From an uncultured Synechococcaceae cyanobacterium (lineage in GTDB: Bacteria > Cyanobacteriota > Cyanobacteriia > PCC-6307 > Cyanobiaceae): a stretch of DNA of 42,323 nucleotides. Location of the stretch: NCBI GenBank assembly GCA_903907855.1, contig CAIVPT010000139.1:1-42323 (forward strand), read 5' to 3'. Position numbers and translations under genes: made by a program. The notes beneath the pieces were generated by a model that worked only from the letters and a program-made list of their open reading frames with translations, had not been told where the DNA came from and did not search any database. Position 1 is the stretch's first letter. Every line of letters starts with the position of its first letter. This document shows, piece after piece, positions 1 to 42,323 of this stretch.

Positions 1-229
1 CCAGGCCGGGCGAAATGCGGATCGTATCGGCCCCGAGATTGCTGTTGGCCTGAGCCAGGGCCCAGGCGAAGCTGTTTGCCGTGGCGCTGGTTCCCCAGCT
101 GGTTTCGCTCACCGTGTAGGTGGCAGCGCGAACCGGCGAGGCCCCCAGCAGCAGGGGCAGAGCCGCAAGAGCCGATAATGCGGGGATGCCGCGAACGCAA
201 AACGGGGATCGAAAGAGAATGGAAGGCAA
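1..229 (-). CDS. Secreted protein, N-terminal part (runs off left edge)
   Basis: The gene is read leftward and leaves the window, so only about 76 residues are seen. The N-terminus looks like a signal peptide: a basic start, a hydrophobic run (ALSALAALPLLLGAS) and a likely cleavage after PVRA. The following mature stretch is rich in Ser, Thr, Asn and Ala and includes TANSFAWALAQANSNLGADT, which resembles the opening of right-handed beta-helix or CSLREAI-type surface proteins. That family link is an inference. The frame has no ATG. It opens after a TGA near 257, and the best start is a TTG at 229. An ATG in another frame (259-261) begins just upstream, so a frameshift or an unusual start is possible. 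No function can be named from this fragment. Confidence 0.55.
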   Translation of the reverse strand, partial: MPSILFRSPFCVRGIPALSALAALPLLLGASPVRAATYTVSETSWGTSATANSFAWALAQANSNLGADTIRISPGL

Positions 230-682
230 GAAAGGATTTACCAGCTGCGGCCAAATGTTCGCTCATCATGCCCTGATCAACCGCACAAGCAGAGAGCTTT
301 TGGCCCGGCCAAGCGAAAAACCCATGGGACTCGACTTGGGATGGCGATCGCCCGGCTGGCCGCCCGCGCAGGTGCGTTGCGTAACACAGCCCGGCGCCAG
401 CATCTGAGCAATCACAGGAATCTTTCTACAGCCGCAGCCCTGACTTCGGGATCACAACCTCCCTTAACTTCAAGCAGTAGCCAAGAGCTGATTCACCGGC
501 GAACAGCGATGCCGCCGAGAAACAAAACCCTGCAGCAGATGCAGCCAGCCTTGCGGATATCAAGAAAGGTATCTGAGCTGCATCTGGAAAAGCCTAAAAA
601 AGCTGCTCCGATGATTTGTCCCGTCCAGCGCCACATCACCGTCAGCCGGCCTGTCGCTTACCCCCCCCGGTCGGGCGGGGAT
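230..682. other. Gene-free stretch with a HIP1 site
   Basis: This 450-base stretch lies between the start of the left-edge gene and the stop of the small secreted protein; both are on the minus strand. Long open frames cross it but show no recognisable protein. It is less GC-rich than the neighbouring genes (for example 400-480 and 560-615). It holds one HIP1 palindrome (GCGATCGC, 344-351). On the minus strand a T-run (596-601) follows the 683-1060 gene by about 80 bases, and an imperfect GC hairpin lies at about 661-680. These could end transcription, but neither is a textbook terminator. The promoter of the left-edge gene should lie here; no clear site was found. Confidence 0.5.
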
Positions 683-1060
683 TCACTCAATCCGGAACCA
701 GCGATCGATGCGCCCCGGGGCACCCGTGGGGCTGCCCTCGCGGGTGATCACCGCGTAGGTGTGTCCTTCCGTGGATCTCCATTCAAAACGGCACAGGCCC
801 AGACCGGTGCTGGCACAGGAGGCGAGTTCCGGGAAGCGGGTGCAGCGCCGATCGTCCGGCAGCACCGCCGCACACGATTCGCTCTCACGGCGCAACGGCG
901 GTCGCCAACCCTGGGCCAGCAGGCGGGATCGGGCCAGCCCGTAATCCTCCCCGAGCCGCAGCGGCGGCGGCACCTCGGCCGCCAGGGGTGCGGGCAGCAG
1001 GAACGCCAGGACGCCCAGTGCGGCCAGTGCCCCCCCTGACAGCAGGGAACACCGCGCCAT
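683..1060 (-). CDS. Small secreted hypothetical protein (125 aa)
   Basis: The function is not recognised. The protein begins MARCSLLSGG, followed by a hydrophobic run (ALAALGVLAFLLPAPLAA) ending in a typical signal-peptidase site, so it is probably exported to the periplasm or membrane. The mature part (about 97 residues) has five Cys residues (in ESCAAV, RRCTRF, ASCAS and GLCRF), which fits disulfide formation outside the cytoplasm. It ends GRIDRWFRIE. Its ATG (1058-1060) shares one base with the TGA of the upstream gene (TGATG), so the pair is probably translationally coupled. The open frame continues upstream of this ATG, but only this start gives a signal peptide and the coupled junction. 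Confidence 0.7.
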   Translation of the reverse strand: MARCSLLSGGALAALGVLAFLLPAPLAAEVPPPLRLGEDYGLARSRLLAQGWRPPLRRESESCAAVLPDDRRCTRFPELASCASTGLGLCRFEWRSTEGHTYAVITREGSPTGAPGRIDRWFRIE

Positions 1061-1422
1061 CAGCCGCGATGGGCCAACAAGGTGCGCACCATCAGCCGCA
1101 GGGTGTCGCGGGTGCCACCGGCGCTCCGCCAGCGCTCCAGCCACTGCAGCAGCGGCGCCGCTGGCTCGGCGGCCTGATCGGCCTCGAGAGCTGGTGGCGA
1201 CTGGATGCCCAGGCGGGCCAGGAAGGCGCTGGCATCGTCGAGACAGGAGCCGCCGTCGCCGAAGCCGTCGAGACGGGGATCGAGGGCAGCCAGCAGGGTT
1301 TCCAGCTCCTCGACACTCAACTCCGGCAGCGGCTCGGGGCCCGGCTCGGCCGCGGGATCGACTAGCGGATCGGTGGACAGGGCTCTGGGGCAACTCCCCC
1401 AGCATGGCGCGCCTTGCCCCAC
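1060..1422 (-). CDS. Hypothetical protein, first gene of a coupled pair
   Basis: The 120-residue protein has no family I recognise. It is acidic in its first half (PELSVEELETLLAALDPRL) and helical and basic toward the end (LQWLERWRSAGGTRDTLRLM). It has no signal peptide or membrane segment. The start is uncertain: GTG at 1422 is the most upstream, and internal starts are possible because the first 30 residues are low-complexity (Pro, Glu, Ala). Its stop overlaps the ATG of the small secreted protein by one base, so the two form an operon. It is divergent from the small membrane gene at 1456, with about 33 bases between the starts. Confidence 0.55.
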   Translation of the reverse strand: MGQGAPCWGSCPRALSTDPLVDPAAEPGPEPLPELSVEELETLLAALDPRLDGFGDGGSCLDDASAFLARLGIQSPPALEADQAAEPAAPLLQWLERWRSAGGTRDTLRLMVRTLLAHRG

Positions 1423-1455
1423 CTAGCCTGAGCCCACCCCGTGCGGGGCCCGGCC

Positions 1456-1653
1456 ATGCTCAAACTCTGCCTGCAGCTTCTCGTGGGCGTCAGCCTGGCG
1501 CTGCGTCTGCTGGCGCTTGCCCGCCATCTGCGCCACGCCTGGCGCGGCACGCCGATTCCCGATGCCGCGGGCCGCCGCCTGGCCGCCGACTTTCGCGCCG
1601 AACTCCGCCGCCGCGGCCTGCTCAGCGCCCCTCCCCTGGCGCAGCCCGACTGA
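1456..1653 (+). CDS. Small membrane-anchored protein (65 aa)
   Basis: The product starts MLKLCLQLLVGVSLALRLLA, a single hydrophobic segment that would act as an N-terminal anchor. A basic tail follows, rich in Arg and Ala (RHLRHAWRG, RRLAADFRAELRRRG), and would stay in the cytoplasm. No domain is recognised. An in-frame start lies 15 bases upstream, but the ATG at 1456 puts the hydrophobic segment first. The gene converges on the UmuD-like gene, with only four bases between the two stop codons. It could be a chance reading frame. The clean membrane-plus-basic layout and the tight fit between neighbours argue that it is real. Confidence 0.5.
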   Translation: MLKLCLQLLVGVSLALRLLALARHLRHAWRGTPIPDAAGRRLAADFRAELRRRGLLSAPPLAQPD

Positions 1654-1657
1654 GCCC

Positions 1658-2155
1658 TCAGCGCCGCTGCGGCCGCGGCGGCAACAGATGGTGCACCGCA
1701 TGCCGCACCACTCCCCAGAGCTCGGTGTCCTCAGCAGCGGCCTCGCTCCCCTCCGGATCGATCGGCAACGGAATCGGTGGACTGGCGCCATCGCTGGCCA
1801 CCAGAACAAGCCGGCCGCCGCGCCGTTGCAGGCGCCGCACCAGGAATTCGCTCTCATGGACCGCCACCACCACCATGCCCGGCCGGGCGTCGACACTGCG
1901 GTCGATCACCAGCAGATCGCCATCGACGATGCCGTCGCCGCGCATCGCCTCACCGCGGACGCGCATGAAAAAGGTGGCCAGGGGCCGGGGGATCAGGACC
2001 CCATTCAGATCGATGCGGCCCTCCACGTAGTCGTCGGCGGGACTGGGAAAGCCGGAGGTGGGGCCGGGAAAGCCGGAGGCGCCGGCCTCGACGACGAGGG
2101 GCACGGGCACCGCCGAGGAGAGGGCGCCGCGGGGATCAAGGGAGTGCACGACCAT
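1658..2155 (-). CDS. umuD: UmuD-like S24/LexA-family protein lacking the catalytic Ser and Lys
   Basis: This is a UmuD homologue of 165 residues. Residues 34-53 (SGFPSPADDYVEGRIDLNGV) match the UmuD cleavage region and following arm closely, and the beta-rich S24 core follows (GDGIVDGDLLVIDRS, ELWGVVRHAV). In E. coli UmuD, RecA-stimulated self-cleavage at Cys24-Gly25 uses Ser60 (GDSM) and Lys97 (VKKL), and the cleaved form joins UmuC in polymerase V. Here the same places read GEAM (Ala70, codon GCG at 1946-1948) and VRRL (Arg107, codon CGG at 1835-1837). Both catalytic residues are therefore replaced. The cleavage bond would be Ser-Gly, and the segment around it is duplicated (SGFPGPT then SGFPSPA). 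No umuC is adjacent. The start is the ATG at 2155; an in-frame ATG lies further upstream. Family assignment is firm; loss of activity is inferred. Confidence 0.85.
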   Translation of the reverse strand: MVVHSLDPRGALSSAVPVPLVVEAGASGFPGPTSGFPSPADDYVEGRIDLNGVLIPRPLATFFMRVRGEAMRGDGIVDGDLLVIDRSVDARPGMVVVAVHESEFLVRRLQRRGGRLVLVASDGASPPIPLPIDPEGSEAAAEDTELWGVVRHAVHHLLPPRPQRR

Positions 2156-2175
2156 CACGCAGCTCACTCCGCAAT

Positions 2176-2189
2176 AGTACATGCGTACC
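2176..2189 (-). promoter_or_regulatory. LexA (SOS) box upstream of the umuD-like gene
   Basis: The minus strand reads GGTACGCATGTACT. This fits every position of the reported cyanobacterial LexA box consensus RGTACNNNDGTWCB. It ends 21 bases before the ATG of the UmuD-like gene, where bound LexA would block transcription, and its other side faces the divergent DUF985 gene (ATG at 2249, 60 bases away). Damage-inducible control of the umuD-like gene is a strong inference; control of the cupin gene is weaker. Confidence 0.75.
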
Positions 2190-2248
2190 AAGACGGGCGG
2201 ATCTATCCGGGCGATCATCCCCAGGGACGGACCCCAGGAGCCCCCGCG

Positions 2249-2749
2249 ATGCAGGAGCACAACGACGGAGAGAGCGCGCGGCTGCTGATCGAGCGATTGG
2301 AGCTGGCACCCCATCCGGAGGGGGGCTGGTACCGCGAGCTGCACCGGTCGACGGTGGCGGTGGAGCGCAGCGGCGACGGCTGCCGACGCGCCGGCCTCAC
2401 CCTGATCGCCTACCTGCTGGAGGCCGGATCCTGCAGCCGCTGGCACCGGGTGCGCGGCGCCGACGAGATCTGGCAGCACGTGGCGGGCGCGCCACTGCGC
2501 CTCTGGCGACTACCGCCCCAGGGGGGCCGCAGCGAGGAGTTCACCCTGGCGCCCCTGTCAGCGGAGTGCCCGGAGCTCGGCGCCGTGCAGGTGGTCCCCG
2601 CCGACTGGTGGCAGGCCGCCCGCAGCCTCGGCGGCTGGAGCCTGGTGACCTGCTGCGTGGGCCCGGGATTCGACTTCGCCGACTTCGCGTTGCTGCGCGA
2701 TCGCGCCGAGGGGCCCGAGCTGCCAGGGGCCGATCCGGCGCTGCGCTGA
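2249..2749 (+). CDS. Cupin-fold protein of the DUF985 family
   Basis: The 166-residue cytoplasmic protein matches the DUF985 (cupin_5) family along its length. It has the N-terminal helix ending in PHPEGGWYREL, the beta-strand LTLIAYLLEAGSCSRWHRV, the DEIWQHVAG segment with its conserved Trp-His, and the closing strand GWSLVTCCVGPGFDFADF. Members are small double-stranded beta-helix proteins whose biochemical role is poorly defined. The His and Glu/Asp residues that could bind a metal (WHRV, DEIWQH) are present. The start is the ATG at 2249; an open frame extends upstream without homology. It is divergent from the LexA-boxed umuD-like gene and may share that regulatory region. Confidence 0.85.
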   Translation: MQEHNDGESARLLIERLELAPHPEGGWYRELHRSTVAVERSGDGCRRAGLTLIAYLLEAGSCSRWHRVRGADEIWQHVAGAPLRLWRLPPQGGRSEEFTLAPLSAECPELGAVQVVPADWWQAARSLGGWSLVTCCVGPGFDFADFALLRDRAEGPELPGADPALR

Positions 2750-2800
2750 TGGCGACCCATCGGCGAGCATGGATTCCGCGAGCGTGAGGCAAGGGCGGCG

Positions 2801-3091
2801 ATGGCCTGTCCCAACTGCGGGAGCTGGGCGGTGAAGGCCGATCGCAGCCTGGCCGGCCGCATGGTGTGCGCCCGCTGCGGGCAGCTGCTGGCGGGGTCGG
2901 CGCAGGGGAGGCGGCGCCGGCGCTTGGCATGGCCCCTGACGGGGCCGCAGCTGGATCGTCGCTGGCGCGGCTGGATCGCGCTGACCCTGTTGCTGGCGGT
3001 GTCCGCCCTGCTGGCGGCCCGGGTGCCGGAAGGAAGACACCAGCCGTCGGGGCCCGGCACGCCCCCCCACCGGCAGGGGCCGCTTACCTGA
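2801..3091 (+). CDS. Zinc-ribbon protein with one membrane segment
   Basis: The 96-residue product opens with a four-Cys zinc ribbon: CPNCG at residues 3-7 and CARCG at about 23-27. A basic linker (GRRRRRLAWP) follows, then one hydrophobic segment (WIALTLLLAVSALLAARV, about residues 57-74) and a Pro/Gly-rich tail. The layout suggests a membrane-anchored protein with the zinc ribbon on the cytoplasmic side, by the positive-inside rule. No specific function is recognised. It follows the DUF985 gene by about 50 bases on the same strand and could be cotranscribed with it. Confidence 0.7.
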   Translation: MACPNCGSWAVKADRSLAGRMVCARCGQLLAGSAQGRRRRRLAWPLTGPQLDRRWRGWIALTLLLAVSALLAARVPEGRHQPSGPGTPPHRQGPLT

Positions 3092-3211
3092 AGATCGGGG
3101 TCGCTGGACGCACGGACAGGCCGCAGTGTTGTGCCCATCCGCTGACAGGAGCGATCCCGAGGGCGTCGTATCCCGGAATATTGGCCCCATCGTTCGACTC
3201 CGACCGTACGG

Positions 3212-4384
3212 ATGGCAAGAAACAACCCCGTGGCCAACCTTGCCTCCATGAGCATGCGACAGCTGCGCGAGCTGGCACGCACCCTCGGCATCAGTCGCTA
3301 TAGCGCCGAAACCAAGGAGGGGCTGGCCGAGGCGATCGCCACCAAGGCCTCCCTCACCGGCGAGGACGAGGCGCCAGCGACTGCACCCGCCGCATTCGCG
3401 CCGATGGCGGCCATGAGCCCCCCCGAGCCCGCGGAGACAGCGAAGACACCGCAGACAGCGGCCGATCTACCGGCGATGGAGGCCTCCCTACCGCCGGCGC
3501 CACGCCCCCGCACCGAAACCCGGGTGGTCTTCCTCCCCCGCGATCCCCAGTGGGCCTACGTGTTCTGGGAGATCTCCGAGGCAGACCAGATGGCCGCAGC
3601 AGCCGGCGGCGCCACCCAGCTCTGCCTGCGGGTCGCCGATGTGACCGGCCTGAGCGGCGGTTCCGCCCATCCCCACACCCTGCAGGAGGTGGTCGTCGAC
3701 AGCCACGCCACCGAGTGGTACCTGCCGGTGCCCCTGAGCGATCGCGACTACCGCGTCGAACTGGGCTACCGCAGCGGTGGCGCCCGCTGGATCTCCCTGG
3801 CCTTCTCCTCGGTGGCCCGGGTGCCGGCCCTGCACCCGAGCGAACAGATCCTCGACCAGTTCGTTCCCTTCTCCCTCGACATCCTGCCGAGCGAGGGCGA
3901 GATGATCGCTCCGGCGAGCAGTGAGAGCGGGCTGCATGAGCGCCTCTACCAAACCGCCACCGCCCGCTGGCGCCGCCTGGGCCGCGGTTCGGAGGCCTTC
4001 CACGAACTCGAGGAGGGCGAGGATCGGGCCGCCGGCGGCCAGCTCTCCGGGGTCGGCCAGTGGGCCAGCGGCCGCACCGAGAGCGGTGCCGGTGGCGTAC
4101 CGGTGCGCCAACGGGCCTTCTGGCTGGTGGCCGATGCCGAGCTGATCGTCTACGGCGCCACCGATCCCTCCGCACGCCTGACCATCGGCGGCGAAGAGGT
4201 GCCCCTGAGCGCCGAAGGCACCTTCCGCATCCAGGTTCCCTTCCGCGACGGGCAGCAGCTGTATCCGATCGAGGCGGTGGCGGCCGATGGCGAACAGCGG
4301 CGCAACATCACCCTGGAATTCCGCCGCACCACCCCCGAGGCCCACGTCAACACCCTCGAAGAGGCGGTTCCCGAGTGGTTCTGA
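3212..4384 (+). CDS. DUF4912 domain protein with an N-terminal Rho-N-like motif
   Basis: The 390-residue protein starts with a short Rho N-terminal/SAP-like helix pair (MRQLRELARTLGISRYS, about residues 13-30). A low-complexity Ala/Pro linker (about 50-100) follows. Next comes the DUF4912 domain (about 105-215), recognisable by VVFLPRDPQWAYVFWEIS, the seven-residue EWYLPVP and the YRVELGYRSGGARW strand. The C-terminal third has a beta-sandwich-like segment (WLVADAELIVYGATDPSARL, GTFRIQVPFRDG) ending in EAVPEWF. The family is common in cyanobacteria and its role is unknown; the N-terminal motif hints at nucleic-acid binding. No signal peptide is present. It converges on the kinase/ATPase fusion gene with about 40 bases between stops. 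Confidence 0.85.
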   Translation: MARNNPVANLASMSMRQLRELARTLGISRYSAETKEGLAEAIATKASLTGEDEAPATAPAAFAPMAAMSPPEPAETAKTPQTAADLPAMEASLPPAPRPRTETRVVFLPRDPQWAYVFWEISEADQMAAAAGGATQLCLRVADVTGLSGGSAHPHTLQEVVVDSHATEWYLPVPLSDRDYRVELGYRSGGARWISLAFSSVARVPALHPSEQILDQFVPFSLDILPSEGEMIAPASSESGLHERLYQTATARWRRLGRGSEAFHELEEGEDRAAGGQLSGVGQWASGRTESGAGGVPVRQRAFWLVADAELIVYGATDPSARLTIGGEEVPLSAEGTFRIQVPFRDGQQLYPIEAVAADGEQRRNITLEFRRTTPEAHVNTLEEAVPEWF

Positions 4385-4424
4385 GCCCCGGCTCCCACCC
4401 ACTGAGGGCCCAGCCGCTGAGGGC

Positions 4425-5984
4425 CTAGGGGTCCTCCCGGCGCCACTCCTGAAGACGCCTCACCCCCTCCGCCGAGCCGGGGCAGCAGAGATGACTCCTC
4501 TGCCGTTCCTCCTCGGTGATCGCCTCCAGCTTGTCCAGCTGGCCTTCGATCACCGCAGCATCGGCGTCCGAGGGATCGAGCCCCAGGCGCCGCCGCTGCT
4601 CCACCCGCTCCCGGGCCTGCTCCGGCCCGCAGACGCACTCGAGAATGGCAAAGTCGGCCCCGCTGAGCCGGGCTAACTCCCAAAAGACCTCGCGATCGGA
4701 GCGCCGCAGGAAGGTGGCATCGACCACCACATCCATCCCCGCCGCCAGAACCGCCGCCGCACAGCCGCCGAGGCGCTCCAGGTAAAGCCAACGGCTCACC
4801 GCCGGGGCATACAGCACGGATGGGTCAGGCACCTCCGCCCCAGCACCCGCCTCCCCCCAGAGCCCGAAACGCCGCTTGCGTTCGCCATCCGAGCGCAGAT
4901 GCATCCAGCTGGGCTCCTGCGCAAGCCGGGAGGCCCAGTGGCTCTTGCCACTGCCCGAGATCCCGTGGGTGATCACGAGGGCCGGCCGCCGCGGCCGGAT
5001 CACCGCCTGGGCCCAACGCAGGTACGAGCTCAGGTCGCCCCGCCGTCTCCCGACTTCCTCCGCCGCCAGATCCGGCTGGGAGAGCCGCAGGGCGGTCACC
5101 TTGGCGCGCACCAGGGCCCGATACACCCGATACCAGGACCACAGGCGCAGGCCCACGTAATCGCCGCTGCGCTCGAGCCAGCGGCTCAGCAGGCGGTGGG
5201 CCTCGATCGCGCGGCCACCATGCTGCAGATCCATCGCCGCGAAGGCCAGGTCACTGATCGCATCAATCCAGCGCAGCTGGGGACTGAACTCGAGGCAATC
5301 GAACACCTCGATGCGTCCGTCCAGAAGAGCCATGTTGCCGAGGTGCAGATCACCATGGCCCTCGCGCACCCGGCCCTCCGCCTTGCGGCGGCGAAACAGG
5401 GGCGTCAGCCGCTGCGCCTGGGCCTCACTCCAGTGCCTCAGCGGCGCCACCACCGCCGGATCGACACCGCAGCGCTCCAGCACCGCCAGGTTGGCCAGGG
5501 CGGGATCGCGCACGCTCGGCGGCTCGCCCCAGGGATCCCCTGGGGAGGCCACCGCCGCCCGGGCGTGGAAGGCCGCCAGCCGTTCCGCCAGCTCCTCAAA
5601 GGCGACGGGGGGAACGCTGCCGTGGGCCAGGGCCTCCGGCAGCAGGGCCTCCTGGGGGAAGCGACGCATCATCAAGGCCGTTTCGATCACCGGCCCGCCA
5701 CCGTGGAAGCGGGCCCGCTCCAGTGGCCCGTGGATCGGCACCACCGCCAGGTAGAGATCGGGCGCCAGGCGACGGTTGAGGCGCAACTCCTCGGCGCAGA
5801 ACCAGGCGCGGCGGGCCTGGGTGCTGAAGTCCACGAAGCCCAGGTCGACCGGTTTCTTGATCTTGTAGGCCACCGGCCCCACCAGGAGGATCCAGGAGAT
5901 GTGCGTCTCCAGGAGCTCGATCGGCTCGGGTGGCGCCGGCTGATGGGCCTCGGGACGCAGCAGGGCGGCGATCAGCGGATCCAT
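4425..5984 (-). CDS. Fusion of an aminoglycoside-phosphotransferase-like domain and a P-loop kinase/ATPase
   Basis: This 519-residue protein joins two enzyme-like domains. Residues about 1-320 resemble the protein-kinase-like/APH fold: TALMMRRFPQEALLPEAL in the N-lobe, GHGDLHLGNMALLDGRIEVFDCLEF as the Brenner-type catalytic loop (HGDLHLGN), and a metal-binding Asp in FDCLEF. Residues about 335-519 form a small P-loop NTPase with Walker A GISGSGKSHWA and a later VVVDATF strand. This two-domain arrangement is known in many bacteria as COG2187 plus COG0645-type proteins, whose substrates are not established. It is unlikely to confer drug resistance by itself. It has no signal peptide or membrane segment. 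The ATG at 5984 is preceded by a divergent region toward the nuclease-like gene at 6104. Confidence 0.85.
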   Translation of the reverse strand: MDPLIAALLRPEAHQPAPPEPIELLETHISWILLVGPVAYKIKKPVDLGFVDFSTQARRAWFCAEELRLNRRLAPDLYLAVVPIHGPLERARFHGGGPVIETALMMRRFPQEALLPEALAHGSVPPVAFEELAERLAAFHARAAVASPGDPWGEPPSVRDPALANLAVLERCGVDPAVVAPLRHWSEAQAQRLTPLFRRRKAEGRVREGHGDLHLGNMALLDGRIEVFDCLEFSPQLRWIDAISDLAFAAMDLQHGGRAIEAHRLLSRWLERSGDYVGLRLWSWYRVYRALVRAKVTALRLSQPDLAAEEVGRRRGDLSSYLRWAQAVIRPRRPALVITHGISGSGKSHWASRLAQEPSWMHLRSDGERKRRFGLWGEAGAGAEVPDPSVLYAPAVSRWLYLERLGGCAAAVLAAGMDVVVDATFLRRSDREVFWELARLSGADFAILECVCGPEQARERVEQRRRLGLDPSDADAAVIEGQLDKLEAITEEERQRSHLCCPGSAEGVRRLQEWRREDP

Positions 5985-6103
5985 GGCGCGCCTGCGGGGC
6001 CGGGAAGGCTGCGGCCGGGAGGGGAGCCCCCATTATTCCCCGACCATCCCCGGGGGAGAGGCCGGGGAGAGAGCTGCGTAGAGTCGCTTGTTGTCGTGGT
6101 TCC

Positions 6104-6715
6104 GTGCGCGAGCTGCCGTTCCAGGCCCTGGTGGCCCAGGCTGCCTGCGTTGCGGTGGCCCTGGCCGGCGGCGTCCCGGGCCACGGCCAGGCAACCCTGC
6201 CACCACCGCCCCTGCCGCCCCTGCCAGCCCCACCAGCGGGCCCGGCCCCCACTCCGGCGATCCAGCGGGTGCGGCCTGCCCGCGTGCTCTCCGTGCGCAA
6301 CGGCCAGGAGCTGCGGGTGCAGATCGCCGGCACCGACCTGCCGCGGCGGGTGCGGCTGGCCTGCCTGCAGGCCCCCCGCCCCGGCCAGGTGCCCTGGGCC
6401 CAGACGGCCCAGCGGCGGCTGCGGGCCCTGCTGCCGGTGGGCAGCGAGGTGAGCCTGGAGCTGCGCGGCCGCGATGTGTTCAACCGGGAGGTGGCGCTGG
6501 TGCGGCGCAATGGCCGCGACATGGCCCTGCCGTTGCTGGAGGAGGGGGCCGTTTTCTTCTTCGATGGGCTGCCCGGCGGCTGCAACGAGCTGAACTACAG
6601 GGCGGTGGAGGGGTTGGCGCGGCGGCGCGCGCTCGGAATCTGGAGCGTGCCGGGCGGCATCGAGCGACCGTGGAGCTGGCTGGAGCGCGAAGGGGACCCC
6701 TCCGCCGAACCCTGA
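6104..6715 (+). CDS. Exported staphylococcal-nuclease-fold protein, active site degenerate
   Basis: With a GTG start at 6104 the protein is 203 residues. It has a signal-peptide-like N-terminus (QALVAQAACVAVALAGGVPG) and a Pro-rich linker (residues 31-52), then an SNase-like OB fold from about 58 to 160. Alignment by motif gives RLACLQAPRPG for the SNase loop RLLLVDTPE. Arg84 matches catalytic Arg35, but Gln89 replaces metal ligand Asp40 and Arg92 replaces catalytic Glu43. The third catalytic residue, Arg87, is matched by Arg128 in FNREVAL. Nuclease activity is therefore doubtful. It would act in the periplasm or outside the cell. Its 3' end overlaps the opposite-strand gene 6595-6933 by 121 bases. 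No ATG start gives a signal peptide in this frame. Confidence 0.75.
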   Translation: MRELPFQALVAQAACVAVALAGGVPGHGQATLPPPPLPPLPAPPAGPAPTPAIQRVRPARVLSVRNGQELRVQIAGTDLPRRVRLACLQAPRPGQVPWAQTAQRRLRALLPVGSEVSLELRGRDVFNREVALVRRNGRDMALPLLEEGAVFFFDGLPGGCNELNYRAVEGLARRRALGIWSVPGGIERPWSWLEREGDPSAEP

Positions 6716-6933
6716 GGGCCGCACCCGGCCGGTCCTTCGCGCCACTGGGAGCGGGCCGTATCGAGCAGGCCGCTGTAGAGGTCGTTGAAGAGGCGGGCCA
6801 GGTCGGGATTGCTGGTGCCGGGCCCGCTGATCGCCTCAGCGCCCAGGGCGGCTTCGAGGATATCCAGCAGCAGGGCCACCTCCGAGCTCTCCAGATCGAG
6901 CAGATGGTGGCTGCCGCGATGGTCGACCTTCAT
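6595..6933 (-). CDS. Hypothetical protein, second gene of an ATGA-coupled pair
   Basis: The 112-residue product starts MKVDHRGSHHLLDLESSEVA and has an amphipathic, helix-rich first half (VALLLDILEAALGAEA, ARLFNDLYSGLLDTARSQW). No family is recognised. The ATG overlaps the stop of the upstream gene (ATGA, 6930-6933), which strongly supports the start. The last 40 residues lie antisense to the nuclease-fold gene and look low-complexity (GPQGSAEGSPSRSSQ), so the true functional part is probably the first 70 residues. Confidence 0.65.
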   Translation of the reverse strand: MKVDHRGSHHLLDLESSEVALLLDILEAALGAEAISGPGTSNPDLARLFNDLYSGLLDTARSQWREGPAGCGPQGSAEGSPSRSSQLHGRSMPPGTLQIPSARRRANPSTAL

Positions 6934-7385
6934 AACGGGGGGCCAGATGCCCGGCGGCGGATTGCGCCAGTCTCCTCCCCGACCCGCCGGCACGGTGGCG
7001 CGGCCTGGCCATGGCGCTCCAGGAACAGGGGCAGCGGCAGCGGCTCTGCGCACGGCCGCCAGCCCCGCGCGGGCCCATCCCAGCACCATCCCGCCACCCG
7101 CAGCCGGGGACCGCGACCCGGCGCGCACACAATCCGGTAGCGGTGGCTGCCCGAGCGGCACCCGGGCGGCAAGGGGCCCCACGGTTCCCCCAGGGGGTGA
7201 CCATCCCCCTGCTGGCGCAGGAAGGCCGCCAGCAGGGCCCCCGGGGCCGCGCCACTCCCCGCCGATGCCCGGGCGCGGGCGAGCCGGCGGGCCAGGGCCT
7301 GCGGATCGCCTCCCATGGCCAGCTGCAGGTGCAGGGGGCCCCAACCGGGAAATCCAAGGAAACTCACCAGGGCGGGGGAGGGCAT
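6930..7385 (-). CDS. Hypothetical protein, first gene of an ATGA-coupled pair
   Basis: The 151-residue protein is rich in Arg, Gly, Pro and Trp. Recognisable segments are LGFPGWGPLHLQLAMGGDP, ALARRLARARASAGSGAAPG, LLAAFLRQQG and a strand-like RYRIVCAPGRGPRLRVAGWC. No known domain is apparent, and there is no signal peptide or clear membrane span. The ATG at 7385 is chosen because upstream codons in the same frame look non-coding and the gene is divergent from the tiny membrane gene at 7470. It is translationally coupled to the following MKVDHRG gene by a four-base overlap, so both probably act together. Confidence 0.6.
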   Translation of the reverse strand: MPSPALVSFLGFPGWGPLHLQLAMGGDPQALARRLARARASAGSGAAPGALLAAFLRQQGDGHPLGEPWGPLPPGCRSGSHRYRIVCAPGRGPRLRVAGWCWDGPARGWRPCAEPLPLPLFLERHGQAAPPCRRVGEETGAIRRRASGPPL

Positions 7386-7469
7386 GGGGACAGGGGCGGT
7401 CTTCCTTTCCTCCAGTGCCACCCCCTGGCAGAGTGCGCACAATTCCCCAACACGCCAGGAGCCGCCGCC

Positions 7470-7583
7470 ATGAACAGCCCAGGGAACGGGCGCCCCGCCT
7501 GGCTGAACTGGCTGATCCTGGCGGCCTTCCTGTGGTCCTCGTGGCAGCTTTCGGGCCTGTGGGCAGCCCGCCTGCACGGCTGA
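7470..7583 (+). CDS. Very small single-span membrane protein (37 aa)
   Basis: The product starts MNSPGNGRPAW, continues with one hydrophobic segment (LNWLILAAFLWSSWQLSGLW) and ends ARLHG. An AGGAG-like ribosome-binding site (about 7456-7460) lies nine bases before the ATG. No family is recognised. The gene sits alone between a divergent and a convergent gene on the other strand. A 37-codon frame could arise by chance, but the ribosome-binding site and the well-formed transmembrane segment support it. Confidence 0.55.
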   Translation: MNSPGNGRPAWLNWLILAAFLWSSWQLSGLWAARLHG

Positions 7584-7602
7584 TCGCGGCTGGGGCTCCC
7601 GG

Positions 7603-8067
7603 TCAGAGAAGCGGCGGCGGCAAGCGGCCCGAGCCCGCCTCAGGGCCATGCCCTGGATGCCCGGGCGCCGGCGGGGCCAAGGGCGCCTCGCCACCGGCGG
7701 GTGGCAGCAGGGCCCGCCAGAGGCGAACGGCACTCCCCGCCAGCAGCAAGAGGGCAAGCAGGGCCAGAAGCACCACCGCCAACACCGCCGCCAGCTGCAG
7801 CAGGCCGAGGCCGAGCCGGCTCAGCCCCCCGATCACGTTGGCCAGCGCGTGGCTCACCAGCAGAAGAGCATCCAGGCGCTCGGGGAGACGCACCAGGGCC
7901 GCGAGGATGGCCATCCCCACAGCCCCAAGCACCAGCCCCATCCCCGCCTGCCTCAGCCGGCGCACCCGGCGGCGGCGGCGGCCGCGGGAGCGCCGCAGGA
8001 TCGGTCCCTCCGCCGGGGTGGCCCCGTCCATCCGGGGAAGGTGAAGCGAGACGGGCGGGCGGGACAT
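7603..8067 (-). CDS. Membrane protein, last gene of the DUF3038/DUF4335 operon
   Basis: The 154-residue protein has a basic N-terminal domain (RRSRGRRRRRVRRLRQ, about residues 26-40). Two hydrophobic regions follow: AGMGLVLGAVGMAILAALV (about 41-59) and a long LGLGLLQLAAVLAVVLLALLALLLLAG stretch (about 86-112, shown here as its visible core). The Pro/Gly tail is about 30 residues. The short segment between the spans (RLPERLDALLLVSHALANV) is amphipathic. It is probably a plasma- or thylakoid-membrane protein of unknown function. It follows the gene at 8075 by only seven bases, so it is the last of four minus-strand genes that begin with the DUF3038 gene. Confidence 0.65.
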   Translation of the reverse strand: MSRPPVSLHLPRMDGATPAEGPILRRSRGRRRRRVRRLRQAGMGLVLGAVGMAILAALVRLPERLDALLLVSHALANVIGGLSRLGLGLLQLAAVLAVVLLALLALLLLAGSAVRLWRALLPPAGGEAPLAPPAPGHPGHGPEAGSGRLPPPLL

Positions 8068-8074
8068 CGGAGCT

Positions 8075-8320
8075 TCAGGGATCCAGCGCGTAGCCGGCGC
8101 CGCGCATCCAGCGCTCAAACTCGATCAGAACCAGTTCGTTCGGACAATCGATCAGGGACAGCGCCTCGACCGTGCAGTCGCCCTGGCCGCCGTGGTGCAG
8201 GGAGATGTGAAAGCGATCGCCACTGAGGCCGCACACCTCTGGATCGCTGCGCACCACCACATCCAACGCCGCCCCGAGACGGGCCACACGACGGCGCAGT
8301 TCCGACCAGCTCATCGTCAT
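8075..8320 (-). CDS. Small hypothetical protein in the DUF3038/DUF4335 operon
   Basis: The 81-residue protein starts MTMSWSELRRRVARLG and contains strand-like segments (ALDVVVRSDPEVCGLSGD, RFHISLHHGGQGDCTVEAL) and a C-terminal helix (LVLIEFERWMRGAGYAL). It has no signal peptide or membrane span and no recognised family. A second in-frame ATG two codons later (MSWSEL) could be the true start. It lies 49 bases after the DUF4335 gene and seven bases before the membrane protein gene on the same strand. That placement suggests it belongs to the same transcription unit. Confidence 0.6.
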   Translation of the reverse strand: MTMSWSELRRRVARLGAALDVVVRSDPEVCGLSGDRFHISLHHGGQGDCTVEALSLIDCPNELVLIEFERWMRGAGYALDP

Positions 8321-8369
8321 CGGCAGCGCAGCGCGACGGAGCCCACACTGCTCCTGGGGAGCCCTGGCG

Positions 8370-8990
8370 TCAACTCCTGGCGGCGGCGGGCGTGGGGGCC
8401 GCAACAGGCTGGGGCGCCGGGGGCGGGGGGAGCAGCCAGGCGGAGGCGGCGGCCAGGGCCAGGGCCGCGGCTCCCCCAACTACCCCCGCGAGGCGGCGAG
8501 GCAGGGGTGTGCGCTCCTGCACCTCCCGGGCTCGCAGCGGGCGGACGGGGGGAACGGGAAGGTCGACCTGCAGGCGGGGGTCGAGACGCAGACGGTCGAG
8601 GACCCGCACCAGATCCGCCAGTTCGGCATCATCGAGGACGAGCTCCAGAGGCTCGACATCCGGCTGGCTGCTGCGCAGCAGCAGGGTGTGGCGGCCATCG
8701 GCGGCCGGGGCGATCTCCGCCGGATCCTGGGCAGTGCCGACCCGCCGGGGGACGCCGCTGAGCAGGAGCCGCGCATAGGGCAGCACCACCTGGAGGATCG
8801 CCTGCAGGTGATCGCGGCGGCCCTCCAGCTCCTCAGGCCGCCCGACCCAGGCCAATGACCAACCGGTGAGGATTCCCACCACCTCACCGGACTGGCCGGC
8901 GGAAAGGTCGGGGAGACCCTCCAGGGTCAGCCGGCAGCTCTGCTGGTCGTACTGGAGGCTTTTCTTCATCGCCGAGGGGGTGGCAAACAT
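8370..8990 (-). CDS. DUF4335 family protein
   Basis: The 206-residue protein fits the cyanobacterial DUF4335 family: it opens with SLQYDQQSCRLTLEGLPDLS, continues with VVGILTGWSLAWVG and LLLRSSQPDVEPLELVLDD, and has ADLVRVLDRLRLDPRL. The C-terminus carries a basic linker and one hydrophobic segment (LAGVVGGAAALALAAASAWLL, about residues 166-186 in part), followed by a Pro/Ala tail. It is therefore probably membrane-anchored with the main domain in the cytoplasm. The biochemical role is unknown. It starts seven bases after the stop of the DUF3038 gene; the two families are regularly neighbours in cyanobacteria, which supports both calls. Confidence 0.85.
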   Translation of the reverse strand: MFATPSAMKKSLQYDQQSCRLTLEGLPDLSAGQSGEVVGILTGWSLAWVGRPEELEGRRDHLQAILQVVLPYARLLLSGVPRRVGTAQDPAEIAPAADGRHTLLLRSSQPDVEPLELVLDDAELADLVRVLDRLRLDPRLQVDLPVPPVRPLRAREVQERTPLPRRLAGVVGGAAALALAAASAWLLPPPPAPQPVAAPTPAAARS

Positions 8991-8997
8991 CAGGAGC

Positions 8998-9579
8998 TCA
9001 ACCGTCCGCGTCCATCAGGCTGGCCCGCATCCGTTCCAACCCTCCGCTGCCGGCCACCAGCGCCAGGCTCTGGATCAGCTGGCGGCGCTGCTGCGCTCCG
9101 GCCTGGGGATCGAGCAGGCGTTGCACGCCGCTGCGCCGGAGGTTCATCCGCTCCCGCACCAGCTCCGAGAGCCGATCCCGGAACAGATCCCAGCGCTCAC
9201 GGGTGAGGTCTTCCGGTTCGCTGCGGGAGAGCAACTGATGCAGCATCGGGTAGAGCCGCTCGGCCATCACGCAGAGAATGCGGATCAGGGCATCGGTTTC
9301 GGCCGGCGCCAGGCTGCCGCGCCGAAAGTTGCGGCGCAGGGGGTTATGGCAACGGCGCTTCCACAGCTCCACCCGATTGGGGAAGAGCTCCGTGAAGCCA
9401 AGCTGGTCGCTGATCCACACCATCGCTTCGCCGCCGCTGTAGTCGAGCGCCTCCGCGGTGAGCAGCAGCAGATCGAGCCGCTCGATCCCCCGGCGGGAGA
9501 GCGGGCGGGCCGGAGCTCCGTCGGTGGTGGGCTCGGCAGCGGTGGAAGCGGCGGCGGGAGCGGCGGCGGTCATGACCAT
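8998..9579 (-). CDS. DUF3038 family protein, first gene of its operon
   Basis: The 193-residue protein has an Ala/Thr-rich N-terminus (residues 1-30) and then the DUF3038 domain: [50 protein letters not shown] and [20 protein letters not shown]. It has no signal peptide or membrane span and is probably a soluble helical protein of unknown function found only in cyanobacteria. Two ATGs six bases apart (9579 and 9573) are possible starts; the more upstream is given. It leads a four-gene minus-strand operon and is divergent from apt, with about 100 bases for both promoters. Confidence 0.85.
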
Positions 9580-9683
9580 GGCTGCGATACTGCCAGCACT
9601 GGCGGCCATCCGTCGACCGCCAGGCGGCACAGAACCCTGCCCCCCCACCCTGCACCCCAGCCTGCGAGGAGGCGGGCATCCCC

Positions 9684-10256
9684 ATGAGCGCCACCGCCGG
9701 ATCCAGTTCCCAGCCGCCCGCAGGGGCTTCCCCCCCATCGGATGATCTGCGCGCCCTGGTGCGCGAGATCCCTGATTTCCCCAAGCCCGGCATCCTCTTC
9801 CGCGACCTGAGCCCCCTGCTGCGCGACCCGCAGGCCTGGGCCGAGGTGGTGCGCCGTCTGGGCGAGATCTGCGACCGGCTCCAGCCGGAGCTGATCGTGG
9901 GCATCGAAAGCCGCGGCTTCATCGTCGGCGTGGCCGTGGCCACGGACCGCCGGATCGGCTTTGTGAAGGCCCGCAAGCCGGGAAAGCTGCCGCCCCCGGT
10001 GGTGTCGGTGGATTACGAGCTGGAATACGGGAGCGACCGGCTGGAGATCCTCAGCCATGGCTACGACCACAGGCCGCGCGTGCTGATCGTGGACGACCTG
10101 CTGGCCACCGGTGGCACCGCCGCAGCCTGCGCAGAGCTGGTGAACCAGGTGGGCGGAGAACTGTGCGGTTTTGCCTTCGTGATCGAGCTGGCGGAGCTGG
10201 GCGGGCGGGATCGGCTGCCCGCCGGGGTTCCCGTGGAATCGCTGATCGTCTACTGA
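9684..10256 (+). CDS. apt: Adenine phosphoribosyltransferase
   Basis: The enzyme makes AMP from adenine and PRPP (purine salvage, cytoplasm). The 190-residue sequence shows the family signatures: [20 protein letters not shown] near the N-terminus, [36 protein letters not shown] (quoted in part here as [10 protein letters not shown]), and the PRPP loop [16 protein letters not shown]. The first 20 residues are a Ser/Pro/Ala extension. The ATG at 9684 begins [10 protein letters not shown]; a start nearer DDLRALV is possible but no better codon is seen. The stop codon lies inside the first copy of a perfect 16-base tandem duplication, and the gene converges on the DUF2949 gene with nine bases between stops. 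Confidence 0.95.
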
Positions 10257-10272
10257 GCTGATCGTCTACTGA
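10241..10272. repeat. Perfect 16-base tandem duplication across two convergent stop codons
   Basis: GCTGATCGTCTACTGA occurs at 10241-10256 and again at 10257-10272. The first copy encodes the last codons and TGA stop of apt. The second copy supplies the TAG stop of the convergent DUF2949 gene (10266-10268, minus strand). It looks like a recent slippage duplication that left both proteins intact. Confidence 0.9.
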
Positions 10273-10496
10273 GGGGGGCCACCCCCCAGGTTCTGGTCCT
10301 GCCAGGCCAGCACCGCATCGAACTGCTCGAGGCTGATCAGCCCGAAGCGCCAGAGCACCACCGGCAAGGGCGCCTGCTCCAACTGGGCCTGCTTGAGGCC
10401 CAGCGCCAGGGCGCCTTCACTCAGCCCGATCGATCCGCGCAGGAAGCGCAGCAGGGCCTCCGGTGGGGGCGACTGGGGGGAGGTGCTGATCACCAT
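10266..10496 (-). CDS. DUF2949 family protein (76 aa)
   Basis: This small soluble protein fits the cyanobacterial DUF2949 family: ALLRFLRGSIGLSEGALALG followed by LPVVLWRFGLISLEQFDAVL and a WQDQ end. Such proteins are compact and helical with no known function. It starts 19 bases after the stop of the FAD monooxygenase gene on the same strand, so the two are probably cotranscribed. Its last codons and stop lie within the duplicated 16-base element shared with the end of apt; the last residues (LGGGPPQ) may have changed as a result. Confidence 0.85.
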   Translation of the reverse strand: MVISTSPQSPPPEALLRFLRGSIGLSEGALALGLKQAQLEQAPLPVVLWRFGLISLEQFDAVLAWQDQNLGGGPPQ

Positions 10497-10515
10497 GGGG
10501 TTGGGCCTCCAGCCC

Positions 10516-11697
10516 TCACGGTGCCGCGCCGGCCAGCGGGCGGCAAGGGCCGTGGGTCATCACCCCTAGGGCGAGACGGCGCAGGGGGGCGCTGCCCGCC
10601 AGGGCGAACAGGGCGAGACGGCGAATCGGCAGCAACAGGGGCTGGCGGTTGGAGAACAGCCGCACCAGCAGATCGGTGGCCAGCAGGGTGAGCAGCAGAT
10701 CGGGCCAACGACGGCGCCCGTAGGCCCCCGCCAGGCGAGAGGCCCGCAGACGGCCCGCCGCGGCACGGGCGGCGAGACGATGGAGCACCTCCACATCACG
10801 CCAGCAGAGGTTGAGCCCCTGGCCGCCCACCGGGTGGCAGCGATGGGCACTCTCCCCCACCAGCACCACCCGACCACGGTGCAGGCGGCGCGCCAGCTCG
10901 AGGGCCACCGGAAAGGAACGGGGCGCATCAAGGAGGGCATCGGGCTGCAGGCGCTCGGGCAGAACGCCGGCAAGGCGATCGAGAAAAGCGGCGCCGCTGA
11001 GGCCCTCCAGTTGGCGGCAACGGCTGGCGGGAGCGCTCCACACCAGCTGGGCTTGGTGATCTCCCAGGGGCAGCACAGCGAAGGGGCCCTCCGGGCGCAG
11101 CAGCTCCCAGGCCTCATCGAGGCCGGAGCCCCTCAGCTCCACCTGCACCGTCAGGCAGGCCTGCCGGTAGGGCCAGCGCCACTGGCGGATGCCCAGGGAG
11201 CCGCGGATGGGGGAGGCGGGGCCATCGGCGGCCACCACCAGATCGGCGGCCGGCTCCCCAGGCACGGCGGCCCCCGGAGCGGGGGGCGGTGAGCCCAGGG
11301 CCAGACGCACCGCCGGTTCGGCCGCCAGCCGCCCGAGCAGCACCTCCATCAGGGGGGCGTGGCGGGCAATCCAGCCGAGGGCGGCTCTGGGGGCTCCTGG
11401 AAGCGGCCCGCCGAGGTCGGGGCTGGTGAAGGCCGCGTCACCACCGCTGCCCAGATCCCGGAGCTGCAGCTGGCGAAAGGGCACCAGGCGGGGTTCGAGG
11501 GCTTCCCAGAGCTGGAGGCGCCGCAACAGGCGGCGACTGGAGTGGGTGAGGGCATAGGCCCGGCTGCGGGCCAGCAGGGCGTGGTGCTCGAGCGGATCGT
11601 GGAGCACCACCTGCCAGCCGGCGTGGGCCAGGGCAAGGGCCGTGAGGGCGCCGGTGGGTCCAGCGCCGTGAACCCGGGCAAGCAGCGGGGCGGTCAT
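10516..11697 (-). CDS. FAD-dependent monooxygenase of the UbiH/VisC type
   Basis: The 393-residue protein is a class A flavin monooxygenase. It shows the Rossmann GxGxxG (ARVHGAGPTGALTALALA, near residue 10), the mid-chain DG motif (VVAADGPASPIRGSLG), and the FAD-ribityl motif in the form GESAHRCHPVGGQGLNL, where the usual GD is GE. In cyanobacteria this family is linked to plastoquinone or related ring hydroxylation, but the substrate cannot be read from sequence. It has a C-terminal amphipathic region (RRLALFALAGSAPLRRLALG) that could touch the membrane. The ATG at 11697 places the Rossmann motif at the N-terminus; the frame is open further upstream. DUF2949 follows after 19 bases. Confidence 0.85.
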   Translation of the reverse strand: MTAPLLARVHGAGPTGALTALALAHAGWQVVLHDPLEHHALLARSRAYALTHSSRRLLRRLQLWEALEPRLVPFRQLQLRDLGSGGDAAFTSPDLGGPLPGAPRAALGWIARHAPLMEVLLGRLAAEPAVRLALGSPPPAPGAAVPGEPAADLVVAADGPASPIRGSLGIRQWRWPYRQACLTVQVELRGSGLDEAWELLRPEGPFAVLPLGDHQAQLVWSAPASRCRQLEGLSGAAFLDRLAGVLPERLQPDALLDAPRSFPVALELARRLHRGRVVLVGESAHRCHPVGGQGLNLCWRDVEVLHRLAARAAAGRLRASRLAGAYGRRRWPDLLLTLLATDLLVRLFSNRQPLLLPIRRLALFALAGSAPLRRLALGVMTHGPCRPLAGAAP

Positions 11698-11746
11698 GGC
11701 GACGGGGGGAGGGGCGCCGTGGGCAGGGGGGAGGAGCGCCGGCAGC

Positions 11747-11774
11747 AAAAAGCCGCAGCAGAGTCTGCTGCGGC
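11747..11774 (-). terminator. Rho-independent terminator of the hli gene
   Basis: A perfect 11-bp inverted repeat (GCCGCAGCAGA at 11752-11762 with TCTGCTGCGGC at 11764-11774) is followed on the minus strand by five T residues (11751-11747). It lies 34 bases after the stop of the high-light-inducible gene and separates it from the monooxygenase gene. Confidence 0.85.
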
Positions 11775-11807
11775 CTGGGCCGGCGGGGCCGGCGCATGGG
11801 GAAGGGA

Positions 11808-12047
11808 TCAGCCGAGGCCGAGCAGGCCGTGGGTGAAGGCTTGGCCGCCGAGGGCAAACTCGGTGGCGAGCAGGGCGATGAAGCCGAGCATGGCCATTCG
11901 GCCGTTGAGCTTCTCGGCGCGCTCATGGAAGCCCCAGCCGTTGTCGGCGGAGACGACTTCCATGCGGGGCTCGGTGGCGAAGGCGTTGAGACGGCCGCCG
12001 TCTTCGGTGGTCACCTGGGCGCCGCGGATGGCAGGGGCTTGAGTCAT
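11808..12047 (-). CDS. hli: High-light-inducible protein (single-helix chlorophyll-binding)
   Basis: The 79-residue protein has the chlorophyll-a/b-binding helix motif [15 protein letters not shown] (about residues 42-56), which runs into the membrane segment [12 protein letters not shown]. Hli proteins sit in thylakoid membranes, bind chlorophyll and carotenoid, and protect photosystem assembly under excess light. The N-terminal 40 residues are polar ([16 protein letters not shown]), as in the cyanobacterial type. A GGAG ribosome-binding site lies six bases before the ATG. A candidate HLR1 (RpaB) site lies about 30 bases upstream and a strong terminator follows, so it is probably a single-gene unit. 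Confidence 0.92.
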
Positions 12048-12076
12048 GGGAGGCTCCGTTTCGATGTGTTGCAGGA

Positions 12077-12094
12077 ACTGTAACGCAATGTTGC
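12077..12094 (-). promoter_or_regulatory. Candidate HLR1 (RpaB-binding) site upstream of hli
   Basis: The minus strand reads GCAACATT, two bases, then GTTACAGT. The published HLR1 motif is two imperfect copies of (G/T)TTACA(T/A)(T/A) separated by two bases. The first copy here has two mismatches and the second has one. The position, 30 bases before the ATG of a light-stress gene, fits known RpaB targets. Confidence 0.5.
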
Positions 12095-12127
12095 GAGAGG
12101 CAGGGCGGTTTGCCGCCCGAGCTCCCT

Positions 12128-12775
12128 TCAGCGCAGCCGCCGCAAGCACAGCTCCTCGAACGCCGGCCGCAGCAGATAGGGGTACTCCCCCACCCACAGC
12201 TTCAGCTGCGGCAACCAGGCGTCGCTGAGGGCACCGATCCGGCCGAAGTCGCGCCGGTCACTGAGCACCAGGCAGCGCACCGCCATGCCGCGCCGGATGC
12301 GCTGATGGGGCTTCTCAAACTGAAAGCGCACCTGGCCCAGCACCCCCTCCTCATCCTCCAGCTCCAGACACAGCCAGGTGCGGCGGTTCTCCACCAGCTC
12401 CAGCCTCCCGGAGCGATCGGCCTGCTCACGCCGCTCCTCCACCACCTCGCGGGTGAACAGATCGGAGACCCATCCCTCGAAGATCGCAGCCGACGGGTAG
12501 CGGCGCAGGGTGGCGTTGCGCTGGCCCGCCTCCACGATCGGCCCCCAGAGGATGTAGAGCACCGTGATCACGCCGGCTATCAGCCAGACGGAGGAATAGC
12601 GGCTGTTGAAGGCCAGGGTCTGGCTCACCAGCAGCAGCAGGACGCCGCCGATCACCGAGACCAGCAACCGCTGCAGCAGTTTGCGGGGATCACCGCTGCA
12701 GGCGTTGAACTGGGGGCCGGTGGCCACGGCCGGGATCAGGCGGTTCAGCTCGCTGGAGGTGACCGGAAGCAACAT
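12128..12775 (-). CDS. Conserved cyanobacterial membrane protein
   Basis: The 215-residue protein has two adjacent membrane segments near the N-terminus ([20 protein letters not shown], about residues 37-56, and [20 protein letters not shown], about 61-80). A cytoplasmic domain of about 130 residues follows, with strand-rich segments ([37 protein letters not shown]) and an end near LCLRRLR. I recall similar picocyanobacterial proteins being annotated loosely as a phosphate transporter permease, but nothing here supports transport. Function unknown. It lies 63 bases after dapB on the same strand, so it may be read through from dapB, and about 80 bases before the hli gene. Confidence 0.75.
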
Positions 12776-12838
12776 CGCAAAGGGCGGTGCAGGGGAGCGA
12801 AGCCAGCTCGCGACAATACGGGCTCTGGCCTGCCGGCT

Positions 12839-13708
12839 TCAGAGGAGCCGCTCGAGGCCGTAGACCAACCCCTCCAGCGCCCGCACCCGCCGCGCCACCA
12901 GCAGCACCCCCGGCATGTAAGCGCTGCGGTCGATCGTGTCGTGGCGCAGGGTGTAGGTCTCCCCCGGCGCGCCGAACATCACCTCCTGGTGGGCCACCAG
13001 TCCAGGCAGGCGCACCGAGTGCAGGCGCAGGCCGCTCTCCCGCAGGCCGCCCCGGCAGCCCGCCAGGCTTTCCTGCTCCTCCACCTGGGGGGCGTTGAAC
13101 CCCTTGCCCAGCTCCTCGATCAGCTCGGCGGTCTTGAGGCAGGTGCCGCTGGGGGCGTCGGCCTTGCGGTTGTGGTGGAGCTCGGTGAGCTCGCAGTAGT
13201 CGTAGAAGCGGGCGGCGGCGGCGGCGGCCTGCTGGAGCAGCACCATCCCCACCGAGAAATTGGGGATCACCGCGGCGCCCACCCCCGCCTTGGCCGCAAA
13301 GCCGGCGAGCTCGTGCAACTGCTCCGGGCTCAGGCCGGTGGTGCCGATCACCGGATGGACGCCGTAGGCGATGGCGGCGCGGGTGTGCTCGTAGACCACC
13401 GAGGGATGGGTGAAGTCCACGAGGACGGCACCCCCGCCTGGGCCGGCGCTGCGCACCGACTGGCTCACCTGGCAGAGGGTGCCCTCCAGATCGGAGGTGA
13501 TCGCCACCTCCTGCTCCCCAAGGCCCAGGGCCAGGCCCACATCCTCCCCCTCCCGGCCGGGGGTGGTGTCCACGGCACCCGCGAGGGTGCAGTCGGGAGC
13601 GGCCAGCACGGTGCGTACCACCTCGGCGCCCATGCGGCCCAGGGCTCCAGCCACCACCACCGGGATGGGGCGCTCCGGAGGCGGGGGGGCGGAGGCGGAG
13701 GCGCTCAT
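12839..13708 (-). CDS. dapB: 4-hydroxy-tetrahydrodipicolinate reductase
   Basis: DapB reduces the cyclic product of DapA to tetrahydrodipicolinate in lysine and diaminopimelate synthesis (cytoplasm, NAD(P)H). The 289-residue sequence has the Rossmann motif [18 protein letters not shown] (residues about 14-31), [40 protein letters not shown] and the catalytic/substrate block [15 protein letters not shown] with its His-His and Lys. Length is typical, with a short Ala/Pro leader of about 13 residues. It is divergent from chlH, with about 95 bases between starts. Confidence 0.95.
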
Positions 13709-13803
13709 TCGGATTGGCCAGGGCTGCCGCCGAGCCTATGAGCAGGTCGCGCCACCAGGCTCCCCTGCGTAGGCTTCGTGCCATTGCGCACACAACGGCT
13801 CGC

Positions 13804-16800
13804 ATGTTCACCCAGGTCCGCTCCGCCAACCGCCGGGTCGTTCCCGACAGCACCGGGGATCGGGCCGTGATGAAGGCCGTCTACGTGGTGCTCGAACCCC
13901 AGTACCAGAACGCCCTCACCCAGGCCGCCACCAGCCTCAACGACCAGAACGGCCCCCTGGCGATCGAGCTGAGCGGCTACCTGATCGAGGAGCTGCGCGA
14001 CCCGCAGAACTACGCCGATTTCTGCGCCGATGTGGCAGCGGCCGATGTCTTCATCGCCTCGCTGATCTTCATCGAAGACCTGGCCCAGAAGGTGGTGGAG
14101 GCTGTAGCGCCCCATCGGGATCGGCTCAAAGCGGCGGTGATCTTCCCCTCGATGCCCGAGGTGATGCGCCTCAACAAGCTGGGCACCTTCTCGATGGCCC
14201 AGCTCGGCCAGAGCAAAAGTGCGATCGCCGGCTTCATGAAAAAGCGCAAGGAGGCCGGTGGCGCCGGTTTCCAGGACGCGATGCTCAAGCTGCTCAACAC
14301 CCTGCCAACGGTGTTGAAGTATCTGCCGGTGGAGAAAGCGCAGGACGCCCGCTCCTTCATGCTCAGCTTCCAGTACTGGCTGGGGGGTACGCCGGACAAC
14401 CTGCGCAACTTCCTGTTGATGCTGGCCGATAAATACGTCTTCCCCCGCGGCGAAGACGGCCGGCCCGCCCTGCAGGTGGCCGATCCCGTGGTGTTTCCAG
14501 ACCTGGGGATCTGGCACCCCCTGGCCCCGGCCATGTTCGAGGACATCAAGGAGTACCTCAACTGGACCGCCAGCCGCAGCGACCTGGATGACAAGGCGCG
14601 GAGCGGCCCGGTGATCGGCCTTGTTCTGCAGCGCAGCCACATCGTCACCGGCGATGAGGCCCATTACGTGGCGGTGATCCAGGAGCTGGAGTACCGCGGC
14701 GCCACGGTGATCCCGGTGTTCTGCGGTGGCCTCGACTTCACCCGACCGGTGAATGCCTTCTTCTTCGATCCGCTGAATCCGGACATACCCCTGGTGGATG
14801 GGGTGGTCTCGCTGACCGGCTTCGCCCTGGTGGGGGGACCGGCCCGCCAGGACCACCCCAAGGCGATCGAGGTGCTCAAGAAGCTCAATCGCCCCTACAT
14901 GGTGGCCCTGCCGCTGGTGTTCCAAACCACCCAGGAGTGGGAGGAGAGCGATCTGGGCCTCCACCCGGTGCAGGTGGCGCTGCAGATCGCGATTCCCGAG
15001 TTGGATGGTGCGATCGAGCCGATCGTGCTCAGCGGCCGCGACGACGCCACCGGCAAGGCCCACACCCTGCAGGACCGGGTGGAGGCCATCGCCGAGCGCT
15101 CCATCCGCTGGGCCTCCCTGCGCATCAAGCCCCGCAGCGAGAAGAAGCTGGCGATCACCGTATTCAGCTTCCCGCCCGACAAGGGCAATGTGGGCACGGC
15201 GGCCTATCTCGATGTCTTCGGCTCGATCCATCGCGTGATGGAGGAGATGCGGGCCAAGGGCTACGACGTCAGCGGCCTGCCGCGCTCGCCCAAGGAGCTG
15301 ATGGACGCGGTGCTCAAGGATCCTGAGGCGATGGAGGGGGCGCCGGAACTGGCGATTGCCCACCGCATGAGCGTGGCCGAATACGAGCGGCTGACGCCCT
15401 ACTCCGTGCGACTTGAGGAGAACTGGGGCAAGCCGCCCGGCACCCTCAACTCCGATGGCACCAACCTGCTGATCTACGGCCGTCACTTCGGCCATGTGTT
15501 TGTGGGGGTGCAGCCCACCTTCGGCTACGAGGGCGATCCGATGCGCCTGCTGTATTCCCGCAGCGCCAGCCCGCACCATGGCTTCGCCGCCTACTACACC
15601 TATCTGGAAAAGGTCTGGGGCGCCGACGCGGTGCTGCACTTCGGCACCCATGGCTCCCTGGAATTCATGCCCGGCAAGCAGATGGGCATGAGCGAAACCT
15701 GCTACCCCGATTCCCTGATCGGCGCCCTGCCGAATCTCTACTACTACGCCGCCAACAACCCCAGCGAAGCCACGATCGCCAAACGTCGCGGCTACGCCGA
15801 AACGATCAGCTACCTCACCCCGCCGGCTGAGAATGCCGGGCTCTACAAGGGGCTCAAGGAGCTCGGTGAGCTGGTGGGTAGTTACCAGCAGCTGCGCGAA
15901 GGCAGCCGTGGCGTGCAGATCGTCAACGCGATTGTGGAAACGGCACGCCAGTGCAACCTCGACAAGGATGTCAGCCTGCCCAACGGCGACGCCTCCGAGC
16001 TCGATGTGGAAGGTCGCGATGCGGTGGTGGGGGCGGTCTACCGCCAGCTGATGGAGATCGAGAGCCGGTTGCTGCCCTGCGGCCTGCACACCATCGGCAA
16101 GCCTCCCACCGCCGAAGAGGCGATCGCCACCCTGGTGAATATCGCCGCCATCGAACGGCCGGAGGAGGGCCTCCGCTCCCTGCCGGGCCTGTTGGCCGAA
16201 GCCCTGGGCCGCACGATCGATGAGGTTTACCGCGGCAATGACGCCGGCGTGTTAGCGGATGTGGAGCTCAACCGCCACATCACCGAAACCTGCCGCACCG
16301 CGGTGGGGGCGATGGTGCGCGAGGTGACCGGCGCCGATGGCCGGGTCACACTGCGGCGCAACTTCGGCTGGCTGTTCGAGCTGCTGGAGCGCTTCGGGCT
16401 GCGGCTGCCGAGCCCCTGGCTGAGCGCCTGCCGCCAGGGCGGCTTCGCGGCGGTCGATCCGGTGGAGCTCGACAAGCAGTTCGCCTACCTGCGCTTCTGC
16501 CTCGAGCAGGTGTGCGCCGACCAGGAGATGGGCAGCCTGCTGCGGGCCCTCGACGGCGAGTACATCATCCCCGGGCCCGGCGGTGATCCGATCCGCAACC
16601 CCGGCGTGCTGCCAAGCGGCAAGAACATCCACGCCCTTGATCCCCAGGCCATCCCCACCCGGGCCGCCGTCGCCGCCGCCAAGGTGGTGGTCGATCGTCT
16701 GATCGAGCGCCAGAAGGCGGAGCAGGGCAGCTGGCCGGAAACGATCGCCTGCGTGCTCTGGGGCACCGACAACATCAAGACCTACGGCGAATCCCTGGCC

Positions 16801-17805
16801 CAGATCCTGTGGTTCATCGGTGTGCGACCGCTGCCCGATTCCCTGGGCCGCGTCAACAAGCTCGAACTGATCCCGCTCGAGGAGCTGGGGCGGCCCCGCA
16901 TCGACGTGGTGGTCAACTGCTCTGGCGTGTTCCGCGACCTGTTCATCAACCAGATGGCCCTGATCGACCAAGGGGTGAAGATGGCGGCCGAGGCCGACGA
17001 GCCCGAGGCGATGAACTTCGTGCGCAGGCACGCCCAGGAGCAGGCGCGGTCCCAGGGCATTTCCCTTCGGGATGCGGCCACCCGTGTGTTCTCGAATGCG
17101 AGCGGCAGCTACTCCTCCAATGTCAACCTGGCGGTGGAGAACTGCAGCTGGGAAGAGGAGGGTGAACTGCAGGAGATGTATCTCTCTCGCAAAACCTTCG
17201 CCTTCAATGCTGACAATCCCGGCGAGATGAACCAAAACAGGGAAGTATTTGAAACCGCAATGAAAACGGCGGATGTCACCTTCCAAAACCTGGATTCAGC
17301 TGAAATCTCCCTTACCGATGTAAGTCATTATTTCGACTCCGACCCCACCAAGCTGATCGCTTCTCTCCGCGACGACGGCAAGGCCCCCGCCAGCTACATC
17401 GCCGACACCACCACCGCCAACGCCCAGGTGCGCTCCCTGAGTGAAACGATCCGCCTCGACTCCCGCACAAAGCTTCTCAATCCCAAGTGGTACGAGGGCA
17501 TGCTCAACAGCGGCTACGAAGGCGTGCGCGAGGTGGCCAAACGGCTCAACTTCACCCTCGGCTGGAGCGCCACCAGCGGCCAGGTCGACAACTTCGTCTA
17601 CGAGGAGGCCAACAACACCTTCATCAACGACCCCGAAATGCGCCAGCGGCTGATGGATCTCAACCCCCACAGCTTCCGTCGCATCGTGGGAACGCTGCTG
17701 GAGGTGAACGGTCGCGGCTACTGGGAAACCTCCGACGAGAACATCAACCAGCTCCAGGAGATCTACCAGGAGATCGAGGATCGCATCGAAGGAGTAAAGG
17801 AATGA
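13804..17805 (+). CDS. chlH: Magnesium chelatase subunit H
   Basis: ChlH binds protoporphyrin IX and, with the ChlI-ChlD ATPase, inserts Mg2+ in the first committed step of chlorophyll synthesis. The 1333-residue length is normal. The N-terminal DUF3479 domain (about residues 20-190: [36 protein letters not shown]) is followed by the CobN/Mg-chelatase core: [78 protein letters not shown] and [19 protein letters not shown]. The ATG at 13804 gives the usual MFTQV start; the frame is open upstream. About 150 bases near 17190-17335 are noticeably less GC-rich than the rest, without breaking the frame. Confidence 0.97.
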
Positions 17806-17918
17806 GGGGACCAAGGTACTCAGTCGCAAAATAAACGAGAGCGCAAGTACTTCCAGCGCATAGAGGCAAGAAGCGCGCACAAGAGACCAAAACGCCCAGG
17901 CACTAGGATTACGTCCAA

Positions 17919-18059
17919 ATGAATAGCAGTTGCGGGACTTGCAAATTTTTTGCTCGACTTCAGTTTGATCTTCTATCTTCCATAAATTCCTGTCAAATTG
18001 GCAAGACTTCTCACTTCCATAAGACTTCTCACTTCCATAAGACTTCTCACTTCCAATAG
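17919..18059 (+). CDS. Possible 46-residue repeat peptide, doubtful gene
   Basis: The frame encodes MNSSCGTCKFFARLQFDLLS at the start, then a linker, then three copies of a six-residue unit: KTSHFH, KTSHFH and KTSHFQ. The repeat is produced by the 18-base DNA tandem repeat, which keeps the frame. The CGTCKFF motif recalls small Cys-rich cyanobacterial proteins and might be the remnant of one. No convincing ribosome-binding site precedes the ATG, so the reading could be accidental. Confidence 0.25.
   Translation: MNSSCGTCKFFARLQFDLLSSINSCQIGKTSHFHKTSHFHKTSHFQ
18003..18056 (+). repeat. Three tandem copies of an 18-base repeat
   Basis: AAGACTTCTCACTTCCAT occurs at 18003-18020 and 18021-18038, and with one final-base change at 18039-18056. 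A degenerate relative may precede it near 17971-17986. The unit is a multiple of three and stays in frame with the small open frame around it. Confidence 0.9.
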
Positions 18060-18072
18060 CTCCTCAACATCC

Positions 18073-18104
18073 AAAAAAAGCACCCTTCCGTAGAAGAGTG
18101 CTTT
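18073..18104 (-). terminator. Rho-independent terminator of the mscS-type gene
   Basis: AAAGCACCCTTC (18077-18088) pairs with GAAGAGTGCTTT (18093-18104) around a CGTA loop; the single odd pair is a G-U wobble in the minus-strand RNA. On the minus strand the stem runs straight into a seven-base T-run (18079-18073). It lies about 43 bases after the stop of the channel gene. Confidence 0.85.
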
Positions 18105-18146
18105 GATTCAGACCACAGTCCAGCGGTAGGAACAAGCCCAGAACGT

Positions 18147-18992
18147 TCAGTTGACGCTGCTGGCGGGCAGGGCCACGGGAATGCGGGGCACGGGGAAACC
18201 GTTGCTGCTGAGGGTGTCCGCAATCACCCGGTTGGTGTCGAAGTACACCTGCCAGTAATGGGAGGTGTGGGTGTAGGGGCGCACAGCCAGGCGCGGGCCA
18301 CGCTCGGTGAAGGTGAGCAGCTCCACATCGGCCTCCTTGCCGGGGTACTGGTTGGGAACGGCGCGCACGGCCTCCTTTAATAGGGCGATAGCACGACCCA
18401 CATCCGCGGTGCTGTCGAGCTGGGCCTCCAACTCCACACGCCGGTAGGGATGGCTGGAATAGTTGACAATCGTGTCGCCAAAAAACTTAGCGTTGGGCAC
18501 GATGTTCTCAACGTTATCGGGCGAGAGGATTGTGGTCACAAACATGCCCACATCCTCCACCGTGCCAGTGACCCCACCACCATTCACGAAATCACCGATG
18601 GCCACGGGCCGGAACAACTGCAGGAACACCCCGGCCGCGAAGTTGCCGAGCATGCCACTCCAGGCCATGCCAATCGCCACCGCAGCACCGGCAAGCAGGG
18701 CGGCAAAGCTGGCGGTCTGCACGCCGAAGAAGCCGAGGATCGCCACCGCCAGCACCACGCGCAACAGGGCGCTGATCAGGCCGAGCAGAAAGGAGACCAG
18801 GGTGGTATCGAGCTTTGCCATCGAGAAGCTGCGCCGCAGCACGCGCATGGCGAAGCCGATGAGCCAGCCGCCCACAACCCAGAGAAGGATTGCGCCGACA
18901 ATTTTGAACAGAAACGGAACAATAATTGTTCCGATCATTGATGGTTGAACGATCATGGGAAGAGAGGCAGCGGTGCCTGCAGCCGGAGCCAT
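18147..18992 (-). CDS. Small-conductance mechanosensitive channel (MscS family)
   Basis: MscS channels open under membrane tension and release solutes during hypo-osmotic shock. The 281-residue protein has three membrane segments: IIVPFLFKIVGAILLWVVGG, LVSFLLGLISALLRVVLAVA and the Gly/Ala-rich pore helix ALLAGAAVAIGMAWSGMLG. The helix runs into the signature NFAAGVFLQLFRPVAIGDFV. The cytoplasmic beta domain follows (VTGTVEDVGMFVTTILSPD, NVENIVPNAKFFGDTIVNYS) with a C-terminal alpha/beta part. The ATG at 18992 gives a short N-terminus before the first span; an internal Met at residue 13 is possible. It converges on chlH across the AT-rich island and has its own terminator. Confidence 0.92.
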   Translation of the reverse strand: MAPAAGTAASLPMIVQPSMIGTIIVPFLFKIVGAILLWVVGGWLIGFAMRVLRRSFSMAKLDTTLVSFLLGLISALLRVVLAVAILGFFGVQTASFAALLAGAAVAIGMAWSGMLGNFAAGVFLQLFRPVAIGDFVNGGGVTGTVEDVGMFVTTILSPDNVENIVPNAKFFGDTIVNYSSHPYRRVELEAQLDSTADVGRAIALLKEAVRAVPNQYPGKEADVELLTFTERGPRLAVRPYTHTSHYWQVYFDTNRVIADTLSSNGFPVPRIPVALPASSVN

Positions 18993-19056
18993 CGAATGGA
19001 TTTGAAATGCGTTCCCATAATGTGCAAAACCACCAGGGGTGTCAACCCAAACTTCA

Positions 19057-19956
19057 CTACTGATCTTGATTTTCTTGCAGACGATTAAGGGATGATGGCG
19101 CTGGGCGAACGCGCCACAGCGCATCGGCCATCCGAGCCGTCTGCACGATCGGACCCACGTCATGAACCCGCAGCACGGCGGCTCCGGCGGCGATCGCCCG
19201 GCAGCACACCGCCGCGGTTCCCCAGAGCCGCGCCCGCGGTCGCGGTTCCGCCAGCACCTCACCGATGAAACGCTTGCGGGAGGGCCCCACCATCAAGGGA
19301 AACCCCTCGGCGGCCAGATCCTCCAAAGAGGCCAGCAGGGCCAGGTTCTGCTCGACCGTCTTGGCGAAGCCCAGCCCCGGATCCCAGAGCAGCTGGCCCG
19401 GCCGTACGCCCGCGGCCAGGGCGCGATCAGTGGCACGCAAGAGCTCCTGACGCACCTCCTCGGCCACGTCCCCGTAGACGGCCTGCTGGTCCATCGTGCG
19501 GCTGTTGCCGCGGCTGTGCATCAGCACGTAGGGACAGCCGGCAGTGGCCACCAGCGACAGGATCGCCGGATCGCGCCGGCCGCCGCTCACGTCATTGATC
19601 CAGTCGGCCCCGGCCGCCAGGGCCGCCTCTGCCACGGCCCCATGGAAGGTATCCACCGACAACAGAACCCCCGGAACGGCCGCGCGGATCGCCCGCAATG
19701 CGGGCAGCAGCCGCCGGATTTCGGCCTCCGCCCCCACCTCCTCCGCCCCCGGCCGGGTGCTCTGGGCCCCGAGATCCAGCACATCGGCGCCACGGGCGAC
19801 CTGCCGGCCCGCCTCCGCCAGCGCCGCGGCCGACCCAAGGAAGCGCCCCCCATCGCTGAAGGAATCCGGGGTGAGGTTGATCACCCCCATCACGCCCGTG
19901 CGATCCCCCCAGGGCCGGCGCAGGTCGGGCCGCTGCGGCGCTGAATCGGGCTCCAC
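19057..19956 (-). CDS. folP: Dihydropteroate synthase
   Basis: FolP joins para-aminobenzoate to the pterin pyrophosphate in folate synthesis and is the sulfonamide target. The TIM-barrel signatures are present: GVMGVINLTPDSFSDGG (residues about 22-38), the second loop as DLGAQSTRPGAEEV, ADWINDVSGG, VLMHSRGN, LLWDPGLGFAKTVEQNLALL and LMVGPSRKRFIGEVL. With a GTG start at 19956 it has 299 residues. That start sits one base after the TGA of tpiA, so the two are probably translated together. The frame extends upstream inside tpiA without homology. The C-terminal 20 residues (SSLNRLQENQDQ) are polar and probably dispensable. Confidence 0.93.
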   Translation of the reverse strand: MEPDSAPQRPDLRRPWGDRTGVMGVINLTPDSFSDGGRFLGSAAALAEAGRQVARGADVLDLGAQSTRPGAEEVGAEAEIRRLLPALRAIRAAVPGVLLSVDTFHGAVAEAALAAGADWINDVSGGRRDPAILSLVATAGCPYVLMHSRGNSRTMDQQAVYGDVAEEVRQELLRATDRALAAGVRPGQLLWDPGLGFAKTVEQNLALLASLEDLAAEGFPLMVGPSRKRFIGEVLAEPRPRARLWGTAAVCCRAIAAGAAVLRVHDVGPIVQTARMADALWRVRPAPSSLNRLQENQDQ

Positions 19957-19957
19957 C

Positions 19958-20701
19958 TCAGGCGGCAACGGCCACCGGCTCGTAGTTGCAGATGCGGGCG
20001 AAGCCCGTGGGGTCCAGGGAGGCGCCACCCACCAACACGCCATCGATCTCGGGCTGGGCCATGAGCGAATCGATCGTGGCGGGCGTCACCGAGCCGCCGT
20101 ACTGCACGATCACATCGGGGTTGCCCACCCAGCCGCGGATCAGGCCGCAGATTCGGTTGGCCTCCTCCGCCGCGCAGGTCTTGCCGGTGCCGATCGCCCA
20201 GATCGGCTCGTAGGCCACGATCAAGCGCAGGGGATCGACGCCCTCAATCCCTTGCTCCACCTGGCGATGGATCACCCGCTCGGTTTCGCGGGCCTCACGC
20301 TGGTCGAGGCTTTCACCCACGCACAGGATGGGAATCAGGCCGTGGGCCTGGGCCGTGCGGGCGCGCAGGTTGATCTGCTCATCGCTCTCGCTGTAGTACT
20401 TGCGGGGCTCGCTGTGGCCCACGATCGCGTGGCTGACGCCATGCTCCACCAACATCGGCGCCGACACCATGCCGGTGTAGGCCCCCTTCTCCTCCCAGTG
20501 CACGTTCTGGGCAGCGATCTCCACGCCGGCGCCGGCCAGGTGGCGGCAGAGCGTGGGGATGGCGGTGAAAGGCGGCGCCAGCACCACCTCCCGGTCGCCC
20601 GGAAGCTGCTCGATCAACGGGCGGAAGGCAGCGGCGAACGCCCGCGTCTCGGCGCAGGTCATGTTCATCTTCCAGTTGCCTGCGATGACGGCCTTGCGCA
20701 C
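19958..20701 (-). CDS. tpiA: Triosephosphate isomerase
   Basis: TpiA interconverts glyceraldehyde-3-phosphate and dihydroxyacetone phosphate in glycolysis and the Calvin cycle. All key motifs are present: [11 protein letters not shown] with substrate Asn/Lys, the catalytic His in [11 protein letters not shown], the catalytic Glu in [13 protein letters not shown] and the phosphate loop near IVQYGGSV and [10 protein letters not shown]. The GTG at 20701 gives the usual short N-terminus and 247 residues and has GGAG about nine bases upstream. Another in-frame GTG at 20734 would add 11 residues. It lies between the S4-domain gene and folP on the minus strand in an evident operon. Confidence 0.95.
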
Positions 20702-20735
20702 CGGCGTCCACTCCCGACGAACAGAGCCCGCCACG

Positions 20736-20921
20736 CTAATGCGTGACGGTCACCAGCACCTCGCGACCGTCGAGGGCCACCACGTCGCCGGGCCGCAGCT
20801 GGCGCCCCCGCCGCATCTCGATGGCGTCGTTGACGCGCACATCGCCGCGCTGGATGCGCTGCTTGGCTTCGCCGCCGGTGGCAGCCAGCCCCTGCCATTT
20901 GAGGAACTGATCGAGCTTCAC
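20736..20921 (-). CDS. Small S4-domain RNA-binding protein
   Basis: The 61-residue product is almost wholly one S4 fold: [40 protein letters not shown] and [17 protein letters not shown]. Such YbcJ/RlbA-type proteins bind structured RNA, probably ribosomal RNA; the exact target is unknown. The start is a GTG at 20921, which gives the domain with no excess. Its stop lies about 35 bases before the preferred tpiA start (only one base before the alternative one), so S4-tpiA-folP look cotranscribed. It is divergent from the ABC transporter gene, with 40 bases between starts. Confidence 0.88.
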
Positions 20922-20961
20922 GGCAACAGGGCTCTGGCAAGGCCGGGCGTAGGGTGCCCCG

Positions 20962-22701
20962 ATGCTCGCACCCTCGCCGGCCGGCTTCCGCAGGCTCTGG
21001 CCGCTGCTGAAGCCCCACCGGCGACGGCTCCTGGCCGGCGGCCTCTGCATCCTCGTCTTCGTTGGCAGCTTCCCGGTGCTGGCCTGGCTGGCCGGCCAGC
21101 TTATCCCCGCCATCGGTGCCGGCGACATCCCACGGGTACTGCGCAGCGTGGGCCTGGCCCTGGCCGTGTTCCTGGTTCAGAAAACGGCCCAGTTCGGCCA
21201 GGACACCCTCCTGGCCGACCCTGCTTTGCATGTCAGCCAGGAGTTGCGGCAGCGCCTGTTTGCCCGCCTGCAGCAGCTCGACTTCAGCGCCCTGGAAAAG
21301 CTCTCAGCGGGCGATCTCACCTACCGGCTCACGGAGGACGCCGATCGGGTGGGGGAGGTGATCTACAAAACGATCCACGACAGCACCCCCAGCGCCCTGC
21401 AGCTGGTGGTGGTGCTGGGCTACATGGTGTGGCTCGACTGGCCCCTGGCCCTGGCGACCCTGCTGCTCGCCCCGTTCGTGGCGGTGCTGGTGAGCGCCTT
21501 CGGAGCACGGGTGATGCAGGCGGCCGAGCGCAGCCAGAAACAGGTGAGTGAGCTGGCAGCCCTGCTCGGCGAGGCGATCGGCGCCCTGCCCCTGGTGCGG
21601 GCCTACGCGGCCGAGCCCTGGTTGCAACGGCGCTTCAACGAAGAGGTGGATCTCCACCGCCGCGCCCGCTCCCGCACCATGCGGCTGCTGGCGCAACAGC
21701 ATCCAGTGGTGGGCTTCATCGAAGCCTTCGGCATCCTGGCGGTGCTGGTGATCGGCGCGGCCCGGATTCAGGCGGGGGGGCTGAGCAGCCAGGGCTTCAG
21801 CGCCTACATGGCGGCCCTGCTGATGCTGATCGACCCGATCTCCCACCTCACCACCAACTTCAACGAATTCCAGCAGGGGCAGGCCTCCCTGCGGCGGCTG
21901 CGGGCGATCGAGGCCGAGCCGGTCGAACCCCCTGACCGGCCCGGAGCCCTGGCCCTGCAGGGGGTGCGCGGCGCCCTGGTGCTCGAGAGCGTGCGCTTCG
22001 GCTACGACCCCGCCCAGCCGGTGCTGCAGGATCTCGATCTGCGGGTCGACCCCGGCCAGGTGGTGGCCCTGGTGGGCCCCTCGGGGGCGGGCAAGACCAC
22101 CCTCTTCTCCCTCTTGCTTCGCTTCAACACCGCCCAGGGGGGCCGGGTGCTCCTCGACGGCCACGACCTGGCCGATCTGAAGGCGCGGGACCTGCGCCAG
22201 GCGGTGGCCCTGGTGCCCCAGCAGAGCACCCTGTTTTCCGGCACGGTGGCCGAAGCGATCGCCTTCGGCCGACCCGCGAGCCGTGAGCGCATCCGCGAGG
22301 CCGCCCAACTGGCAAACGCGGCGGGCTTCATCGAGGCCTTGCCCGAGGGGTACGACAGCCGCGTGGAGGAACGGGGCAGCAACTTCTCCGGCGGTCAGCT
22401 GCAGCGCCTGGCGATCGCCCGCGCCGTGCTGGGCGATCCCGCCGTACTGCTGCTCGATGAGGCCACCAGCGCCCTCGACGCGGAGGCCGAGGAGGCGGTG
22501 CAGCGGGGCCTGGCCCAGGCGATGCGCGGCCGCACCGTGCTGGTGATCGCCCACCGGCTCTCCACGGTGCAGGAGGCCGACCGGATCCTGGTGCTGGAAG
22601 GGGGCCGCATCGCCGAGCAGGGCAACCATGATGCCCTGATGGCCCAAGGGGGCCGCTACCGCGAGTTGTGTGAGCGACAGTTCATCCGGCTCGAGAGCTA
22701 G
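20962..22701 (+). CDS. ABC half-transporter (exporter type, fused permease and ATPase)
   Basis: The 579-residue protein has a six-helix ABC exporter membrane domain (about residues 1-320: LLAGGLCILVFVGSFPVLAW, LVVVLGYMVWLDWPLALATL) and a C-terminal ATPase domain. The ATPase has Walker A GPSGAGKTT (about 371), a Q-loop in VPQQSTLFSGTVAEAI, the signature NFSGGQLQR (about 475), Walker B VLLLDEATSALD (about 495) and the H-loop VIAHRLSTV. It should act as a dimer in the plasma membrane and export a lipid, peptide or drug-like substrate; the MsbA-like layout does not settle which. No partner gene is nearby, so a homodimer is likely. Confidence 0.92.
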   Translation: MLAPSPAGFRRLWPLLKPHRRRLLAGGLCILVFVGSFPVLAWLAGQLIPAIGAGDIPRVLRSVGLALAVFLVQKTAQFGQDTLLADPALHVSQELRQRLFARLQQLDFSALEKLSAGDLTYRLTEDADRVGEVIYKTIHDSTPSALQLVVVLGYMVWLDWPLALATLLLAPFVAVLVSAFGARVMQAAERSQKQVSELAALLGEAIGALPLVRAYAAEPWLQRRFNEEVDLHRRARSRTMRLLAQQHPVVGFIEAFGILAVLVIGAARIQAGGLSSQGFSAYMAALLMLIDPISHLTTNFNEFQQGQASLRRLRAIEAEPVEPPDRPGALALQGVRGALVLESVRFGYDPAQPVLQDLDLRVDPGQVVALVGPSGAGKTTLFSLLLRFNTAQGGRVLLDGHDLADLKARDLRQAVALVPQQSTLFSGTVAEAIAFGRPASRERIREAAQLANAAGFIEALPEGYDSRVEERGSNFSGGQLQRLAIARAVLGDPAVLLLDEATSALDAEAEEAVQRGLAQAMRGRTVLVIAHRLSTVQEADRILVLEGGRIAEQGNHDALMAQGGRYRELCERQFIRLES

Positions 22702-22751
22702 CTGGTCTCGGCCGCTCCCTAGTCTGGGGGGGTCAAGCACGCTCTTCGTCT

Positions 22752-22982
22752 GTGGACGCCGAAACTTCGCCCCAACCCCCGGTCCTCACCTTTGAGGGCA
22801 AGCGCTACGACCTCAACACCCTTCCAGACGACCTCAAGGAACTGGTGCGCGGCATGCAGGTGGCCGATGCCCAGCTGCGCATGCACGAAGACACGCTGAA
22901 GGTCCTGGCGGTGGGCCGCCAGTCGATGGCCATGCAGCTCAACCAGCGGCTGCAGTCGATTCCGGCCCTGCCGGAGGGCTGA
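22752..22982 (+). CDS. Small DUF6447-like protein (76 aa)
   Basis: The product contains VLTFEGKRYDLNTLPDDLKE followed by an amphipathic helix (LVRGMQVADAQLRMHEDTLK) and a Gln-rich end. This matches small cyanobacterial proteins filed under DUF6447, of unknown function, which look like short coiled-coil proteins. The start is GTG at 22752; no ATG is available upstream. It follows the ABC transporter gene by 50 bases on the same strand and faces the DUF3386 gene, with a perfect 14-bp hairpin between them. Confidence 0.75.
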   Translation: MDAETSPQPPVLTFEGKRYDLNTLPDDLKELVRGMQVADAQLRMHEDTLKVLAVGRQSMAMQLNQRLQSIPALPEG

Positions 22983-22992
22983 GGGGGTAACC

Positions 22993-23034
22993 CTCCGCCC
23001 CCTCGCGGCCCCCGCCTCAGGCGAGGGGGCGGAG
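22993..23034. terminator. Strong GC hairpin between convergent genes
   Basis: CTCCGCCCCCTCGC (22993-23006) pairs perfectly with GCGAGGGGGCGGAG (23021-23034) around a 14-base loop. It lies just after the DUF6447 stop, and its right arm covers the last codons and stop of the convergent DUF3386 gene. No T-run follows on either strand. It may be a bidirectional RNA end-stabiliser or weak terminator. Confidence 0.5.
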
Positions 23035-23727
23035 ATCCTCAAAGGCGAAGCGGGTGCTCACGCGGACGCCGCCGGGCTGGTCGCTCTCCACCTGCCGCTC
23101 CGCCAGCACCCAGGGGCCTTCGTCCGCGAGGGGCACGAAGGTGTCGGTGTAGGCGTTCTCGCCGCCCCGGGGCGCACCGGTGGCGGGGTCGCTGCTGCGG
23201 CTGGTGTAGGTGCGGCTGAGGTAGCCGGCGCCGGTGTCGGTCACCGCCGTGGTGAAGATGGTCACCACCGTGCCGTGGATGTGGCGATGCACCATGGTCA
23301 CCACGTTGTTCTTGATGCGGTAACGGTCGCCGGCCGCCTTGCCGCCCATGATCACCTCCAGGCCCACCCCATCGGTGTCACCAGCGGTGAAGGTGTTCTC
23401 CCCGTGGGTTTGATCGAAGCTGCGGCGCACGCGGTGGATCGCCACCTCCCAGAGCTGGCCGGCAATCTCCTTGTGCACGGCCTCATCCTCGATGCCCTCC
23501 ACGCTGGCCTTGAGGTCGGCGCCCACGCGGAAGCTCCCCTCCAGCCGGCGTCCGTCGCGCTCCCACACGCAGCGGCCCCCGTAGCCAGAGAAGCCGGGAT
23601 CCCAGGTGTAACGGTTCTCGTAGGCGGCGCGGAACAGGGCGGAGCAATCGCTGCCCGGAGCCACCGGGAACCCCTCGCCGATGGGGGACGGGGACGCGGC
23701 GGAGGGGGCTAGGGGGGCGCTCGTCAC
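23017..23727 (-). CDS. DUF3386 family protein
   Basis: The protein of about 236 residues matches the DUF3386 family of photosynthetic organisms: LFRAAYENRYTWDPGFSGYG, GSFRVGADLKASVEGIEDEA, WEVAIHRVRRSFDQTHGENT, FTAGDTDGVGLEVIMGGKAA and the closing ADEGPWVLAERQVES. Members have no established function. The GTG start at 23727 gives a short Ala/Ser/Pro leader; the frame is open further upstream over the carB stop but without homology. It lies 28 bases after carB on the same strand and is probably cotranscribed with it. Confidence 0.85.
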   Translation of the reverse strand: MTSAPLAPSAASPSPIGEGFPVAPGSDCSALFRAAYENRYTWDPGFSGYGGRCVWERDGRRLEGSFRVGADLKASVEGIEDEAVHKEIAGQLWEVAIHRVRRSFDQTHGENTFTAGDTDGVGLEVIMGGKAAGDRYRIKNNVVTMVHRHIHGTVVTIFTTAVTDTGAGYLSRTYTSRSSDPATGAPRGGENAYTDTFVPLADEGPWVLAERQVESDQPGGVRVSTRFAFEDLRPLA

Positions 23728-23755
23728 GGGGGCCGGGGATCGTGGGAGGTTCAGC

Positions 23756-27100
<3,345 letters not shown>

Positions 27101-27253
27101 GGGCGAGGATGGACCACTCGTGTCCAGCCTCTCACGCGGGCCGGTCTTCCCTCCCCCGCTCCCGCCGCCCCCGCGCCTGTGAGCATCGCTAACCTGCAGC
27201 AAAGGGGCTCAGATCCCCATCCATTCGCGGCCCGCCGCCCCGAACCCTCCTTG

Positions 27254-27277
27254 ATGAGCCAGCGCCAGCCTCGATGA
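27254..27277 (+). CDS. Possible seven-residue leader ORF before the DUF3318 gene
   Basis: ATG at 27254 opens a frame for MSQRQPR whose TGA overlaps the ATG of the DUF3318 gene (ATGA, 27274-27277). The two starts share the context GATGAGC. It may be a translational leader that feeds ribosomes into the next gene, a false start created by a small duplication, or chance. No strong ribosome-binding site precedes either ATG. Confidence 0.25.
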   Translation: MSQRQPR

Positions 27278-27909
27278 GCGAACTCCAGCGACTGAAGGGC
27301 CTGCTGCCCCCGGAGATGCAGAGCTGGGTGTTCGTGGAGGCGGCCGCCTCCGTCGACCCTCCCCTGGTCACGATCGAGGAGATCGGACGTGACGAAATTG
27401 AGATTCAGGTGGATCTCGAGAAGTGGGATGCCCTCGCCCTCGACCACCGCAACCTGCTCTTCTGGCACGAGGTGGGCCGCATCCAGAACGACGCGGTACC
27501 CCGTGACGGCTGGGAGATGGCGGCCCTGGCGATCGGCCTGGGCGGGGCGATCGGCGAGCTGTGGGTGCAGGACGGCCTGCTGCTGCTGATGGCGATGGGC
27601 CTCTCGGGCTTCGCCGGTTACCGCCTCTACCTCAAGAACAACTCCGAGAAACGCCTGCAGGACGCGATCACGGCCGACGAGCGGGCGATCGACCTGGCCT
27701 GCCGCTTCGGCTACAGCCTCCCCAACGCCTACAAGAGCCTGGGGGGGGCCCTCAAGGAGCTGGTGGAGCAGACCCGCAAGAAACGCCGCCGCGCCTTCTA
27801 CGAAAACCGCCTGGAAGCCCTGCGCAAAAGCGCCGGCAAGGCCCGGGCCGAAATGGCCCAGCAGCAGGGATCCCGCGAGTCCGTCACCAGCGAGAACGTC
27901 TATGGCTGA
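27274..27909 (+). CDS. DUF3318 family membrane protein
   Basis: The 211-residue protein fits cyanobacterial DUF3318: ELQRLKGLLPPEMQSWVFVE, IEIQVDLEKWDALALDHRNL, LLFWHEVGRIQND and then two hydrophobic segments (MAALAIGLGGAIGELWVQDG and LLLLMAMGLSGFAGYRLYL, about residues 82-118). The cytoplasmic tail is helical and basic (KELVEQTRKKRRRAFYENRL). The HEVGRIQ motif resembles a metallopeptidase HExxH only superficially, so no activity is claimed. It overlaps the rsfS start by eight bases and leads an operon with rsfS, CGLD27 and probably the asparaginase gene. Confidence 0.85.
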   Translation: MSELQRLKGLLPPEMQSWVFVEAAASVDPPLVTIEEIGRDEIEIQVDLEKWDALALDHRNLLFWHEVGRIQNDAVPRDGWEMAALAIGLGGAIGELWVQDGLLLLMAMGLSGFAGYRLYLKNNSEKRLQDAITADERAIDLACRFGYSLPNAYKSLGGALKELVEQTRKKRRRAFYENRLEALRKSAGKARAEMAQQQGSRESVTSENVYG

Positions 27910-28288
27910 TCGCCCCCAAGCCGGCGACAGCGAGGCCTTGGCCCGCCTCGCCGCCGAAGCCTGCGACGACCGCAAGGCGGTCGATATCCGGCTGATCCGT
28001 GTGGAGGAGGTTTCCTCCCTGGCCGACTGGTTCGTGATCTGCAGCGGCCTCACCGATGTGCAGGTGCGAGCGATCGCCCGCTCGGTGCAAGATCAGCTGG
28101 AGAGCGAGGCCGGGCGCCTGCCCCTGCGGGGGGAGGGGCAGACCGAGGGCCGTTGGGTGCTGCTCGACTACGGCGAGCTGATTGTGCACGTGCTTACCCC
28201 CCAGGAGCGCAGCTTCTACGACCTCGAGTCGTTCTGGGGCCATGGCGAACAACAGCGGTACGTGAGTCCATCCGCGCTCCTGGCATGA
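27902..28288 (+). CDS. rsfS: Ribosomal silencing factor RsfS
   Basis: RsfS binds ribosomal protein uL14 on the large subunit and blocks subunit joining when nutrients are low. The 128 residues show the DUF143 fold: AAEACDDRKAVDIRLIRVEE, VSSLADWFVICSGLTDVQVR, WVLLDYGELIVHVLTPQERS and FYDLESFWG. Length is normal, with a short C-terminal extension (HGEQQRYVSPSALLA). Its ATG lies within the end of the DUF3318 gene and its stop overlaps the CGLD27 start (ATGA, 28285-28288), which indicates coupled translation. Confidence 0.95.
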   Translation: MADRPQAGDSEALARLAAEACDDRKAVDIRLIRVEEVSSLADWFVICSGLTDVQVRAIARSVQDQLESEAGRLPLRGEGQTEGRWVLLDYGELIVHVLTPQERSFYDLESFWGHGEQQRYVSPSALLA

Positions 28289-28800
28289 GCGAGCGCGCGC
28301 CCCTGCCGGCCCAGACCGCCCCCTGCCCGGTGCCCCCGGAACAGCGGCCGCTCCAGGAATACGCCCAGCTGCTGGAGTCCTGGTTTTTTGCCTGGCCGGC
28401 GGGCGGCGCCACCCGCCTGCTGCGCTCCCTGGCGCTGGCCTGGTTCCTGGCCCTGGGGCCATGCCTGTTGGTGGCCACCGGCAGCATCCCCCTGCGCCAC
28501 GACCTCCCCCGATTGCTCACAGCCGCTGCCGTGGCCGCTGTGCTGCTCCCCCTGCTGCTGCTCTGCCGCCAATGGCTGGGCTGGCGCTATGTGCACCGCC
28601 GCCTGATCTGTGAGCGGGTGGAGTACGAGGAATCGGGCTGGTACGACGGCCAGGTGTGGGAGAAACCGCTGAACTGGCGCCAACAAGACCTGCTGGTGGC
28701 ACGCCATGAGGTGGCCCCAGTGCTCGTTCGCCTGGGCCGCGGCATGGCCCTGGCCGGCACCCTCCTGCTGGTCGGAGCCGGGGTCTGTCAGGCTCTCTGA
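28285..28800 (+). CDS. CGLD27 (DUF1230) family membrane protein
   Basis: The 171-residue protein matches the CGLD27/Ycf36-like family conserved in green algae, plants and cyanobacteria: PPEQRPLQEYAQLLESWFFA near the N-terminus, two membrane segments (RSLALAWFLALGPCLLVATG and LTAAAVAAVLLPLLLLCRQW), then RLICERVEYEESGWYDGQVW and WRQQDLLVARHEVAPVL, and a last hydrophobic segment (MALAGTLLLVGAGVCQAL). The role is not established; it is linked to photosynthetic membranes by its distribution. It is coupled to rsfS by a four-base overlap and followed by the asparaginase gene after about 30 bases. Confidence 0.88.
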   Translation: MSERAPLPAQTAPCPVPPEQRPLQEYAQLLESWFFAWPAGGATRLLRSLALAWFLALGPCLLVATGSIPLRHDLPRLLTAAAVAAVLLPLLLLCRQWLGWRYVHRRLICERVEYEESGWYDGQVWEKPLNWRQQDLLVARHEVAPVLVRLGRGMALAGTLLLVGAGVCQAL

Positions 28801-28829
28801 CACGAGACCGGACTCTCCCCTGCCGATCC

Positions 28830-29801
28830 ATGTCTTTGTCCTCCAGCTTCAGCGGTTCCACGCGTCCCGGGGTGCCGCCACTGGAGGTGCGCCTGCTTCG
28901 GGAGGGCATCCTGGAGTCGCGCCACCGGGTCCATGCCGTGGTCTGCGATCCGCGCGGGCGGGTGCTGATGCGGGCCGGTGACCCCCAGCAGCTCAGTTTC
29001 GTGCGCTCGGCCCTCAAGCCCTTCCAGGCGATGGTGTTCGTGAGCAGCGGGGCCGCCGAATGGGTGGGCTGCGGCGAGAGGGGCCTGGCGATCGCCTGCG
29101 CCTCCCATGCCGGTAGCCCGGCCCATGCCCGCGAAGCCTTTCGCATCCTCTGGGGCGCCGACCTGGAGGCCTCCCAGCTCCAGTGTCCCGTGCCCGAGGG
29201 GGCCGGCAGCCCCCTGGAGCACAACTGCTCGGGAAAGCACGCCGCCTTTCTTGCCGCTTGCCGGCGTTTGCACTGGCCGCTCGAGAGCTATCTGCAGCCG
29301 GACCACCCGCTCACCCTGGAGGTGCGCAAGCGGGTAGGGGAATTGCTGGGGCTGCCCGGTGAGGAGCTGGTGAGCGCCCGCGACGACTGCGGCGCCCCCA
29401 CCCTGCAGCTGCAGCTGGCCCAGATGGCCCTGCTGTTCGCCCATCTGGGGGCCGGCGCCCAAGCCGACCTGGAACAGCTGAGTCGGGCGATGCTCGCCCA
29501 CCCCGAGCTGGTGGCGGGTCCCGGGCGGTTTGACACCGAACTGATGGCCCTGGGCCACGGTCAGGTGCTCAGCAAGGGGGGGGCCGAGGGGATCCAGTGC
29601 CTGAGCCGCGTTGGCGAGGGGCTGGGGGTCGCCATCAAGGTGGAAGACGGCTCCTCGCGGGCCAAGCAGGCGGTGGCCCTGCACCTGCTGGAACAGCTCG
29701 ACTGGCTCACCCCCCTCACCCTCGACGACCTTCGCCAGCGCTTCCAGCATCCGGCGCCCCATCTGCGGCTGGAGGTGCGGGGCGAGCTTCGCTTCGACTG
29801 A
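28830..29801 (+). CDS. Asparaginase of the Rhizobium AnsA type (asparaginase_II family)
   Basis: The 323-residue protein belongs to the family of Rhizobium etli AnsA, which is unrelated to E. coli asparaginases and hydrolyses asparagine to aspartate. Visible signatures are REGILESRHRVHAVVCDPRG, SALKPFQAMVFVSSGAAEWV, HNCSGKHAAFLAAC, DDCGAPTLQLQLAQMALLFA, VAGPGRFDTELMALGHGQVL and KGGAEGIQCL; the Cys and Ser-Lys residues in these are the family's conserved core. No signal peptide is present, so it acts in the cytoplasm. It ends the plus-strand DUF3318 operon, about 70 bases before the initiator tRNA. Confidence 0.9.
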   Translation: MSLSSSFSGSTRPGVPPLEVRLLREGILESRHRVHAVVCDPRGRVLMRAGDPQQLSFVRSALKPFQAMVFVSSGAAEWVGCGERGLAIACASHAGSPAHAREAFRILWGADLEASQLQCPVPEGAGSPLEHNCSGKHAAFLAACRRLHWPLESYLQPDHPLTLEVRKRVGELLGLPGEELVSARDDCGAPTLQLQLAQMALLFAHLGAGAQADLEQLSRAMLAHPELVAGPGRFDTELMALGHGQVLSKGGAEGIQCLSRVGEGLGVAIKVEDGSSRAKQAVALHLLEQLDWLTPLTLDDLRQRFQHPAPHLRLEVRGELRFD

Positions 29802-29870
29802 GCCAATGGGTAAAGGGAGCGGCCGGCCGGCTGATAGGATCACTTCATCGGCAGCCAGCCGAATGCCCGT

Positions 29871-29947
<77 letters not shown>

Positions 29948-29951
29948 CCTC

Positions 29952-29992
29952 CAAGACCCGGCCCTCTTCACGATGGCCGGGTCTTGTTGTTT
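29952..29992 (+). terminator. Rho-independent terminator after the initiator tRNA
   Basis: CAAGACCCGGCC (29952-29963) pairs perfectly with GGCCGGGTCTTG (29975-29986) around an 11-base loop, followed by TTGTTT. It starts four bases after the tRNA and probably ends transcription before the GMC gene. Confidence 0.85.
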
Positions 29993-30024
29993 GGGCCAGG
30001 CCCCGCCCGCCCCGCTCTCCGCCC

Positions 30025-31698
30025 ATGCCCCCCGCCTCCCCCCCACCCGAGGACGGCTTCCAGCCCGACGCCATCGTGGTGGGGGCCGGGGCCACCGGCG
30101 GGGTGGCGGCGATGGTGCTGGCGGAGTCGGGGCTGAGGGTGCTGGTGCTGGAGGCCGGGCCGGAGAAAACCCCCGCCCAGGCCCTCGGCCGGGAACCCTT
30201 CAACAGCCTGCGTCGCCTGGCCGGCCTCAGCAGCGGCCGCCATCGCCAGCAGGCCAACCATCCGGGCTACTGGAAACACAACCCCGACCTCTTCATCGAC
30301 GAACGCCGCCATCCCTGGCTCACCCCGCCGGATGCACCGTTCCTGTGGACCCGCGGCCGCCAGGTGGGGGGCAAGAGTCTCACCTGGGGCGGCATCACCC
30401 TGCGGCTTTCGGAGAGCGAATTCCGGGCTGGGGAACGCGATGGGGTGGGCCCGGGCTGGCCGATCGGCAGCGGCGATCTCTCCCCCTATTACGACCGTCT
30501 GGAATCGCTGCTGGGGGTGCACGGCGCCTGCGACGGCCTCCCCCAACTCCCCGACGGCCGCTTCCGGCCACCCCTGCCCTTCACCCCCGGCGAACGGCAG
30601 CTGCAGGAGGCCATCGGCAGGGAGCTGGGGCTGCCGCTCATCCACTCCCGCGGCTTCCCCCTGCATCGCCCCGCCAGCGACGGGCCCTGGCCCCGCTCCA
30701 GCGCCCAGGGCGTCACCCTGGCGCGGGCGCTGGCCAGCGGGAGGGTGAGGCTGCGCAGCCGGGCCGTGGTCAGCCACCTGCAGATGAGGGAGGGCAGCGA
30801 GCAGGCAGATGGGGTGGTGCTGGCCCTCCCCAACGGCGGCCAGGAGCTGGTGCGCGCCCCGTTGGTGGTGCTGTGCGCCTCCACGATCGAGACCCTGCGC
30901 CTGCTGCTCCATTCCAGCGAAAGCCGGCGACCCGGCGGCCTGGTGGACCCCTCCGGCTGCCTCGGGCGTTTCCTGATGGACCACATCTCCACCAGCCGTT
31001 TCTTCGTGCTGCCCGATGTGCCACCGCCCGAGGAGCCCGCCGAACTCTCCGGTGCCGGCAGCGCCTTCATTCCCAACACCGTGAACCTGGCAGGGAGCCC
31101 GCAGGAGCGGGAAAGCCTCGGCTTCCGGCGTGGGTACGGCCTGTGGACGGCGGTGCAACGCTTCGATCCGCCCCGCGCCCTGCGCCGCCACCCCAACGGA
31201 GCCGTGGGCTTCCTCATCGGCCACGGCGAGGTGCTGCCCCACCCCGAGAACCGGGTGTGGCTGGATGACGAGCGGTGCGACGGCGACGGGCTGCCCGTGC
31301 CCCGGATCGAGTGCCGCTGGCGGCAGAACGAGCGGGCGATGGTGGCCCACATGCAGGCCCGCATGGCCGCAGTGGTGGCGGCGGCGGGGGGGGAGATTCA
31401 GCCGATCGAGGATCTGTTTGTGGTGCCGCTGCTGGAGCCGCTGGTGCGCCGCTCGCTGGCGGTTTCGCCCGAGGCGCCTCCGGCGGGGTATTACATCCAT
31501 GAGCTCGGTGGCGCCCGCATGGCCGCCCGGGAAGAAGACGGAGTGGTGGACCCCTGGAACCGCTGCTGGCGGGCCCGCAACGTGCTGGTGGTGGATGGGG
31601 CCTGCTGGCCCAGCGCTGGCTGGCAGAGCCCCACGCTCACCGAAATGGCAATCACCTGGCGGGCCTGCGAGGCGGCTGCCCGGAGCCGCGGCCTGTAG
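30025..31698 (+). CDS. GMC-family FAD oxidoreductase
   Basis: The 557-residue flavoprotein belongs to the glucose-methanol-choline family. It has an N-terminal Rossmann motif (AIVVGAGATGGVAAMVLAES, about residues 16-35), the VLVLEAGPE strand, the FAD loop GRQVGGKSLTWGGITLRLS and the middle VVLCASTIETLRLLLHSS segment. The C-terminal domain shows ELGGARM, VDPWNRCWRARNVLVVDGAC and the family end WPSAGWQSPTLTEMAITWRA. In many members a His-Asn or His-His pair near that end is catalytic; here AGWQSPT replaces the more usual His context, so the substrate and even activity are uncertain. No signal peptide is seen. It stands alone, with terminators before and after. Confidence 0.88.
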   Translation: MPPASPPPEDGFQPDAIVVGAGATGGVAAMVLAESGLRVLVLEAGPEKTPAQALGREPFNSLRRLAGLSSGRHRQQANHPGYWKHNPDLFIDERRHPWLTPPDAPFLWTRGRQVGGKSLTWGGITLRLSESEFRAGERDGVGPGWPIGSGDLSPYYDRLESLLGVHGACDGLPQLPDGRFRPPLPFTPGERQLQEAIGRELGLPLIHSRGFPLHRPASDGPWPRSSAQGVTLARALASGRVRLRSRAVVSHLQMREGSEQADGVVLALPNGGQELVRAPLVVLCASTIETLRLLLHSSESRRPGGLVDPSGCLGRFLMDHISTSRFFVLPDVPPPEEPAELSGAGSAFIPNTVNLAGSPQERESLGFRRGYGLWTAVQRFDPPRALRRHPNGAVGFLIGHGEVLPHPENRVWLDDERCDGDGLPVPRIECRWRQNERAMVAHMQARMAAVVAAAGGEIQPIEDLFVVPLLEPLVRRSLAVSPEAPPAGYYIHELGGARMAAREEDGVVDPWNRCWRARNVLVVDGACWPSAGWQSPTLTEMAITWRACEAAARSRGL

Positions 31699-31703
31699 GC
31701 AAA

Positions 31704-31840
31704 CGCCCACAGGGATGGTCGTCTGGTGTCAATGACCACAGTTCCAGTGGGCGCCTGTTCGCACAATGGCGAGGCGACCTTTCAACGGGTCGGGCAAGGG
31801 AGAAAAAACCAGGCGAGGGCTGGCACCCTCGCTTTTTTTT
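31704..31840 (+). ncRNA. Candidate structured RNA or 3' UTR element ending in a strong terminator
   Basis: Four inverted repeats follow in order. CGCCCAC (31704-31710) pairs with GTGGGCG (31747-31753) and encloses TGGTCGT (31716-31722) paired with ATGACCA (31733-31739). A third hairpin CGACC/GGTCG lies near 31777-31793, and the terminator is at 31813-31840. No convincing coding frame covers the region. It could be a processed 3' UTR small RNA of the GMC gene or an independent RNA; no clear promoter is seen. Confidence 0.35.
31813..31840 (+). terminator. Rho-independent terminator downstream of the GMC gene
   Basis: GCGAGGG (31813-31819) pairs with CCCTCGC (31826-31832) around CTGGCA, followed by eight T residues (31833-31840). 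It lies 115 bases after the GMC stop. Confidence 0.92.
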
Positions 31841-31919
31841 GCCCGAATCTCCCGGCTGCATCGGCGGGCGGGAAAGCTCCCCATAGGCTTGTGCAAATGG
31901 TCCGAAGATCTACCTCTAC

Positions 31920-32219
31920 TCAGGGACGGAGAAAGAGACCGTCGAGGTAGTGCTGGGTGACGCTGCGGTCCTGGCAGCCGTTCTGAAACAGGAAGCCAGC
32001 GAGTGCGGAGGTGATCACGCTGTACTGATCCCACTGGGGATGGTTCTCCAGGAAGCTGCGCATGCCCCGGAACAGCACCTCGGGCACCTCAGCTTCAAGC
32101 GTCACGCACGACTCTGTGCCGTCGGGATCGACGCTGGATTCTGCGGCGCCGTCCCCGCCGGGCGGAAGGTCCTGTTGGTCAGGAGTGCCCTGCGATGACA
32201 ACCGCGAATCCATGCCCAT
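31920..32219 (-). CDS. DUF2811 family protein (99 aa)
   Basis: The N-terminal 38 residues are a polar, acidic leader (GTPDQQDLPPGGDGAAES). The DUF2811 domain follows: VTLEAEVPEVLFRGMRSFLE, NHPQWDQYSVITSALAGFLF and a C-terminal QHYLDGLFL. This small cyanobacterial domain resembles ribbon-helix-helix-like helices but has no proven role. Two ATGs (32219 and 32213) are possible starts. It is transcribed on the minus strand and faces the GMC gene's terminator, with about 80 bases between. Confidence 0.85.
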   Translation of the reverse strand: MGMDSRLSSQGTPDQQDLPPGGDGAAESSVDPDGTESCVTLEAEVPEVLFRGMRSFLENHPQWDQYSVITSALAGFLFQNGCQDRSVTQHYLDGLFLRP

Positions 32220-32602
32220 GGCGTCTTGACCCACCCGTACCTGCGCCCCACTACGCCACAGACGGTGGGGGGTCGTCAAAGGGAAGCCAGATGGGCAAAC
32301 CCAGCCTGGCTTCGGCTGAGACTGGCTGCAACGGCAGGGGCGGCAGCCAGCCAACGGCGGCCAGGGGAAGCGCGGACAAGCGCCAGCGAAAGCTGTCAAG
32401 GCGAGGATGGGCCATTCCCCAGTTTCCCCAGATGGGCCGCCGCTGGAGAGCCCAGCCCCCGCCATCTGTGGAAAACCAGGGCCTGGATGGCGGAAAACGC
32501 GAACCAAATGGGGAAAGCCCGGATTGATCAGGAAAACTGATAGCGGCGAGTCGAGCGGGTCGCACTTTGGGATGAGACGCCGGGAACGTTCACCCGGCGC
32601 AC
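32220..32602. other. Gene-free stretch between the CbiX gene and the DUF2811 gene
   Basis: Both flanking genes are on the minus strand, so this holds the 3' end of one and the promoter of the other. A hairpin CGCCGGG/CCCGGCG (32578-32599) lies four bases after the CbiX stop and may end its RNA, though no T-run follows. A second hairpin, AAGCCAG (32284-32290) with CTGGCTT (32306-32312) and an inner GGG/CCC, lies about 65 bases before the DUF2811 start. GATGGGCC is repeated near 32405 and 32433. Open frames crossing the region have no recognisable protein. Confidence 0.5.
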
Positions 32603-33802
32603 TCAGCCTGGCGGACGGCGCAGGGTGCGGGGTCCAAGCGGATGATCGGCGTGGGGGTAAGGCGCATGGCCGTGGTGCGCGTGGTCATGGTCATGGTCAT
32701 GCGCGTGGTCGTGCGCATCGTCGTGGTCGTGGCTTGGGCCGCCCAGGGGCAGGGGAACACCATCGGGCTGGCATGCGCCCGTGCACTCCCGCTCGCAGAG
32801 GGTGCAGCTCTCCACCAACCCTTCCACGTGGTGATGGTGGCTGTGCTGGGGGGCACCCACCTCCTGCTCGAAGCCGAGCACCTGGGCCCGGTACTTGCAC
32901 AGCGAACAGTTCATGTCGGTGTCGCCACGAAGCACATCGGCCACCCGCTCCCGGAAGGTGGCCAGAACCGAGGGGTGATCCCCCAGATAGGAGGCCTCCA
33001 GGAACTCCACCCCGGGGTGGTCCGCCGCAACCAGGCGGCTGTGTTGCACGATCCGGCTGACCAGAACCCCGGAGAACAGGAAGTAGGGAAACACCACCAC
33101 ACGCCGATAGCCCAACCGCACCACCTGGCGGAGGCCCGGCTCCACCAGCGGAAACGTGACCCCGGAGTACAGGGTTTCGCCCCAGCCGAAGCCGAAGCCC
33201 TCCACCAGCATGCGGGTGACCTTCGCCACATTGGAGTTAGCGTCCGGATCGGACGAACCCCGACCCACCACCACCAGCAACGTGTCGTGGGGGGGCACCG
33301 GCGCCCGGCCGGCCGCCACAGCAGCGGCATCGGCCGCCGCCAGGGTGTCGCGGATGCGGGCACCGGCCGCCTCGATCATTTTGCGGTCCACCCCCAGCTC
33401 GCGCCCGTAATCCACCCGTAGACCGGTCTCGGCGGCCCAGGTGTTGAGCACCGAAGGGATGTCGTTCTTGGCATGGCCGGCGGCGAAGAGCATGGCCGGC
33501 ACCGCCAGCACATGGCGGACACCCCTGGCCCGCAGTTCCTCAAGGCCATCGCGCAGGATCGGCCGCGCGAACTCCAGGTAGCCATGGGCCACCGGCAACG
33601 GTGCCAGGGAGCGGCGCAACTGCTCCGCCAGGGAGGCGAACTCCTCCACGGCCAACCGATTTCGGCTGCCATGGCCGCAAACAAGCACCCCCAGGGGCCC
33701 CTGGGGTCCGCCAGGGCCAGGGGTCCCGTGGGCGGCAGGCTCCAGGGCCGCCCCCAGGGCGGCGGGGGAACCGTCGGAATCAGAAGGGGACAGCGAGGTC
33801 AT
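32603..33802 (-). CDS. cbiX: Sirohydrochlorin chelatase of the long CbiX/SirB type with a His-rich tail
   Basis: The enzyme inserts Co2+ (cobalamin route) or Fe2+ (siroheme) into sirohydrochlorin. The 399-residue protein has two CbiX domains. The first has the metal-site His in LVCGHGSRNRLAVEEFASLA, then VAHGYLEFARPIL and AVPAMLFAAGHAKNDIP. The second has the degenerate VVVGRGSSDPDANSNVAKVT and VVVFPYFLFSGVLVSRIVQH. An MxCxxC motif (DMNCSLCKYRAQVLGFE) follows, as in CbiX proteins that carry an iron-sulfur cluster, then more Cys (CTLCERECTGAC), and finally about 30 residues dominated by His and Asp. The tail probably stores or delivers metal. Co versus Fe cannot be decided here. The start is the ATG at 33802. 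Confidence 0.9.
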   Translation of the reverse strand: MTSLSPSDSDGSPAALGAALEPAAHGTPGPGGPQGPLGVLVCGHGSRNRLAVEEFASLAEQLRRSLAPLPVAHGYLEFARPILRDGLEELRARGVRHVLAVPAMLFAAGHAKNDIPSVLNTWAAETGLRVDYGRELGVDRKMIEAAGARIRDTLAAADAAAVAAGRAPVPPHDTLLVVVGRGSSDPDANSNVAKVTRMLVEGFGFGWGETLYSGVTFPLVEPGLRQVVRLGYRRVVVFPYFLFSGVLVSRIVQHSRLVAADHPGVEFLEASYLGDHPSVLATFRERVADVLRGDTDMNCSLCKYRAQVLGFEQEVGAPQHSHHHHVEGLVESCTLCERECTGACQPDGVPLPLGGPSHDHDDAHDHAHDHDHDHAHHGHAPYPHADHPLGPRTLRRPPG

Positions 33803-33894
33803 GGCAGCGAAATCCTGGGCTTGACCGTAGCCGCCGCCATGCGGCACCCCCTCCCCCGGCCCCCATCGGCCAGAACCGGGAGAAAGGCGCAAGG

Positions 33895-34560
33895 ATGGAC
33901 GCCATGAGTCTGCAGCTCCCCCCTTACCAGCCCCTGCCGGCCCCCACGCCCGATCAGAAGCTTCTGCGCGTGGCGGTGGCCGATCTGCAGCCCACCCAGC
34001 TCTGCGTGGGCCTGGCGGAGGTGCGCAGCCGCCAGCGCGACTTCGCCGACGACAGTGCCGCCCAGCTCCAGCGCTACCTCCGGGGCAAACCGGTGCCCCT
34101 GGTGCGCAGTGGCGATGGCGCCCTCTGGATGGTGGATCGCCATCACCGGCTGCGGGCGCTGGTGGAGATGGCACCCCAGGCCGAGGCCTTCGGCTATCTG
34201 GTGCTGGGCCTCGCCACCAACGACCGACGTGTTGTTCTTGAGGAGCTGCAGCGGCGCGGCTGGCTGTACCTCTATGACGGCCGCGGGCTGGGCCCCCTGG
34301 CCCCCACCGCCCTGCCAGCTCGCCTTCTCGACCTCCAGGACGACCCCTACCGCAGCCTGATCTGGAAGCTCAAGAAGGAGGGCTGCATCGATCCAGCCCC
34401 CCTGATTCCGTTTCACGAATTCCGTTGGGGGGCCTGGCTGCGGCGCCGGCCCCTGCCGCCCTTCAGCTCCGCGCGGCTGGAGCCGGCGCTGCCGGTGGCA
34501 AGGGCGCTGGTGCGCTCCCGGGCAGCGTCCCATCTGGCGGGCTGGAAGGGCGGCGGCTGA
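33895..34560 (+). CDS. ParB-like protein of the ParBc_2 family
   Basis: The 221-residue protein matches the putative ParB-like nuclease family PF08857: RVAVADLQPTQLCVGLAEVR, YLRGKPVPLVRSGDGALWMV with the invariant-looking VDRHHRLRALVEM, LQRRGWLYLYDGRGLGPL, DDPYRSLIWKLKKEG and FHEFRWGAWLRRR. The family is not involved in chromosome partition as far as is known. Two ATGs (33895 and 33904) are available; the second has an AAGGA at better spacing. Its last 32 codons overlap the 3' end of the Rieske oxygenase gene on the opposite strand. It is divergent from cbiX by about 90 bases. Confidence 0.85.
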   Translation: MDAMSLQLPPYQPLPAPTPDQKLLRVAVADLQPTQLCVGLAEVRSRQRDFADDSAAQLQRYLRGKPVPLVRSGDGALWMVDRHHRLRALVEMAPQAEAFGYLVLGLATNDRRVVLEELQRRGWLYLYDGRGLGPLAPTALPARLLDLQDDPYRSLIWKLKKEGCIDPAPLIPFHEFRWGAWLRRRPLPPFSSARLEPALPVARALVRSRAASHLAGWKGGG

Positions 34561-35944
34561 GGGAGGGCGGTGCTCCCCAGGAGCGCCCACCGCCCCGGTT
34601 GCGGGGCGGCCGCGCGTCACCCGTGAGCAGGGCCTGTTCCCAGAGTCCGAACTGGCGCAGCAACGCCGCCGCTGCCACCGCCACGCCACCCCCCACAGCC
34701 AGGGCCAGGGGGGTGTGCCACCAGGCGATGGCCAGCAGGGCCACCCAGGGCAGCGTGGCCACCACCGGTTGCCAGCGGCGGATCGCACGCAGGGCGCCGG
34801 AGCAGGCGGCGCAGTGGCGGGTATGGGCCCGCTCCCGCTCCATCAGGGCAAGGCGATCCAGTCGGGGCGGCAGGGGAGCGGAGGGGAAGGGATCACCGCC
34901 GTGGAGATTCACCCAGTCGTGCAAGGCCTGCACGTAGAGATCCGCCCCCGTGGCCAGATGGAAGGCCTGGGTGGCAGCACCGCTCCGGCCCCGACGCTCC
35001 AGCTCCCGCTCCTGCCAATGCAGAAAGATCTGGTCATCTTCGAGAACCGTGTGGTTGCCCAGGTGCTGGAGCCAGAGCGGCCGCAACCGCAGCAGGCGAC
35101 GCGGCCAGGGGGAGCGAAATTGGAAGGGGAAGCGGGCAAACAACCGGCATTCACCCCTGCGGATCGGCGTGGCGTAGACGACGGTGAGAATGCGGCCCAG
35201 GCCGGCGGCCGTCAGGTCGTGCCACATCAGGGCAGGGGCCGCAAAGGTGGTGTGCTGGCTGCCGAGACGACCCTGCCTGGGGCCCTCTTCCCAGAACACT
35301 GTGAACCCCTCAGGCCCGCTTGTGCGTAGCTCGGCCCGCACCGGTGCCGCGTTGGTGCGCTGGCCGACGGTGCCGTGGTGGGTGTAATTGACGTGGCTGA
35401 CGTCGAGGACGTTCTCCAGGAGGGTGAGCGCGTCCATCGGCAGGTCGCGGAAGGTGTCCTGAAGCAGCCAGGGACCATCGCGCTCGTCGTCGATCACCGG
35501 CACGGTGGGCAGGGGAATGGCGGAGGCGGCCGCGGATTCGCCCGCGAACACGAACAACAGACCCTGGGCTTCGGCCGTGGCAAAGCTGCGGCAGGAGGAG
35601 CGCCGCCCGGAGGCGCTGCCGCCGGGTTCGGCCTGGGGAATGCGGCGGCAGAGGCCGTCGCCATCGAAACACCAGCCGTGGTAGGGGCATTCGAGCTGGC
35701 CATCCCCATTGATGCGCCCTTCCGAGAGGGGCACCAGCCGATGGGGGCAGAGATCCGGGAAGGCCCGCCAACGGCCCGACGCTCCTTCCCACCACAGCAC
35801 CAGGTCCTGCTCCAGCAAGGTGAAGGCAGCGGGGCGGGCCCGATCGAGATCGCGCAGAAACGCCACCGGATACCAACGATCCCGCCAGGCCGCGGGCAGA
35901 TGGGCCGGGAAAGGGGCGGCCGCAGACTCGGGGGAAGCACTCAT
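34463..35944 (-). CDS. Rieske oxygenase of the pheophorbide a oxygenase / Tic55 family
   Basis: The 493-residue protein has a Rieske 2Fe-2S site (C66-P-H68 and C86-P-Y-H89) and a mononuclear iron motif ENVLDVSHVNYTHH (Asp181, His184, His189), followed by the PaO-type domain. A CxxC (Cys378, Cys381; HCAACSG) precedes two C-terminal membrane segments (about residues 394-409 and 411-430). This is the layout of plant PaO, Tic55 and PTC52, which oxidise chlorophyll-type tetrapyrroles; plant homologues are membrane-bound and ferredoxin-dependent. The cyanobacterial substrate is unknown. The Pro/Arg/Ser tail (about 444-493) is low-complexity, and its last 31 residues are antisense to the ParB-like gene. 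It is divergent from the UspA gene. Confidence 0.9.
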   Translation of the reverse strand: MSASPESAAAPFPAHLPAAWRDRWYPVAFLRDLDRARPAAFTLLEQDLVLWWEGASGRWRAFPDLCPHRLVPLSEGRINGDGQLECPYHGWCFDGDGLCRRIPQAEPGGSASGRRSSCRSFATAEAQGLLFVFAGESAAASAIPLPTVPVIDDERDGPWLLQDTFRDLPMDALTLLENVLDVSHVNYTHHGTVGQRTNAAPVRAELRTSGPEGFTVFWEEGPRQGRLGSQHTTFAAPALMWHDLTAAGLGRILTVVYATPIRRGECRLFARFPFQFRSPWPRRLLRLRPLWLQHLGNHTVLEDDQIFLHWQERELERRGRSGAATQAFHLATGADLYVQALHDWVNLHGGDPFPSAPLPPRLDRLALMERERAHTRHCAACSGALRAIRRWQPVVATLPWVALLAIAWWHTPLALAVGGGVAVAAAALLRQFGLWEQALLTGDARPPRNRGGGRSWGAPPSLSRRPSSPPDGTLPGSAPAPLPPAAPAPAARS

Positions 35945-36013
35945 GGTCGGATTCTGGAAGGCAAAACCCGAAGCCGTGAGTAGACCGGATCAGAGGCCCA
36001 GCCAGGACGCTCG

Positions 36014-36460
36014 ATGCCCTACACCCACCTTCTCGTCCCGACGGACGGATCGGACCTCTCGGTCAAGGCCACCCATGAAGCGGTGAAGCTGGCCCGCAGC
36101 ACCGGCGCCCGCATCACGGTGATGCACGCCCAGCCACGGCTGCCGCTGCCCGTGATGGGCATGGGAGAAATGCTGGAAGCGAGCACGATCGAGACCCTGA
36201 TCGCCGCCAGTCGCCGCGATTCCGACCGGCTGCTGGAGCAGGCCCGCACGATCGCGGCAGAGGCAGGGATCACGGTGAGTTGTGAACGGGTGGAGAGCGA
36301 CCTGCCCCACAAAGTGATCCTGGAGGCGGCCGCTCGGCTGGGCTGTGATCTGATCGTGATGGGCAGCCATGGCCGGCGGGGCCTGCAGGGGTTGCTGCTG
36401 GGCAGCGAAACCCAGAGGGTGCTGCTGGCGGCCCCCTGTCCCGTGCTGGTGGTGCGCTGA
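36014..36460 (+). CDS. Universal stress protein (UspA family)
   Basis: The 148-residue protein is a single Usp domain. It starts YTHLLVPTDGSDLSVKATHE, has ITVMHAQPRLPLPVMGMGEM and ends with the ATP-binding motif DLIVMGSHGRRGLQGLLLGS (G-x2-G-x9-G-S/T). The complete motif suggests an ATP-binding type rather than the non-binding E. coli UspA type. Usp proteins act in the cytoplasm in stress survival; the precise role varies. It converges on thiD with about 30 bases between. Confidence 0.93.
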   Translation: MPYTHLLVPTDGSDLSVKATHEAVKLARSTGARITVMHAQPRLPLPVMGMGEMLEASTIETLIAASRRDSDRLLEQARTIAAEAGITVSCERVESDLPHKVILEAAARLGCDLIVMGSHGRRGLQGLLLGSETQRVLLAAPCPVLVVR

Positions 36461-36491
36461 GGGGAGCGCAGGCGGGCTAGCCCCCAGCCCA

Positions 36492-37328
36492 TCAGTCTTG
36501 ACCGGCGGCCAGAAGCGCATGCCAGTGGCAGAGGGGACCCTGCCCGGCCCCGATCGCCAGGGAATGGATCAGGCCCCCCTCCACGTAGGCCCGGGCCTGT
36601 AGCACCGCGTCAGCCAGGGGCAGGCCTCGGGCCAGCCAGGCGGTGACCGCAGCGGAGAGGGTGCAGCCGCTGCCATGGGTGTGGGGGGTTGCGACCGGCG
36701 GCCGCCGCAGCCAGCGGCCGCCGCTCTCTTCCAGCAGCCAGTCGCATCCCCGCAGGGCCGGACTGCCGCCGCCCTTGATCAGCACCGCCCGGGGGCCGAG
36801 GGCGGCGATCCGCTCGGCCGCCGCCTCCACATCCCGCTCGCCTTCCAGAGGGCTGCCGACCAGCAGCGAGGCCTCCCGCAGATTGGGGGTGAGCAGATCG
36901 GCCAGGGGCAGCAGGAGAGAGCGCAGGGCGGCGATGGCCTCCGGCTCCAGCAGCACCGCCCCGGTGCGCGACACCATCACCGGATCGATCACCCGCCAGA
37001 GGGGGCGCGAAGCGATGGCGGTGGCGGTGACTTCGATCAGATCGCGGCGCAGCAGCATGCCGGTCTTGAGGGCCGCCACCGGCAGATCGCCGCAGACCGC
37101 TTCAATCTGGGCCGCCAGGGCCTGCGGGGGCAACGCATCCACCCGCTCCACCCCGCAGGTGTTCTGGGCGGTGACACAGGTGAGTGCCGAGCAGCCATGC
37201 ACCTGCAGCAGGGCGAAGGTCTTGAGATCGGCCTGGATGCCAGCGCCTCCTCCTGAGTCGCTGCCGCCGATGGTGAGGACCACCGGGGGGCGCTGCAACC
37301 GGGGCAGCAGCGCTGGGGTTTCGCTCAC
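36492..37328 (-). CDS. thiD: Hydroxymethylpyrimidine / phosphomethylpyrimidine kinase
   Basis: ThiD phosphorylates HMP and HMP-P to give HMP-PP for thiamine synthesis. The 278 residues show the ribokinase-fold signatures: [95 protein letters not shown] and the nucleotide/anion-hole motif [20 protein letters not shown]. Its ATG overlaps the stop of the upstream membrane gene by four bases (37325-37328), so the two are cotranscribed. Confidence 0.95.
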
Positions 37329-38218
37329 GGGCGAGGGTCGCGGTCGCCATCAGCCCTGGGATTCTCCCCAGAGGAGGAGGTGCCCCGGGAGCGGCTGAGC
37401 TCCCTCAGGTACTCGGCGTTGGAGCCGCTGGTGCGCCGACCGGTGCTCTTGGCCGGGGTCTCCCCGCGGCGACGGTTCCGGCGGAATCGCAGCAACCACA
37501 TATCCAGGAGGCTCAGCGGCTTGCCGGGCAGGAAGGCAGCCGCCGAGAAGGCGCCGGCATAGGCCACGGAAGAAACCAGAACGCGCACACTCTCCTGCAC
37601 CAGCTGCCAGAGGCGATCTGGGGGAAGGCCTTCGAGGCGCTGGCGCACGGTGTTCTCAGCGGTCTCGAGGCCGGCCAGGATCTGGGGGCGGATGGCCTCA
37701 ATCGGGCGGGTGGCATCCGAGGGGGGCAGGTCTGGACCCTGAAGCACCTTCAGCCGTGATTGAAGCTCGGCGGTGCTGCCCGCCTGCTTGACGGCCTGCC
37801 GCATGACAGTGATCCGATCAATGGCTGTCTTGAGCTGGCGGCTCTGGCCACGACTGGCGCTGCTCACGCCGTTCCATACGGCGTAGGCCTGGAGGGGAAT
37901 GAGCAACAGGTAGCCGATGGCCGCGGCGGCGGCGAGGGCGGCAATGCGATCCCGCCGAGCCCGTAACCGGCCGCTACCAGGATGCAGAACACCGGCCAGC
38001 CACATCAGCACGACCCCGAGCACAGGGATCGTGCCGTTGTTCACCAGCGCACCGGTGACCCGAAGCTGCCAGGTCGGATCCAGCAGGCGCGGAGGCAAGG
38101 CGGCAGCGATGACAACCGCCGCAAAAACAACGAACAACGCTGTGGCGATTCTCGCCAGCATGCGTCCGACGGATTCACGATCGCTGTCGAGCGTGGGTGT
38201 GCTGGGGGAGGATGACAA
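37325..38218 (-). CDS. HpsJ-like membrane protein
   Basis: The 297-residue protein resembles cyanobacterial proteins named HpsJ, after a hormogonium polysaccharide secretion gene. Membrane segments are [19 protein letters not shown] (about residues 26-44), [16 protein letters not shown] (about 63-78), [20 protein letters not shown] (about 93-112) and [20 protein letters not shown] (about 211-230). A soluble helical loop (residues about 120-205) lies between spans 3 and 4 and contains [20 protein letters not shown]. The basic cytoplasmic tail has [13 protein letters not shown]. The family name rests on recall of [20 protein letters not shown], and a polysaccharide role is not shown here. It overlaps thiD by ATGA. 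Confidence 0.65.
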
Positions 38219-38268
38219 GAGGAAACGGTGGACGCTCGGCTAAAGATTATGGGAGAGCAGGCAGATTG

Positions 38269-39606
38269 TCAGCGCGCTGGCAGGAGCACCTTGCCAGGAT
38301 CCGTTACCTCCCAGAGACCGCCGACCTCGCGAAGCATGGCCGGGAGGATCAGCTGGGGTCGCTCGATCGAATCGGGCGTGGTCTGAAAGAGATTTGGCTC
38401 AATCGCAGCCTCAACAAACCGATCGAGAGTGTCGATGGTGGGAAACAACCAGGCGTCTCCTTCGACCATCACCAGCAAGAAGCGACCACCCCGGGCCACC
38501 ATGCGCAGGCGCGGGGACACGTACCCATACCCAACACCTCCGTCCTCCGGGGGAGGGGCAATGTCGAGCTCCACGCAGGTGACGCCTTCGATCGGGGACT
38601 GGCCGCGGCTGTTGATCGCCACGATCAGGGCGTCGAGGCCAGGACCTGGCTGGGGTCGCCAGACATCGGGGCCGGCATCGGCGAGCGGAGCCGCTTCCGG
38701 ATCGGGGCGCTCGGAGAGAAGGCTGACGGATGAGGGGGCTTCGGCGAGCTGGGGCCGAAACGGTATTGGGGCCTCCGGAGCCGCGGGCGGCGCGTAGGAG
38801 AGGGGCGATGCGGTGGGGGAAGGCAGGGGCGGGGGCGCGGGTCGCGATGAAGAGGCGTCGTCAAGCTGCCTGCGGCCATCCGGCTGGGGGATGGGGCGCG
38901 GCCGGGAGCGGCCCGGAGGGGAAGGGGGGGAGAAGTGAGGCAGCTCGGGGGGTGGCCCGCTGATGGGGGAAGGCCCGTGAGGGGGGTCCGCAACTGGGGT
39001 CAGGGATGGGGAGGCAGGCGGCTCATACCTGGGGGCAGGCGGCTCATACCTGGGGGCAGGCGGCTCGTAGGTGGGGACTGCCTGCGTAAAGGAAGGGGGA
39101 GGCATCGGGGCTTGGCGATCCCGTTGGGACAGTTCGCCACGGAGAACGGTGATCTCCTGCTCCAGATCGCGCAGGTTTCTTGCCATCTGGGCAAGATCAG
39201 CCGTGCTGCGGTCGCGCCGCTCGTGCAATCGACGGGTCTGGTCCCGAAGACTGGAGAACTCCTCGCGCAGGCCCGGAAAGCGCCAATACACAAAACCGAC
39301 GCCCCCAGCCCCCATCAGAAGGGAAAACACGCCTGTCCACTCCCAGATACTGCCGGGGAGGAGGCGGAAGAATGGGGCTGAATCAGCGGGAGCTGGACGG
39401 TTCGCTGCCGGGGGGCGGATCGACGGCCACAGGCGGTCGTCTACAGGGTTGCAACCGCCGAGAACCAGGAGCACGGCGGCCGAAACCACAGACGAACCGA
39501 CCCACCTGCGGAGCCTCGGGGGTGCACTGGGTAGCGTCCAGGGCTGACCCATCCTTCCCGTTCGCAGTGGAGGAGGCAGGGTCATCAACCAGCGCGAACT
39601 GTGCAT
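38269..39606 (-). CDS. Proline-rich membrane or lipoprotein-like hypothetical protein
   Basis: The 445-residue protein is not recognised. From the N-terminus it has a basic leader and a hydrophobic stretch ending LLVLGGCNPVDD, which could be a lipobox (Gly-Gly-Cys). A second hydrophobic segment follows (SIWEWTGVFSLLMGAGGVGF, about residues 85-104), then a coiled-coil-like region (LREEFSSLRDQTRRLHERRD and LAQMARNLRDLEQEITVLRG). A long Pro/Ser-rich linker (about 165-300) includes the YEPPAPR repeats. The folded C-terminal domain (about 325-445) contains LDALIVAINSRGQSPIEGVT, RFLLVMVEGDAWLFPTIDTL and LILPAMLREVGGLWEVTDPG. A start at 39585 (MTLPPP) is also possible. An AAGGG lies seven bases before the ATG used. 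Confidence 0.65.
   Translation of the reverse strand: MHSSRWLMTLPPPLRTGRMGQPWTLPSAPPRLRRWVGSSVVSAAVLLVLGGCNPVDDRLWPSIRPPAANRPAPADSAPFFRLLPGSIWEWTGVFSLLMGAGGVGFVYWRFPGLREEFSSLRDQTRRLHERRDRSTADLAQMARNLRDLEQEITVLRGELSQRDRQAPMPPPSFTQAVPTYEPPAPRYEPPAPRYEPPASPSLTPVADPPHGPSPISGPPPELPHFSPPSPPGRSRPRPIPQPDGRRQLDDASSSRPAPPPLPSPTASPLSYAPPAAPEAPIPFRPQLAEAPSSVSLLSERPDPEAAPLADAGPDVWRPQPGPGLDALIVAINSRGQSPIEGVTCVELDIAPPPEDGGVGYGYVSPRLRMVARGGRFLLVMVEGDAWLFPTIDTLDRFVEAAIEPNLFQTTPDSIERPQLILPAMLREVGGLWEVTDPGKVLLPAR
39014..39076. repeat. Three tandem 21-base repeats inside the proline-rich gene
   Basis: GCAGGCGGCTCATACCTGGG plus one G is repeated exactly at 39014-39034 and 39035-39055; a third copy at 39056-39076 has three changes. 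On the minus strand each copy encodes seven residues of the YEPPAPR type, giving three tyrosines in a proline linker. The two identical copies suggest recent duplication. Confidence 0.9.
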
Positions 39607-39667
39607 GGAAATCCCTTATAAACCAGTAGCCCCGGGTTGTCCATCCAGGCGCTTTCGCTAGTGGCCT

Positions 39668-39871
39668 TCAGAGGCCAGCCGTTCCGAAGAAGCCCTTGCT
39701 CTGCAGCCACGCCCCGAGCAGCAGCATGGGACCAAAAACGGCAAGGGCGATCTGCAGCTTCACCACCAGCGCATCCCGTTGAGCGCGGGAAGGGGAAGGG
39801 CCCGAGGCGGCCGGACGCGCGATGGGTCTGCGGGAGGGCATCGGGGGCCTGGAGCTCGGTATGGGCCCCAT
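39668..39871 (-). CDS. Small membrane protein following the Nif11-like gene
   Basis: The 67-residue protein has a Pro/Arg/Ser-rich N-terminal half (SSRPPMPSRRPIARPAASG), then one hydrophobic segment (VKLQIALAVFGPMLLLGAWL, about residues 37-56) and a short end (QSKGFFGTAGL). No family is recognised. It starts nine bases after the stop of the Nif11-like gene, so the pair is probably an operon. An internal ATG (MPSRRPIARP) could be the true start. The basic N-terminus should remain cytoplasmic. Confidence 0.55.
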   Translation of the reverse strand: MGPIPSSRPPMPSRRPIARPAASGPSPSRAQRDALVVKLQIALAVFGPMLLLGAWLQSKGFFGTAGL

Positions 39872-39880
39872 GCTGCCCCC

Positions 39881-40093
39881 TCAGGCGACCCGGCTGTGGG
39901 GGCCAAGACCGGAGGCAGACTCCTGCTGGTGCAATAGCCAGGCCCGACGCAGATCGATGCGATGGATGGCGTATCCCAGCCGGCGGGCCGCGAGCACCAG
40001 CTCCGCCCTGGAGCGGCACCGGCGAAGCGATCGGCGGATGACCCCATCGCGCTCGGCCTCCTCCACCAGCCGTGCCAGTTCCCCCAGACCCAT
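39881..40093 (-). CDS. Nif11-domain protein without a recognisable core peptide
   Basis: From the ATG at 40093 the product has 70 residues: GLGELARLVEEAERDGVIRR, SLRRCRSRAELVLAARRLGY and AIHRIDLRRAWLLHQQES. This fits the Nif11 pattern of two helices, with the conserved A-x-x-L-G-Y followed by a loop and an Asp-Leu helix start. In picocyanobacteria Nif11 domains serve as leader peptides for prochlorosin-type lanthipeptides, but stand-alone forms also exist. Here no Gly-Gly site or Cys/Ser/Thr-rich core follows, and no modifying enzyme is in the window. An upstream ATG (40201) would add 36 unrelated residues. Confidence 0.6.
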   Translation of the reverse strand: MGLGELARLVEEAERDGVIRRSLRRCRSRAELVLAARRLGYAIHRIDLRRAWLLHQQESASGLGPHSRVA

Positions 40094-40266
40094 GGCTGCT
40101 GCGCGGAAGGTGCTGGGGGCACTGTGGCAGCGGCGGCCGGAATCGCCCACGTCCCCCCGATCCGGTTGCATTCCGTCAGATCTTGACGGCGCCACGGTCA
40201 TGATCCGGTCACATCGGCGGGATGAAGTGTGGGCACCCCGTCAGGGGCTCCTCCGAATCGACCCCC

Positions 40267-40683
40267 ATGTCCAGCTCCCGCCGCCTGCGGATCGCCGCCC
40301 TGCTCGGCGCCGCCGCCGCCTCCTTGCCCCCGGCCGCCCTGGCCGCCCCCGGCACCTGGCTCTACGACTACGACCGCAACGCCAACGCCCAGCCGCCGGC
40401 CCGACTGCAGGCTCCGCCACCCGTACGCGGCGGCTCCTGGGCCTACGGCCCGGGCGGTGGTGCCGTCCCCGTCCCCGCCGAACCCCTGGATCCAGCCCAG
40501 GCTGAGGCCCTGATGGCCCAACGCTGCAACATCGGACGGCTGGTGGGCGGACTGATGGGGGGCGGCCTCGGCTACGCGGCTTCGCGCCAGGACGGCCGCA
40601 GCTGGGCGGTACCGCTGGGCGCACTGCTCGGTCAGCAGATGGGCTGCAGCATCGGCGCGGGGCGTGGGCCTAGGCCCTGGTGA
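40267..40683 (+). CDS. Exported glycine-zipper protein
   Basis: The 138-residue protein has a signal peptide (RRLRIAALLGAAAASLPPAA with a cut after ALA), a Pro/Gly-rich middle and a C-terminal glycine zipper (LVGGLMGGGLGYAASRQDGR and WAVPLGALLGQQMGCSIGAG). This layout recalls outer-membrane or periplasmic 17-kDa-type glycine-zipper proteins; function unknown. Two Cys (QRCNIG and MGCSIG) flank the zipper and could form a disulfide. The ATG at 40267 fits the signal peptide; an in-frame ATG at 40222 would add 15 residues in front. It is divergent from the Nif11-like gene. Confidence 0.7.
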   Translation: MSSSRRLRIAALLGAAAASLPPAALAAPGTWLYDYDRNANAQPPARLQAPPPVRGGSWAYGPGGGAVPVPAEPLDPAQAEALMAQRCNIGRLVGGLMGGGLGYAASRQDGRSWAVPLGALLGQQMGCSIGAGRGPRPW

Positions 40684-40769
40684 TGGGAGCCGAGGGGGGG
40701 CGAACTGTGCGAGTTCTGACCCTATTTGTTCGTTTTCCGCCCCCTCGCCGCCGGGCGAAAGCCCCAGAC

Positions 40770-40786
40770 TTCTTTGGCGCAAAGAA
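40770..40786. promoter_or_regulatory. Perfect inverted repeat upstream of the AraC-type gene
   Basis: TTCTTTG (40770-40776) and CAAAGAA (40780-40786) are perfectly inverted around GCG. The site lies about 30-47 bases before the proposed start of the AraC-type regulator. It could be its own operator or a small RNA hairpin; there is no T-run for a terminator. Confidence 0.4.
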
Positions 40787-40816
40787 ACGTCCACAGCCTT
40801 GCCCCATTCCGGCACA

Positions 40817-41722
40817 GTGTCCCTCGAGAGACCCTCATCGGTCGCGCCCGCGGAGTCCCAATCAGCCGCTACCACCGCGTGGCTACGAATCGGGAATCAT
40901 CGGTTAACTCCCTCCCGGTTTGGGGACATCGGCGACGTCACTGTCATCGTGAGCCCCAAGGCCCCCCTTTTGGGTCGCCTTGGGGACCATTCCTACCATC
41001 TGGAGCCCCCGTTCGCGGCGCTCTACCTGCCCGATCAGCTGGCCTCGCGCACGACCCTGCAGGAGTTCGATGGGGTGGTGCTGCGGCTGGAGAGCCAGCG
41101 GCTGGAGCGCGCGGCGGCTCTCTTGAGCCACCAGGCCTGGAGCGCCCGACGGTTCGGGGCCCTGCTCCAGGAGCCGGTGGCACTGCACGGTGAGGGATCT
41201 GGTCACCAGCAGGTGCGGAGGCTGGTGGCGGTGGCCCGCCTTCTGGATCCATCCCAGGGCGGCACGCCCGAAGACACCCGGCTTCTGGGGCTTGATGAGG
41301 TATTGGATCGTCTCGTGGTGCTGTCCTTCTGGGGAGAACGCATCCTCAGCGATTTCGAGCGGGGGGGAAGCGGCGGCGGTGATCGCGAATCGATCCTCGA
41401 TGACCTGGTGAACTGGATCCGCGCCAACAGCCATCGCCCCCTGCACCTGGCGGAACTGGAGCAGCGCAGCGGCTATTCCGAGCGCAGCCTGCGCAATGCC
41501 TTCCAGGAACGCTTTGGCTGTCCCCCCAAACAATGGATCCGCCGTACGCGGATGGAATCGGCCCGGCGCCGGCTGCTGGATCCCTCGCCCGGCGACTCGG
41601 TGTCGTCAATCGCCCTGGATCACGGCTACCAGCACGTGAGCCAGTTCAGCCGCGATTTCCGTTGCGTCTTCGGCCAGCGGCCCTCGCTGGTGATGCGCCA
41701 GGCGCGCCGCACCCTTGCCTGA
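40817..41722 (+). CDS. AraC-family transcriptional regulator
   Basis: The C-terminal 100 residues form the AraC/XylS double helix-turn-helix. LHLAELEQRSGYSERSLRNA is the first HTH, FQERFGCPPKQWIRRTRMES leads to the long linking helix, and VSSIALDHGYQHVSQFSRDF with FRCVFGQRPS is the second HTH with its conserved end. The N-terminal part (about residues 20-190) has a strand-rich segment (HSYHLEPPFAALYLPDQLAS) and a helical one (LDEVLDRLVVLSFWGERILS) that may bind a ligand or partner; the effector is unknown. The start is uncertain: GTG at 40817 gives 301 residues. The frame is open further upstream, overlapping the glycine-zipper gene's end. Confidence 0.85.
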   Translation: MSLERPSSVAPAESQSAATTAWLRIGNHRLTPSRFGDIGDVTVIVSPKAPLLGRLGDHSYHLEPPFAALYLPDQLASRTTLQEFDGVVLRLESQRLERAAALLSHQAWSARRFGALLQEPVALHGEGSGHQQVRRLVAVARLLDPSQGGTPEDTRLLGLDEVLDRLVVLSFWGERILSDFERGGSGGGDRESILDDLVNWIRANSHRPLHLAELEQRSGYSERSLRNAFQERFGCPPKQWIRRTRMESARRRLLDPSPGDSVSSIALDHGYQHVSQFSRDFRCVFGQRPSLVMRQARRTLA

Positions 41723-41739
41723 TCGGGGGTCCCTGGCCG

Positions 41740-41761
41740 GGGGGCCCGGATCGGGGCCCCC
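41740..41761. terminator. GC-rich hairpin between convergent genes
   Basis: GGGGGCCC (41740-41747) pairs with GGGCCCCC (41754-41761) around a six-base loop, in the gap between the AraC-type gene and the convergent right-edge gene. No T-run follows, so terminator function is only plausible. Confidence 0.4.
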
Positions 41762-41791
41762 AGACAACGGCTCAGGGCGCGGCGGGCAGGC

Positions 41792-42323
41792 TCAGCCAGC
41801 GCTTCCGAAGGCCACCTGGCAGGCGGCATTTAGCAGCTCGGCCTGCTGAGCATCAGCGGGCTCACGGTTGTTGATCAAGCCCCGCTGGCAATCGGCACTG
41901 AGCTGGTAGTTGGTACCCCCGGCCTGCACCACGAAGGTGATCGCGGTGCCGCCACTGGGCTCGACGGTGCCAAAGAGGAGTTGATAGTCGGTGTTGGGTA
42001 CGACGATGGTCGTCTGCTGTACCTGGACGGCGTCATCCACCGCTGCGTTGATGATCGCGGCGGTGGCGAGGGTGCCAACTCCCCAGGCCGCCGCCCGAGC
42101 CCCCCACCAACCCCAGGGGGGATTGCTCCAGCCCCCGTACCAGCCCCAGTTCCAGGGCCGGGCGACCCCCCAACCGGCGCGGGCCCAGCCAGGGTTGAGA
42201 TCGATGTCGCCGATGTTGATCTCGCGGTTCCAGTCGCGATTGATGGAGACGTTGCGATCGCCCAGGTTGCGGTCGATCGAGAGGTTGCGATCTCCCAGGT
42301 TGCGGTCAACCAGGTTGCGGTCA
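41792..42323 (-). CDS. Trp-rich repeat protein, C-terminal part (runs off right edge)
   Basis: The frame is open to the window edge, so the start is missing and about 176 residues are seen. It begins with repeats of a DRNL motif (DRNLVDRNLGDRNLSIDRNL, then DRNVSINRDW) and ends this part with NREINIGDIDLNPG. A short segment follows with ten Trp in about 40 residues (GWGVARPWNWGWYGGW, WGWWG). Next come a hydrophobic stretch (GVGTLATAAIINAAV) and a C-terminal domain (TIVVPNTDYQLLFGTVEPSG, ITFVVQAGGTNYQLSADCQR, LLNAACQVAFGSAG). Two Cys in the last 33 residues may pair. The mix suggests an exported or surface protein. I do not recognise the family. Confidence 0.75.
   Translation of the reverse strand, partial: DRNLVDRNLGDRNLSIDRNLGDRNVSINRDWNREINIGDIDLNPGWARAGWGVARPWNWGWYGGWSNPPWGWWGARAAAWGVGTLATAAIINAAVDDAVQVQQTTIVVPNTDYQLLFGTVEPSGGTAITFVVQAGGTNYQLSADCQRGLINNREPADAQQAELLNAACQVAFGSAG

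Follow-up and report, generated by a model that had tools for sequence, protein, structure and literature searches.

We found that a umuD gene of an uncultured Synechococcaceae cyanobacterium encodes a protein that lacks both residues of the catalytic dyad, and that this loss is shared by all 58 orthologue sequences read, hereafter A. Our main reading, to which we give a probability of about 0.52, is that a UmuD was split after an old duplication in Cyanobium/Synechococcus-type picocyanobacteria, with A as its non-catalytic half and a second protein, B, as the enzyme half, which was lost in the lineage studied here. UmuD is the classic example of a switch that cleaves itself in mutagenic repair; what is known of its cleavage in trans comes mainly from engineered or mutant pairs. 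Nature appears here to have imposed the trans route by means of two genes and then removed the enzyme in some lineages, which gives a comparative test of the purpose of UmuD cleavage and of a possible division of labour between the two UmuD' subunits of Pol V. The gene lies in what we call the window, the whole 42,323-nucleotide stretch of DNA analysed (contig CAIVPT010000139.1); its features are given in Table 1.

Table 1. Sequence features of the umuD locus in the window
Feature	Position	Strand	Remarks
A-type umuD	1658..2155	(-)	165 aa + stop; Ser to Ala, Lys to Arg
Codon GCG, Ala70 (position of UmuD Ser60)	1946..1948	(-)	alignment to E. coli UmuD
Codon CGG, Arg107 (position of UmuD Lys97)	1835..1837	(-)	alignment to E. 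coli UmuD
Scissile dipeptide Ser34-Gly35	2051..2056	(-)	Ala-Gly in B-bearing relatives; sequence, alignment
21-bp tandem duplication	2039..2080	(-)	18/21 identical; encodes ASGFPGP-TSGFPSP; sequence and alignment
LexA (SOS) box GGTACGCATGTACT	2176..2189	(-)	perfect match to RGTACNNNDGTWCB; 20 nt upstream of the umuD ATG

The protein read from 2155 to 1658 matched Pfam Peptidase_S24 over residues 34-132 (E=8e-20). It scored 115.2 bits against the NCBIfam model PRK10276, 'Pol V autoproteolytic subunit' (cut-off 110), and 56 bits against the lexA model, and is thus closer to UmuD than to LexA. The name of the former model is misleading, as it labels a catalytically dead half "autoproteolytic". 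The best matches among solved structures were UmuD/UmuD' chains. An AlphaFold model had a confident core, with the first 30 residues modelled without confidence, and the top Foldseek matches of that core were E. coli UmuD' 1ay9/1umu (E ~1e-8, 40% identity). In a tree with E. coli UmuD as its root and LexA left out, the A clade fell with cyanobacterial UmuD. Sequence and fold similarity both place the gene in the UmuD family by descent, in agreement with the original prediction, which had been made from the letters alone.

Like the UmuD of E. coli Pol V, the window protein has the fold, the GFPSPADDY arm segment, IDLN, the GxxM region and SOS control; it differs in having Ala for Ser60, Arg for Lys97 and Ser for Cys/Ala at the scissile position, and in that umuC is not adjacent. 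Both dyad substitutions had been called correctly beforehand and, since neither catalytic residue of a self-cleaving S24 peptidase is left, so had the exclusion of self-cleavage. The bond before FPSP, expected to be Ala-Gly or Cys-Gly, is Ser-Gly in the window protein (TS/GFPSP), whereas 54 of the 58 A sequences have Ala-Gly. The tandem duplication in the arm is in-frame and, by alignment, confined to the window's copy; it was not among the output of Tandem Repeats Finder. Such a duplication is consistent with a cleavage site that may have become relaxed.

An A-type orthologue was present in 40/42 genomes of the window's genus. When the residues were read in 58 A-type sequences from five genus-level groups, a comparison that the original prediction had proposed, Ala and Arg occupied the Ser60 and Lys97 positions in 58/58, and the GFPS arm was kept. 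The codons varied (GCC, GCG or GCT for Ala; CGG, CGC, CGT or CGA for Arg), and synonymous variation was also seen at the scissile Ala. The comparison of dN/dS, likewise proposed, gave median pairwise values of 0.27 for A, 0.22 for canonical UmuD and 0.50 for B, the fastest class, these being rough figures from simple NG86 estimates on GC-rich genes. Between the window genome (G000) and its 90%-identical sister G291, the A gene showed dN 0.040 and dS 0.115. These alignments indicate that the dyad loss in A is ancient, clade-wide and under purifying selection. Sequencing error as the source of Ala and Arg is ruled out by their presence in every sequence, including the sister. The altered catalytic and scissile residues and the small duplication in the arm might also suggest a decaying pseudogene, but we regard this as very improbable, because the frame is open in 58/58, the dN/dS of the class and the excess of dS over dN between the sisters indicate constraint, and the LexA box is kept; intact and constrained orthologues contradict it.

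The neighbours of A are constant in the genus: a small ORF downstream (1422..1060 in the window) and, upstream, a Cupin_5 gene and a DUF4912/Rho_N gene, indicating that the window A is an inherited chromosomal gene. A phage origin of A was considered and rejected, as the viral relatives retrieved kept Ser in all 80 motif matches. Elsewhere in the window, the protein encoded at 4425-5984 (-) is 519 aa long; it has an AAA_33 kinase domain and matches Zeta_toxin weakly.

Most A-bearing genomes contain a second UmuD, B, directly upstream of umuC and co-directional with it. The GxSM Ser and the Lys were found in 38/38 of the B sequences read, all of which adjoin umuC. B starts near the IDLN segment and lacks the GFPSP arm and the site in 38/38, as judged from inferred start codons in assemblies that are often MAGs, with several B genes placed by position only; the B of G308 and G309 retains a degenerate AAGLP motif. 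Nearly all A-bearing genomes keep umuC, and in one genome (L087) the gene order is A-B-umuC. In other genera of the family there is a single, canonical UmuD, which retains the site, the Ser and the Lys and is almost always encoded beside umuC. In a tree built on few columns and with some long branches, B formed a single clade (99/93), A grouped with a further class, C, in another (100/97), and the canonical sequences were paraphyletic, so that the data are explained by a single duplication followed by complementary losses. The original prediction, right about the homology and the missing dyad, thus missed both the age and breadth of the loss and the dyad-bearing B beside umuC.

Although B evolves fastest, its Ser and Lys were never lost. 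Since the dyad of B and the site of A would both be dispensable if nothing were cut, and yet both are kept, it is likely that A is cleaved in trans in B-bearing relatives, presumably within an A/B heterodimer. A precedent is the E. coli UmuD S60A, which has the site and no Ser, and which is cleaved efficiently in trans by the arm-truncated, dyad-bearing UmuD 18 with RecA:ssDNA (PMC5342242); by analogy, the natural A/B pair looks like a two-gene self-cleaving switch. Both pairs combine an arm and site lacking Ser with a dyad on a shortened arm; however, the E. coli pair is laboratory-made, whereas in cyanobacteria A also lacks Lys, B has lost its arm entirely, and each is a conserved gene of its own.

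In the scheme we propose, DNA damage would relieve LexA repression, A and B would heterodimerise on RecA filaments, and the arm of A would be cut in trans by B. The resulting A'/B heterodimer would make Pol V, with the short arm of A' entering UmuC and B possibly binding the UmuC tail. An armed A' and an armless B would suit the two-role model of Pol V, in which one UmuD' subunit binds the UmuC tail and the other inserts its arm (PMC12926913). In the window lineage, B would have been lost and the scissile Ala, with the Val two residues earlier, changed, leaving A to serve UmuC as a full-length, uncleaved partner under SOS control. More tentatively, and at somewhat less than even odds, we suggest that this cyanobacterial group relies for Pol V on a UmuD encoded by two genes, whose substrate and protease subunits work solely as a heterodimer and whose licensing needs trans cleavage, and that some lineages, including the window's, then dropped both protease and cleavage.

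Alternatively, A might stay permanently uncleaved in all genomes, like E. coli UmuD S60A, pairing with a UmuD'-like B and restraining UmuC or serving as a checkpoint with no proteolysis involved. The fixed dyad loss in A would fit, as would a B that is shorter than UmuD' and could work without cleavage; moreover, the alpha subunit of polymerase III is bound by S60A variants, and cells that overproduce an S60A form are sensitised to UV (PMC5342242). We nevertheless consider this explanation unlikely, because the Ser and Lys of a fast-evolving B and the Ala-Gly in the A of every B-bearing genome would be unneeded without cleavage.

In P1 HumD, a UmuD lacking the site can do its work with no separate substrate, which counts against the split reading. 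B resembles the HumD family (NF051876) in being encoded already without a cleavable arm, but A (73 bits) and B (35 bits) both fall far under the HumD cut-off of 120, and the window protein has the arm.

In the window genome, the only S24 proteins found were the window UmuD and LexA, and the search for a second UmuD that the original prediction had called for found none. The parallel search for umuC gave one gene, the sole PF00817 (IMS) match in the genome; the gene upstream of it is divergent and is not B. A B profile run against six frames by umuC in all B-less genomes reached at best ~0.5 bits, which is noise level, compared with 153-182 bits for controls. The completeness of the genome is given as 99.72%, and B is likely, though with 320 contigs in the assembly not certainly, absent from it; the sister is in the same state, without B. 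The umuC of this B-less pair is under strong constraint (dN 0.015, dS 0.126), and its SIDEAF motif is intact in the window genome. A constrained umuC with an intact SIDEAF and no B suggests that Pol V is probably in use there with an A-only, uncleaved UmuD, and that the window A is probably a cleavage-independent partner of UmuC. The expectation that the protein stays uncleaved therefore fits the window genome best, which lacks B and has a changed scissile motif, but not necessarily the relatives, in which B could cleave A in trans. Its suggested role as an inhibitor of an active UmuD is unlikely in the window genome, where no active UmuD was found.

Changes of the scissile Ala were seen in B-less genomes. 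The scissile Ala of A was kept in 49/49 rows from B-bearing genomes and was changed in 4/7 B-less genomes, to Ser in G000, G291 and G300 and to Thr in G248; the same four had lost the Val/Ile two residues before the scissile position. Three B-less MAGs (G236, G305 and G311) kept Ala-Gly. The association between the change and the absence of B gave a Fisher value of 9.5e-5, which ignores kinship. On the tree there were three changes of the scissile Ala, all on B-less branches, which account for 25% of the length of the A clade (p ~0.015), and an independent-pairs test of low power gave 2:0 (p=0.5). It is on these three events that the connection between losing B and losing the site depends. We discarded the strict rule that the enzyme is absent wherever the scissile residue is not Ala, since halomonad UmuDs with Thr at this position (L250, L256) keep Ser and Lys, and Thr need not block cleavage. 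The Thr-Gly position with an intact Ser-Lys pair was seen in halomonad and viral UmuDs (L250, L256, L292, L295).

The same data bear on whether a different S24 protease, LexA being the simplest candidate, cuts A in trans. In the window genome LexA is canonical, keeping GDSM, the Lys (TLKHF) and the Ala-Gly site. Ala-Gly is the site of LexA too, and the Ala-Gly of the three B-less MAGs would be accounted for. However, LexA is present in all four genomes with a decayed A site and so did not by itself preserve the site, which makes this explanation quite improbable.

The LexA box of the window gene matches the cyanobacterial consensus RGTACNNNDGTWCB quoted in PMC3091678, of which the whole window contains 2 matches, against 0.04 expected by chance. 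In 35/58 A-type genes an exact box was found no more than 350 nt before the GFPSP codons. The window gene thus shares the LexA box of an SOS-regulated umuDC operon but not its adjacent umuC: none stands next to it, as the original prediction had noted, and the umuC of the genome lies on contig C272. The separation from umuC in most genomes, and the stable locus of A in the genus between unrelated genes, could mean that A took a new role without UmuC, for example binding the replicative polymerase, the clamp or RecA. We find this improbable in view of the LexA box, of the fold and DDY/IDLN segments conserved as in UmuD, and of the retention of umuC in nearly all A-bearing genomes, in one of which A, B and umuC stand together. 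The second consensus match in the window, GGTACTGGGGTTCG, is at 13893-13906 (-).

We found no natural catalytically dead or split UmuD in the open literature. To our knowledge, the LexA of Synechocystis PCC 6803 has no partner that keeps a catalytic half. That LexA is, like A in the window, a cyanobacterial S24 protein without the Ala-Gly site and the dyad Ser, but it is a repressor (PMC7567884). A duplicated umuD has been recorded in the group, in Cyanobium gracile PCC 6307, in a paper whose accessible part does not report catalytic or cleavage-site losses (PMC5101192).

Other UmuD variants were seen among the sequences collected. Class C (L161-L172, for example L161, L169 and L170), which groups with A, has its Ser replaced by Gly or Arg and its Lys by Arg, and the cleavage site is missing; a genome contains 1-2 copies, and a LexA box accompanies some of them. 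In the Synechococcus lacustris group (L083, L112, L202), a umuC-linked UmuD has Ala for Ser with Lys kept, and its N-terminal arm has just a few residues before GFPSP. The umuC-linked UmuD of L264 (Cyanobacteria bacterium SZAS LIN-3, a MAG) is altered at both dyad positions, with GDGL, LLRKI and a Val-Gly scissile position, and is possibly another independent loss.
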